Shown here in pieces: positions 1 to 42,409 of a stretch of 42,409 bases of DNA. Source of the DNA: a virus; the IMG/VR virus record IMGVR_UViG_3300008259_000321, positions 1 to 42,409 of that record. One strand, written 5' to 3'. The notes under the pieces were generated by a model. The model did not search any database and was not told the origin of the DNA. It worked only from the letters and a program-made list of their open reading frames with translations. The translations under genes and the position numbers were made by a program. The number at the start of each line of letters is the position of its first letter. Within the stretch, counting starts at the first letter, position 1.

Positions 1-2
1 CT

Positions 3-410
3 TGGCTCTCCAACACTTACGCTTGGTCTGCCTCCAAGTTTGGTGTCAGCACTGGCTCCACTCGATCGTACGGTGGGTACGCTGGCTACGGTGGGTACAG
101 CGCGTACTCCAGCAAAAGCAGTTACGGCTACTACGACTGGAACAGCGGCTACACCTACGACACCAAGTCCAAGTCCGTCACCTCCACCAAGACCTCCCTC
201 AAGCCTATCGTCAAGGCAGCCTACAACTCATGGCTCAACAACAACCTTGAGCAGTGGGTGCTGGATGCACCGTGGAAAGCGGGGATTCTCCTCGATTACG
301 TCTACGAGAGTAACGACTCCGAGGAATTCGCTGCAGAAGAACCTGCCATGGCAGCCCAGTACATCGAAGAACTGTTTGCTAACGACGAACTCAACCCCAC
401 CCAACTGTAA
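3..410 (+). CDS. partial hypothetical protein, 5' end cut off by window edge
   Basis: The frame starting at base 3 is open from the window edge to TAA at 408-410, about 135 residues, with no start codon inside, so the gene begins to the left. The first half is low-complexity and rich in Gly, Tyr and Ser (for example YGGYAGYGGYSAYSS). The second half is ordinary globular sequence ending FANDELNPTQL. It is followed after 11 bases by an AAGGAGTAAAGAC ribosome site for the next gene. ATG-initiated readings in the other two frames over this stretch look like shadows: they are Pro/Thr/Ser- or Arg/Gln-rich. I do not recognise the family. Confidence 0.7.
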   Translation, partial: WLSNTYAWSASKFGVSTGSTRSYGGYAGYGGYSAYSSKSSYGYYDWNSGYTYDTKSKSVTSTKTSLKPIVKAAYNSWLNNNLEQWVLDAPWKAGILLDYVYESNDSEEFAAEEPAMAAQYIEELFANDELNPTQL

Positions 411-421
411 GGAGTAAAGAC

Positions 422-850
422 ATGGGACTCGATATGTATCTGACCGGCGAGAAATATCTCTCCGATAACTTCGACCATCCAGAGAAGAACCTCACGGAAG
501 ATGGCTTTCGCGTGAAGTCTAAGCGCCTTGAGTTGGGTTACTGGCGTAAGCACCCAAACCTCCACGGCTTCATCGTGCAGAACTTCGCCAGCGGCCAAGA
601 CAAATGTCAGGAGATTTATCTCACGGCGATTGATCTGCATAGGATCATCAAGGCGGTTAAGGAAAAGAAGCTGCCGCCCACGACAGGCTTTTTCTTTGGC
701 GTATCTCCAGGCAGCGATGAGGAAATGGAGAACGACCTGAGGATATTGGAGGCGGCGCAGACCTGGATTCTTCAGCGTCCGCCTGAAGAGGAGACTGATG
801 ATCGAGTGATGGCGGAGTCTCGCATCGTTATCTATCAGGCTTCTTGGTAG
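422..850 (+). CDS. conserved phage hypothetical protein (MGLDMYL family)
   Basis: 142 residues, starting at ATG behind a strong AAGGAG site. The N-terminus MGLDMYLTGEKY and the later ELGYWRKHPNLHGFIVQ are typical of a family widespread in phages and in some bacteria whose function is unknown. Some databases carry misleading enzyme names for it. No catalytic motif or membrane segment is evident. It is the first complete gene of the plus-strand accessory run, and it ends 14 bases before the first 15-bp palindrome. Confidence 0.75.
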   Translation: MGLDMYLTGEKYLSDNFDHPEKNLTEDGFRVKSKRLELGYWRKHPNLHGFIVQNFASGQDKCQEIYLTAIDLHRIIKAVKEKKLPPTTGFFFGVSPGSDEEMENDLRILEAAQTWILQRPPEEETDDRVMAESRIVIYQASW

Positions 851-864
851 CCGCGAGATGTCTG

Positions 865-879
865 CATAACATTGTTATG
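865..879. repeat. 15-bp perfect palindrome, copy 1
   Basis: CATAACATTGTTATG: 7-base arms around one central base. It lies between the stop at 850 and the GTG start at 903. Near-identical copies, differing only in the central base, are at 2996-3010 and 4302-4316. It could be an operator or a short RNA hairpin. No good sigma70 hexamer pair is seen around it. Confidence 0.7.
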
Positions 880-902
880 TGTTTTATACAGGAGATAAAG
901 AC

Positions 903-1106
903 GTGGAATATGACGAGTATCAGCAACAGCAGATCGAGCATGAACGCTTCGAGACTCGACTGCTAGAGATTCAAACCTTGATCCGCTATCACACTACGCT
1001 CATCGACTGTCTTGAGACAGAGATGAAAGTGATGAAGCTCGGCATTGGTAAGCAGAGGAAGTACGATGATCAACCAACTCGTTCGGATCAACAATTCCCT
1101 TTCTAA
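903..1106 (+). CDS. small acidic, probably coiled-coil protein
   Basis: 67 residues from GTG at 903. This start is preferred because ACAGGAGATAA precedes it with good spacing; an in-frame GTG at 879 falls inside the palindrome and lacks a ribosome site. The protein is rich in Glu, Gln and hydrophobic residues spaced as in a helix (EHERFETRLLEIQTLI). No known domain is recognised. Its 3' end overlaps the start of the metallopeptidase-like gene at 1066 by about 40 bases. Confidence 0.6.
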   Translation: MEYDEYQQQQIEHERFETRLLEIQTLIRYHTTLIDCLETEMKVMKLGIGKQRKYDDQPTRSDQQFPF

Positions 1107-1506
1107 GTTATCCAGAAAGTTTCATGGGCTTGCACCATTCATTGATCACTTGGAGATCACAGACGCCCCGCATCTGGCCGTGGCTGGCACGGATGGTCGC
1201 AGGCTAATGTTCAATCTGCAGTGGGTGCAATCGCTCAGCGATGAGCAACTCGATGGGCTGGTGATGCACGAGATCATTCATGTCATCGACGCCCACATCG
1301 AGAGGGCAGAGGATCGTGCATTGACCGTGTGGAACTCGGCTTGTGACATCCGCAGCAACTATGTGCTGCGTAATATCGAACTGCCTGTCCCGCAAGGTAC
1401 GACTGACAACCCTGCCTACGACGCTATGGATATCGAGGATATCTACGAAGACCTGATGAGCCAGATCAATCTGATCACCCGATTCACACAGGAGAATGTC
1501 GAATGA
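1066..1506 (+). CDS. putative zinc metallopeptidase-like protein (DUF2201 N-terminal-like, stand-alone)
   Basis: 146 residues, ATG at 1066 behind AGAGGAAG. Residues 68-77 read HEIIHVIDAH, an HExxHxxxxH signature expected to bind zinc. The preceding segment, with FNLQWVQSLSDEQLDGLVMHE, and the downstream D-I-R-S-N helix resemble the N-terminal metallopeptidase domain of DUF2201 proteins. In that family this domain is normally followed by a VWA-like domain, often beside a MoxR-type ATPase. Here the protein stops soon after the metal site, and no VWA partner is visible in the window. The substrate is unknown. It overlaps the next gene by ATGA. Confidence 0.65.
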   Translation: MINQLVRINNSLSKLSRKFHGLAPFIDHLEITDAPHLAVAGTDGRRLMFNLQWVQSLSDEQLDGLVMHEIIHVIDAHIERAEDRALTVWNSACDIRSNYVLRNIELPVPQGTTDNPAYDAMDIEDIYEDLMSQINLITRFTQENVE

Positions 1507-1748
1507 CTTGGAATCACAGAGTGGTTTTTTTCAAGGGCTTAGAAGGAGTCATCGACGACTACTACGCCATTCAGGAAGTGTATTACGAGAACGGCAAGCC
1601 AATAGGTTACTGCGATGCAGAGCCAGCAGGAGAATCGCTGACAGAACTAAAGCGATGCTTGACTCGCATGATAGATGCGATAGAGCAGCCCGTACTCAAC
1701 GCCGATGAACTCGAAGGTCAATCCACAGAGGACACCACCAATGACTGA
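1503..1748 (+). CDS. conserved phage hypothetical protein (MTWN family)
   Basis: 81 residues, starting at the ATGA overlap with the previous gene. The layout MTWNHRVVFF, then YYAIQEVYYENGKPIGYCDAEP, then GESLTELKRCLTRMIDAI ending in PVL matches a short conserved family found in many phages and cyanobacteria. Its function is unknown. It probably has a small alpha/beta fold. The stop overlaps the ATG of the next gene, which points to translational coupling. Confidence 0.75.
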   Translation: MTWNHRVVFFKGLEGVIDDYYAIQEVYYENGKPIGYCDAEPAGESLTELKRCLTRMIDAIEQPVLNADELEGQSTEDTTND

Positions 1749-2112
1749 CATCAGCAAATTCATAGAAAGATTTAACTCTGACTCGCTCAATCAACGACTG
1801 CAAGTTGAGAAGGATCAAGGCTGGCGAGATATGGTGGATAGCATTCCATTCATTCAGTTCCCAGCAGGCTGGAAGTTTCGAGCGGTACCTCCGTTCCTAG
1901 ATGCTGTCGTGCGGTTCCATGTTGAGCTGCCAAACGGGGATCAAAAGTCTATCTACCTAGACAGCCGCGACACTCTCGGAAGCTTCGGCGACAGCCCATA
2001 CTGGGAAGTGTATCCAGTGGAGGGCGACGCAAGGCGCTGCGCCATGAACGACACTGAATCACTGCTTGCACTCATCGCTGCCCCATCAGCGGAGACTAAA
2101 TCTTATGAATGA
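1741..2112 (+). CDS. hypothetical protein
   Basis: 123 residues. ATG at 1741 is chosen because it overlaps the preceding stop and follows AGAGGAC; an upstream in-frame ATG at 1705 would overlap the previous gene by 44 bases and lacks a ribosome site. The sequence has a mixed composition with an aromatic, Pro-rich centre (PFIQFPAGWKFRAVPPF) and a beta-like segment (VRFHVELPNGDQKSIYLDS). No family was recognised. It ends in an ATGA overlap with the next small gene. Confidence 0.65.
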   Translation: MTDISKFIERFNSDSLNQRLQVEKDQGWRDMVDSIPFIQFPAGWKFRAVPPFLDAVVRFHVELPNGDQKSIYLDSRDTLGSFGDSPYWEVYPVEGDARRCAMNDTESLLALIAAPSAETKSYE

Positions 2113-2234
2113 CAACATCGAAAAGTTCGGCCGATGGTGCCTTGCCAGAAGAAATACTCGGGCTTCGCAAAGCAATCGCTGACTATGATGAAGCCCTCAA
2201 TGAACTCATTGAGATGCTGAGAGTGATCGAATGA
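2109..2234 (+). CDS. very small helical protein, 41 residues
   Basis: Begins MTTSKSSADGALPEEILGLR and ends with an acidic helix (EALNELIEMLRVIE). Both ends sit in ATGA overlaps, with the previous stop at 2110-2112 and with the next start at 2231. This is strong positional support for a translated gene in a coupled run. A 25-codon reading from ATG 2105 in another frame is less likely because it stops mid-gap. Function unknown. Confidence 0.6.
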   Translation: MTTSKSSADGALPEEILGLRKAIADYDEALNELIEMLRVIE

Positions 2235-2470
2235 ACTACAAGATCATTGAGATGGCAGTGCGGGATGGCGCCACGATCGGGCTATTCCGTGCATACGACA
2301 AAGAGTTCCCGACTCCGCAAGAGATAGTGGACGCCATCACTAAGGAGGTGATGCATGAAATCAGACAATGGACAAGGAACGCGGCATTACAAGATGATCA
2401 AACTCCCGCCTCGTCGGAAGATGTACGGGTGGGACTACGAGAAGAGGCAGCAGCTATGCATGACAGGTAA
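2231..2470 (+). CDS. small hypothetical protein with a long overlap into the next gene
   Basis: Reads MNYKIIEMAVRDGATIGLFR and onward from an ATGA overlap. The first 45 residues look like ordinary protein. The remaining 35 or so lie in the 116-base overlap with the next gene and are of poorer quality (rich in Ala, Asp and Glu). Either the two genes truly overlap in two frames or this one has lost an earlier stop by a frame change. The strong ribosome site of the downstream gene lies inside this one. Function unknown. Confidence 0.5.
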   Translation: MNYKIIEMAVRDGATIGLFRAYDKEFPTPQEIVDAITKEVMHEIRQWTRNAALQDDQTPASSEDVRVGLREEAAAMHDR

Positions 2471-2585
2471 GGAGTGGCATCAGTATGCGAAAAGAGATTC
2501 GTTCAAGACGGAAAGAGGGTCTGATTCCGCTTGGGGAAATAGTGTCGAAGTTTATGTTGACGGCAAACCAATGGAGAGCCAATGA
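2355..2585 (+). CDS. small basic hypothetical protein
   Basis: 76 residues from ATG 2355, preceded by AAGGAGGTGAT, the best match to the anti-Shine-Dalgarno sequence I saw in the window, so the start is firm despite the 116-base overlap with the upstream gene. The protein is rich in Lys, Arg, Tyr and Trp (LPPRRKMYGWDYEKRQQL) and has no recognised domain. Its stop overlaps the next ATG (ATGA). Confidence 0.6.
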   Translation: MKSDNGQGTRHYKMIKLPPRRKMYGWDYEKRQQLCMTGKEWHQYAKRDSFKTERGSDSAWGNSVEVYVDGKPMESQ

Positions 2586-2755
2586 AAAACGCAAGAAGAA
2601 CAGCGCAATCAGAAGAGATATCTCGACTGCGAGAAATGCTGATTCAAATGGAGATTGATTTCAATCGGGAGCGAGGCGAACGCCTTGTCTCTGAGATCAT
2701 TCTCTGCACCCTGCTCTTCGCAGCAGGCGTGATCGTTGGATTCTATCTGAGGTAG
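2582..2755 (+). CDS. small single-span membrane protein, 57 residues
   Basis: Starts at the ATGA overlap with the previous gene and ends TAG at 2753-2755. Residues 1-34 are charged and helical (SEEISRLREMLIQMEIDF). Residues 36-55 (LVSEIILCTLLFAAGVIVGF) form one clear transmembrane helix, followed by YLR. The topology is probably N-terminus in the cytoplasm with the helix in the inner membrane. Its early-region position argues against a lysis role. Function unknown. Confidence 0.65.
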   Translation: MKNARRTAQSEEISRLREMLIQMEIDFNRERGERLVSEIILCTLLFAAGVIVGFYLR

Positions 2756-2757
2756 TT

Positions 2758-3000
2758 ATGAAAGCCAAAGTCAGTAAGACTGAAGAACTGGAGATCAAGA
2801 TTGATAGTGATATCTGTGACGCCATCGTCGTTCAGTGCGTCACGAACGTCATGGAGAACCTGAAAGCAGACTTGAAACTACGCAAGGCAGGCAAGCATAA
2901 ACTCGGCGTGTTCAGCAGCGACAAGCAGGAAGACATCGAGATCATGACTGACCACATCAATGCCATGGAAGTAGTTCTTAAATACTTCTCTAATCCATAA
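2758..3000 (+). CDS. conserved phage hypothetical protein
   Basis: 80 residues, start two bases after the preceding stop. The C-terminal part (DLKLRKAGKHKLGVF, then DKQEDIEIMTDHINAMEVVLKYF) resembles a short conserved phage family that I know only as hypothetical. It is mostly helical, with no catalytic motif. Its TAA stop (2998-3000) lies inside the second 15-bp palindrome. Confidence 0.65.
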   Translation: MKAKVSKTEELEIKIDSDICDAIVVQCVTNVMENLKADLKLRKAGKHKLGVFSSDKQEDIEIMTDHINAMEVVLKYFSNP

Positions 3001-3010
3001 CACTGTTATG
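2996..3010. repeat. 15-bp perfect palindrome, copy 2
   Basis: CATAACACTGTTATG. The left arm contains the stop codon of the upstream gene and the right arm contains the ATG start (3008-3010) of the downstream gene. No ribosome site precedes that ATG. If the palindrome folds in RNA it would pair the start codon; if it is an operator it would sit across the junction. It is identical to copy 3. Confidence 0.7.
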
Positions 3011-3487
3011 TACGTCACATTGAGCGAGGCCGAGCAACGGCTGGCTATGTTCCTGGCCAAAGAGCGTTACCGAAACGCAAGGAACAAGGGACTGCCCGAC
3101 AAAAAGATGGGCGATCAATCCAATGAACTGACTGACCTTGAGGGGATTGCCGCAGAGATCGCCTTCTGCAAACTCGCCAATGTGTATCCCGACCTCGACA
3201 TGGATCACACCAAAGCAGAGGATTGTTTCCTTCGCAGCGGCAAGTCCGTCGATGTCAAGTCAACCACTTACGAGAACGGGAGGCTGCTTGCCGTCAAGTG
3301 GAAGTCCGCCGACAAGGTGGATATCTTCGCGCTGATGGTGGGCAGATTCCCTAAGTATCGATGCGCTGGGTTCATGAAGTCTGAAGACCTGTTGAAGGAC
3401 GGCAGGCTCATGAACCTCGGGCATGGCGAAGGATATGCGGCAAGTCAAGATGAGTTAGAAGATATCCAATCACTACTCGGAGACTGA
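3008..3487 (+). CDS. PD-(D/E)XK nuclease-like conserved phage protein
   Basis: 159 residues. The N-terminal pattern MYVTLSEAEQRLAMFLAKER and the LEGIAAEIAFCKLANVYPDL segment match a common phage family. The centre reads SGKSVDVKSTTYENGRLLAVK: the D-V-K-S-T pair after a hydrophobic strand, followed by a second strand with K, is what a PD-(D/E)XK fold shows, with the Glu of GIAAEIAF as a likely further ligand. Catalysis is not proven. ATG 3008 is kept because family members share this N-terminus, although it lies in the palindrome and has no clear ribosome site. Confidence 0.65.
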   Translation: MYVTLSEAEQRLAMFLAKERYRNARNKGLPDKKMGDQSNELTDLEGIAAEIAFCKLANVYPDLDMDHTKAEDCFLRSGKSVDVKSTTYENGRLLAVKWKSADKVDIFALMVGRFPKYRCAGFMKSEDLLKDGRLMNLGHGEGYAASQDELEDIQSLLGD

Positions 3488-3488
3488 C

Positions 3489-3713
3489 ATGACCCTAGAT
3501 GACAAGTCGCCACCCAACAGTTGGCAGCAAGAGATGGATCGTATGCCGTGGAAATACAGAGAACCCGGCAGCCCTAACGTCAATGACATCCTAGCGAGGA
3601 TGCGGCAGAACGGGCTTTGGCTTGAGGCCAACGCCATAGCCGAGGAGATATCCCGCCTTCGAGCCGAACTGTTTTCAGTCAGGGAGAGGTTATCGATTCA
3701 TGACAAAGGTTGA
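3489..3713 (+). CDS. small hypothetical protein
   Basis: 74 residues starting one base after the preceding TGA. The N-terminal half is polar with WQQEMDRMPWKYREPGS. The C-terminal half (WLEANAIAEEISRLRAEL) is a charged amphipathic helix with coiled-coil character. No family recognised. It overlaps the next gene by 14 bases, consistent with a coupled operon. Confidence 0.6.
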   Translation: MTLDDKSPPNSWQQEMDRMPWKYREPGSPNVNDILARMRQNGLWLEANAIAEEISRLRAELFSVRERLSIHDKG

Positions 3714-3897
3714 TAAGCAAAAGCAAATCTATCGCGAGATCAAAATGCTTCATGGCAGAATCCATGCCTTGAACTTAGAACTGAATCGCTTGGAGGCAGG
3801 CGCACCAGAGCCTTTCCATTTTGATCCAGATTTCATCCCGCCATTTCTGAGGAAAGATTATGTCGAGCCTGTCCCCCGAAGATCGAATCAAAGTTGA
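3700..3897 (+). CDS. small hypothetical coiled-coil protein
   Basis: 65 residues. An N-terminal helix (KQKQIYREIKMLHGRIHALN) with heptad-like hydrophobic spacing is followed by a Pro-rich tail (EPFHFDPDFIPPFLRKDY). It overlaps its neighbours by 14 and 38 bases. The downstream overlap holds the GAGGAAAG ribosome site of the next gene. Function unknown. Confidence 0.55.
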   Translation: MTKVDKQKQIYREIKMLHGRIHALNLELNRLEAGAPEPFHFDPDFIPPFLRKDYVEPVPRRSNQS

Positions 3898-4306
3898 AGA
3901 GCTAATCTACGAACTGCACGGCTGGGCTTCAGCCAACAAGGCTGCCCCCAGTTCCGACTGCATGACCGAGGCTGCCTATGCCCTCGCCAAGCTGGTGACG
4001 AATCGGGCAGTGAGAGACCCAGAGCCGGTCTCTCCTAAGTCCGTCCTGCAGACAGCGCAGGAGATAATCGATGAGCGTGGCAAGCGCAGGGACAACGGGC
4101 AGGAACGCTCGATGCAGCGCATAGTGCGGGTGTTTGAGGCGCTCACCGACCACAAGATGACTGAGGTGGAGGGCTGGCTCTTCATGGTCGTTCTGAAGCT
4201 TTGCAGGGAACGCACCGGCTCAGACCTTGACAACTGGATCGATGGGGCTGCCTACATGGGACTCGCTGCCGAGGCAGTAGAGCGGGCTAAAGCCCCCTCT
4301 GCATAA
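3860..4306 (+). CDS. DUF6378-like phage protein
   Basis: 148 residues, ATG 3860 after GAGGAAAG. The C-terminal two-thirds has the layout VLQTAQEIIDERGKRRDNG, then VFEALT, then WLFMVVLKLCRERTGSDLDN, then GAAYMGLAAEAVE. This matches DUF6378, a short all-helical phage family whose spacing recalls nucleotide-pyrophosphohydrolase-like helical bundles. I do not see a full set of acidic metal ligands, so enzyme activity is only a suggestion. The TAA stop lies in palindrome copy 3, and a terminator follows 70 bases later. Confidence 0.65.
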   Translation: MSSLSPEDRIKVEELIYELHGWASANKAAPSSDCMTEAAYALAKLVTNRAVRDPEPVSPKSVLQTAQEIIDERGKRRDNGQERSMQRIVRVFEALTDHKMTEVEGWLFMVVLKLCRERTGSDLDNWIDGAAYMGLAAEAVERAKAPSA

Positions 4307-4316
4307 CACTGTTATG
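4302..4316. repeat. 15-bp perfect palindrome, copy 3
   Basis: CATAACACTGTTATG, overlapping the stop of the DUF6378-like gene (TAA 4304-4306) and followed by TTATGATACG. It begins a 124-base gap before the next gene that also contains a second hairpin and an intrinsic terminator. Confidence 0.7.
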
Positions 4317-4377
4317 TTATGATACGCACACACTGCACCATTCTTTTGCGTCTTCACTCCGTGGTTGTAGTGACTTG

Positions 4378-4411
4378 GCCTGCTGGCGTCAAACCCAGCA
4401 GGCTTTTTTTT
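4378..4411 (+). terminator. intrinsic terminator
   Basis: GCCTGCTGG (4378-4386) pairs perfectly with CCAGCAGGC (4395-4403) across an 8-base loop, followed directly by eight T. It would end plus-strand transcripts from the first block of accessory genes. A 5-bp hairpin TCACT/AGTGA (4354-4373) stands just upstream. The region 4317-4411 is therefore also a small-RNA candidate. Confidence 0.85.
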
Positions 4412-4430
4412 GCCTCCAATTAGGACGCTT

Positions 4431-4820
4431 ATGAAAGAGAAATTCAAAGGCCCACCCGAAGATAAAGAGGTGGACATCAACGTGATGATGCCGAGGATAC
4501 TGATCCTCGATAACACGAGCGAGGCGATCAAGGCAGCAGAGAAAGTGACAGAGATGCTGACCTACGCCTGCACTTCCCTTATCAATGCCAACCGCGATCC
4601 GCAGTTATGCATGAGTATCATCAACCATGTATTCGAGCGGGATCGAACGCTGTTTATTGCCTTAAATCGTGGGCAAAAATACGACCTCGATCACTTTCGC
4701 CTGACGATGGTGGCACTGGCGACTGCCTACGAATACATCTGCGGTGGACACATGATCCAGCTGTCTGAGCCAGTGGACTTCGATGAGATACTGGAGCTGC
4801 GCATGGAGGGCAGGGCGTGA
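4431..4820 (+). CDS. hypothetical protein
   Basis: 129 residues from ATG 4431 behind TTAGGAC. An in-frame start at 4410 would lie in the terminator T-run and is rejected. The protein appears wholly helical (EAIKAAEKVTEMLTYACTSL, then DPQLCMSIINHVFERDRTLF) and is rich in Met and Leu. No family recognised. It is the first gene after the terminator, so it probably belongs to a second plus-strand transcript with the zinc-binding gene that overlaps its stop. Confidence 0.6.
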   Translation: MKEKFKGPPEDKEVDINVMMPRILILDNTSEAIKAAEKVTEMLTYACTSLINANRDPQLCMSIINHVFERDRTLFIALNRGQKYDLDHFRLTMVALATAYEYICGGHMIQLSEPVDFDEILELRMEGRA

Positions 4821-5008
4821 AGAACAAGACCTGTCATTCCTGCCACTACTCGAAGGCAGTTCAGTACGACCTGGCTAAGGGCGGCAAGACAGACTGGATG
4901 CTCTACTGCACCTACTGGCAGGGGCATCTCTATGCCGCCTGTGCTGCGTTTGTTTACGAACCCGGCACAGACGTCAAGGAACTGACAGCCGCCAAGAAAG
5001 TGGCGTAA
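4817..5008 (+). CDS. small cysteine-rich, probably zinc-binding protein
   Basis: 63 residues from GTG 4817, which overlaps the preceding TGA and has GGAGGGCAGG upstream. Cysteines at 6, 9, 31 and 42 (CHSCHY, then YCTYW, then ACAAFVYEPG) form a plausible four-ligand zinc site. The closing C-x2-F-x-Y-E-P-G pattern is seen in small phage zinc-finger proteins. Its target, nucleic acid or protein, is unknown. It is translationally coupled to the upstream helical gene. Confidence 0.6.
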   Translation: MKNKTCHSCHYSKAVQYDLAKGGKTDWMLYCTYWQGHLYAACAAFVYEPGTDVKELTAAKKVA

Positions 5009-5011
5009 TAT
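4982..5011 (+). promoter_or_regulatory. possible sigma70-like promoter
   Basis: CTGACA (4982-4987), an 18-base spacer and TAATAT (5006-5011) lie at the end of the upstream gene, about 27 bases before ATG 5038. The -35 is five of six and the -10 only four of six. This is a weak prediction, helped by the gap ATTTACATTAACAAGGGGG that follows. Confidence 0.3.
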
Positions 5012-5037
5012 GTATTTACATTAACAAGGGGGTTTAT

Positions 5038-5427
5038 ATGGCCTACACCAAGCCGTCGCTCCGAGAGCGACTAAAGAATCAGATCATGTCCGAGAACGTC
5101 GCTGGCACTAAGGCTGGCCAGTGGTCAGCCCGTAAGGCGCAGCTGCTAGGCAAACGCTACAAGGATGCAGGCGGTGGTTACTCGGGCAGCAAAACCAAGT
5201 CACAGAAGAGCCTCAGCAAATGGACAAAGCAAGAATGGACAACCAAATCTGGCAAGCCTTCGAGCAAGACTGGCGAAAGATATTTGCCAAAGAAGGCGAT
5301 CAAAGCCCTCTCCTCATCGGAGTATGCCGCGACGACGGAAGCCAAGCGCAAGGGCAAAGCCAAGGGCAAGCAGTTCGTGAAGCAGCCCGAAAAGATCGCC
5401 AAGAAAGTTAAGCGGTATCGGGATTGA
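5038..5427 (+). CDS. DUF5872-like basic protein
   Basis: 129 residues, start behind AAGGGGG. The sequence runs MAYTKPSLRERLKNQIMSEN, then GQWSARKAQLLGKRYKDAGG, then QKSLSKWTKQEWTTKSGKP, then ERYLPKKAIKALSSSEYAAT. This is the pattern of DUF5872, a small highly basic domain known in phages and some bacteria with no assigned biochemistry. High Lys and Arg content, with AKRKGKAKGKQF near the end, suggests nucleic-acid contact, which is an inference. It is followed closely by a ribbon-helix-helix-like gene. Confidence 0.75.
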   Translation: MAYTKPSLRERLKNQIMSENVAGTKAGQWSARKAQLLGKRYKDAGGGYSGSKTKSQKSLSKWTKQEWTTKSGKPSSKTGERYLPKKAIKALSSSEYAATTEAKRKGKAKGKQFVKQPEKIAKKVKRYRD

Positions 5428-5431
5428 TCCA

Positions 5432-5728
5432 ATGCCGAAACAAAAGAACGAAGACAAGATGCTGATCTTTCGATGCCATCAGGAAACGATTCTGCGCATC
5501 AAAGCCATTGCAGCAGCCGAAGGGCGGACAGTCTCCGCCCAGATTCGTCAAATGATTGACGACTACCCCCTCAAACCCCGCTTCATCAAGGCTGCCAAGA
5601 ACAGCCTGAAGCGTAACCCACGCGCCAAACCGAAGCAGATCATCGAGGAGGCGCTGGCGGCCAAATACCCTACCCAAGTAGAGGGTCTAGACTCGCCGCC
5701 TGTAATGCCTTCTCAGCCTGATCTATAG
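5432..5728 (+). CDS. ribbon-helix-helix-like DNA-binding protein
   Basis: 98 residues. Residues about 9-42 (KMLIFRCHQETILRIKAIAA, then EGRTVSAQIRQMIDDY) have the beta-strand, helix A, Gly-Arg-Ser-turn, helix B pattern of Arc/MetJ-type repressors. The C-terminal half is basic then Pro-rich. If it is a repressor, the three 15-bp palindromes in the same gene block are candidate sites; this link is inferred. The 3' end overlaps the end of the convergent minus-strand gene by 59 bases. Confidence 0.6.
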   Translation: MPKQKNEDKMLIFRCHQETILRIKAIAAAEGRTVSAQIRQMIDDYPLKPRFIKAAKNSLKRNPRAKPKQIIEEALAAKYPTQVEGLDSPPVMPSQPDL

Positions 5729-6212
5729 TCGATCGCACCGAATCCGGGGAACGCCTAGACCCCGGTCTGAGAGTGGGATTGAAGTACTGCTTCAGGGCAT
5801 TTAGCCCTGACCGCAGATCGGACAACGGGCTTTCCAACTCCCTCACCACCGTCAACCAGACGGCCCGGTACGCCTTCGGGTGGCAGCTCTTCAGCAGATA
5901 GCGATCTGCCGACAGCATGGCCAATGCCCGAGGCGCACGATCCCCCACGGACATCTGGATTCGCTCCAGTTGGATCGAGGAGGGGAACACACCGGAGCGA
6001 TGGGCTAGGGCATGGAAGGCCAGAGCCGCATCGTATTGATCGGTGTCGATAGCCTTGCGGATGTACAGCCGATCGATCAAATGCTGATCGACCACCTTCG
6101 CCCTGATGAAGAGGCCATCCTCGGACTCCAATCGAACTGTGTGCTTACGATGCAGTTCGTTGGAGCCGAGTTCGTTGGCGATCAGTTCCCTAGTTTTCGA
6201 TTGACCAGTCAA
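5670..6212 (-). CDS. hypothetical helical protein, possibly DUF6456/HTH-like
   Basis: 180 residues. The ATG lies inside the last codons of the primase-helicase gene (23-base overlap), so the two are coupled. The middle (VVDQHLIDRLYIRKAIDTDQ, then YDAALAFHALAHRSG, then RYLLKSCHPKAYRAVWLTVV) resembles helix-turn-helix-type DUF6456 proteins known as regulators in proteobacterial phages and prophages, but the match is from memory and partial. It is the last gene of the minus-strand replication unit and converges on the ribbon-helix-helix-like gene. Confidence 0.55.
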   Translation of the reverse strand: MTGQSKTRELIANELGSNELHRKHTVRLESEDGLFIRAKVVDQHLIDRLYIRKAIDTDQYDAALAFHALAHRSGVFPSSIQLERIQMSVGDRAPRALAMLSADRYLLKSCHPKAYRAVWLTVVRELESPLSDLRSGLNALKQYFNPTLRPGSRRSPDSVRSTIDQAEKALQAASLDPLLG

Positions 6213-7956
6213 AATTGTCGGGCTGCTTTATCGCATGTTGCCTATCCGACCATCTTGTGCTAGCGGAATCAAATTGTAAATACGCCATCCCCATTTTTCC
6301 AAGCCACTGCCAACGTGCTTTCCACACATGAGCCTCTGGCCCGTCTTCCGTGCGAGTGACAGTGAGACCCAAGTCTGCCTTGGCAAACCATGCCATCGAC
6401 TTAGCGACATCGAGTCCTGTCACTACCTTCTGACTGCGATCCATCGGCTTAGCAGGATGCGCTACGAAGAATACGTGGACGCCTGATTGCTTGGCGAACT
6501 GCTGCACTTTAGTCAGCATGCCGTTGATCGCATCTGTCTCCAGTCGATCTTTGGTATCCACTTCGATGAAGTTGTACGGGTCGATGACAAGGATACGAAC
6601 GCCCATGCGCATCACTGCCGCACGAGCAAACTCCAAGATGCCCTCGATGTCAGCCGGCGCACCGGCCATGTAGTCGAGCCACACGAAGTGATCCTGCATC
6701 CAAGTGAATGCAGCGTTACGCTCCTCGATCTGCATGCGAGGCTTGCCCATGCCATCGAAGAACGGCTTGCCGACAATCTTCGAGGCCAGCTGCGCCATGT
6801 GCAGATGCGGGGGCTTCTCGAAACTGCAGAAGGCTGTCTTCCATCCCTGCTGCTGCGCAGCGTTGAGGCAGACCTGATCGATGAGATCAGACTTACCACT
6901 GCCCGGGAAGCCTGTGACGATCGTCATCATGCCCTCGGAGATGCTCATGATCTGGTCGAGGGCGGGGATGCCAGTCGGGATGCCTTTGGTGTGGCCTTCG
7001 TTGTAGAGATTGTCGAACCGCTGGGCGTAGTGGTCAGCCCCGTAGAGGCCTGCCATCGGAATCGGCTTGGCCTTGCTGAACGCTTCGAGCAAACCATCAG
7101 TCCCAAATTGGGACATGGTTTCGTTAGCGTCTTTGCAAGGCAGCGTGATCTTCCAGCACTTGGCCTTGCCGATACGGCGAGACAGCTCCTCGATGAGGGC
7201 TTCTCCAGCCGGGTCTAAGTCAGGTGAGAAGTAGATGCGGCTTGTCGAATTGAGAAGCTCCTGCGCTTCCCAGACGTACGCAAAGCGACGATCGTCCATC
7301 GGATCGATCACGCCATCCTTGACTCGCTGCGGCGCACCGTTCGGTACGCTTACGACGTTGGCATCAACGCCTGCTGCCAGCCATGACAGCGCATCGATCT
7401 CGCCCTCACAGATCAGCAGTGGCTTGCCTGCCTCCACCTGATCGATGTTCCAGAAGCTATTGCAGACAGACTGCTGACTGAAGTGCTTATCGCCATCGGC
7501 ACTGCGCCACTTGACGGCGAATATCTTGCCGTTCTCTCGATACGGGAATCCCACTGCAGGCAGATTGCCAGCAGCAGCAAATCCCCATCGACCGAACACG
7601 CAGTACTTATCCGAGATAGATTCAGGGATGCCGCGAGACTTCAGATACTGAATGCCTTGCGCTTTATCTGTTTCATTCAAGTCAGCCAGCACCACTTCGG
7701 TCTTGGGCTGCTTGATAGATTGAACTTGCCGAATCGGCGTGACATTACTTTGAAAACGATCCATACCGCCTTGTACCCCACAGTGCCAGCAATTCCAACG
7801 AATGGATTGATTGTCCACGTAGACCGAAAGCGGTCTGTCGTGGCGATGTTTACTACGAGTGTGTTGACAAGCGGGACACTCCACTTTGTGTTGCCCGTTG
7901 TCTAGATGTTGGACTGCCCGTCCAATGAAGTCATCTTCGTCAATCATACTCAGCAT
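6190..7956 (-). CDS. bifunctional DNA primase-helicase, T7 gp4-like
   Basis: 588 residues, close to the 566 of T7 gp4. A zinc-binding primase domain has C27-x2-C30 and C56-x2-C59. The TOPRIM-like domain has ICEGEID at 182-188 followed by the FSPDLDPAG acidic motif. The helicase half has Walker A GFPGSGKS (349-356), a Walker B-like ILVIDPYNF and the H3-type FFVAHPAKP, typical of DnaB/RecA-fold replicative helicases. It would make primers and unwind DNA at the phage fork. AAAGGAGAAAG stands before the ATG. Hairpin-rich DNA and a candidate promoter lie upstream. Confidence 0.93.
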   Translation of the reverse strand: MLSMIDEDDFIGRAVQHLDNGQHKVECPACQHTRSKHRHDRPLSVYVDNQSIRWNCWHCGVQGGMDRFQSNVTPIRQVQSIKQPKTEVVLADLNETDKAQGIQYLKSRGIPESISDKYCVFGRWGFAAAGNLPAVGFPYRENGKIFAVKWRSADGDKHFSQQSVCNSFWNIDQVEAGKPLLICEGEIDALSWLAAGVDANVVSVPNGAPQRVKDGVIDPMDDRRFAYVWEAQELLNSTSRIYFSPDLDPAGEALIEELSRRIGKAKCWKITLPCKDANETMSQFGTDGLLEAFSKAKPIPMAGLYGADHYAQRFDNLYNEGHTKGIPTGIPALDQIMSISEGMMTIVTGFPGSGKSDLIDQVCLNAAQQQGWKTAFCSFEKPPHLHMAQLASKIVGKPFFDGMGKPRMQIEERNAAFTWMQDHFVWLDYMAGAPADIEGILEFARAAVMRMGVRILVIDPYNFIEVDTKDRLETDAINGMLTKVQQFAKQSGVHVFFVAHPAKPMDRSQKVVTGLDVAKSMAWFAKADLGLTVTRTEDGPEAHVWKARWQWLGKMGMAYLQFDSASTRWSDRQHAIKQPDNFDWSIEN

Positions 7957-7984
7957 GCGTCTTTCTCCTTTGTGCTGAGTGAAT

Positions 7985-8013
7985 ATTTTCTATAGGCCGA
8001 AGATTGTTTTCAA
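7985..8013 (-). promoter_or_regulatory. candidate sigma70-like promoter for the primase-helicase unit
   Basis: On the minus strand TTGAAA (8008-8013), a 17-base spacer and GAAAAT (7985-7990) precede the primase start at 7956, just downstream of the hairpin at 8039-8060. The -35 is five of six and the -10 four of six. The position between a likely terminator and the gene supports it. Confidence 0.4.
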
Positions 8014-8038
8014 ATACTTTATCTGTATCTACAAACGA

Positions 8039-8060
8039 CAAACCCCCTTGCGGGGGCTTG
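8039..8060 (-). terminator. probable intrinsic terminator, minus strand
   Basis: On the minus strand CAAGCCCCC, a GCAA loop and GGGGGTTTG form a 9-bp stem (one G-T pair) with a GNRA-type loop. The tail is only TTTGTC, so it is not a perfect intrinsic terminator. It would end transcripts coming from the RusA unit through the hairpin-rich region. Confidence 0.5.
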
Positions 8061-8063
8061 CGT

Positions 8064-8346
8064 CCTACTAGTGAAGTAGGTACTCTGGCTGTGGGAACCG
8101 AGTGAGTGGTAGGGTAGAGTAGTGATCTACTCCTGTCAAACACTCAATCCCCCTATCGTTCTGGTCGGGGAAACTACGCGCAGTTCGATTTGTATTCAGA
8201 CCGGGGCGGCAGGCCTCTGAACGCGCGGCGTTAGTCAGGAAGCGCGAACTGCAACAGGGCAACCTGTAAAAGTAGCTGACAGCGGGGTGGCTCCGTCAGT
8301 CATCCTCTGCACGATCGGACGTAGGCTTACTCCGTCTGTACCGTGC
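8064..8346. ncRNA. hairpin-dense intergenic region, candidate structured RNA or origin
   Basis: No convincing gene lies between 7957 and 8386. The stretch tiles with inverted repeats: CCTACT/AGTAGG (8064-8080), ACTC/GAGT (8082-8103), TGAGTG/CACTCA (8103-8146) enclosing GAGTAG/CTACTC (8117-8132), TCCCC/GGGGA (8148-8171), GCAGTTCG/CGAACTGC (8180-8252) enclosing TTCAGA/TCTGAA (8195-8221) and CGCGC/GCGCG (8222-8246), ACAGG-GCAA-CCTGT (8254-8267), CTGAC/GTCAG (8276-8299) and GCACG/CGTGC (8309-8346) with an inner stem. The nested group 8180-8252 is a three-way junction. The strand cannot be decided: flanking genes are minus, but the GCAA tetraloop at 8259 is on plus. It matches no RNA family I know. 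A replication origin beside the primase is the other reading. Confidence 0.5.
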
Positions 8347-8375
8347 GGAGTTCACCATCAGTCATCAGGTATATA

Positions 8376-8402
8376 CAGATATCTAGTTAATCTAGATACC
8401 TG
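8376..8402. repeat. 11-bp inverted repeat across a stop codon
   Basis: CAGATATCTAG (8376-8386) and CTAGATACCTG (8392-8402) flank TTAAT; one of the 11 pairs is a G-T. The repeat holds the stop codon of the gene ending at 8387. The CAGGTAT arm can alternatively pair with ATACCTG at the other side on the minus strand (8366-8372), so two exclusive folds are possible. There is no T-run, so it is not a simple terminator. Confidence 0.55.
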
Positions 8403-8635
8403 TTAATTAACTGCTTGGCTTTCTTACGACGGATTCCCGTAGGCAGTTTCATCATCTGAGCAATAAACTTTTTGATCTGGCTGGAATCCAGCTGGGCTTC
8501 CATACAAGCATGATCAAAGTCCTGACTGCCCACCCAGCGGATAGCATCCTGCCGAGTGTCAGTGTCGAGGTCAGTGAGGTCTTCTAATGCCTGGCAGATG
8601 ACCCGCCTTGCAATCCTAGTCGTTCCAAAAAACAC
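8387..8635 (-). CDS. small hypothetical helical protein downstream of RusA
   Basis: 82 residues from GTG at 8635, chosen because AAGGA precedes it by 8 bases and it gives a modest 20-base overlap with the RusA gene; longer in-frame readings exist to 8659. The sequence RRVICQALEDLTDLD, then DAIRWVGSQDFDHACMEAQL, then GIRRKKAKQLINRYL is helical and basic at the end. The A-I-R-W-x-x-S-x-D-F-x-x-x-C-x-x-A pattern occurs in small phage proteins of unknown role. Its stop lies in an inverted repeat. Confidence 0.6.
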   Translation of the reverse strand: MFFGTTRIARRVICQALEDLTDLDTDTRQDAIRWVGSQDFDHACMEAQLDSSQIKKFIAQMMKLPTGIRRKKAKQLINRYLD

Positions 8636-9038
8636 CGAGCTTGTCCTTGAATTGTTCACGAAACATATCCATCGAGCAGACGAACATCTCTGCCCTCGGA
8701 TTATCTCGATCTAACCCCCACATGACAAATCTACATTTCACTTGTCTATCGTTGGCGTATATACGGTCTTGCAGCAGATCGAGAATCAAGGACTCATCGA
8801 GGTCTGGCCGCCTGCTGGCGTAGTAGATTTTTGCCCCGAAGAACAGATCGCCTTCGAGCATGGAATCAAGAGCTGGCACTTGCAGCTTGAATGAGTCGCC
8901 GTAAGACAGCGCCTTCTTACTCTTGATGAGGCGGGGCTTGCCTCCGAAACTGACGAGCCTTCTTTGGTTGGCTTTGCTGGCGGGTTCGCCCAAGACAATT
9001 CCTTCCCAGAAATTGTTGACTTGAAATTTATTTTCCAT
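8616..9038 (-). CDS. rusA: RusA-family Holliday junction resolvase
   Basis: 140 residues. The N-terminal GEPASKANQRRLVSF is the family opening GxPxSKxN. The acidic cluster RRPDLDES (D79, D81), D87 and the later YANDRQVK (D97) match the metal-binding aspartates of RusA-type resolvases (about 120 residues in E. coli). The ending has the expected NPRAEMFVC strand. RusA proteins cut four-way DNA junctions as dimers, here probably resolving replication or recombination intermediates before packaging. ATG 9038 follows GGAGAAAG. It is divergent from the recombination module. Confidence 0.85.
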   Translation of the reverse strand: MENKFQVNNFWEGIVLGEPASKANQRRLVSFGGKPRLIKSKKALSYGDSFKLQVPALDSMLEGDLFFGAKIYYASRRPDLDESLILDLLQDRIYANDRQVKCRFVMWGLDRDNPRAEMFVCSMDMFREQFKDKLGVFWND

Positions 9039-9044
9039 TAAAAT
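9016..9044 (+). promoter_or_regulatory. sigma70-type promoter for the recombination module
   Basis: TTGACT (9016-9021), exactly 17 bases, then TAAAAT (9039-9044): five of six at both hexamers. A start near 9051 would give a 30-base leader with CGGAGTC before ATG 9082. It overlaps the first codons of the divergent rusA gene. Confidence 0.65.
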
Positions 9045-9061
9045 CTTTCTCCATACTGAAG

Positions 9062-9090
9062 ATCATATACGGAGTCAAGACATGCCACAA
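9062..9090 (-). promoter_or_regulatory. possible divergent promoter for rusA
   Basis: On the minus strand TTGTGG (9085-9090), 17 bases, TATGAT (9062-9067), the -10 being five of six and the -35 only three of six. It faces the plus-strand promoter, with the two -10 boxes about 18 bases apart. Confidence 0.35.
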
Positions 9091-9366
9091 GGAAATCCAG
9101 AAGGATTAAAGGCGCCTATTGACCAGCGGGTTCAGGAGGCAGTCATTGCATTTATCCACGCTGCGTACAGAGATGGCCTACAGGGATTCTCTGTTGCTGT
9201 CAATGATGACACCAGAATATTGAGACTCACCAAGTCTGACCCAAATGGGAGAGAGCTACATACCGTGACTCTCTACTACGAGTTCGTACTTGATGGCGGC
9301 ATGGAATCACTAATGGACACAGCTAGAAAAATTCAGGAGTTAGTCGATGAAGGTAAAACCTTTTAA
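9082..9366 (+). CDS. hypothetical protein
   Basis: 94 residues, first gene after the plus-strand promoter. Segments AVIAFIHAAYRDGLQGFSVA, then TRILRLTKSDPNGRELHTVT, then LYYEFVLDGGMESLMDTARK suggest a small alpha/beta protein. No family recognised. It overlaps the next gene by 20 bases. The operon context is recombination and replication, so an accessory role there is possible but not shown. Confidence 0.65.
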   Translation: MPQGNPEGLKAPIDQRVQEAVIAFIHAAYRDGLQGFSVAVNDDTRILRLTKSDPNGRELHTVTLYYEFVLDGGMESLMDTARKIQELVDEGKTF

Positions 9367-9604
9367 GTTTAAGAAGAAGCAAGCCAAGGTGGAGATGAAG
9401 CCTGTCGTTAAGACAGACCTTCCCGAGATCGAAGTAGGTCAGGGGATCATCGTCGAGTGTTCCACTCAAGACAAGGCGGATATCCAAGCAACCTACCGCG
9501 CTATCAAGAAGGAATTGGCTAGGCGAAAGGGGCAGAAGTATCGAGTCATCTGGCTGATCAAATCGTTTCTGATCTATCGAGTGAGCAATGAAGTACACAA
9601 ATAA
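9347..9604 (+). CDS. small basic hypothetical protein
   Basis: 85 residues from ATG 9347, preceded by AGGAGTTAGTC. The N-terminus is very Lys-rich (KVKPFKFKKKQAKVEMK). Then comes a strand-helix segment with QGIIVECSTQDKADIQATYR, and the end is hydrophobic and basic (YRVIWLIKSFLIYRVS). Lys richness suggests nucleic-acid contact. No domain recognised. It overlaps the nuclease gene by 17 bases. Confidence 0.6.
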   Translation: MKVKPFKFKKKQAKVEMKPVVKTDLPEIEVGQGIIVECSTQDKADIQATYRAIKKELARRKGQKYRVIWLIKSFLIYRVSNEVHK

Positions 9605-10337
9605 TCACAATGTCCCCGTCGAGGTAATACGGGCAGTCCAGAGCGACCCGTACACCAAAGGCGAGGGCGTTACGCTGTCGGTTACGCAGCTGATCAAGTC
9701 GCCTAGGATCGTGGCTCTGCAAGAGCGGCACGATGATGAGATCACTGTCGATTACCGCGATGAAGTATTCAAGCTCCTTGGTAAGGCAGTGCATCTGGCA
9801 CTGGAAGATGCCAACGCCAAGGATGAGAACTTGATCCCAGAGCGTCGGCTGTATGCTGAGATCAACGGCTGGCGCATCAGCGGCCAGACAGACACCATGT
9901 CTCTGGCTGAGAAGATGCTGACGGATTACAAATGCACTAGCGTGTATGCCGTCACATCAGACAAGCCTGAGTGGGAGCATCAGTTGAATCTCTATACGTG
10001 GCTGTGGCGCAAGCACGGCTACGAGGTGGAGAAGCTACGGATCATGGCGATCCTGCGTGACTGGCGACGTAGCGAGGCAGACAAGAAGTTTGACTACCCG
10101 CAGTCTCCGGTGGTGTGCTTGGACATCCCGCTTTGGGGATTCATCAAGCAGACCGAGTTTGTCGAGCAGCGCGTTCGCTTGCACCAAGAAGCGATGAAGA
10201 AGGATGCAGTACTGCCTGAGTGCAGTGACGAGGATCGATGGTTGCGCGGCAAGAAGAATGTCCGTTGCGAAGGCAACTGGTGTCAGGTCGCGCAGTTCTG
10301 TTCACAGTGGCAGTCCATAAAGGAGAAGAAGGCGTGA
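9588..10337 (+). CDS. RecB/Cas4-like PD-(D/E)XK exonuclease
   Basis: 249 residues. The order of motifs fits the RecB/Cas4-like nuclease superfamily: GKAVHLALE (H69), ERRLYAEINGWRISGQTDTM (E85, D102), LTDYKCTS (D113, K115) and HQLNLYTWLWR (Q132, Y136). The C-terminus has VRCEGNWCQVAQFCSQW, giving C-x4-C-x5-C plus an upstream Cys in LPECSD; such a cluster may bind an iron-sulfur centre as in AddB or Cas4, which is unproven. Beside an annealing protein and SSB it probably resects DNA ends for recombination, like the lambda exonuclease partner of Beta. Confidence 0.8.
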   Translation: MKYTNNHNVPVEVIRAVQSDPYTKGEGVTLSVTQLIKSPRIVALQERHDDEITVDYRDEVFKLLGKAVHLALEDANAKDENLIPERRLYAEINGWRISGQTDTMSLAEKMLTDYKCTSVYAVTSDKPEWEHQLNLYTWLWRKHGYEVEKLRIMAILRDWRRSEADKKFDYPQSPVVCLDIPLWGFIKQTEFVEQRVRLHQEAMKKDAVLPECSDEDRWLRGKKNVRCEGNWCQVAQFCSQWQSIKEKKA

Positions 10338-10996
10338 GTGACGAAAGCACAATCGATTATGCTGAGCGATCTGCCAAGATATGGCAGACGTTGAGCAAGC
10401 TGAATGTCAACGAACACACCGAGAAGAAAGGTCATCTGACCTATCTCTCATGGGCTTGGGCTTACCAGACCATGATGGATCACTTCCCGGATATGCGTAT
10501 TGTCTGGAGTACGTTCAGGGATGTAGACGGAATGGACAGGGATGTCCTCTACTACCCGGATCGAACTTGCTCTGTGCATTGCTCGGTCATCATCAACGGC
10601 ATCACAAAGCACATGTGGCTGCCCGTGATGGATAACCGCAACAATGCCGTTGCAAACCCGGATGCGAGAGCCATCTCGGATACGAAGATGCGCTGCCTCG
10701 TGAAGTGCTTTGCGATGTTCGGGCTTGGCCTGTACATATTCGCGGGCAGTGACTTGCCGCAGGAAGAACCGCTGGAGATTCCTGAGCGCATCAAGTCACC
10801 AGAAGATCATCAAGTCTTCTTGAGGGAAGTGGAGAAGAAGGCCACTAAGATCAAGGCTAAGGCGGAACTCAATACGTTCTTCCGCAGCCTTGAGCCGTGG
10901 TTCTCCGACCTTCGAGAGATAGTCGATGAGGAAGGTGTGACCGGGTATGACGATCTGGTCAAGAAGTTTAAGTTGTATGCAACAAAGGTAAAGTGA
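10334..10996 (+). CDS. single-strand annealing protein, Sak3/DUF1071 type
   Basis: 220 residues from GTG 10334, which overlaps the nuclease stop and follows AAGGAGAAG; a longer reading to 10238 would lie wholly inside the nuclease gene. The core TEKKGHLTYLSWAWAYQTMM, then CSVHCSVIINGITKHMWLPV, then NPDARAISDTKMRCLVKCFA, then GLGLYIFAGSDLP matches DUF1071 (Sak single-strand annealing proteins, also called Sak3). It would anneal complementary single strands left by the nuclease. The C-terminal third is helical and variable. Confidence 0.8.
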   Translation: MSDESTIDYAERSAKIWQTLSKLNVNEHTEKKGHLTYLSWAWAYQTMMDHFPDMRIVWSTFRDVDGMDRDVLYYPDRTCSVHCSVIINGITKHMWLPVMDNRNNAVANPDARAISDTKMRCLVKCFAMFGLGLYIFAGSDLPQEEPLEIPERIKSPEDHQVFLREVEKKATKIKAKAELNTFFRSLEPWFSDLREIVDEEGVTGYDDLVKKFKLYATKVK

Positions 10997-10997
10997 G

Positions 10998-11324
10998 ATG
11001 GAAAACAGAGTTAGTATTGATGGCGCCTTGTATCCGAACCGTTACAAGGACAAGCCGAACAAGCCGGATATCACTGGCGAGATCACGCTCAGCAAGGACT
11101 TGCTGAAGTCGCTGGTGACGCTGGTCAAGGAGGGCAAAGAGGCTGGCCTGAAGGTGGCGATCTGGAATCGCGAGAGCAAGGCAGGCAACCCCTACCAGTA
11201 CATTAAGTGTGAGGCAGTTGAACCTAAGCCGAAAAAGGAATATAACGGAGGTGGGTCGTCTGGTTTCAAGGCAAATCCACCGTCAGTGCAAGCTGAGGAC
11301 CCGGATGATCCGCTTCCGTTTTAA
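10998..11324 (+). CDS. single-stranded DNA-binding-like protein
   Basis: 108 residues, one base after the annealing-protein stop. The body (SIDGALYPNRYKDKPNKPDI, then ITLSKDLLKSLVTLVKEGKE, then LKVAIWNRESKAGNPYQYIK) fits small phage OB-fold-like replication proteins. The end is a flexible Gly/Ser linker and an acidic tip, EDPDDPLPF, like the protein-recruiting tails of bacterial SSB and T7 gp2.5. It likely coats ssDNA for the annealing protein. A strong terminator follows within 30 bases. Confidence 0.7.
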   Translation: MENRVSIDGALYPNRYKDKPNKPDITGEITLSKDLLKSLVTLVKEGKEAGLKVAIWNRESKAGNPYQYIKCEAVEPKPKKEYNGGGSSGFKANPPSVQAEDPDDPLPF

Positions 11325-11353
11325 TTGATTGTTTACTCTCCATAGGGATTATT

Positions 11354-11382
11354 CCCCACCCGCCTTCGGGGTGGGGTTTTTT
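11354..11382 (+). terminator. intrinsic terminator of the recombination operon
   Basis: CCCCACCC (11354-11361) pairs with GGGTGGGG (11369-11376) across GCCTTCG, followed by six T. It is placed 30 bases after the SSB-like gene and before the next small gene. Confidence 0.88.
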
Positions 11383-11395
11383 ATGGGAGGGGGAA

Positions 11396-11605
11396 ATGCA
11401 GAGCCATTACATCAAGCTAGTAGACGCGCTGCGTCTGATAGACAGAGACGTTAAAACGACAACGGAAAGGGAGTTCCTGCCAGTAGGGGAGCTAATGCAT
11501 GAAGCGGCGGAAACTATCGAGAAATTGGAAAAAAAGAACCAGGAAAAGACCAAAGAGATCGCAGAGCTTGAAGCTCTGCTCCGAGAAGCCTTCCCCATCC
11601 GATGA
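11396..11605 (+). CDS. small coiled-coil hypothetical protein
   Basis: 69 residues from ATG 11396 behind GGGAGGGGGAA. The second half (ETIEKLEKKNQEKTKEIAEL) is a clear heptad-type coiled coil and the first half is helical. No family recognised. It follows a terminator closely, so it depends on read-through or on a promoter I cannot see. Confidence 0.6.
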   Translation: MQSHYIKLVDALRLIDRDVKTTTEREFLPVGELMHEAAETIEKLEKKNQEKTKEIAELEALLREAFPIR

Positions 11606-11645
11606 GAGTCCAAAAGCCTTTATAGACTTTAGGACTCTGCATGGA

Positions 11646-11777
11646 ATGCCAGAAAAAGAAATAAACCGCTGTATTATTTGCCGCTGCGAGATCGGCTCTT
11701 CGCGGTACTCTTCTTTGACTTGCTCACACTGCCGTCAGAGGCAGCGTCGGCGTGAGAGACAATCAGCTCGCCCCTGA
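11646..11777 (+). CDS. possible mini zinc-finger protein antisense to the phosphoesterase 3' end
   Basis: 43 residues from ATG 11646: MPEKEINRCIICRCEIGSS, then LTCSHCRQRQRRRERQ. Two C-x2-C pairs separated by about 14 residues and a very basic tail look like a DNA-binding zinc ribbon. The same frame is open upstream to 11499, but that part reads as a Lys/Arg-rich shadow of the coiled-coil gene. It overlaps the convergent phosphoesterase gene by 104 bases, and the ribosome site is weak (TTTAGGACTC), so it may be chance. Confidence 0.4.
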   Translation: MPEKEINRCIICRCEIGSSRYSSLTCSHCRQRQRRRERQSARP

Positions 11778-12717
11778 ACACTGCCCCCATCTCGTTCACA
11801 TGGCAGATTTCAGCATCGACAATCTTGCCCTTGATGAACGACAGCACGGCGAACCCAGAGCAAGAACCGATCGTAAGGCCTTCTCGGTAGGCAAACTGGG
11901 GGCCGCTGGGTTCGGCTAAGTGTCCGCAGTCAACGCCCCATAAACGCCCATTAGCGTTATCTACGGGGTTCACTCTCAGCTGGTGCAGATGGCCGTGGGC
12001 ATAGCTCAGGCCATATCTCATCGCTGAGTTGTATCCAGAATGAACACCACCGCTTACAGGGCGGTGACGCATACCAAGTTGGTTATTCACCTTGGTCATG
12101 TAGGTGAACTTCCACGCCTTGAAGTAATCCGCTATCGAGAACCCAGCCAGTCCCTCGTACTGGAAAGTGTTGGCAGCTAGGGTTCTATCAAATCTCGCAT
12201 CATGATTGCCCACATGCCACAACTTCAGGGACTCAGGAGAGGCTTTCTCGAAGTCGCTCATGCGTTCCCGGCAAGCATCCAATTCGTCAATCACCCTTGG
12301 GGATTTCTCCCACCCCAACGGCGGATGCCTTGACACTGTGGCTCCATCGAACATATCGCCTAGTGCGGCAATGATCGTGGGGCGTTCCTGCTTGGCAAAT
12401 TCAACAGCCGCTATGTGGGCAGTCGTGATGATTCCCGGCCAGTAATGTGCGTCAGATACGCAGAGGATTTTGCCGGTGTCGATGGAGACGTTGTTCTCTA
12501 GGGGAAACTGCTGGGCCGCTTTGTCCCAGCCATAAACGCTGCTGCTGGTGGTTCTGATCTGGATAGTCTTGAGGGTGATTCCTTTTGCCGATAGGTCTCG
12601 TCTGCGTTTATACACATTCGATTCGGTCATCCCGGCAATCTTGGCTACAGCGGTTGGCGACCCCTTCGCTTGACTCCATACATTTATGAACTCACTATCA
12701 GTCATCTTCTGAGCCAT
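11674..12717 (-). CDS. HTH-metallophosphoesterase fusion
   Basis: 347 residues from ATG 12717; the frame extends to a TTG at 12729, and neither start has a clear ribosome site. Residues about 7-42 (FINVWSQAKGSPTAVAKIAG, then MTESNVYKRRRDL) look like a helix-turn-helix. Then come the calcineurin-type signatures SDAH (D89, H91), GDMFD (D121), GNHD (170-173) and HGHLH (241-245), so the two-metal site is complete. The C-terminus is a Ser/Lys/Arg-rich tail overlapping the antisense zinc-finger reading. The fusion suggests DNA-end or nucleotide processing at DNA; the substrate is unknown. Confidence 0.8.
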   Translation of the reverse strand: MAQKMTDSEFINVWSQAKGSPTAVAKIAGMTESNVYKRRRDLSAKGITLKTIQIRTTSSSVYGWDKAAQQFPLENNVSIDTGKILCVSDAHYWPGIITTAHIAAVEFAKQERPTIIAALGDMFDGATVSRHPPLGWEKSPRVIDELDACRERMSDFEKASPESLKLWHVGNHDARFDRTLAANTFQYEGLAGFSIADYFKAWKFTYMTKVNNQLGMRHRPVSGGVHSGYNSAMRYGLSYAHGHLHQLRVNPVDNANGRLWGVDCGHLAEPSGPQFAYREGLTIGSCSGFAVLSFIKGKIVDAEICHVNEMGAVFRGELIVSHADAASDGSVSKSKKSTAKSRSRSGK

Positions 12718-12776
12718 GCCTTCATCCAAACGTAGAAAGGATGAAGGTTTTTATCAGTAGTTAAAGGAATTTGCAA

Positions 12777-13028
12777 ATGAAAGATAAAGAAAAGCGCGGG
12801 AAATTATCCGTTGTCAAGGATATGCCTGATGAAGTGACTGAGCTTTATCCCAGCATTGACACCATCCTTAACAGTTTCGCAGGCACGAATCCGCTTTATA
12901 TCTTGGTTGTGTCAGTAGATAAGGACGGCACTATCAACTGCGGGTTTAACACGACATCAAAAGCGGAACTGCTCCTGCTGACAGAACAGTTCCGCTATTT
13001 ACTGATGAACGGCGAGTTTGATAGCTAA
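12777..13028 (+). CDS. small hypothetical protein
   Basis: 83 residues from ATG 12777 after AAAGGAAT; an in-frame TTG at 12771 is rejected. The sequence has a strand-rich middle (NPLYILVVSVDKDGTINCGF) and a helical end (AELLLLTEQFRYLLMNGEF). No family recognised. Its TAA stop overlaps the stop of the 2307-residue convergent gene by four bases, so there is no room for a separate terminator at the early-late junction. Confidence 0.65.
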   Translation: MKDKEKRGKLSVVKDMPDEVTELYPSIDTILNSFAGTNPLYILVVSVDKDGTINCGFNTTSKAELLLLTEQFRYLLMNGEFDS

Positions 13029-16000
13029 CCAGTAAAGGCCGCAAAGATAGCCGAGGCAGCGCGAGAAGGAATCTCGCCTCGCTCTCGAAGCACTGGAACT
13101 ACGGACAGCCGAAGGTCTTTGTCAGCCTCTAGTTGTTCCAGATAATCTCGAGTTTGATCTGCCCCCAACTCCGACTTGAGGATGGCATCTCTCGTTTCTC
13201 GATACCGTTTCAAGTAACGCTCGATAGCCAGCACTGACTCGCGAGTCTCGATCAGCCCTCTTCGAGCATTGGCGTAAGCGTAGTACTCCCCGATATCTCC
13301 ACGCTCTGCGATCTTCTTGAGCGTAGCCACCATCTTGTCCGACTCGTCACGCAACTCGTAGAACTCTTGCTGCTGACGATCGCCGGCAGTACCAGCGCCG
13401 TAGAAGAATCGGCGCACACCCGGGATGTTATTGACGTCAGAGTAGTCGGCGCGGGTTCCTGCCGTCTTATCACCGTCCACTTCACGGATGATCTTGTCGG
13501 TCATCAGGAACAAGGACAGGCCCAATGAACCACCGTACCCACCCACCAGATAGTCGAGCTTCATCGGACTGACGTTGATCAGCTTGCCCAACTCCTTGGA
13601 TATCGTGGACGTACGTTCGTCGTACTGCTCCGAAGCCTCGGTTCCCTTGTTCACCCAGTAAGGCACGATGTCCTGCCCGGTGTAGCTGTTCTTGTTGCGC
13701 CAAACATCGATCAGGGGCTTCACAATCTGGAAGCCGGTGATGTCAATGTTCGTGGAGTTGTTCACTTGGCGGACAAGACTGTCGCGGAATCCACGGGCAT
13801 CCATATCCCCGAACATAAAGTTCAGGAAGGTTTCTGGAACTGCCTTGAACATCATGCCGATTTCGAAGGGGATGGGAATCTTCAGCATCACGCCCTCTCC
13901 CAAGACGGGAGCAGGGATCAGCCAGTTGTCATCTCGCACTTCTCGACGGGCTTTCTTGTACTCCTCGTTGTCGCTCATGAGCATGAAGTAGACGCCCGTC
14001 ATGGCGGCCAACATCGCACCGCGCATCAAGGCTCTCTTCTGCGTCACAGCGCGAGGCTCCAGCCCCTCGTACGGCGAGTACTTGCCGTACAGTGAGCGAT
14101 AGATCACATCGAGGCCTTGGATACGGGCGTTCAAGAACGGCACGGAGGCAGTCACAACGCGCCACAGCGGGGTGCCACCACGGCGGCTGAAGTTCAGCAC
14201 TTCGATGGCTGCCTGACGAGCGGCAGCCTCGCTGCCTGTCTGCTTCAGCACCGAGTTGTACACAGCCATACGAGTGGCAGCGTCAGAGCGGGTACTCATG
14301 TCGCCCAGCCAATCCCACACGCGGGTCACAGCGTTGCCGCTAGTGACAGCGTGGTTACGCATGTCAATGCCCTGCTTGCGATACTGTCTCTTGATGTATT
14401 TCTTTAAGTCCTGCGGGTCGGCGGACATATCGTATCCACCCACGATGCCGGTCTTCAGCAGGGTATCGATCTCGCCCATGCCGAACTGCTTCAGCGTGTC
14501 GATGACCGGGACATAGCCAGTGCCACTCGTGACGAACGAGGAAAGCGTATCTCGAAGCATGTTGGCGACGATAAAGCCCGGGTCTCGCGTCACTAACTCT
14601 CGAAGTGCATTCGCTGGCATGGCCAGAATCTTGGTCATCGTGTTGAGAGTCGGATCACCGTAGTTCATCATCGACTCGTGCAGCAGCGGGTCTGCCACTT
14701 CGTAGTAGACCTCGTTGCCATCAACGAATGTCGTCTTGATGTAGCTGCCGCGCTGACGAAGCTGAGATGCCTGCTTCGCCGGGTTCGGTCCATCAATCAG
14801 TCTTGCCTCTCCCACCAGCACTGAGTTACGCAGGATGCGATTGGCAGCCACGTTCTTCAAGCCGGCAGAGATGATGCCGAATGCGTTCTTCGAGATCATC
14901 TCGAACGGGTCAGCATCCTCCAGGTCTTTCGCCCTGTCGGTCAAAGCGCGAGTGAGGAAGTCGGCCTTCGTCATAGAGGACTTGCGGCGGAAGCCTTGGT
15001 CACGCATGACCGCCTCTTCCATCTCCTCGTAGAACGGGAAGTAATCACCCCACTGCTTCCACTTATCAGCCAAGTCCTCCGTCAAAATGCCGGTGTCCTT
15101 GCCGAACTGGATCAGCGTGTTGTTCCAGTTCTGGTACTTGTTGTACGCCTCAGTGACTTGCGGGAATTCAGTGTCGATCTCTTCGATCAACTGACTGATC
15201 TTTGCATCACTCGGGTTGTCCACAAGCCTGACTTTCTTGGCAGCCTCGATGATCTCTTTGAGAGCTGCCACTCGATTGGGGTCTGCATCCGGGCCAATGT
15301 TGTCAAGCTCGAACATCGCTTGCTTGGCACGATTGCGGAAACCCTGCACACGCTTGAGCGTGGAGTAGGCTTTGAACTGCCCCATACCATTAGGCACAGT
15401 GCCGTTGACGAGCGGCCCCAAGATATCGAGCAAGCCCGGAGTGCTGGAGTCCACATCGATGTAGCCAGCAAACTTGTCGTTCTCGAAAGCACCGGGGTCT
15501 GCCGCAATCATATTGCGACCCGACACCCACTTCACACCGCCATAGTTCATGGCAGATGCCAGCCATCCTCTGGCTCGATCCAGCTGACCGAGGGCAGCAC
15601 TCGCTGAAGTTTCAGCCAGCAGCATTCCCTCGTTCTCGGTTCCGATGAGGGCAGACTCTTGGCGACGAAACTCGTTGTAGCGATCGATCACTGCCTTGCG
15701 GAATACGCGAGAGAAGTCATCAAAGGCAGACTTGAATCCGCCATCCTGCCAGCTCTCTAGGATCATGAGAGCCTTCTGCCCGAACGTCATATCCTCCGGC
15801 TTGATCTTGCCGTAACGACGTACGCCTTCCTCGATCACATCGTTGTTGATCGGGTCTTCCGCAATCTCATTCAGGCGGAATCGATTTCCCGAATCTGGGA
15901 ACGGCACTTCCCTGCCATCTTGATCGAACTTCAGGGCAGCGGCAGTGGCGATCTTCGGAGCATTCGGATTGAAGCGCGGGATGTAACCCTTCGGCGTATT

Positions 16001-19000
16001 GCCGATATGGGTTTCCATAAAGTCATCAACGCGCTTCTCGTCTGCCTCTGAGATAGGCGTTTCGAGAGCAAGAGAACCTTCATCCACATCCCCGTATGGA
16101 GCCATTGACTCCTCACGAGACACGGGCATCGGGATGCTGGCGTTACCTTCCTGCGCTTCAATGCGAGTCGGCCACGATTCTACGTAGTCAAACTCACCCG
16201 GCTTGCTTTGCTCAGACCAGCGAATGGGATTCGGGTCCATAGTGCGAAGGATGACCGGCATTGAGCTATATCCGGCGTTCTTCAACGCCCTTGCTCTGTG
16301 CCTGCCCTCGTGACCGACAATCTTGAGAACTCCGTTCTCATTCAGAGATGCATGCAGGAACGGGATGGAACTGAACTTCTTCCCTTCGGCCAGAAGCTTT
16401 TGAATATCATCATCCTTGGCCTGCATGTAGCCAGGCCTTGCCAACTTCAGGAAGTCATCGATGTTCATCTCGATGAGCTTCTCTCTGCTTTTGTAATCTG
16501 GGACACGCAAGCGATTGACAGCGACAGGATCGAACATGCCAACCGCGCTACCCTTGCTGGGTCTTACGCCATCCTTGCCAACCACCACTTCCAAGTCAGA
16601 CTGAGTGATCTTGACTGGGCCACGGCGACGCTCACCCTTGTTCACGATCTTCTTCACTTTCGCCAACTCTTGGTCTGCGAAGTTCAGCGATCGGATCGTG
16701 GCATTGGCGTCCGGGTTGAATACAGAGAGTCCCGGCGTTCTCGCGCCGATCTCTCCATCTGCAACAGCAGAGAAGATTTGATCAATGGACGTAGCACCTG
16801 ATCCCTTCCACGCCGTAGCGAAGGACTGGATGAAGTTCATGATGCGCTGGAACAGGGAAGCGGGTTTGCCTGCGGCAAACTTGCCGCCGTGCTTACGCCA
16901 CAGGCGGAAGCTCTCTGCCACTGCCTCCTCGACGAGTTGCATCTCGTTGAGTCCTTTGCCTGCATAACGCAGACGAATCTCATCGAGCATGGTGGTGGGA
17001 GGCAGCTTGCCCTTTGGCTTGAGCATCAAGCTCGTATCGCCAGCCTCATCGAGGTAGGCTCTATTGATCTTGGCAGTGCGAACGAAGTTCGAGAGAGTGT
17101 TCCACTCCTGCTCGGTGAACATATCCGCTTCACGCATAGCGTGAATGGTTTCGTGATCCACCGTACTGACAATGCGATCGATGATCGCTTCAGTGGATAC
17201 GTTCGGATCATTCAACTGATCGCCAATGTTGATGACGATGGACTTCTTGATGGGCGAGAAGTAGCCAAGTTGCATGACCGTCTGGCCAGAGGGCAGCTTG
17301 CGAGTTTTAGCCTCGCCCTTGTTCAGCGAGTACTTAACAAACTTGGCAATGCCGTAACGATTCAGAGCGTCAGCCAGAATCTTGTCGAAGTTCGTGGCAA
17401 CACGCTCAACTTGCGGGTCAGCGCCTTGCGCAACGGCAGCTTCTTCTCGCTTCTCCGCTTCCTGCTTCACTTCCGCAGTGGGAGTCTTCGGGTCAGTGAC
17501 TGCCTGCTTCGCCTGCTGCTCGACACGCTTAACGGAATCTTCCGTAAAGCCTGACGCTCTCATTCTGGCGGCAGCCTGCTCCACGGTTTCGTTCTGCAGC
17601 AGTCCCGCTGCCTTAGCCTTACGATCGGCAATGTAGTCTTGCTCTGATCGAATCAGTTGGATTTTCCCAGGAACGACTGGCTTGACTCTGCCGCTAAAGA
17701 GCAGATCGCTATACATCTGCTTCGAGGCAGCATCCGAAAGTCCAGTGGCTGCCTGAATATCCTTGGCAGAAAGGCTCGGCGTCTTGCCGTCTTTGGCTGT
17801 GCCAAGCACGCCAAGAACTCCCTCGAACTGAGAGCGGCTGTACTGACGACGGAATAAGTTCGGAAACTTGATCGTCTCCGGCATGGCGGGAGTGTTGGCA
17901 ATGCGCGTCATCAAGTAGGTGTACTTGGCGTAGTCTTTGAACGCCTTATCCTTGACGTCGATCTTGAGGTTCTTGTCGTTACCGAGTTTTGTCAGGGCAG
18001 ATGCCGTGATGGTTCGCTTGTTGGCGAAGTTCGGGTCAACCAGCACTTCTCGCTTGATGTACTTGTTCAGCAAATCGTTCTGCTCAGTAATCTGAGCAAA
18101 GCTTTGCATCATCTCGTCGAAGTCCTTCGGGCCAAGTAACTTCTTGGCTTCCTCTGGCGAGTAGAAGTCCTTCATGCCGACTCGCTTTTCCTTCGGCAGG
18201 AAAGCGGAGATAACCGACTTCTGAACCAGTCGGTTCTTCGGTGATCGCAGTGATGCTGCCAGACGATAAGCGGGGTTGTTATCGATCAGGCCAGTGAAGC
18301 GCAACACATTGGCTGCCGAGATGGCAGCGTTCTGGTTGTTGATCTCAGCCAAGTCAACAAACGCATCGTTGACGGAGGCGTACTGCTTGTCCGTCACGGG
18401 TGATGCAGTCATCACATCAACAAGACCGAACGTGCCATCGCCTAACGGCTGCACTTTGATGAAGCTATCTTCACTCGGCGTTGCAATGCGACCGCCTTGA
18501 ATGGCAGAGAGGATTCTCGCTGGCTCTATGCCCGGGATGTTTCCATCCTTAGAAACGCTCAGAGCTTTGCGTACAGCACCAAATGCCACGCCCTCTGCCA
18601 CTTCCTTGGAGGGTTTGGCAATGCCAAGATCACCGGCTGCCGCTATGGCAACCGCATCCTCTACGCTTCGGCCAGCGGCGAGTTCCCCAGTGATGTCGTA
18701 ATAGCCATCACCTTCAGGGCTGTAGGCCATCGTCGAAACGCCGCCCTTACCGTCAGGCGATGAGAACACGGTGACACGAGTGAAGCGATCTGGATTACCA
18801 GAGAGTGATACCGTGTAGATGCCCTCGTTAGTGGGGGCAGCAGGGATGGCGCTAGGCGGCGGCAGCATCAATACGCTAGGAGCCGGCTGGCCACGCTTGG
18901 CTGCATCTTCCTCGCGCTGCTTGCGAATCTCTTCTGCCTGATCTGCAGTGAAGCGGTCAATGCGCTGACGTCGGAGCTTCTCTTCCTTATCTCGGTAAAG

Positions 19001-19948
19001 CTTGTTGGCCACTGTGCGGCGGCCACCCATTGCATCGACGATCACATCCGCAATCGCACCGACACCGCCACCCACCATCAGATCGTCCATGAAGGACTCA
19101 CCGATCTCGATGTCAGCGTCGTAAGCCACATTGCTCACGATGTTCTGGCCGATACCCGCCAAGCCTTCCTGCAATCCTTCTGCTGCGCCTTGCGTAACAG
19201 CGCCTTTCGTTAGGCGCATGATGTCGTCGGACACAGAGCCAGCAAGGGGGCTGCGCTTATCTAATCGAGAGAAGATGTTCAGCAACGCAGAACCCGTCTC
19301 CGGCGTCACCTTACTGAAGAGCCGATTGATCGGCAGCATTTCAGTGGCGCCGATACCAGCACCACCAATGAGGCCAGCAATCTCCTGCCCGGCAGTGATT
19401 TCTTTGCCAAGCTCACGCTCTTGCTGCATGCGCTGCGCTTGTTCGCCAGCGCCGCCTGCTACAGCCAAACCCACGCCGGCAGTACGGGCAGCTACGCCAG
19501 TGGCGGAGGCTCCGAGTGCTTTAGCAATGCCACCCGGCATGGCGTAAGTGGCAACAGAGCCTAATCCTGCGCCTAACTTCGAAGCTAAGAAATCCTTGTA
19601 CGGCTCCTCTGGAGCGAGGATGCTCTCGTCCTCTAAGTACTTCTGTGCGGCAGCAAGATTGGTTTCAAACTCCGTGTCGATGCCCGGAGTGACAGCGCCA
19701 GCAACGCCCTGCGCTGCCCCAATCAGAGAACTTGCAAAGCCACGCGGGATTCCCTTGAAGAACTCCGCCGCTCCACCGCCTAATGTTTGATAGGGATCAA
19801 GCAAGGAGCCGTATTCATCTGGGAACCGCTGCGCCAAATCCAATCTGAGGCGATACCGATCTTCCTCGGTAAGTTGCTCAGGGAGATCCAACGTGCTGCC
19901 ATCGGGCAGTCGAAATGATCTTTTATTGGCAGGCACTAATGTGGCCAT
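13025..19948 (-). CDS. giant polyvalent virion protein (HExxH, ParB-like and LPD38-like regions)
   Basis: 2307 residues. The start RLPDGSTLDLPEQLTEEDRY resembles N-termini of podovirus internal proteins. Residues about 45-310 are Gly/Ala-rich and amphipathic. Residues 932-936 are HETIH, with a distal EEAVAES near 1010, a gluzincin-like metalloprotease signature. Around 1212-1218 is GHEGRHR, a ParB-N-like motif within a 'finds neighbours' type module. About 1780-2130 (DPGFIVANMLRDTLSSFVTS, then NFSRRGGTPLWRVV and VPFLNARIQGLD) matches LPD38 of phage polyvalent proteins. It probably is packed in the capsid and ejected with DNA. It is the last late gene. Confidence 0.75.
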   Translation of the reverse strand: MATLVPANKRSFRLPDGSTLDLPEQLTEEDRYRLRLDLAQRFPDEYGSLLDPYQTLGGGAAEFFKGIPRGFASSLIGAAQGVAGAVTPGIDTEFETNLAAAQKYLEDESILAPEEPYKDFLASKLGAGLGSVATYAMPGGIAKALGASATGVAARTAGVGLAVAGGAGEQAQRMQQERELGKEITAGQEIAGLIGGAGIGATEMLPINRLFSKVTPETGSALLNIFSRLDKRSPLAGSVSDDIMRLTKGAVTQGAAEGLQEGLAGIGQNIVSNVAYDADIEIGESFMDDLMVGGGVGAIADVIVDAMGGRRTVANKLYRDKEEKLRRQRIDRFTADQAEEIRKQREEDAAKRGQPAPSVLMLPPPSAIPAAPTNEGIYTVSLSGNPDRFTRVTVFSSPDGKGGVSTMAYSPEGDGYYDITGELAAGRSVEDAVAIAAAGDLGIAKPSKEVAEGVAFGAVRKALSVSKDGNIPGIEPARILSAIQGGRIATPSEDSFIKVQPLGDGTFGLVDVMTASPVTDKQYASVNDAFVDLAEINNQNAAISAANVLRFTGLIDNNPAYRLAASLRSPKNRLVQKSVISAFLPKEKRVGMKDFYSPEEAKKLLGPKDFDEMMQSFAQITEQNDLLNKYIKREVLVDPNFANKRTITASALTKLGNDKNLKIDVKDKAFKDYAKYTYLMTRIANTPAMPETIKFPNLFRRQYSRSQFEGVLGVLGTAKDGKTPSLSAKDIQAATGLSDAASKQMYSDLLFSGRVKPVVPGKIQLIRSEQDYIADRKAKAAGLLQNETVEQAAARMRASGFTEDSVKRVEQQAKQAVTDPKTPTAEVKQEAEKREEAAVAQGADPQVERVATNFDKILADALNRYGIAKFVKYSLNKGEAKTRKLPSGQTVMQLGYFSPIKKSIVINIGDQLNDPNVSTEAIIDRIVSTVDHETIHAMREADMFTEQEWNTLSNFVRTAKINRAYLDEAGDTSLMLKPKGKLPPTTMLDEIRLRYAGKGLNEMQLVEEAVAESFRLWRKHGGKFAAGKPASLFQRIMNFIQSFATAWKGSGATSIDQIFSAVADGEIGARTPGLSVFNPDANATIRSLNFADQELAKVKKIVNKGERRRGPVKITQSDLEVVVGKDGVRPSKGSAVGMFDPVAVNRLRVPDYKSREKLIEMNIDDFLKLARPGYMQAKDDDIQKLLAEGKKFSSIPFLHASLNENGVLKIVGHEGRHRARALKNAGYSSMPVILRTMDPNPIRWSEQSKPGEFDYVESWPTRIEAQEGNASIPMPVSREESMAPYGDVDEGSLALETPISEADEKRVDDFMETHIGNTPKGYIPRFNPNAPKIATAAALKFDQDGREVPFPDSGNRFRLNEIAEDPINNDVIEEGVRRYGKIKPEDMTFGQKALMILESWQDGGFKSAFDDFSRVFRKAVIDRYNEFRRQESALIGTENEGMLLAETSASAALGQLDRARGWLASAMNYGGVKWVSGRNMIAADPGAFENDKFAGYIDVDSSTPGLLDILGPLVNGTVPNGMGQFKAYSTLKRVQGFRNRAKQAMFELDNIGPDADPNRVAALKEIIEAAKKVRLVDNPSDAKISQLIEEIDTEFPQVTEAYNKYQNWNNTLIQFGKDTGILTEDLADKWKQWGDYFPFYEEMEEAVMRDQGFRRKSSMTKADFLTRALTDRAKDLEDADPFEMISKNAFGIISAGLKNVAANRILRNSVLVGEARLIDGPNPAKQASQLRQRGSYIKTTFVDGNEVYYEVADPLLHESMMNYGDPTLNTMTKILAMPANALRELVTRDPGFIVANMLRDTLSSFVTSGTGYVPVIDTLKQFGMGEIDTLLKTGIVGGYDMSADPQDLKKYIKRQYRKQGIDMRNHAVTSGNAVTRVWDWLGDMSTRSDAATRMAVYNSVLKQTGSEAAARQAAIEVLNFSRRGGTPLWRVVTASVPFLNARIQGLDVIYRSLYGKYSPYEGLEPRAVTQKRALMRGAMLAAMTGVYFMLMSDNEEYKKARREVRDDNWLIPAPVLGEGVMLKIPIPFEIGMMFKAVPETFLNFMFGDMDARGFRDSLVRQVNNSTNIDITGFQIVKPLIDVWRNKNSYTGQDIVPYWVNKGTEASEQYDERTSTISKELGKLINVSPMKLDYLVGGYGGSLGLSLFLMTDKIIREVDGDKTAGTRADYSDVNNIPGVRRFFYGAGTAGDRQQQEFYELRDESDKMVATLKKIAERGDIGEYYAYANARRGLIETRESVLAIERYLKRYRETRDAILKSELGADQTRDYLEQLEADKDLRLSVVPVLRERGEIPSRAASAIFAAFTG

Positions 19949-19972
19949 TCAGAACCCCAATTGTCGATGTAA

Positions 19973-20989
19973 TTACAGGGCGGATTCTAAGTCAGAAGCA
20001 GAGGCAAAGTTCTGCCCCATTAGTGGGAATGTCGGTGTCCCCTTGCCTCGATAGTAATCTGCCTGAGACTGCAGCAAATTCTCTCTAGCAGTCAACAATC
20101 GATCGTCGTTGTCCTGCGCTTGCCGCGCAATCGCCAAACGCTCAGCATCGTTCTTAGCTGCCGCCACTCTGGCAGCGGCCTCTTCACGCAGGGCTTGACG
20201 GCGCATGTCGATGTCAGTGAGCTTGAGACGAATCTCGGTGTCGAACCGAGCCTGGTCACGAGCGATAGCCGCAGCCTCGCGAGCATCAGCCCGTTGCTCT
20301 GTGCGTTGACGCTCTTTGATCCCCATCAAACCCATCTCGAAATCACGCTGTTCGCGGCGGAACTCGCGATTGGCTGCCTGCTGTTGACGAGTCAATGCCG
20401 ACAAGCCACGGGCGATATCACCACGCTGGGTGGCAGTGCCAATCACTTCCCCAAGGCCGGCCAGCATCTCTGCCTGACTCATGCGCCTAAAGTCTTCCTC
20501 GTTCGGCTGATAGCGGTAGTAACGCTCCAGCATCTCCGGCGTGAATTCATCAGCGCGTTTGCCAGTGACAGCCACTTCCTGCAACGCCTCGATGCCGGGG
20601 CGTCTAGCTACGGTTGGGCGAACTCCAGCCTGCGGCGCAGCAGCAGGGGGAGCCGGAGGCGCCACTGCCGTATCACCTCCCACCGGCACCCCACGGATCA
20701 TGGCGGTTTGTCCGCTGATAATGTTCTCGATTCCGGGTATGCGAGGGGCAGCATCAACGGACGTAATGCCAGGGGCTGAGGACGGCGTAGCCACCGGAGC
20801 CTGCCCGATAGCAGGGGCGGTCGCTAATCCTTTCATCGATGCCAATTCCGCCCGTAGAGCGGACGCATCTCCGCCTGCGGCTTCGACAGTCGCAATCTCC
20901 CGCCTCAGACCTACTTCCGAGCGGCGGGGAGTCAACGCCCTCAAGCCTCGGCGGACAAGATTCGACAGCGGCTGCCCCGGCACATTCAT
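19973..20989 (-). CDS. probable internal virion protein
   Basis: 338 residues from ATG 20989, which forms an ATGA overlap with the upstream stop; an in-frame ATG four codons earlier (21001) is less favoured. The N-terminal part has Pro/Ala-rich linkers. The C-terminal 150 residues are a long Arg/Glu/Ala helix (QQQAANREFRREQRDFEMGL, then ARVAAAKNDAERLAIARQAQ), typical of phage ejection or core proteins. No family named. It sits directly upstream of the 2307-residue protein. Confidence 0.6.
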   Translation of the reverse strand: MNVPGQPLSNLVRRGLRALTPRRSEVGLRREIATVEAAGGDASALRAELASMKGLATAPAIGQAPVATPSSAPGITSVDAAPRIPGIENIISGQTAMIRGVPVGGDTAVAPPAPPAAAPQAGVRPTVARRPGIEALQEVAVTGKRADEFTPEMLERYYRYQPNEEDFRRMSQAEMLAGLGEVIGTATQRGDIARGLSALTRQQQAANREFRREQRDFEMGLMGIKERQRTEQRADAREAAAIARDQARFDTEIRLKLTDIDMRRQALREEAAARVAAAKNDAERLAIARQAQDNDDRLLTARENLLQSQADYYRGKGTPTFPLMGQNFASASDLESAL

Positions 20990-21231
20990 GCCTTCTTGCA
21001 TCCGTGCATCATCTGCCCTGCAAAGGCGGCTGCCTGCTGCTGAGCGACCGGGGGAGCCACTTCCTGCTGGGCTGCCATCTGCCGCTCAACCCGCTGGCGA
21101 TCCTGCTGGCGGCGCTGAATCTCAGCCATAACGAGGTACGGGGGGTAGCCCCGCATCGGCTGCTGGGCTTCTTGCAATAAGGACTGGTCGCTAAAGGACT
21201 CTAAGTCCTTCTGTTGGTCAATCAGGCTCAT
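20986..21231 (-). CDS. small virion-associated protein
   Basis: 81 residues. DLESFSDQSLLQEAQQPMRG, then YPPYLVMAEIQRRQQDRQRV resembles a short module (P-P-Y-L-V-x-x-E-I-x-R-R) seen at the N-terminus of internal virion proteins in marine podoviruses. The end is Gln/Ala-rich. Here it is its own gene, joined by ATGA to the next one, so the two may be halves of what is one protein elsewhere. No slippery heptamer is visible at the junction. Confidence 0.6.
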   Translation of the reverse strand: MSLIDQQKDLESFSDQSLLQEAQQPMRGYPPYLVMAEIQRRQQDRQRVERQMAAQQEVAPPVAQQQAAAFAGQMMHGCKKA

Positions 21232-21234
21232 CGA

Positions 21235-22482
21235 TTAGCCCCCTCGGAGTGCGTTGTAAAGCCCAAGCCCTGACAGTCCCGCTCCCAGCGTGGACTGGAA
21301 CAGGCTCGGCTGTTGCTGGAATGTCGAAACCGTTTGCTGCGGCTGAACCGGAACACCGCGAAGGATGTTGGAGTAGAAGCCCAACTGCCCTTGCGTGTAG
21401 CCCATCTGGTTCAGGAAGTCCTGATAGCCGACATCGAGCGAGGCTTGGTTCAATGCGCGCTTACGCTGACCCACTGCCTCCTGTTGGCCGAGCCGCTCAA
21501 TGTCCAAAGCCTGCTGGGCTTGGCCTAAATTGCCAAGAGTCTGTGCGGCTGCCAGCTGTTGCTGACGGCCAGCTAAGTCTTGCTGCAGGCCAGCCAACCC
21601 GAACTGAGTTTGCTGCTGACGGGAAGCCTCACGAGCCGCTTCCTGACGCGCAGCCAATTCAGCTGACGCCAGACGCTGTTGCTGCGTGGTCTGTTGGGCA
21701 GCCAATCCCATTTGAGCCGCCGCTTGTCGAGCCGCCTCTTGCGCCTGAAAGCCTGACAATCCGCTGGCTGCTGCGGCCTGACGGGCAGCCTCTTGAGTTT
21801 GGAAGCCAGCCAGCTGCGCCTGACGATCACGCTCGTACTGCTGCATGGCAGTTTCGTACGCAGCCGCACGTCCCTTGGCAGTGACGTCACCCACTTGTTC
21901 CAGAATATTGCGCTGCAGTTCTGAACGCTCAAGAGCCTCGCGGTATCCGCCGCGACCACCCGCTTGAGCAGCTGCCTGACTAATACCCGTTCTTGCTCGT
22001 TCAGCCCCCTTCTCTAACTCACGAACCGCCGCACTCGTCACTGCCTCCTGATACGGAGTCATGTATCGAGAAGCCACCTCGGAGGTGAATGGCCCAACGC
22101 CACCAAGTATCCCTGCCTGATATGCCGCTGGGCCAACGCCGGCTTGGTAGCTGGCAGTGATATCAGTTGGGGCGTAGGCTGCCGTGAAAGTGCCGGGTTG
22201 GTATAGCTGTGCAAAGTTAAACGCACTCGGGCCTGCCTGCGCAGCCTGAGCAGCAACGCCAGTGGCTGCGGCAATCTGTTGCGGAGTGGCCAGCGAAGAA
22301 ATGCCACGCTGTGCGGCTAGCTCCGCCTCAGTGAAATCAGCAAGCCTTGCGCCTGTATACGGCTGATAGCCCTGAAGGCTCTCGGTTTCTGCTCTCTGGA
22401 GCAGACGCTCGAAATACGGGGCGGCGTACTCAGGCAGTGCCTGTTGGTAGACCGTGGTGCTAGTGGGTGCTGTTTCTGCCAT
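21235..22482 (-). CDS. Ala/Gln-rich probable internal virion protein
   Basis: 415 residues behind AGAGGAAAC. The N-terminus (YQQALPEYAAPYFERLLQRA, then QGYQPYTGARLADFT) and RYMTPYQEAVTSAAVREL resemble a conserved podovirus structural family. Residues about 220-320 are almost pure Ala/Gln/Arg helix and hold a direct repeat GFQTQEAARQAAA / GFQAQEAARQAAA. The C-terminus is GLSGLGLYNALRGG. Likely ejected with DNA or part of the internal core, by position and composition. Confidence 0.6.
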   Translation of the reverse strand: MAETAPTSTTVYQQALPEYAAPYFERLLQRAETESLQGYQPYTGARLADFTEAELAAQRGISSLATPQQIAAATGVAAQAAQAGPSAFNFAQLYQPGTFTAAYAPTDITASYQAGVGPAAYQAGILGGVGPFTSEVASRYMTPYQEAVTSAAVRELEKGAERARTGISQAAAQAGGRGGYREALERSELQRNILEQVGDVTAKGRAAAYETAMQQYERDRQAQLAGFQTQEAARQAAAASGLSGFQAQEAARQAAAQMGLAAQQTTQQQRLASAELAARQEAAREASRQQQTQFGLAGLQQDLAGRQQQLAAAQTLGNLGQAQQALDIERLGQQEAVGQRKRALNQASLDVGYQDFLNQMGYTQGQLGFYSNILRGVPVQPQQTVSTFQQQPSLFQSTLGAGLSGLGLYNALRGG

Positions 22483-22497
22483 TGATGTTTCCTCTAA

Positions 22498-23928
22498 TCA
22501 AGCAGGCAAGACTTTGGCTGAGTTAATGGGTCGCGCCTGCTTGGTTGACCCAGTTTTATCTTTACGAACTCGGGACATCATCTGTTCAAGTTTATGCCTT
22601 CCCGAGTCACTATTCCCATCTCCGAGCATGCTGACCACATCAGCAGGGATGATGAACTCGCCCGGCGAGACTGCGACCCGTTCGCTGCTGCCAATCACGC
22701 CATCGACCATATCGTCCATGCCGCCAGTGTGGCCCTCCACCATCCCTTCCTTGCGGCTGCCGTTGGCAACAGACTCTAGGGTCTCCTCGCGGAGTTTGCG
22801 GAAGGCACGGTTGCCGTGCAGATCAATGAACTTCTGGATGACATCATCGGTCTGATCTTCCGGCAGCTGCCCTAAGATTGCAGCCTGTGTCAGCGGGATC
22901 AGCTGGCGACTGCCATCTGTCATCGGCGCGTCAGAGTCCTCCATCATGGTCTCTTCTATCTCGCCGCCCTCGTTATAGCCTTGGATCATCTCCAAGTAGC
23001 CACGAGGTGAGTACGACTTAATCGTACCGCCAACAGCTTTAGGCTCGATGCGATCGTCAGGTGTAGTGCCGGGGCGTGTACCCGGACTTCCACCCGGAGT
23101 GGTTCCCGGCTGAGTCGTATCAATCACTGCCGGCGGATTCAGGTTCGTGAAGAACATCCACTCAGGCAGGAAGCCATGGCGGTAGTCTCCCGGTGCGCCA
23201 AAGTACTTACGCTCTTGGCCTTCCGGGATATAGCCAAGGCCGCCAGTGCCAGTGTATCCGCCACCGCCACCAACGCCGGCTCCAGCCCCACCCGCAGTGC
23301 CGCCAGCCAATGCTGAAAGCAACTGGGCAATTGCAGCGTCCGTTAAAATCTCTTGCCCTTTCTCCTTCAATGTATCCAGCAAACCCGGAGTGTTAATTGG
23401 AGTTGGAGCAGTAGGCGGGACGAATGGCGTAGTAGTTGGAATATTTGGCGTCGGCACATTCAAGTCAGGCTCACCCGGCTTGCTGCCTCGAATCACCACT
23501 TCCGCTTCGGTCGGGAACATATCCGACGTTAAGTCAATATCGCTATCCACCACATCAAGGTTAAGGACAGGGACATCCACTTCCTGCACTGGCGTACGAG
23601 GACTTGTCACCACCACCTCATCGAGCGGAGTCTCGATAACAGGCGTAGCCGGAGGCGGAACAGCCACTACAGGCACATTCACCTGTTGATCTGTTTGCGG
23701 CCCAGTCCTCACCGTCACTTGATCAAGCGGCGGTTGAACAACATCAGCAGGAGGCGCTGGCGGAGGCGTAGTCACAACAGGCACATTGGGCTGCTGCGTT
23801 GTTTCCGGGCCAGTTCTCACTGTGACCTGATCAAGCGGAGTCTGTACCACAGGCTGCTCTGGAGCAGGTGGCGGGGTAACAACTACAGGCGCATTGGGCT
23901 GTTGAACCGTCTCAGGACCAGGCCTCAC
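22498..23928 (-). CDS. repeat-containing probable virion protein
   Basis: 476 residues from GTG 23928, which overlaps the preceding TGA (GTGA). The first 105 residues are three Pro/Val-rich repeats of about 36 residues (units of the type TGPETTQQPNVPVVTTPPP). Next are acidic and Pro-rich linkers and a Gly-rich segment near 215. The C-terminus has VSPGEFIIPADVVSMLGDGN, then HKLEQMMSRVRKDK, a conserved ending found in podovirus internal or tail-associated proteins. The exact role is unknown. Confidence 0.65.
   Translation of the reverse strand: MRPGPETVQQPNAPVVVTPPPAPEQPVVQTPLDQVTVRTGPETTQQPNVPVVTTPPPAPPADVVQPPLDQVTVRTGPQTDQQVNVPVVAVPPPATPVIETPLDEVVVTSPRTPVQEVDVPVLNLDVVDSDIDLTSDMFPTEAEVVIRGSKPGEPDLNVPTPNIPTTTPFVPPTAPTPINTPGLLDTLKEKGQEILTDAAIAQLLSALAGGTAGGAGAGVGGGGGYTGTGGLGYIPEGQERKYFGAPGDYRHGFLPEWMFFTNLNPPAVIDTTQPGTTPGGSPGTRPGTTPDDRIEPKAVGGTIKSYSPRGYLEMIQGYNEGGEIEETMMEDSDAPMTDGSRQLIPLTQAAILGQLPEDQTDDVIQKFIDLHGNRAFRKLREETLESVANGSRKEGMVEGHTGGMDDMVDGVIGSSERVAVSPGEFIIPADVVSMLGDGNSDSGRHKLEQMMSRVRKDKTGSTKQARPINSAKVLPA
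23610..23928 (-). repeat. three tandem 36-codon repeats
   Basis: Codons 1-34, 35-70 and 71-105 of the gene repeat the pattern TGPxTxQQxNxPVV-x-PPPAP-x-PLDQVTV. The first unit begins at the GTG start codon itself. The DNA is also visibly repeated (GGGCTGTTG, TGATCAAGCGG and GTAACAAC-type blocks). It probably arose by unequal duplication. Confidence 0.7.
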
Positions 23929-26141
23929 CGCGTTGCTTGAGCAATGCTGTTGGCTTGATTTACTGCCGACACGATCACCGTGTTGGGGTCAGCGACAGTA
24001 ACGAGCGTGTTGTTGACTTGCTCACCGAGCGGCAGATTGTCCAATGCCCAGTTGTTGTAGGCATCTTTGATTCCGCCCAACGCAGTCTCAGCAATAAAGC
24101 TAAGACCGCCAGCGATCAAGCCAGCTTTCAATGCGTCCTCGAAACTGCCCCCTTGCAAGGCAGAGCCAGATGCGCCAATGATGGCAGAGCCAAGCGCAGT
24201 TGTGCCTGCCTTGCCAAGTCCAGCAAGGCCAAGTTTTGCACCAATCGAGCTAGAAGCCACTGCATCGCCAAGCGCAAATGGCACACCAGCAAATGCCAGA
24301 GCCACTGTGATCAGCGGGATAGTCAGGTTCTGCTTGGTTGACTTCATGCCAACCTGATCAGCTGCCGTGGGATATCCAACGCCACCCGAAGCCTTGAGAG
24401 CAGCAATGTCTTTTTGCATCGCTGCGTTCTTGTCTATCGTGTAGATGTAGTCGCCCACTTTCGCGCCGGGGTACAGAAGCGGGATCACCTTATCAACTGG
24501 CATTGCTTCGTAATAGGCGCGGATATCATCTTCAGTCATCGGCCCAGCCATCTGGGAGATGTCCGAAGTTCTCATCATGTTGGCAGTGAAGATGCCCTGC
24601 GTCATTTCGCCGGGGTTGAACTTCTCGATGTACTGCTTATCGCCAGAAATGGCCAGATCAAAAGCCTTCTCGAAATTTTTGGCAGCGAGAGCCTGACGAA
24701 TATCGTCAAAGCGGTTCTTCAGGAAGCTGCTGTATTCATTCATCTGCTCGACGCCCTTCAACTCCTCTGGGGATAGCCCAGCTAAGAAGTTGGCTTCCAT
24801 CGCAGCAGTGTCTACGCCAGAGTAGAGCGGCTTCATGTTGGCAGCGATAGCATCTGCCTCCGCCTGAGTGAGGCCGTAATCAGCCAGCGTTTGCTGCGGC
24901 GGCGCTTCAACTGTCGGCTGACCAATCGGTTTGTACACCGTTGCAGACACATTGGGGTCAACCGAGATCGGACCGATGGCAAAGTTTCTGGCCACATCAA
25001 CCTGGCCGCCAACTTTTGGCTGGCTGAGCAATGCAGCTAATTCATATAAGGCTTGATCATTAAATCCAGTGCTTTCTGGAATTTCAGCGCCGGGAACAAA
25101 GAAGCTGCTGACGTCCACTGGAGCAGGCTGAGAATCAACCGGCGTCACAGGCGGATTATAAATAGGCTCATCTGGAAGCGGCCTGTCAGCAGGAACCGCA
25201 GCTTGCTGGCTTCTAGTGTCTGCTGCCTTGTATGTGTCAGGCAGTTGATCGTACGGAGTGCGAACGCCGGTCTCTTCTGGCAAGCGGTTATATGTGCCGT
25301 CTGACCACAGGAACCATTCCTCGCTACCTTGATCGTTGAATTGATCAAAGGAGATGAGATCGCCGTCGAACTTGCGCTGCACAATGCCGCCCTCCGCCAT
25401 TCCCGGTCTGTAGTACGGGTTTGAACTGGGGACAATCTGTGGGTACTTCGTTTGCAATTGCTTGCGACGCTGTGTTTGGCTCGTCAAGAAATTCTGGTAC
25501 TGCCGGATGTAATCCTCTTCGGCATTGATACGGGCAAGCTCACCGAGGCCTGTTGTCAACGGCAACAACACTCCCGGCTTCTGGATTTGCTCCATGAAAT
25601 TATCGAGGCCGCCTTCAGTGGCCACCTTCGCCATCTCAATAGGATTGAACTCAGGCGACTTGAAAGCCTCTGAATAGCGTGAACCGAACGTGCCTGTCTC
25701 TGGCTTTTTGAAGATGCCGAACTTGTAGCCGGTATCTGCGATGGGCTGGCCAGTCGCAGCATCTACTGCCGCATCTGGCGAAGTGGCGGCAAGATTTCGG
25801 CCCAGTCTGCCAACCGATGAGCTGACAAGACCAGACATGATGCCCTTCTCAAGGCTGCCACCACCGATCATGGTTGAGGCAGTGGAGGCCAAGAAGCTAG
25901 ATACGCCGGGGGAAAATCCGACTGCCTTGAAAGCAGGGCCTAGGAAGGCAGAGCCTACAAATGGCAACAGGTCTTTGAACTTGAATGCCTCTGGTAAACC
26001 CGTCATCGGGTTCTCAGTGATGCCACCTAAGTTGGCAAGGTATTTCACTTCGCTAGGAGCGACGTGCATCAGCATGGTGTCGCCATAGCGACCCTGCTCA
26101 GCCAATATCCCTGCAAGTCCTTGCATCGTCTGGTTGGGCAT
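23925..26141 (-). CDS. probable internal or tail-associated virion protein
   Basis: 738 residues behind GAGAGAG. The N-terminus LAGILAEQGRYGDTMLMHVA, then PSEVKYL and NPMTGLPEAFKF is typical of a conserved podovirus protein. About 60-110 and 600-690 are Gly/Ala-rich and hydrophobic (for example TVALAFAGVPFALGDAVASS), so they may insert in membranes, as ejection proteins do. The middle is Pro-rich and globular. It overlaps the repeat-protein gene by GTGA coupling. Confidence 0.6.
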   Translation of the reverse strand: MPNQTMQGLAGILAEQGRYGDTMLMHVAPSEVKYLANLGGITENPMTGLPEAFKFKDLLPFVGSAFLGPAFKAVGFSPGVSSFLASTASTMIGGGSLEKGIMSGLVSSSVGRLGRNLAATSPDAAVDAATGQPIADTGYKFGIFKKPETGTFGSRYSEAFKSPEFNPIEMAKVATEGGLDNFMEQIQKPGVLLPLTTGLGELARINAEEDYIRQYQNFLTSQTQRRKQLQTKYPQIVPSSNPYYRPGMAEGGIVQRKFDGDLISFDQFNDQGSEEWFLWSDGTYNRLPEETGVRTPYDQLPDTYKAADTRSQQAAVPADRPLPDEPIYNPPVTPVDSQPAPVDVSSFFVPGAEIPESTGFNDQALYELAALLSQPKVGGQVDVARNFAIGPISVDPNVSATVYKPIGQPTVEAPPQQTLADYGLTQAEADAIAANMKPLYSGVDTAAMEANFLAGLSPEELKGVEQMNEYSSFLKNRFDDIRQALAAKNFEKAFDLAISGDKQYIEKFNPGEMTQGIFTANMMRTSDISQMAGPMTEDDIRAYYEAMPVDKVIPLLYPGAKVGDYIYTIDKNAAMQKDIAALKASGGVGYPTAADQVGMKSTKQNLTIPLITVALAFAGVPFALGDAVASSSIGAKLGLAGLGKAGTTALGSAIIGASGSALQGGSFEDALKAGLIAGGLSFIAETALGGIKDAYNNWALDNLPLGEQVNNTLVTVADPNTVIVSAVNQANSIAQATR

Positions 26142-26146
26142 CTTGA

Positions 26147-26482
26147 TTACTCTCTCGAAGTTTCAACGCCGAATATGTTGAAAGCCACATTCGTTGCGCT
26201 GGCATAAACCCGAACCCTGTCAGTCTCGTTCAGGGTCATTCCGATAACGACTAGCAGCGTATCTTTCGCGCCGATCACATAGTCGTAGTAGATATACTGC
26301 TTTGTGCTGTTAGCTTCGTTAGCCACTGCCACAGAAATGCGGATCGTGACTGGCGAAGAGCCAGTGTTGCAGACCGTAATGCTGCTGATAGTGGCCTGCG
26401 CTTCAGCAGGCACAACATACAGGTCTGCTGATGTCGTGGCGGCGGGAGAAGCCTGACCAAGTACTTTGATTGAGTCTGCCAT
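26147..26482 (-). CDS. small beta-rich virion protein (paralogue of 27701-28036)
   Basis: 111 residues. IKVLGQASPAATTSADLYVV, then TISSITVCNTGSSPVTIRIS is a beta-sandwich-like pattern shared with the gene at 27701-28036, the strongest common piece being the I-C-N-T-x-x-S-P strand. Small proteins of this type decorate heads or fibres in marine podoviruses. It is placed directly after a 406-residue structural protein. Confidence 0.6.
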   Translation of the reverse strand: MADSIKVLGQASPAATTSADLYVVPAEAQATISSITVCNTGSSPVTIRISVAVANEANSTKQYIYYDYVIGAKDTLLVVIGMTLNETDRVRVYASATNVAFNIFGVETSRE

Positions 26483-26483
26483 A

Positions 26484-27704
26484 TTAAGGGTCTGTTAAAT
26501 CCCAGTAAGACATTGCGCCGATCCCATCCCCTGTTCCAGTAATAACTCTAACTGCCAGCGTGTAGATGTCGCTGACGTTTGCCAGAGTTACTCCAAGCTG
26601 GAGATCGAAGTTGTATGAAGAGATTTCGTTGAATGGCGTTGAGGACAGTACACCGGAAGAGGTGTAATCCAGCTTCACGATCTCTCCGCCGGTCATTGAT
26701 GTGGCGGCAGTGTCGAACTCTACGTTCGTAGAGAGGCTGCCAAACGAAGCCCCAGTCAATGTCGGGTTTTTAACTAACACCACTTCGAAATAGTCTGATG
26801 CTGAAGTCGGCATAAATGAGTAGCCGTTCGGGATGACAACAGCGCCGAGGTTGGTGGACTTAAGGCGAATGGATGTCAATGGGTAAAAAGAAGTTCCAAT
26901 GCCCGTGGTTTCTGTTGTCTCTCTAGCCCAAGTTAACTGAGAGCGTTGCTCGTAACCGCCCTCGCTTGCAACAGAAGAGCATATTTGCTTCATGCTCTTG
27001 GTTCCCGATATGGCGCCAGTGTTCGTTATCTCGTAACGAAGCGGCAGTATCGCTGTCTGCATATAGACCTCTGTCAGCGAGTTGGCATTGTGAAATGTGT
27101 GAGCCACAATGTATTCGCCATCGATGACGAACCCACAGCGAACCGAGCCAACGCCAAGCCACTCAAAATCCATGAATAGGATTTGCGTCTTGGTTTCATC
27201 CAGAGTGACGCCACTAGGGCCGGTTCCATCCAGCTTGTCCCCGTTCCAACTGGATTGATTAACAGTCCTTGCATCGCTTACAGAACCGCTCGTATAGGTT
27301 CTGACAACGAAAGAGAGGGCATCGTCATTCTGCTGGAAGAAGACGCCATTGTTCGTGTTGAAGTAGCCGACCCTTTGGCGCAAGTTGGCTTCACCAGCCG
27401 CCATCGTGAAGGTGGCTAGAATCAACAACGACTTGCCCGGCTGATACGGGAACACTCGCCTTGTCTGCCTAACAACCTCGTCCCCAGATGCCGATGTAAC
27501 TTGCATCCTGACGGCTGACTCGTTAGAGAGGAACGTGACCGTTCCAGAACCCGATGTGGATTCTGAGAACTGCGGGTCTTTAGCGTATCGGTTCTGGCTG
27601 TCAAACAGCGTATAGGGAGTGGAAGTCCTTAGTCGGCCAAACGCATCTAGCGTCGTGCCGCCGTAGAAAACTTCTTGACTGCCTTTTGGGTAAACCGAAA
27701 TCAC
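26484..27704 (-). CDS. structural protein, probable fibre or head-associated beta protein
   Basis: 406 residues. The opening YGGTTLDAFGRLRTSTPYTL, then FDSQNRYAKDP is a conserved marker of a marine phage virion family. The rest alternates beta-strands with Ser/Thr loops (SSGVLSSTPFNEISSYNFDL) and has jelly-roll-like WLGVGSVRCGFVIDGEYIVA. No enzyme motif is seen. It is flanked by two small paralogous beta proteins, which suggests one assembled appendage. Confidence 0.6.
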   Translation of the reverse strand: MISVYPKGSQEVFYGGTTLDAFGRLRTSTPYTLFDSQNRYAKDPQFSESTSGSGTVTFLSNESAVRMQVTSASGDEVVRQTRRVFPYQPGKSLLILATFTMAAGEANLRQRVGYFNTNNGVFFQQNDDALSFVVRTYTSGSVSDARTVNQSSWNGDKLDGTGPSGVTLDETKTQILFMDFEWLGVGSVRCGFVIDGEYIVAHTFHNANSLTEVYMQTAILPLRYEITNTGAISGTKSMKQICSSVASEGGYEQRSQLTWARETTETTGIGTSFYPLTSIRLKSTNLGAVVIPNGYSFMPTSASDYFEVVLVKNPTLTGASFGSLSTNVEFDTAATSMTGGEIVKLDYTSSGVLSSTPFNEISSYNFDLQLGVTLANVSDIYTLAVRVITGTGDGIGAMSYWDLTDP

Positions 27705-28036
27705 AGGGCTTCTCCGCCGCTAGCCGATATCGTGCATCCGGTAGCTGACGCTTTCACTTGGATCGTATCCCCAGCATTGAGTATCTGCATCCCACACCAC
27801 TGCAGCGTGCTGTAGGCAGGCAGCGAGGCGTTATAGAGGATGGCGTTGCTGGCACTGGCCGTCCCCGCCGAAGGCACTAGAGACACGTATACGCCAATAG
27901 GGGAGCCTGTCGTGTTGCAAATATCCATGTCCTTGACGTAGGTTCTCGTGGACGCAGGGGCCGTATACAGCGTCGTATACGATGTCGTAATGGCTGCCTG
28001 CCCGAGCTTGAGGCCTGTGATGTTCTGGAATGCCAT
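27701..28036 (-). CDS. small beta-rich virion protein (paralogue of 26147-26482)
   Basis: 111 residues, same length as its paralogue. AITTSYTTLYTAPASTRTYV, then KDMDICNTTGSPIGVYVSLV carries the strand-turn-strand pattern with ICNTTGSP. It overlaps the 406-residue gene by four bases and the previous gene by one (TAATG). Probably a decoration or fibre-joint subunit, by analogy with short beta proteins in podovirus late operons. Confidence 0.6.
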   Translation of the reverse strand: MAFQNITGLKLGQAAITTSYTTLYTAPASTRTYVKDMDICNTTGSPIGVYVSLVPSAGTASASNAILYNASLPAYSTLQWCGMQILNAGDTIQVKASATGCTISASGGEAL

Positions 28037-28284
28037 TAGCAGCTACCCCAGCTGCCTAGCCAAGCCCCGACATTGTTAGTGGTTGTCTGGGATGGGTAGA
28101 GCGGCATGAATTGAAACCGCTTCATGGCAAGGCTGCCCACGCTGTCCCCTTGAGTTTTGGCACGGAGAGTCTCGGAGCGAAGCTCCTGGATTTCCAGCTC
28201 TAAGGTTCTGCGAGTTAACGCTTCATTGAACTTGTCGTAAGCAGGGGCTGCAATTGGCAGCGTCAGTGGAATTCTGCCAGCCAT
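28036..28284 (-). CDS. small virion-associated hypothetical protein
   Basis: 82 residues, both ends in TAATG overlaps. IPLTLPIAAPAYDKFNEALT, then RRTLELEIQELRSET resembles small podovirus proteins with a Pro-rich start and a single coiled-coil helix. The end is Trp/Gly-rich (NNVGAWLGSWGSC). Its role is unknown; by context it belongs to the same assembly as the neighbouring beta proteins. Confidence 0.6.
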   Translation of the reverse strand: MAGRIPLTLPIAAPAYDKFNEALTRRTLELEIQELRSETLRAKTQGDSVGSLAMKRFQFMPLYPSQTTTNNVGAWLGSWGSC

Positions 28285-29438
28285 TAGCGTTGACCATCCG
28301 TGCGAAGATCAAACCGAAGGTCGCCTAATCGCCACCCGTATCCTAGGCCAGCACTCTCCACTCGAACCGCCGCCTGACGCATGCGGTTTCTGACAAATAC
28401 CTGATCAGTGGAGGAACCCACTGTCGAAGTGGATTTAGTGTTCAAGCTCTGCAATGGGTAATCCTTGCCCTTAATGACAAGGCTAATCATATTCGAACTG
28501 GTGGAGCCTTGGAATTTAAAGTCTGGGATAACCCTAGACATGAACATAAATTTCTGACCCGGATCAAGCTCAAGACTGCCAGACTCGATATAGGCAGTTA
28601 ATGGGCTGCCATCAGCGTCGTAACCTATTTCATGCTGATAGAGATACCCAGAGCCATTAACTTTGCCAGCGGCAATCGGGAAGTTCTTCAGTGCGGAGTC
28701 ATAGTAGGCAGTTCTTTCCATCGTGCCGATGTACCAGATTTCTTCCTTGTAGTTGTAAGTGACGTAACGATTCACTTCCTGTGAGCTGCTGGACGGGTAG
28801 TACCAAGTCACTTCGGAGAACTTGGAGTTAGTGGCGGCAAATATCTTGTATGCCTGCCCCAAGTTGATATCAGAGAAGACGTAATTCAGGACAGTACAAT
28901 CCAAGGTTTGAACCGCTCCGTTGTAAACGTAGAAGTTGCCTTCGTCCATAAAGAAGACAAGGCCGTTTGCATCCGCTACGCAATTCGGAGATATACAACC
29001 GTGATAGTCCGAAACCAACGAGAATGAATAAACAAATGGAGAACCCACATAACGCATGCTGTATACGCCAGCGTCAGTGAATATCAGAACTTCTTGCTTG
29101 GTCTTTTGTGCCGTCACAACGTAAGAGCCAGAGCCTAGCAACTGACCGCCAGCGTCATTAGTGGATGTTGGTGTCCAGTCGATCGCGCTATCTGACTCTG
29201 ACCAGCGAACAAGTAGCGGGTCTATGTTGGTAGAGCCAATTGGATTGCACCCAAACGCAATCACTTGAGCAGCGTTTTCGCTCACCATGATTTGAGTGGC
29301 TGCTACTGGCGCATCGGATGAGCCACTAACGGCAGTAAGAGCGACGCCTCTGGAGCTAGTCCCGAGGCTTTGATCCCAATAATAAACGGGCCTGACGGCG
29401 TAATGGCAGTGGAAGAACCCCAAGCGCCATAACCCCAA
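28284..29438 (-). CDS. C-terminal part of a frame-broken virion protein
   Basis: The frame is open from 29438 (a TTG) to 28284. Credible sequence begins at PVYYWDQSLGTSSRGVALTA, then runs VIAFGCNPIGSTNIDPLLVR, then VLIFTDAGVYSMRYVGSPFV, and ends LGYGWRLGDLRFDLRTDGQR. This matches the C-terminal two-thirds of a common podovirus structural protein of about 600 residues whose N-terminal third is the next entry in another frame. No ribosome site stands at the TTG, so independent initiation is unlikely. The likely true state is one gene broken near 29391. Confidence 0.7.
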   Translation of the reverse strand: MGLWRLGFFHCHYAVRPVYYWDQSLGTSSRGVALTAVSGSSDAPVAATQIMVSENAAQVIAFGCNPIGSTNIDPLLVRWSESDSAIDWTPTSTNDAGGQLLGSGSYVVTAQKTKQEVLIFTDAGVYSMRYVGSPFVYSFSLVSDYHGCISPNCVADANGLVFFMDEGNFYVYNGAVQTLDCTVLNYVFSDINLGQAYKIFAATNSKFSEVTWYYPSSSSQEVNRYVTYNYKEEIWYIGTMERTAYYDSALKNFPIAAGKVNGSGYLYQHEIGYDADGSPLTAYIESGSLELDPGQKFMFMSRVIPDFKFQGSTSSNMISLVIKGKDYPLQSLNTKSTSTVGSSTDQVFVRNRMRQAAVRVESAGLGYGWRLGDLRFDLRTDGQR

Positions 29439-30049
29439 GGACCAATACCCCAGCCAGTGCTTGGGACGTAAACATCCAAGCCGACATTGATCTGGTAGAC
29501 GGCCACAACAGAAGCACCGCCACCAGATACTGCCCCGCTAGCGCAAGGCGTGGCCACTATGATCTTGTAGCTGTTAGCGTTAATAATCTGGGTAATCTGA
29601 TGCTCTTTGTTCAGATCGCCTGCCGGGATACCATCGAATCCAGACGCCCCGCTGTAAGTGACGAAATCACCCACCACGGCTCCGTGGTTAGTGTCTGCTA
29701 CTGTGACCTCAGTAGACCCAGCTGCCCCGCTAGTAAACGGGTTGTTAGCCATTGGGTTAACTGTCTTACGAATCGGCGTGATGTCGTAATACGAGCTTCC
29801 CTCATTAACGTAAAACTTTAGGTTAGTCCCAAAGCTTAAATACGTTGTGAACGTATTAGTGGCCCAATCGAATATTGATCGGCAAGTTCCCAAGAATGTG
29901 GAGTCAATATACTTCTGCCAGCCGCCAATCTTTTCAGGCCTGCCTTGCCGAAAACGAACCTTATCGGAATCAAACCAGCCACCGTCAGCCGTATATTCGG
30001 TGCCTTCCTTGTTCACACCAGGCTGAAATTTCGGCTTCGTTAAGGCCAT
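29303..30049 (-). CDS. N-terminal part of a frame-broken virion protein
   Basis: 248 residues behind a strong GGAGGATAG. The start LTKPKFQPGVNKEGTEYTAD, then GGWFDSDKVRFRQGRPEKIG is the hallmark of the family, followed by FLGTCRSIFDW and VVAVYQINVGLDV, then GPWGYGAWGSST. The tail after ITPSGP is out of family and soon stops. Adding one base at the GGCCC at 29388-29392 joins TPSGP to VYYWDQ of the other part. The segment that normally lies between them (an L-R-L-W-S-x-x-N-F-G-E-D-like stretch) also seems missing, so the lesion may be a deletion. Confidence 0.75.
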   Translation of the reverse strand: MALTKPKFQPGVNKEGTEYTADGGWFDSDKVRFRQGRPEKIGGWQKYIDSTFLGTCRSIFDWATNTFTTYLSFGTNLKFYVNEGSSYYDITPIRKTVNPMANNPFTSGAAGSTEVTVADTNHGAVVGDFVTYSGASGFDGIPAGDLNKEHQITQIINANSYKIIVATPCASGAVSGGGASVVAVYQINVGLDVYVPSTGWGIGPWGYGAWGSSTAITPSGPFIIGIKASGLAPEASLLLPLVAHPMRQ

Positions 30050-30071
30050 CTATCCTCCAACTAAACTGGTG

Positions 30072-30560
30072 CTAAGTGAGCGAAGATAGATACAGTGATC
30101 TTTCGTCGCGCCTTCTTTTAACTAATCCTGGTAGTACTCTGCCGCCAGCCTTTGTCCACTTTAGGAACTCTTCGGCAGCTTCCTCGAAATCCCCTCGATT
30201 GGTTTTCATCCGAAGGGAAGAACGCTGGAGATTGCCGAGACCCACGTTGAAGGCAAAACTGACGAGAGAATCGAAGATTCCCTGACGGCCAACAGCAGCA
30301 GGGCAAAGTCGAACCACGCCACGCTCAAACCGACCAAGGTCTTGAGCAAGGATAGAATCAACTTCGGCCACAGTGAGGACGCGATCCCAGCCTGCGGGTA
30401 TCGGTAGATTACGTCGTTCCTCATACTTCACCGCCGCATGGGCTGGATCAATGACATGACCAACCCCCACCGTCCACAAGAGAGCAGGGCAGCGGTAAGG
30501 CTTAGTCCTTACCCCCTCGTGGTGTTTGATCATCTCGATAGCAGCAGGGCTGACTTTCAC
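30072..30560 (-). CDS. endolysin, GH24 phage lysozyme
   Basis: 162 residues. EGVRTKPYRCPALLWTVGVG gives the T4/P22-lysozyme triad with E15, C24 and T30 in E-x8-C-x5-T spacing; Cys in the middle position, in place of Asp, is usual in one branch. SFAFNVGLGNLQRSSL and the C-terminal GLVKRRRDERSLY are also family features. It cleaves peptidoglycan at the end of infection. No signal peptide or signal-anchor is present, so it needs the holin encoded directly upstream (4-base overlap). Confidence 0.92.
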   Translation of the reverse strand: MKVSPAAIEMIKHHEGVRTKPYRCPALLWTVGVGHVIDPAHAAVKYEERRNLPIPAGWDRVLTVAEVDSILAQDLGRFERGVVRLCPAAVGRQGIFDSLVSFAFNVGLGNLQRSSLRMKTNRGDFEEAAEEFLKWTKAGGRVLPGLVKRRRDERSLYLSSLT

Positions 30561-31042
30561 TTCTTTCCAAAAGCCTGAGTACCAAACCAGAAAGCAATAA
30601 TGGACGAGAGGATTAGCATCTCGTCATCCGAAAACACTTCCGCCATCGCGGCAGCAAACGGCACACCCGTATTGTAGGCGTACCAGACGCCAGCAATATT
30701 GATGGCGACAAGCTCCAGCACGAAGATGTAGGTGACAACCGGACGCACCGAGGCGCGTAGGTTAATCATCCACTGTGACGCGCCTTTACCGATTTCCATA
30801 TCGTGCTGGTACAGAGCTACTCGCTCTTCGGCTGCGGATTGAACCTGAACCTGCTCCAGCTTGATCTCTTCAACCCGGGCTTGAGCAATAAAGCCACGCT
30901 CTGCCAGGGCTAGTTCCCGCTCCTTCTGAGCGGCAACCAGGGCTAACTCGTGCTTCTTGTCCTGCCTGTCTTGGAATATCTGAAGGATTTTAGGAAGTCC
31001 ACCAGCGAGGAAGGACAGGAAAGTGGAAATCATTGTCATCAT
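30557..31042 (-). CDS. holin of the 3TM type (GTA_holin-like)
   Basis: 161 residues from ATG 31042, chosen over a TTG at 31081 because GAGGG precedes it. An N-terminal hydrophobic stretch (MISTFLSFLAGGLPKILQIF) is followed by a long charged coiled coil (ALVAAQKERELALAERGF) and two C-terminal membrane helices (VVTYIFVLELVAINIAGVW and MLILSSIIAFWFGTQAFG). RASVRPV before the first of these is a GTA_holin_3TM family mark. It should form inner-membrane holes that let the lysozyme reach the wall. Confidence 0.75.
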   Translation of the reverse strand: MMTMISTFLSFLAGGLPKILQIFQDRQDKKHELALVAAQKERELALAERGFIAQARVEEIKLEQVQVQSAAEERVALYQHDMEIGKGASQWMINLRASVRPVVTYIFVLELVAINIAGVWYAYNTGVPFAAAMAEVFSDDEMLILSSIIAFWFGTQAFGKK

Positions 31043-31052
31043 AAGTTGGCCC

Positions 31053-31205
31053 TCATTTATCCCGCTTGTTAACGAGATCAAACAGAGTTTTGATTTTGTC
31101 TTCCAGCACTGCGACTCTTAAATCCAGTTTCGATAAGACAATGATCAGTGTGATTAAAGCAAGAATTACCGGCCAAGCTCTTGTGAAAATCTCAAAAAGC
31201 TCCAC
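31053..31205 (-). CDS. small single-span membrane protein, 50 residues
   Basis: Read in the gap between two lysis genes: GTG 31205 to TGA 31053, sequence (M)ELFEIFTRAWPVILALITL, then IIVLSKLDLRVAVLEDKIKT, then LFDLVNKRDK. There is one membrane helix (AWPVILALITLIIVLSKL), then an amphipathic helix with A-V-L-E-D-K-I-K-T-L-F-D-L, a pattern common in tiny phage proteins next to holins. The start could also be GTG 31214. An accessory role in lysis is probable by context. Confidence 0.6.
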   Translation of the reverse strand: MELFEIFTRAWPVILALITLIIVLSKLDLRVAVLEDKIKTLFDLVNKRDK

Positions 31206-31247
31206 GCTGACCACCGTCTACAAAAAAAATAGAGACTGAAACTGCCG

Positions 31248-31505
31248 TCATTTGTTTCGCTCCTCTATTAGCTTTACACGCACTTGCAAGTCATGGATGT
31301 CTTCCATGATGTCGTCTTTTAATTCTTGGCGACGAGCGGCGCTCAAGGGGCTATCTGTGGGAACGCCATCCTCGGTAATGAGAATAGGAATTTTGGATTC
31401 AATGGCAATTAGACGATTGTTGAACGATGCAATCTCCGCCAATAGCCAGCCCACAGCTGCCAGCAGGACTGGAAACAGCATGTCCACAATCTTCTGCATG
31501 TTCAT
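31248..31505 (-). CDS. small membrane protein of the lysis cassette
   Basis: 85 residues. The N-terminal membrane helix (MLFPVLLAAVGWLLAEIASF) is followed by IESKIPILITEDGVPTDSPL, then a charged helix (LQVRVKLIEERNK). The G-V-P-T-D-S-P-L-S-A segment is conserved in this phage family. It may be an accessory holin or an antiholin-like protein. It overlaps its neighbour by four bases. Confidence 0.65.
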   Translation of the reverse strand: MNMQKIVDMLFPVLLAAVGWLLAEIASFNNRLIAIESKIPILITEDGVPTDSPLSAARRQELKDDIMEDIHDLQVRVKLIEERNK

Positions 31506-31723
31506 TTGTCTGCCTTCTCATCCAGCTTATCGAAGATCTTACTCAGCATATTTTTAATGTCGTCAATGTCTCGCTGATACGTTGTTTGAGTAACGTAGTT
31601 AAGCGGCATATTGCGAACGTCTTTATCCAAACGCTCAATGCTGCGGGTGATCTGGTTAAGAGACCACCCACCGAAGAACGCCGCCACACCCACTACAATA
31701 TTGAAAAGCACTTGAAGTTCCAT
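31502..31723 (-). CDS. small membrane protein, DUF7201/XhlA-like
   Basis: 73 residues. A membrane helix at residues 6-23 (LFNIVVGVAAFFGGWSLN) precedes a coiled coil: LDKDVRNMPLNYVTQTTYQR, then DIDDIKNMLSKIFDKLDEKA, then DK. The Y-V-x-x-x-x-Y-x-x-D-I-x-x-x-K-x-M-L-x-x-I-F-D-K-L pattern is typical of small phage proteins near holins. The family name is from memory. It probably helps hole formation or anchors a partner at the inner membrane. Confidence 0.65.
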   Translation of the reverse strand: MELQVLFNIVVGVAAFFGGWSLNQITRSIERLDKDVRNMPLNYVTQTTYQRDIDDIKNMLSKIFDKLDEKADK

Positions 31724-31737
31724 TTAAGTGTCCCGGC

Positions 31738-32106
31738 TTATATGGGCTGACCATCGACAGTGATGTCGAACTCATTGCTGACCACCGCAGAGGCAGTCAC
31801 AGGCGTCGGCTCGGTGGGGTCAACAACAAGCGGCGGGTCAACCACTTCATCCCCTTCCTCGATCTCCTCCTCGATGACGGCGGTTAGCGGATACTCGCAC
31901 TCCACCCACGCCATCTCGCTGTGGTTCCAGTTCCATTGGTAGCCGGGACGATCCTCGGGCTTGGGATCACGCACGACCCACTCGCCGTTCAGCCACGCGA
32001 CTTCTTTGCCCTCTGGCGCTTCTGGCTTGGCAGGAACTTCATACCATCCCTTGTTGTTGTCTGTGACTTCAACCGGGTAATGGCCTTTGAAACTATAAAG
32101 AGTCAT
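31738..32106 (-). CDS. hypothetical protein, possible fibre assembly factor
   Basis: 122 residues between the long fibre gene and the lysis cassette. It is rich in Trp, Glu and Pro (KGWYEVPAKPEAPEGKEVAW, then PGYQWNWNHSEMAWVECEYP) with an acidic EEEIEEGDEVVDPP stretch. Small proteins directly after fibre genes are often fibre chaperones or assembly factors. This is an inference from position, since no family was recognised. Confidence 0.55.
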   Translation of the reverse strand: MTLYSFKGHYPVEVTDNNKGWYEVPAKPEAPEGKEVAWLNGEWVVRDPKPEDRPGYQWNWNHSEMAWVECEYPLTAVIEEEIEEGDEVVDPPLVVDPTEPTPVTASAVVSNEFDITVDGQPI

Positions 32107-32109
32107 GTG

Positions 32110-35100
32110 TCACCTTACAGGGTCAGGAACGCCGTAGTCGGCGGGGTGAAGTTGCTGGTGTAACGGGCGATGCCTTTGGTGATGCGAACATCCTGCAAAT
32201 ACCCGGCATATGGATAATCTGCGTTCCAACCGGTTGTACTCAGCCGCAAGAACGTTTCCGGTTGTTACTTGGGTTGTTGCGCCATTAAAGAACGCAGAGA
32301 TAGTCGCGTTAACCTGAAAAACACCGTACCCCACATTTCCCGCGTAATGTTGCATACCCAATATACAACTGTAACCTGATGCAGCAGGGGCAATCGTGTC
32401 CGGTCGCATCCAAAACTCAATAGTAAAATCACTTCCAGACAGCAGGTTTAGGTTGGTAGTAACACCGTACCCATTCAACTGATCCCCGCTACCATCGAAA
32501 TACATCGACGACCCGCCGAACTTGCTCTGCGTCGTGCTGATCTGCGCGTTGCCCACCGTCTCAAGGTCGTTCTTGGACGTAGCGTCGTAGATGCCTGCGT
32601 TGGTGAAGTTGGTGAGCAGTTGTGTTCCAGACACCGCAGTTAGCGGAGCCGTTGGAATTGTGTAAGTCGTTCCAGAGTATTGAGCGGTTCCTTTTAACAC
32701 GCGAATATCTGAAAGGTATCCATTCCACGGAGTTGCGGTTGGGTACTCTGCGCCAATGCGAATTCCGTTGTTTGCCGTTCCGGTAAACGTATTGTTGCTG
32801 CTTAACTGCGCTTGTCGCTTGCCGTTTGCGTACAGGGATATGTTATTGCTGCCTGTGCCGCTTCTCACCAAAGCAAAATGCGTCCATTGGCTAGGAACCA
32901 TGGAGTCACTACTGATCATTGTTGACCCGGCCACAGATGCGCGGAGCGTTGCCGATGCTGTAGACACCCACATCTCTATGCCAGAACTTCCAGCCTCACC
33001 AAGTTGGAAAAACACAATGGTTGATCCGTAGTTTGATCCGTTAAACCAACCCTCAATCGTAAAGTCGCCGTCCAGCGAGTAAGCAGAACTGTTTGCGATT
33101 TGCAGGTAATCCCCGCTCCCATCAAAATACCCACTCCCGCCATACGTCGCTGCACTCCACGCTGCCGTGGGGTTGAACGGGCTGAAGGCTTGGACAGATA
33201 CATCACCGTTGCGCGTGATGGCAAAGGCGTTGCTGCTGTTGTCTACAAAGCGGTTGCTCTGACAGGTCAGCAGGGAGGTGTTGGTGATAGCGGTGAGTGG
33301 CGTTGTGCTAGGCGTAAAGTTAGCCGTGTAGACGGCGGTGCCTTTGACAAGACGCGCATTAGAAATGTAGCCGGGGAAATATGAACCGGCTGCGGCTCGG
33401 CTTGTGTAAGCGCCAATCGTGACGCGCTGCGAGGTTAAGTTTGTGGAGTTACTAACGCTTCCAACTTCTAATCCGTTAATAAACAGTTTTAACGTAGACC
33501 CGCTGCGAGCCATCGCAACGTGCTGCCATTGATTTGTCGTCAGGTTGGACGAACTGCTTAAAACAACCGACGACGTTGCAATGTCTAAACGGCCAGTAGT
33601 TGTGTATTCAAGCGAGAACCCACCGCCAGATGGAGTGCTTTCGCGTTGATCAATAATGACGTTTGAACCAGAGCCGGGAAGTGACGTTGGGTAAACCCAG
33701 CATTCAACCGTAAAATCTCCGGTGCCGTATGCAAACGCAGCATTATCGGCGGGGTACAGAAAGTCCCCACTACCATCAAAAAAGTTCCCCCACCCCGTCT
33801 GCGAGAACGGCGAGAACGTACCCTGCGTGGTGTTGCCGTTGCGGGTGATGCTGAAGGCATTGGTAGACGAGTCTAGGAACGTATTGTTCTGCGCTCCGTT
33901 GGTGCCGTTACCGGGCAGCAGCAGAGTGGTGTAGTCAAAGTACGGATCGGCAGTCAGCGTGACCGTACCGCCAATGTTCGGGAACTCTGCCGTTGGAGGC
34001 GTAAAGTTGTAGGGGTAGCGGCCTACGCCCTTGGAGATACGCCAATCGTCAACGTATCCGTTCCAAGGCCAAGTTCCTCCCGGCTGCTGTCCAATGTTTA
34101 GAACCTTGGACGTAGAACCGATGGAATTCGTATTCGCAATCGTGGCAAACGCTGTGCCGTTGATGTATGCCTTGATAACACCAGCATTGCGCGACGCAGC
34201 AAAATGATACCAAGTGCCAGTTTTAATAAGGCTTGTCGCAAAAAAACTAGTATTTGCGGTTGTCAAAAAGCGCAGCGACCCATTGTTTTCAATCTGGATC
34301 AACCATTCATCTGACGTACCTGTAGTCCAAGTGCCGCCCAAAACGTAATATTGATTTGCAAATGAATTCAAATAGAACCAGCCCTCAATTGTAAAATCGC
34401 CGGTTCCGAAGTTCATGAACTGGTTGTAGGGAATTGTTAAATAATCCCCCGTCCCATCAAACGACATAGACCCCGTGCCGTACTTCTTGACCGAGGTGCT
34501 GATCTGGGCATTGCCGACCGTCTCGTAATCCGCAACGGCAGCGTTGTCAAAGATACCGGCGTTGGTATTTGCAGACAGGAAAGCCGTATTGGTAACAGCA
34601 GTCAATGGAGCAGTCGGAACCGTAATGCTAGTTTGAGTCGGATCATAGATGGCAGACCCGTTTACGATTCGGCAATCAGTTATGTATCCGGTGAAATAGT
34701 CTTGAGCCTGCTTGCTTCCGATGGTCATTGTTTCCGTGCCGCTGTTAAGCGTCGGATTGCTAGTGTCAGTCCCAAACCTTGAACCATTTAAATATGCAGA
34801 AATTGTGCTGCCGTTACGCACAACTGCAAAATGGTTCCACGCATTTGGAATCCACGTTGCTGTTGAAAGAGTGACAAACCCGCCTGTCGTTTTTAATTGA
34901 GCATAAAAGGTTGAACTAATACGCCCAATTTGGAACATTGATTGGGTATCACTTACGGTTCCCCACTTGTTAAATACAAGTTGAGTGGCGTTGCTTGTGG
35001 TTGGATAAAACCAACCCTCAATGCAGAAGTTGTTCGTTCCGAGGTTAAACGCCGAGTTGTTGGCGATGCTAAGGTAATCCCCACTCCCATCAAAGTAGCC

Positions 35101-36000
35101 GCTGCCACCGACCGCGCTAGTGCTGTAGGCCGTGGTGGGGTTAAAGGGCGAGAAGGGCTGGACGGAGGGGGAGCCGCCAATCGTAAGCGTATGTGCGCTC
35201 GCACTTGCGTCAATAAAGCGGTTGCTTTGACAACTTAAGAGTTTAGTGTTTGTAATCGCTGTGAGCGGCGTGGTGCTAGGCGTGAAATTGCTGGTATAAA
35301 CCGCTGTGCCTTTTACATATCGGAAGTTTGATAAATAACCACCGAAGTTTGACGGATGCGAACCAGCAAAAGAACTGCCAAATACAAATTGGTTTGCAGA
35401 TTGATAAATAGATGCGCTACTAGTAGTTGTGTAAACAGCAATTCCGTTTACATAAGCGGTAAATGTGTTTCCATTTCGCACATAGGCAAAATGCGTCCAA
35501 GTATTTTTAATACTTGCAACGGTACATAAGACGCCACCGTTAATAACGTTCCAACTACTGCCATTTGAAGTCGCATACCAAGTGACGTTTGTTGCGTCAT
35601 GGTAGTTCAACAACATTCCAAAAAAGCCAGAGCCTCCAGAGTCGGTTTGGCAAACAGTTGTGTCGCTTGCTCCACTTGTCGTAAACGCCCAAAACTCTAT
35701 TGTAAAATCAGACGTTCCTAACTGAAAGTCAGTACTGACGGGAGTGCGTAAGTACGATCCGGTGTTTGGCCCATTAAAAAAGTTACCCCACCCCGTCTGA
35801 CTAAACGGACTGAACGAGCCTTGGGTGGTATTCCCGTTGCGCGTAATGGTGAAGTTATTGGTGCTGGAATCCAGAAACGTATTGTTCTGGGCGCCGTTAG
35901 TCCCATCGCCGTGAAGCAATGAGGTGACGGAGTAGAAATACGGATCGACTGCGGCGGCACCAGAACCTGTGCCGAGCAGGATATTCTGGATTCCAGACAT
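32110..36000 (-). CDS. LamG-repeat tail fibre / adhesin, C-terminus frame-shifted
   Basis: 1296 residues. It contains six concanavalin-like LamG domains, each with a FTIEFW- or FTIEGWF-type strand and an NGxxxxYLSNFRxxKGTAxYTSNFTP end. They are arranged as two copies of a three-domain block: residues about 20-683 and 684-1296, the second opening again with NGTNGAQNNTFLDSSTNAF. It is probably a carbohydrate-binding receptor fibre. The last 40 residues (RLERRLSICRVFAGCSHHQR) are out of family. A one-base change at 32255-32257 restores a normal ending, YLQDVRITKGIARYTSNFTP, up to TAA at 32115. Confidence 0.8.
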   Translation of the reverse strand: MSGIQNILLGTGSGAAAVDPYFYSVTSLLHGDGTNGAQNNTFLDSSTNNFTITRNGNTTQGSFSPFSQTGWGNFFNGPNTGSYLRTPVSTDFQLGTSDFTIEFWAFTTSGASDTTVCQTDSGGSGFFGMLLNYHDATNVTWYATSNGSSWNVINGGVLCTVASIKNTWTHFAYVRNGNTFTAYVNGIAVYTTTSSASIYQSANQFVFGSSFAGSHPSNFGGYLSNFRYVKGTAVYTSNFTPSTTPLTAITNTKLLSCQSNRFIDASASAHTLTIGGSPSVQPFSPFNPTTAYSTSAVGGSGYFDGSGDYLSIANNSAFNLGTNNFCIEGWFYPTTSNATQLVFNKWGTVSDTQSMFQIGRISSTFYAQLKTTGGFVTLSTATWIPNAWNHFAVVRNGSTISAYLNGSRFGTDTSNPTLNSGTETMTIGSKQAQDYFTGYITDCRIVNGSAIYDPTQTSITVPTAPLTAVTNTAFLSANTNAGIFDNAAVADYETVGNAQISTSVKKYGTGSMSFDGTGDYLTIPYNQFMNFGTGDFTIEGWFYLNSFANQYYVLGGTWTTGTSDEWLIQIENNGSLRFLTTANTSFFATSLIKTGTWYHFAASRNAGVIKAYINGTAFATIANTNSIGSTSKVLNIGQQPGGTWPWNGYVDDWRISKGVGRYPYNFTPPTAEFPNIGGTVTLTADPYFDYTTLLLPGNGTNGAQNNTFLDSSTNAFSITRNGNTTQGTFSPFSQTGWGNFFDGSGDFLYPADNAAFAYGTGDFTVECWVYPTSLPGSGSNVIIDQRESTPSGGGFSLEYTTTGRLDIATSSVVLSSSSNLTTNQWQHVAMARSGSTLKLFINGLEVGSVSNSTNLTSQRVTIGAYTSRAAAGSYFPGYISNARLVKGTAVYTANFTPSTTPLTAITNTSLLTCQSNRFVDNSSNAFAITRNGDVSVQAFSPFNPTAAWSAATYGGSGYFDGSGDYLQIANSSAYSLDGDFTIEGWFNGSNYGSTIVFFQLGEAGSSGIEMWVSTASATLRASVAGSTMISSDSMVPSQWTHFALVRSGTGSNNISLYANGKRQAQLSSNNTFTGTANNGIRIGAEYPTATPWNGYLSDIRVLKGTAQYSGTTYTIPTAPLTAVSGTQLLTNFTNAGIYDATSKNDLETVGNAQISTTQSKFGGSSMYFDGSGDQLNGYGVTTNLNLLSGSDFTIEFWMRPDTIAPAASGYSCILGMQHYAGNVGYGVFQVNATISAFFNGATTQVTTGNVLAAEYNRLERRLSICRVFAGCSHHQRHRPLHQQLHPADYGVPDPVR

Positions 36001-37202
36001 TAGCTGACGTTCCCGTTAACGACACAAACCGTGCCAGAGAGAAACAATATCGTAGCCAACCCACGGGTTGCTAGGGTCATTGTCGCCTTATCGCTGTCTG
36101 TGCCTGCAATGTAGGCCGTGGTGATCGTGCAGGTAATTGTGATGTTGCCAGTGGTGTTGTTAAACAAAGATACGACGTCCCCCGCCGCAAAAGTTGCGTC
36201 TGGGATCGTAATACTGCCACCAGAGCCGACGCCCACAAATTCTCCGATATCGCTAGTTGCCAGCGTGTAGGAGGTTGTCTTGTCCGAGCCGGATTGCGGC
36301 ACGTTGCGGAAACCCACTTTGTACCCAGTACCGCCCTCGGCAAATCCAACCGTATCGGCTGCCGGAAAGTAGATACCCGTATTCGTATCGCCAGTCGTGG
36401 TTAATGCAGGCGCTGAGTTGGTTCCTGCCTGAAGCGTCGTGACTCCCGTAGCAGAGAGCGTCGTGAAAGCACCGCTAGATGCGCTGTTAGCACCGATAGC
36501 TGTGCCGTCAATGGCACCGCCGTCAATATCTACCTTTGTGATATTAACTTCGCCTGTGCCGTTCGGCGTCAGGTCAATGTTTCCGTTGGTATCCGTCGAA
36601 GTGATGGCGTTACCGGAGACATTGATATTGTCTACTGCCAGTTCGGTGGAAACCGTCACCTTGCCAGTTGAGTTGGCAATAGAAAGAGCTGACGTGCCGT
36701 CCTTCGCCTTGACGTTAGTTACTTCAAGATTGGTCGTGTCCACCGTCGTAGCATTAACGGCAGTGGCAGTAAATGAGTCTAGAACCCTCGTAATAGCGCC
36801 TGCGCTGGCCCCTGCACCATCGGAGTAGATGATGGCGCTCTCACCATTGGCAACCGTTACTGTGGCGCCAGCGGAACCCTGCTTAAACGTAAGAGACTGC
36901 CCACCAGTCGTCGAGTTAATAACAACCCAAATCTTCTGCAGATCGTCAGGGGCAAACGTACAGGTTCGAGTTGCTGACAGCGTGGTGGACGTAAACTTGA
37001 TAACGGCGTGTCTGGCATCACTCGAAGTGGCATCAGATACGGTTAGCGTAAAGTTGGCGTCAGTTCCGATGTTATATGTAACAACGCCCGCGATGGCTTC
37101 ATCAATAACATCCGAGAAATTGTTATTGGTGCTGGTACCCCAAGTTCCGCTTTCATCACCTGTCGTGATCAGCTTGATACCAAGGTTGCTATAAGTTGCC
37201 AT
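36000..37202 (-). CDS. tail fibre-like protein
   Basis: 400 residues. The N-terminus MATYSNLGIKLITTGDESGT, then WGTSTNNNFSDVIDEAIAG is a widespread phage fibre or structural opening. The middle has beta-helix-like repeats (TDTNGNIDLTPNGTGEVNI; VDIDGGAIDGTAIGANSAS). The C-terminus is a compact strand-rich domain (GGSITIPDATFAAGDVVSLF). It is linked to the LamG fibre by a TAATG overlap, so the two are probably parts of one receptor-binding apparatus. Confidence 0.7.
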   Translation of the reverse strand: MATYSNLGIKLITTGDESGTWGTSTNNNFSDVIDEAIAGVVTYNIGTDANFTLTVSDATSSDARHAVIKFTSTTLSATRTCTFAPDDLQKIWVVINSTTGGQSLTFKQGSAGATVTVANGESAIIYSDGAGASAGAITRVLDSFTATAVNATTVDTTNLEVTNVKAKDGTSALSIANSTGKVTVSTELAVDNINVSGNAITSTDTNGNIDLTPNGTGEVNITKVDIDGGAIDGTAIGANSASSGAFTTLSATGVTTLQAGTNSAPALTTTGDTNTGIYFPAADTVGFAEGGTGYKVGFRNVPQSGSDKTTSYTLATSDIGEFVGVGSGGSITIPDATFAAGDVVSLFNNTTGNITITCTITTAYIAGTDSDKATMTLATRGLATILFLSGTVCVVNGNVS

Positions 37203-37212
37203 TCAATTACCC

Positions 37213-38043
37213 CTATGCAGCAATCTGCGTCCAATTGGGCGACTGGGCGTTCGATATATTAACCCAATTCGCGGATTGTGAAGTGCCAATGTCTTGCCAA
37301 GACGGATTCTGATCATTATCAATTAACGACCAGATATTGTAATAACCAATAAACCCTTGAGCCTGAACCCCGGACGCCAGTATGACGTTGCTTGCCCCAG
37401 AGACATTAACCGTCCCTGCGGAAACAGTTGACTGAACGCCGGTTGCATAAACCGTAAAGCCTAGAGCAATAGAGACAGTGCCAACTGCCGATGTTGCCTC
37501 AAGCCCAGTGACTTCCAGAACTTGATCGGTTTCAACCGAAACACTGCCCGTATCCCCGGTTGCGCTGACTCCGGTAGAAGTGATTAGCGCATTTGCAGAA
37601 ACAACGACATCGCCAGCCGAGGCAGTTCCCACTTCCCCAGTGACATGGATGATCTGCTGGGTCAGTACGGTTACAGAACCGGAGGTGTTGGTGGCAGATA
37701 CGCCACTAGCCTCTACAAGGCCGTTACCAGAAACAAGAACGGTTCCAGTATTGCCATCAGCTTGTAGTCCGCTAACGGCCAGTATCTGGTCGGTCTCTAC
37801 AGTGATAGAGCCTAACGCGCTGGTTGCCGATACTCCGGTGACTTCGACAAGCGTATTGAGAACCGCAATAACCGTAACAGTGCCTACGGCGCCTGTTCCA
37901 GTTGCATTGGTATGGCCTTCTCCCCAGCCCTGATCGCCCCAGGCAACACCTGATGCGTTCCAGCCCTCGAAGGCAACGGTGACGTTATTGACCGAACCCC
38001 AACCGGATTCGCCCCAGCCACCTAAACCCCAGCCTGTAGCCAC
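37213..38043 (-). CDS. 22-residue-repeat beta protein, probable fibre
   Basis: 276 residues. The first 50 are Gly/Trp-rich (GWGLGGWGESGWGS; WGDQGWGEG). Residues about 55-235 are eight repeats of about 22 residues of the form SVTVxTDQxLxVTGxxATxAxG, with alternate hydrophobic positions that suggest a beta-helix or beta-solenoid. The C-terminus has two Trp-Asn/Gln repeats (NPSWQDIGTSQSANWVNI). Likely a shaft segment of a tail fibre; the family is not recognised. Confidence 0.65.
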   Translation of the reverse strand: MATGWGLGGWGESGWGSVNNVTVAFEGWNASGVAWGDQGWGEGHTNATGTGAVGTVTVIAVLNTLVEVTGVSATSALGSITVETDQILAVSGLQADGNTGTVLVSGNGLVEASGVSATNTSGSVTVLTQQIIHVTGEVGTASAGDVVVSANALITSTGVSATGDTGSVSVETDQVLEVTGLEATSAVGTVSIALGFTVYATGVQSTVSAGTVNVSGASNVILASGVQAQGFIGYYNIWSLIDNDQNPSWQDIGTSQSANWVNISNAQSPNWTQIAA

Positions 38044-38056
38044 TGGGTTTGCCTAT

Positions 38057-38506
38057 TTAAGCGATGCGAATGATCGCGTTCGAAGCGTCGGCAGTCGGGA
38101 ACTGAATCGTGAAATCGCCGGCAGTGGAGGTTTTGTCGCCGCCGAATGCCAGCACGGCCACTGCTTTGTTGGACTGAGTGCTGTTATAGATCAATGCGCC
38201 ATTGGCAGTGATCGTAGCAGTTGTCCAAGTCGTGTCAGCGAAGTCAAGAAACGCTGTCGTGCCGCTTGAAGTCGGGACTTGCGAAACCGTCAGCGTATTG
38301 CCGCCGGCAGTGTAGCCAGTTCCAGATACTTCGTTTGTTACCGAATACGCTGTCGTTGAAGCGCCAAGCGTTGCAGACGAAGTGTATAGGGCGATCTTGA
38401 ACGTATCGGCAGTTGTAGAGCCGCGAGTTACCGTAGTTCCAAAAGCATGAATGCCATTAAGAATTTCGACCTTGAAGCTGGTCGCCATTGCTTGGGAAAT
38501 TGCCAC
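38057..38506 (-). CDS. conserved phage virion protein
   Basis: 149 residues. ATSFKVEILNGIHAFGTTVT, then FKIALYTSSATLGASTTAYS, then NEVSGTGYTAGGNTLTVSQV, then DFTIQFPTADASNAIIRIA is a very common phage protein of the late operon, all beta, of unknown exact place. It is adjacent to a 22-residue-repeat fibre gene on one side and small virion genes on the other. No enzyme motif. Confidence 0.75.
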   Translation of the reverse strand: MAISQAMATSFKVEILNGIHAFGTTVTRGSTTADTFKIALYTSSATLGASTTAYSVTNEVSGTGYTAGGNTLTVSQVPTSSGTTAFLDFADTTWTTATITANGALIYNSTQSNKAVAVLAFGGDKTSTAGDFTIQFPTADASNAIIRIA

Positions 38507-38796
38507 TAAAGTTCTCCTATGATCTTTGCTAAATCAACGTGGCCCTGCGTGGACAACTTCGCACAAATAGTCGTGCGTTCGCTTTGCTGAGCCTCTTTTA
38601 AGTACTTAATTAAAACCAGCCGAATATGCTCTTTGTACGCTTGAGCCTGCTGAATAATGGCTGGATGACTCTGCTCACCGACATAGATGATTTTGTCTAA
38701 AGCTCTGTCTGCAATCTCTTCAGCAGTAAAGCCACGGTTCTGCGTCGTAAACACATTGACTGGGCCAATCTGCATGCCGCCACTAAATCCACTCAT
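38506..38796 (-). CDS. conserved small phage protein near the tail adaptor
   Basis: 96 residues, overlapping both neighbours by one and four bases. RGFTAEEIADRALDKIIYVG, then IQQAQAYKEHIRLVLIKYLK, then QSERTTICAKLSTQGHVDLA is highly characteristic of a helical podovirus protein encoded next to adaptor genes. It often appears in marine podoviruses, with no assigned function. It may be a structural linker or an assembly factor. Confidence 0.7.
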   Translation of the reverse strand: MSGFSGGMQIGPVNVFTTQNRGFTAEEIADRALDKIIYVGEQSHPAIIQQAQAYKEHIRLVLIKYLKEAQQSERTTICAKLSTQGHVDLAKIIGEL

Positions 38797-39449
38797 CCTA
38801 CCGGCACTCTCGCTTGACCAGAACGATACGCATCTTGACGCTCCATGCCATCACCAAGTCTCTTGGCAAGTAGTACAGCCTCTTTGTACTTATTCTCGTA
38901 CTGGGTCATCATGTCGGGATCACCCTTTAAGTAGGTATAAGCCTCGACTAAAGAGCCATACAAAAGAACTGGATCAAAGTTATCACCAAGCCAACTTGTA
39001 CCTGACGTAACGATGGACTGTGGGTAGAAGAAATAATGCAGTTCCATTGAGTAAGCTGAATTTGGCGTTGGGCCTAGAATAAATGTCAGCTCATTGGCTT
39101 CATCAGACCTAGAACCAAACAGCGCGTAGTAGGCCGGAGTTCCGGTTGAGGCAGGGGTTGGATAAGACTCTCGAATAAAGTTCACATCTTTATTCAGAAG
39201 ATACTCATAGCTGCCATCAGCCAGTATCACCGCTAAAGAATACGGCGCTAAGAAGTCATTCGGGCATGCCAAGTATTTATTGCCAGACGAGGTTGTTCCA
39301 GTCACGTTCTTTCGAAGAGACGGGAACTGAATCGTATTGTAGATTCGCTTTTCGGCCTGCTGGACAAACGTAGGAATATTTGCCACAAACGAGGTTTCCG
39401 TCGTTTGGCAGTATTCCTGAATGGCTTGGCTCAACTGCGTGTAATTCAT
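38793..39449 (-). CDS. tail adaptor / head-tail connector protein, SU10 adaptor-like
   Basis: 218 residues from ATG 39449 behind GAGAGAG; a longer reading to 39485 lacks a site and would begin inside the preceding gene. NYTQLSQAIQEYCQTTETSF, then PTFVQQAEKRIYNTIQFPSL, then ELHYFFYPQSIVTSGTSWLG, then LLYGSLVEAYTYLKGDPDMM are features of phage adaptor proteins that join the portal to the short tail. Family assignment is from memory of SU10-type adaptors. Confidence 0.7.
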   Translation of the reverse strand: MNYTQLSQAIQEYCQTTETSFVANIPTFVQQAEKRIYNTIQFPSLRKNVTGTTSSGNKYLACPNDFLAPYSLAVILADGSYEYLLNKDVNFIRESYPTPASTGTPAYYALFGSRSDEANELTFILGPTPNSAYSMELHYFFYPQSIVTSGTSWLGDNFDPVLLYGSLVEAYTYLKGDPDMMTQYENKYKEAVLLAKRLGDGMERQDAYRSGQARVPVG

Positions 39450-39456
39450 ATCTCTC

Positions 39457-39834
39457 TCAATTCGTAGATATGGTGACGGAGCCAACTGCCCCCGTAGCCA
39501 CTAAGTCATTAGGCGTCAGGCCATTATCCCATGCTCTAGCGCCGCCTACAGGGTTCCATCCCCATTGGATAACACGACTGCCGCCTGCGCCATTAGCGCC
39601 GACATTATAGTAGCTCGTGTCAGGTCTTGGGTTTCTAACCGCTTGCGGGTCTTCAACCGGATACATGCCAAGCGAAAGCTGCGGTTGATCTGGCTCCCAG
39701 CATTCTTCGCAAACCAGAATGTTGACATTCTGAGTCTTGATAACGAGTTCTTTTAACTCGCTCAGTCGGTATTGAAACCCGCACCGATCGCATTCCGCAA
39801 TCGAATGCTTGCCAGAAGCAAAGGGTGTCGGCAT
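39457..39834 (-). CDS. zinc-ribbon-containing virion-operon protein
   Basis: 125 residues. ECDRCGFQYRLSELKELVIK, then NILVCEECWEPDQPQ gives two C-x2-C pairs (CDRC and CEEC) 20-odd residues apart, a zinc ribbon unusual among structural proteins. It is followed by a Pro/Gly-rich tail (DTSYYNVGANGAGGSRVIQW). The family recurs between two connector genes in marine podoviruses. Function unknown; it might be a structural zinc knuckle in the neck. Confidence 0.65.
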   Translation of the reverse strand: MPTPFASGKHSIAECDRCGFQYRLSELKELVIKTQNVNILVCEECWEPDQPQLSLGMYPVEDPQAVRNPRPDTSYYNVGANGAGGSRVIQWGWNPVGGARAWDNGLTPNDLVATGAVGSVTISTN

Positions 39835-39837
39835 CTA

Positions 39838-40548
39838 TCAGCCCGTCAGGAACTGCTGCCGAGGCACAAAGCGAACTGCCGCCTTCTCTCGATCCTCTCC
39901 AGCGGCTAGCTCCCAGCTTTCATCGTACATAGCTTTCAAAGCTACCATCCGATCTGGGGCAATCTTCACCGACATGAAGTAAGCAAGGCCTGCCACTAGA
40001 CAGGGCAGGAATCGGAATGGGATATCCTGATTTGTAACACCAGTGCCGGCATCGAGCATACGGCGAAGCCGCCAGTACACAAACGTATAAGTCTGGCTGC
40101 TATCAGGAACTGGCCACACCGTAAACGTCGGGTATTGCACAACGCTAGCGGCACTTGTCTGCCCTGACTTACGGTCAATCCAGACTTGAATTGGACGGCC
40201 TTGAGCCGTCTTGTTGGGGATCGAGGCAAACGTGCTGACTGAAATTCGAGTGATATCGATATCAGTTTGGTTCTGCCCAGTGCCAGTGCGGATGACATGC
40301 TCAAGCAAATCCACAGTGTCTACAGGCAAATTGTATGTGGCAGCGCCAGGCGTCAAAACTTGACTGCCTTGCTCAATCGTCCAGAGATTAACTCCGCGAT
40401 TGGCCCACTCCAACAGCATCAGATTCAGGCTACGCCGCGCAGTCCGCAAGTCGTAGCCCGATCTGAGTTCAGCGCCACAACGCTCAAACGCCTCTTCAAC
40501 GATGGCGTTGAGATCGAGGTTAAACGTCGCTGTTGCGCTGGTGGTCAC
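39838..40548 (-). CDS. tail gateway / adaptor-type virion protein
   Basis: 236 residues from GTG 40548, directly after the stop of the small gene upstream. LNAIVEEAFERCGAELRSGY, then DLRTARRSLNLMLLEWANRG, then VNLWTIEQGSQVLTPGAATY, then ENREKA-like end sequence is the layout of the head-completion or gateway family that resembles P22 gp4 and related neck proteins. It probably stacks under the portal and is one of the two connector subunits here. Confidence 0.65.
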   Translation of the reverse strand: MTTSATATFNLDLNAIVEEAFERCGAELRSGYDLRTARRSLNLMLLEWANRGVNLWTIEQGSQVLTPGAATYNLPVDTVDLLEHVIRTGTGQNQTDIDITRISVSTFASIPNKTAQGRPIQVWIDRKSGQTSAASVVQYPTFTVWPVPDSSQTYTFVYWRLRRMLDAGTGVTNQDIPFRFLPCLVAGLAYFMSVKIAPDRMVALKAMYDESWELAAGEDREKAAVRFVPRQQFLTG

Positions 40549-40713
40549 TTAGCAGCTCTTCCCTTTCATCTTGCGCTTCACAGCCATGCCAGCCATGTAG
40601 CCAGGAACTTTCTTGCCGCCCATCATCTTGTTCGGCACTTTCTTGCCTTTTGCCAGCACGATGGGCTTATTGCCCTTCTTCGTCACAGCACCCATACCAC
40701 GACAATTCATCAT
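40549..40713 (-). CDS. very small basic protein, 54 residues
   Basis: Read in a gap of the late operon: ATG 40713 to TAA 40549-40551, behind TAGGAGAT. Sequence MMNCRGMGAVTKKGNKPIVL, then AKGKKVPNKMMGGKKVPGYM, then AGMAVKRKMKGKSC. It is very rich in Lys, Met and Gly, with a repeated GKKVP motif. The charge suggests DNA or capsid contact, which is only an inference. It abuts the gateway gene (TAA then GTG). Confidence 0.65.
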   Translation of the reverse strand: MMNCRGMGAVTKKGNKPIVLAKGKKVPNKMMGGKKVPGYMAGMAVKRKMKGKSC

Positions 40714-40724
40714 CTCGATATCTC

Positions 40725-41141
40725 CTATTTACCTTGGCTGTAGAAACGCTTACGAGCTTCCTGCATCTTGCGGGTCATCTCAGCGTCCTTGACAGCCTGC
40801 ATGGCTGCCTTTTCCTTTTCCGTGTACTTCGGGCCACGATCGCCTTCCATAATGTAGCGACCGGCATTACGCATGCCAGCACCCGGCTTGCGAGGATCTT
40901 CCATCGCATCGCCAAAGCGACGAGTGGCAGAGTCCTTGTACATCGTGATGCCTTTTCCGCCGTACTTGCGCTGCATGGCGCCACGGGCTTCTGATAAAGC
41001 GATAGCAACGGCTTGGTCGCGGCTTTTTACTTTCTGTCCAGAACCGGACTTCAGCTTGCCACGCTTAAACTCGCCCATTACCTTCTCCACTTTCTTCTTC
41101 GCCTTGGGCGAAGCAGGAGCTTTCATAATCTCTTGTTTCAT
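40725..41141 (-). CDS. DUF6496-like virion-operon protein
   Basis: 138 residues from ATG 41141, which has AGAGGA just upstream; an ATG five codons earlier (41156) is the alternative. The N-terminal KKKVEKVMGEFKRGKLKSGS, then GQKVKSRDQAVAIALSEARG is DUF6496, a short basic helical phage domain of unknown function. The rest is Arg/Lys/Glu-rich. It probably binds DNA or protein in the capsid; no activity is known. Confidence 0.7.
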   Translation of the reverse strand: MKQEIMKAPASPKAKKKVEKVMGEFKRGKLKSGSGQKVKSRDQAVAIALSEARGAMQRKYGGKGITMYKDSATRRFGDAMEDPRKPGAGMRNAGRYIMEGDRGPKYTEKEKAAMQAVKDAEMTRKMQEARKRFYSQGK

Positions 41142-41162
41142 ATTTCCTCTGTTCATGGCAGC

Positions 41163-41522
41163 TTACTTTTTACGAAAGCGAGAACCACCAGGAGGCGAAG
41201 CCTTACTTCCGCCAGAACCTGCCCAAAGAACTTTTCTAGCCCAGTAGTTGGCTGAGAATGGATCACTGGCGGTGGGACGACCACCTTTGCCTTTGATCCC
41301 CGCGCTACGCGCGAGGTAATTTTTCCGCGCTTCCGGCGAGTAGTTGTGGCCATAACCTCTCCGTCCAAACCGAACTAGTTTTACCTTATCACCTTTCTTT
41401 GCCAGCACCACCTTCTTGTGAGTGTCGCCAGCAGGAGCGTTCTTTGGCTTGTTGAATCCGGAGAACTTTTCTCCCCGATACTCGATGCCGCCAGACGGCA
41501 GCCTCTTAACGCCCTTAACCAT
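41163..41522 (-). CDS. conserved basic phage protein
   Basis: 119 residues. KLVRFGRRGYGHNYSPEARK, then NYLARSAGIKGKGGRPTASD, then PFSANYWARKVLWAG is a recurring motif in phage late regions (V-R-F-G-x-x-G-Y-x-H-N-Y-S-x-E-A). The N-terminus is GGIEYRGEKFSGFNKPK and the tail is Gly/Ser/Arg-rich. Function unknown. It overlaps the upstream gene by one base. Confidence 0.65.
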   Translation of the reverse strand: MVKGVKRLPSGGIEYRGEKFSGFNKPKNAPAGDTHKKVVLAKKGDKVKLVRFGRRGYGHNYSPEARKNYLARSAGIKGKGGRPTASDPFSANYWARKVLWAGSGGSKASPPGGSRFRKK

Positions 41523-41923
41523 TAGGTGTACTTCTTGGTCACATACAGGATGATCGTGTAACGATCGCCTGCTGATGCGCCAACTGTGGTGAACAATACA
41601 TCGCCTGTCTTGCCGGCGCCGGCATTATTCCAAAGGCCGCCAATATCATCGAAGTTATATTCGTAATACTGATCCGGGCCAAGGGTCATTGCCACTACGT
41701 CAGTCGTCGCATCCCATAGGATGTCAACGCCCATACCGACAGTGGAGGCGTAAATGCGATCAAGCGCAACGGACGTGCATACCTTGCCAGCCGGGGCCGC
41801 CAAGGCAGATACATCCACTTTGACAACACCAGTCTCACCAGTGCCATCGCTAATATTTGTTAACTTCAGAATCGCAACACGGTCGCCATCGATCAGTGTC
41901 TGCGATGCAACTGCATCTGCCAT
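41522..41923 (-). CDS. probable head decoration or minor structural protein
   Basis: 133 residues behind CGGAGAGAC. The all-beta pattern (VASQTLIDGDRVAILKLTNI, then YYEYNFDDIGGLWNNAGAGK, then DRYTIILYVTKKYT) is seen in small phage capsid-associated proteins. It is the first gene after the terminator at 41937-41963, so transcripts from the head genes may partly stop before it. Confidence 0.6.
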   Translation of the reverse strand: MADAVASQTLIDGDRVAILKLTNISDGTGETGVVKVDVSALAAPAGKVCTSVALDRIYASTVGMGVDILWDATTDVVAMTLGPDQYYEYNFDDIGGLWNNAGAGKTGDVLFTTVGASAGDRYTIILYVTKKYT

Positions 41924-41936
41924 GTGTCTCTCCGAT

Positions 41937-41963
41937 AAAAACAGGGGGCGTTATCCGCCCCCT
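41937..41963 (-). terminator. intrinsic terminator in the late operon
   Basis: On the minus strand AGGGGGCG pairs with CGCCCCCT over a 5-base GATAA loop (41943-41963), followed by GTTTTTATC (T-run 41937-41941). It lies between two late genes and probably sets different levels for head genes and downstream genes. Confidence 0.8.
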
Positions 41964-41977
41964 ATCTTATAGCTGTA

Positions 41978-42409
41978 TTAGCTAGCTTGCGTGAAAGTCA
42001 ACGCAGCCACGAGCTTGGTGAAGCCATAGGCAAACCAGTTCGTGCCGTCGCAGATCAAGTCTACGCGATCACCAGCCACTGCCTGACCATCCACGAACGT
42101 GATGGTGTCGTCAGCCGTGCCAGAGTCGCCAGAGCCACCGGCATCCTGCGCGGTGAACTGAACGCCCTTGATAATGTTGGCGCTGCTGCCCGTCACGATC
42201 GTATAGCTAGCGCCCGACGGGGCTGCCTTAACGATGAACGAGAACGAAAGACCCGCTGCCGGCTCCGGCAGGGTCGTGGCAAACTCCGTGGCAGAGTTCA
42301 AGAAAAACACGCGACCGCTATCCTCAGCCGTCAGCGTCGAAGCTGCCGTCAAAGTCGTGTTAGCGTTCGGGCCAATAAAGCCAGCCTCGGACTTAACCGG
42401 GCCAGAAAA
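41978..42409 (-). CDS. partial virion protein, 5' end beyond the right window edge
   Basis: The frame is open from the window edge to the stop at 41978, about 143 residues. Upstream of an in-frame TTG at 42352, the sequence SGPVKSEAGFIGPNANTTLT is clearly coding, so the gene starts outside. The rest (EDSGRVFFLNSATEFATTLP, then ADDTITFVDGQAVAGDRVDL, then GTNWFAYGFTKLVA) is a beta-rich phage structural protein, of a type often encoded right after the major capsid gene. A terminator follows it. Confidence 0.7.
   Translation of the reverse strand, partial: FSGPVKSEAGFIGPNANTTLTAASTLTAEDSGRVFFLNSATEFATTLPEPAAGLSFSFIVKAAPSGASYTIVTGSSANIIKGVQFTAQDAGGSGDSGTADDTITFVDGQAVAGDRVDLICDGTNWFAYGFTKLVAALTFTQAS

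Follow-up and report, generated by a model that had tools for sequence, protein, structure and literature searches.

HEARO is an HNH endonuclease-associated RNA and ORF. Large structured RNAs such as ROOL and GOLLD are encoded by phages and prophages (PMC12286853), and HNH genes border exchanged segments near essential phage genes (PMC10448857). The sequence analysed here, referred to as the window, is the full 42,409 nucleotides of IMG/VR record IMGVR_UViG_3300008259_000321, from a freshwater phage, and it carries ahead of the primase-helicase gene an element of about 335 nt, termed family A. The likeness to HEARO is seen in one relative, L015, where the structured RNA lies beside an HNH gene; unlike HEARO, family A has no Rfam match, and the HNH protein of L015 is a small free-standing endonuclease whose gene is missing from two of the three family A copies. 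Like ROOL and GOLLD (PMC12286853), family A would be a phage-encoded, elaborate multi-helix non-coding RNA of unknown function, but it is about half their length or less, lies near a primase rather than in tRNA islands and matches no Rfam family. In homing endonuclease exchange in phages (PMC10448857) an HNH gene likewise flanks a swapped segment close to an essential gene, as in L015; here, however, a structured RNA is part of what is exchanged.

The Rfam 15 covariance models were searched at gathering and permissive thresholds, with group I and group II introns, HEARO, ROOL, GOLLD, tmRNA, RNase P, 6S and pRNA among the families. No match in the window reached the gathering score, and the best sub-threshold matches stood at 19.4 and 19.1 bits; an earlier note on this DNA had likewise seen no resemblance to group I introns, tmRNA, RNase P or 6S RNA. 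ARAGORN detected no tRNA or tmRNA in the element and no tRNAs in the window, blastn gave no match of family A in phage (INPHARED) or plasmid (PLSDB) records, and the open-licence papers searched held no description of the element. A short motif of the family A plus strand, GUCGG-N7-ACGCGCAG, is similar to one in Betaproteobacteria-1 (RF02932); a credible match to that family is lacking (none in the window; 10.5 bits, E 0.5, in L015, with a gathering score of 49.4), and matches below the cut-off occur in 11 of 14 control genomes.

The dense hairpin region that the earlier note had placed upstream of the primase is largely real: positions 8034-8367 of the window form a discrete, conserved, gene-free element. 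It lies between the primase-helicase gene (phrog_239; 6190-7956, minus strand) and the gene of a 90-aa protein of unknown family (8387-8659, minus strand), which holds the position of a 115-aa gene in the family B phages described below and is followed by a RusA-like resolvase gene (8616-9038, minus strand; weak profile matches). The limits first proposed, 8039-8402, cover nearly all of the element, but the conserved part excludes an AT-rich palindrome (8376-8402) at the end of the 90-aa gene that includes its stop codon. The judgement that the region holds no credible gene stands, as both open reading frames that cross it (7940-8143 and 8068-8262, both minus strand) are disrupted by indels in the homologues. 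The folding-energy check also came out as anticipated, with z scores of -4.89 (minus) and -4.39 (plus) for 8039-8402 against dinucleotide shuffles, none of 100 being as good. However, the entire genome exceeds shuffled sequence in local folding, so that energy by itself says little: tiles of 334 nt across the window have a mean z of -1.25 (sd 1.36), several reach -4 and the best go beyond it. Against this shifted background the trimmed element reaches a z of about -3, and energy is therefore insufficient for the case, which is carried by conservation and covariation.

Relatives were fetched by a primase-alignment scan of IMG/VR. Family A is present at the same locus in L018 (1101-1436) and L015 (3590-3928) and absent from the primase-aligned relatives L013, L014 and L110, and in three pattern scans of IMG/VR it was restricted to the phages of the window, L018 and L015, the pattern matches L096, L097 and L106-L109 being rejected as chance. 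Over ungapped columns the window element is identical to that of L018 at 307 of 330 positions (93%) and to that of L015 at 291 of 332 (88%), and L018 and L015 agree at 281 of 331; the coding DNA around the element is about 73-75% identical, below the 88-93% of the element itself. The primases of L018 and L015 are 76% and 88% identical to that of the window, so the RNA pair of window and L018 is closer than that of window and L015 despite the more distant L018 primase, which suggests exchange between backbones. The region from the element to the primase start diverges among the homologues. Elsewhere in the window, at 2132/2133, the near-identical contigs L002 and L003 carry about 119 extra bases, either a deletion in the window or an insertion in those contigs.

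Compensatory changes, which the earlier note had proposed to look for, are present in the homologues, although covariation is thin because it draws on three distinct homologues only (window, L018 and L015). The plus-strand RNAalifold fold has 108 pairs with 97.5% of cells paired and seven pairs changed on both sides (0 of 500 shuffles), compared with 104 pairs, 96.8% of cells paired and six such pairs (3 of 500 shuffles) on the minus strand. The covariation score (0.167 vs 0.115), the number of further pair types (21 vs 13), the RNAalifold covariation term (-2.8 vs 0.01) and the z score of the consensus fold against column shuffles (-5.2 vs -4.3; 0 of 200) all stand on the side of the plus strand, and a hand-made minus model with the P1 helix performs much like the minus RNAalifold fold. 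A minus-strand transcript, as first proposed, is possible, but an early reading on that strand was demoted to a rival once the plus fold scored better. The structural evidence, with both folds built from one set of three sequences, modestly favours the plus strand, opposite to the primase, and leaves the strand unsettled. As in non-coding RNAs of the ROOL/GOLLD kind, several helices are conserved and show compensatory changes in a stretch free of open reading frames, here in three sequences only.

In the plus model two hairpins precede a closed domain. H1 (8039-8060) is a G+C-rich hairpin, CAAACCCCC-TTGC-GGGGGCTTG, whose stem is invariant in the three homologues, and in H2 (8062-8083) one pair changes from A-U to G-C on both sides. 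The closing helix P1 would join 8086-8098 to 8350-8364 by 13 pairs, a shorter version being possible on the minus strand. Within it lie the long hairpin P4 (8100-8145), with one pair changed from A-U to U-A on both sides, the hairpin P5 (8150-8170; CCCC...GGGG), every base of which is invariant, and P6 (8177-8185 with 8274-8284), which encloses P7 (8186-8203), P8/9 (8209-8252) and P10 (8254-8267); two pairs of P8/9 and one of P10 have changed on both sides. The hairpin P11 (8285-8305) and the long hairpin P12/P13 (8306-8349) follow, so that P6 and P11, P11 and P12, and P12 and P1 adjoin without linkers. Many of the inverted-repeat stems listed in the earlier note are real by their double-sided changes; its three-way junction fails, since the closing stem GCAGTTCG/CGAACTGC (8181-8188 with 8245-8252) cannot form intact in either homologue, and the plus model gives its left arm another partner, 8274-8284. 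Read on the minus strand, box 1, GATGACTGATGG (8355-8366), and box 2, GATGACTGACGG (8293-8304), have changed in parallel in L015, where both are TGACCTTTGG; a search of the phage's own genome for antisense targets of the two boxes gave none that was convincing.

The family A element is a swappable cassette, gained or lost as a block between otherwise similar phages. On either flank L015 matches L014 at 95% identity, and the two differ exactly at the element slot, which holds 137 bp of AT-rich DNA in L014 and, in L015, 738 bp with an HNH endonuclease gene (phrog_3322, E 2.4e-28; phrog_3118) and the RNA. The similarity breaks off where the small upstream gene ends and, on the other side, at the ribosome-binding region of the primase. 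The HNH gene begins a few bases past the element, on the strand for which the fold scores better. Inspection of the sequence finds in the complement of the L015 box 1, within the equivalent of the P1 3' arm, an AAAGG that may serve as the Shine-Dalgarno sequence of this gene, whose start lies about 10 nt further on.

A second structured RNA, family B, occupies the same slot in relatives whose primases are about 40% identical to that of the window. Its members lie upstream of the primase in L061, L066 (degenerate), L070, L071, L073, L074, L120, L122 and L125, and a partial match in a different phage (L113 2090-2379, minus strand) lies after an HNH gene and is followed by a 105-aa gene whose matches to replication proteins are weak; HNH genes are near family B in L113, and also in L122. 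With 21 pairs changed on both sides and a covariation score of 0.526 against 0.310 in shuffles, family B is better supported than family A. The two families share the slot order RusA, small protein, RNA and primase, a similar length and a patchy distribution, but show no sequence or covariance-model cross-match (R2, R1/R3), and family B folds better on the primase strand in all members except L113. Family B has no Rfam match at gathering score, its 5' domain resembling RF02932 below threshold (31.7 and 31.6 bits in L070 and L120; gathering score 49.4), and a short motif, GUCGG-N-ACG-GCAG, common to the family A plus strand and L070/L074 is a lead only. In the Synechococcus phage MinM2 the 741 nt that separate an HNH gene from the primase (L006 3190-3930) carry no annotated gene and exceed shuffles in folding (plus z -3.6, minus z -2.7); neither the family A nor the family B models find this stretch. 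In place of family A, L016 holds in this slot, at about 518-735, a third GC-rich non-coding element with no homologue found and unremarkable folding. As a separate observation, L120 has at 6436-6486 (plus strand) a sub-threshold Rfam match to STnc390 (30.5 bits), in essence a hairpin that resembles a terminator and has a T run.

That the family A element is a functional RNA is probable. The interpretation of the earlier note as an unclassified structured RNA is supported by the compensatory changes, a conservation above that of coding DNA and the empty searches of Rfam, INPHARED and PLSDB; its other proposal, a replication origin, is not supported. In the best reading, to which a probability of roughly 0.5 is given, the element encodes a new accessory phage non-coding RNA, about 335 nt long, whose folded form is what functions. 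It would be transcribed, probably from the plus strand opposite to the primase, and would fold after two hairpins into a closed multi-helix domain in which P1 encloses P4 to P13. The RNA may act in trans, alone or with a protein, in the replication phase of infection, and the element would spread as a cassette when phages recombine at this site, an HNH homing-type endonuclease gene travelling with it in one relative. Whether it is trans-acting or the leader of a neighbouring gene is judged an even choice, and its fixed position ahead of replication genes would suit a cis role too.

In the cis reading, which is unlikely although the strongest of the alternatives, the minus-strand 5' RNA of the primase-helicase gene would carry the element as a leader, its 3' hairpin at 8039-8060 attenuating transcription into the primase or insulating against it, and a ligand or protein shifting the fold. 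All family A and nearly all family B copies lie directly upstream of the primase-helicase gene, the copy in L113, the one exception, precedes a gene that has weak matches to replication proteins, and the invariant H1 stem would be a terminator stem on the minus strand. However, for family A the plus strand gives the better-supported fold, the element is lacking in phages whose primases are about 88% identical, and the stretch from element to primase start diverges. The minus-strand terminator proposed earlier retains its strong stem but has a poor T tail, TTTGTCGTTTG, and a terminator scan of the H1 unit was silent in the window and L018 and made a call in L015. For the fresh minus-strand promoter proposed nearby, the promoter scan gave no promoter above chance, the weak promoter-like site between element and primase (7985-8013, minus strand) being one of a number at chance level.

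Slightly less likely still is a role within a mobile HNH unit, as leader or as partner: a plus-strand RNA would run straight into the HNH gene and control it or move with it. The arrangement in L015, with its possible Shine-Dalgarno in the P1 3' arm, the excess-folding DNA directly before the HNH start in MinM2 and the HNH genes near family B argue for such a unit, which has to take the HNH gene as lost in the window and L018. Against it, two of the three family A copies are without the gene, the HNH gene of L113 is upstream of the RNA and not downstream, and HNH genes are in any case common near essential phage genes (PMC10448857).

That the element acts as structured DNA, be it a replication origin or something else that forms hairpins on single strands, is improbable. 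Its setting in the replication module, with the RusA-like gene on one side, the primase on the other and AT-rich palindromes nearby, and inverted repeats that fold on both strands would suit such a role; the long invariant loop sequences better suit an RNA. No GC-skew switch is found at the element in the window (cumulative maximum at 11573) or in a relative's 59-kb contig (maximum at 33949, RNA at 38986-39324), and the maxima lie 3-5 kb away, which together with the cassette swap, the element being wholly missing from a phage 95% identical on both flanks, argues against an essential origin. A functionless remnant intergenic stretch, its repeats owed to the folding bias that gives some genome tiles z scores of -4, is the least probable of all in view of conservation above coding DNA, compensated pairs and retention in two distantly related backbones.

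Taken together, a conserved folding element at this locus is confirmed, with its limits, junction stem and terminator corrected. As a speculative extension, families A and B may belong to a larger set of structured RNAs that replace one another in one dedicated slot ahead of the replication genes of a large environmental phage group, with HNH homing exchanging them as RNA cassettes that act on replication or host defence. Two RNA families are added outside Rfam, A in the window and B, possibly related to RF02932, in its relatives, and a locus with near-identical flanks that exchanges structured RNAs provides a natural presence/absence comparison for RNA function.
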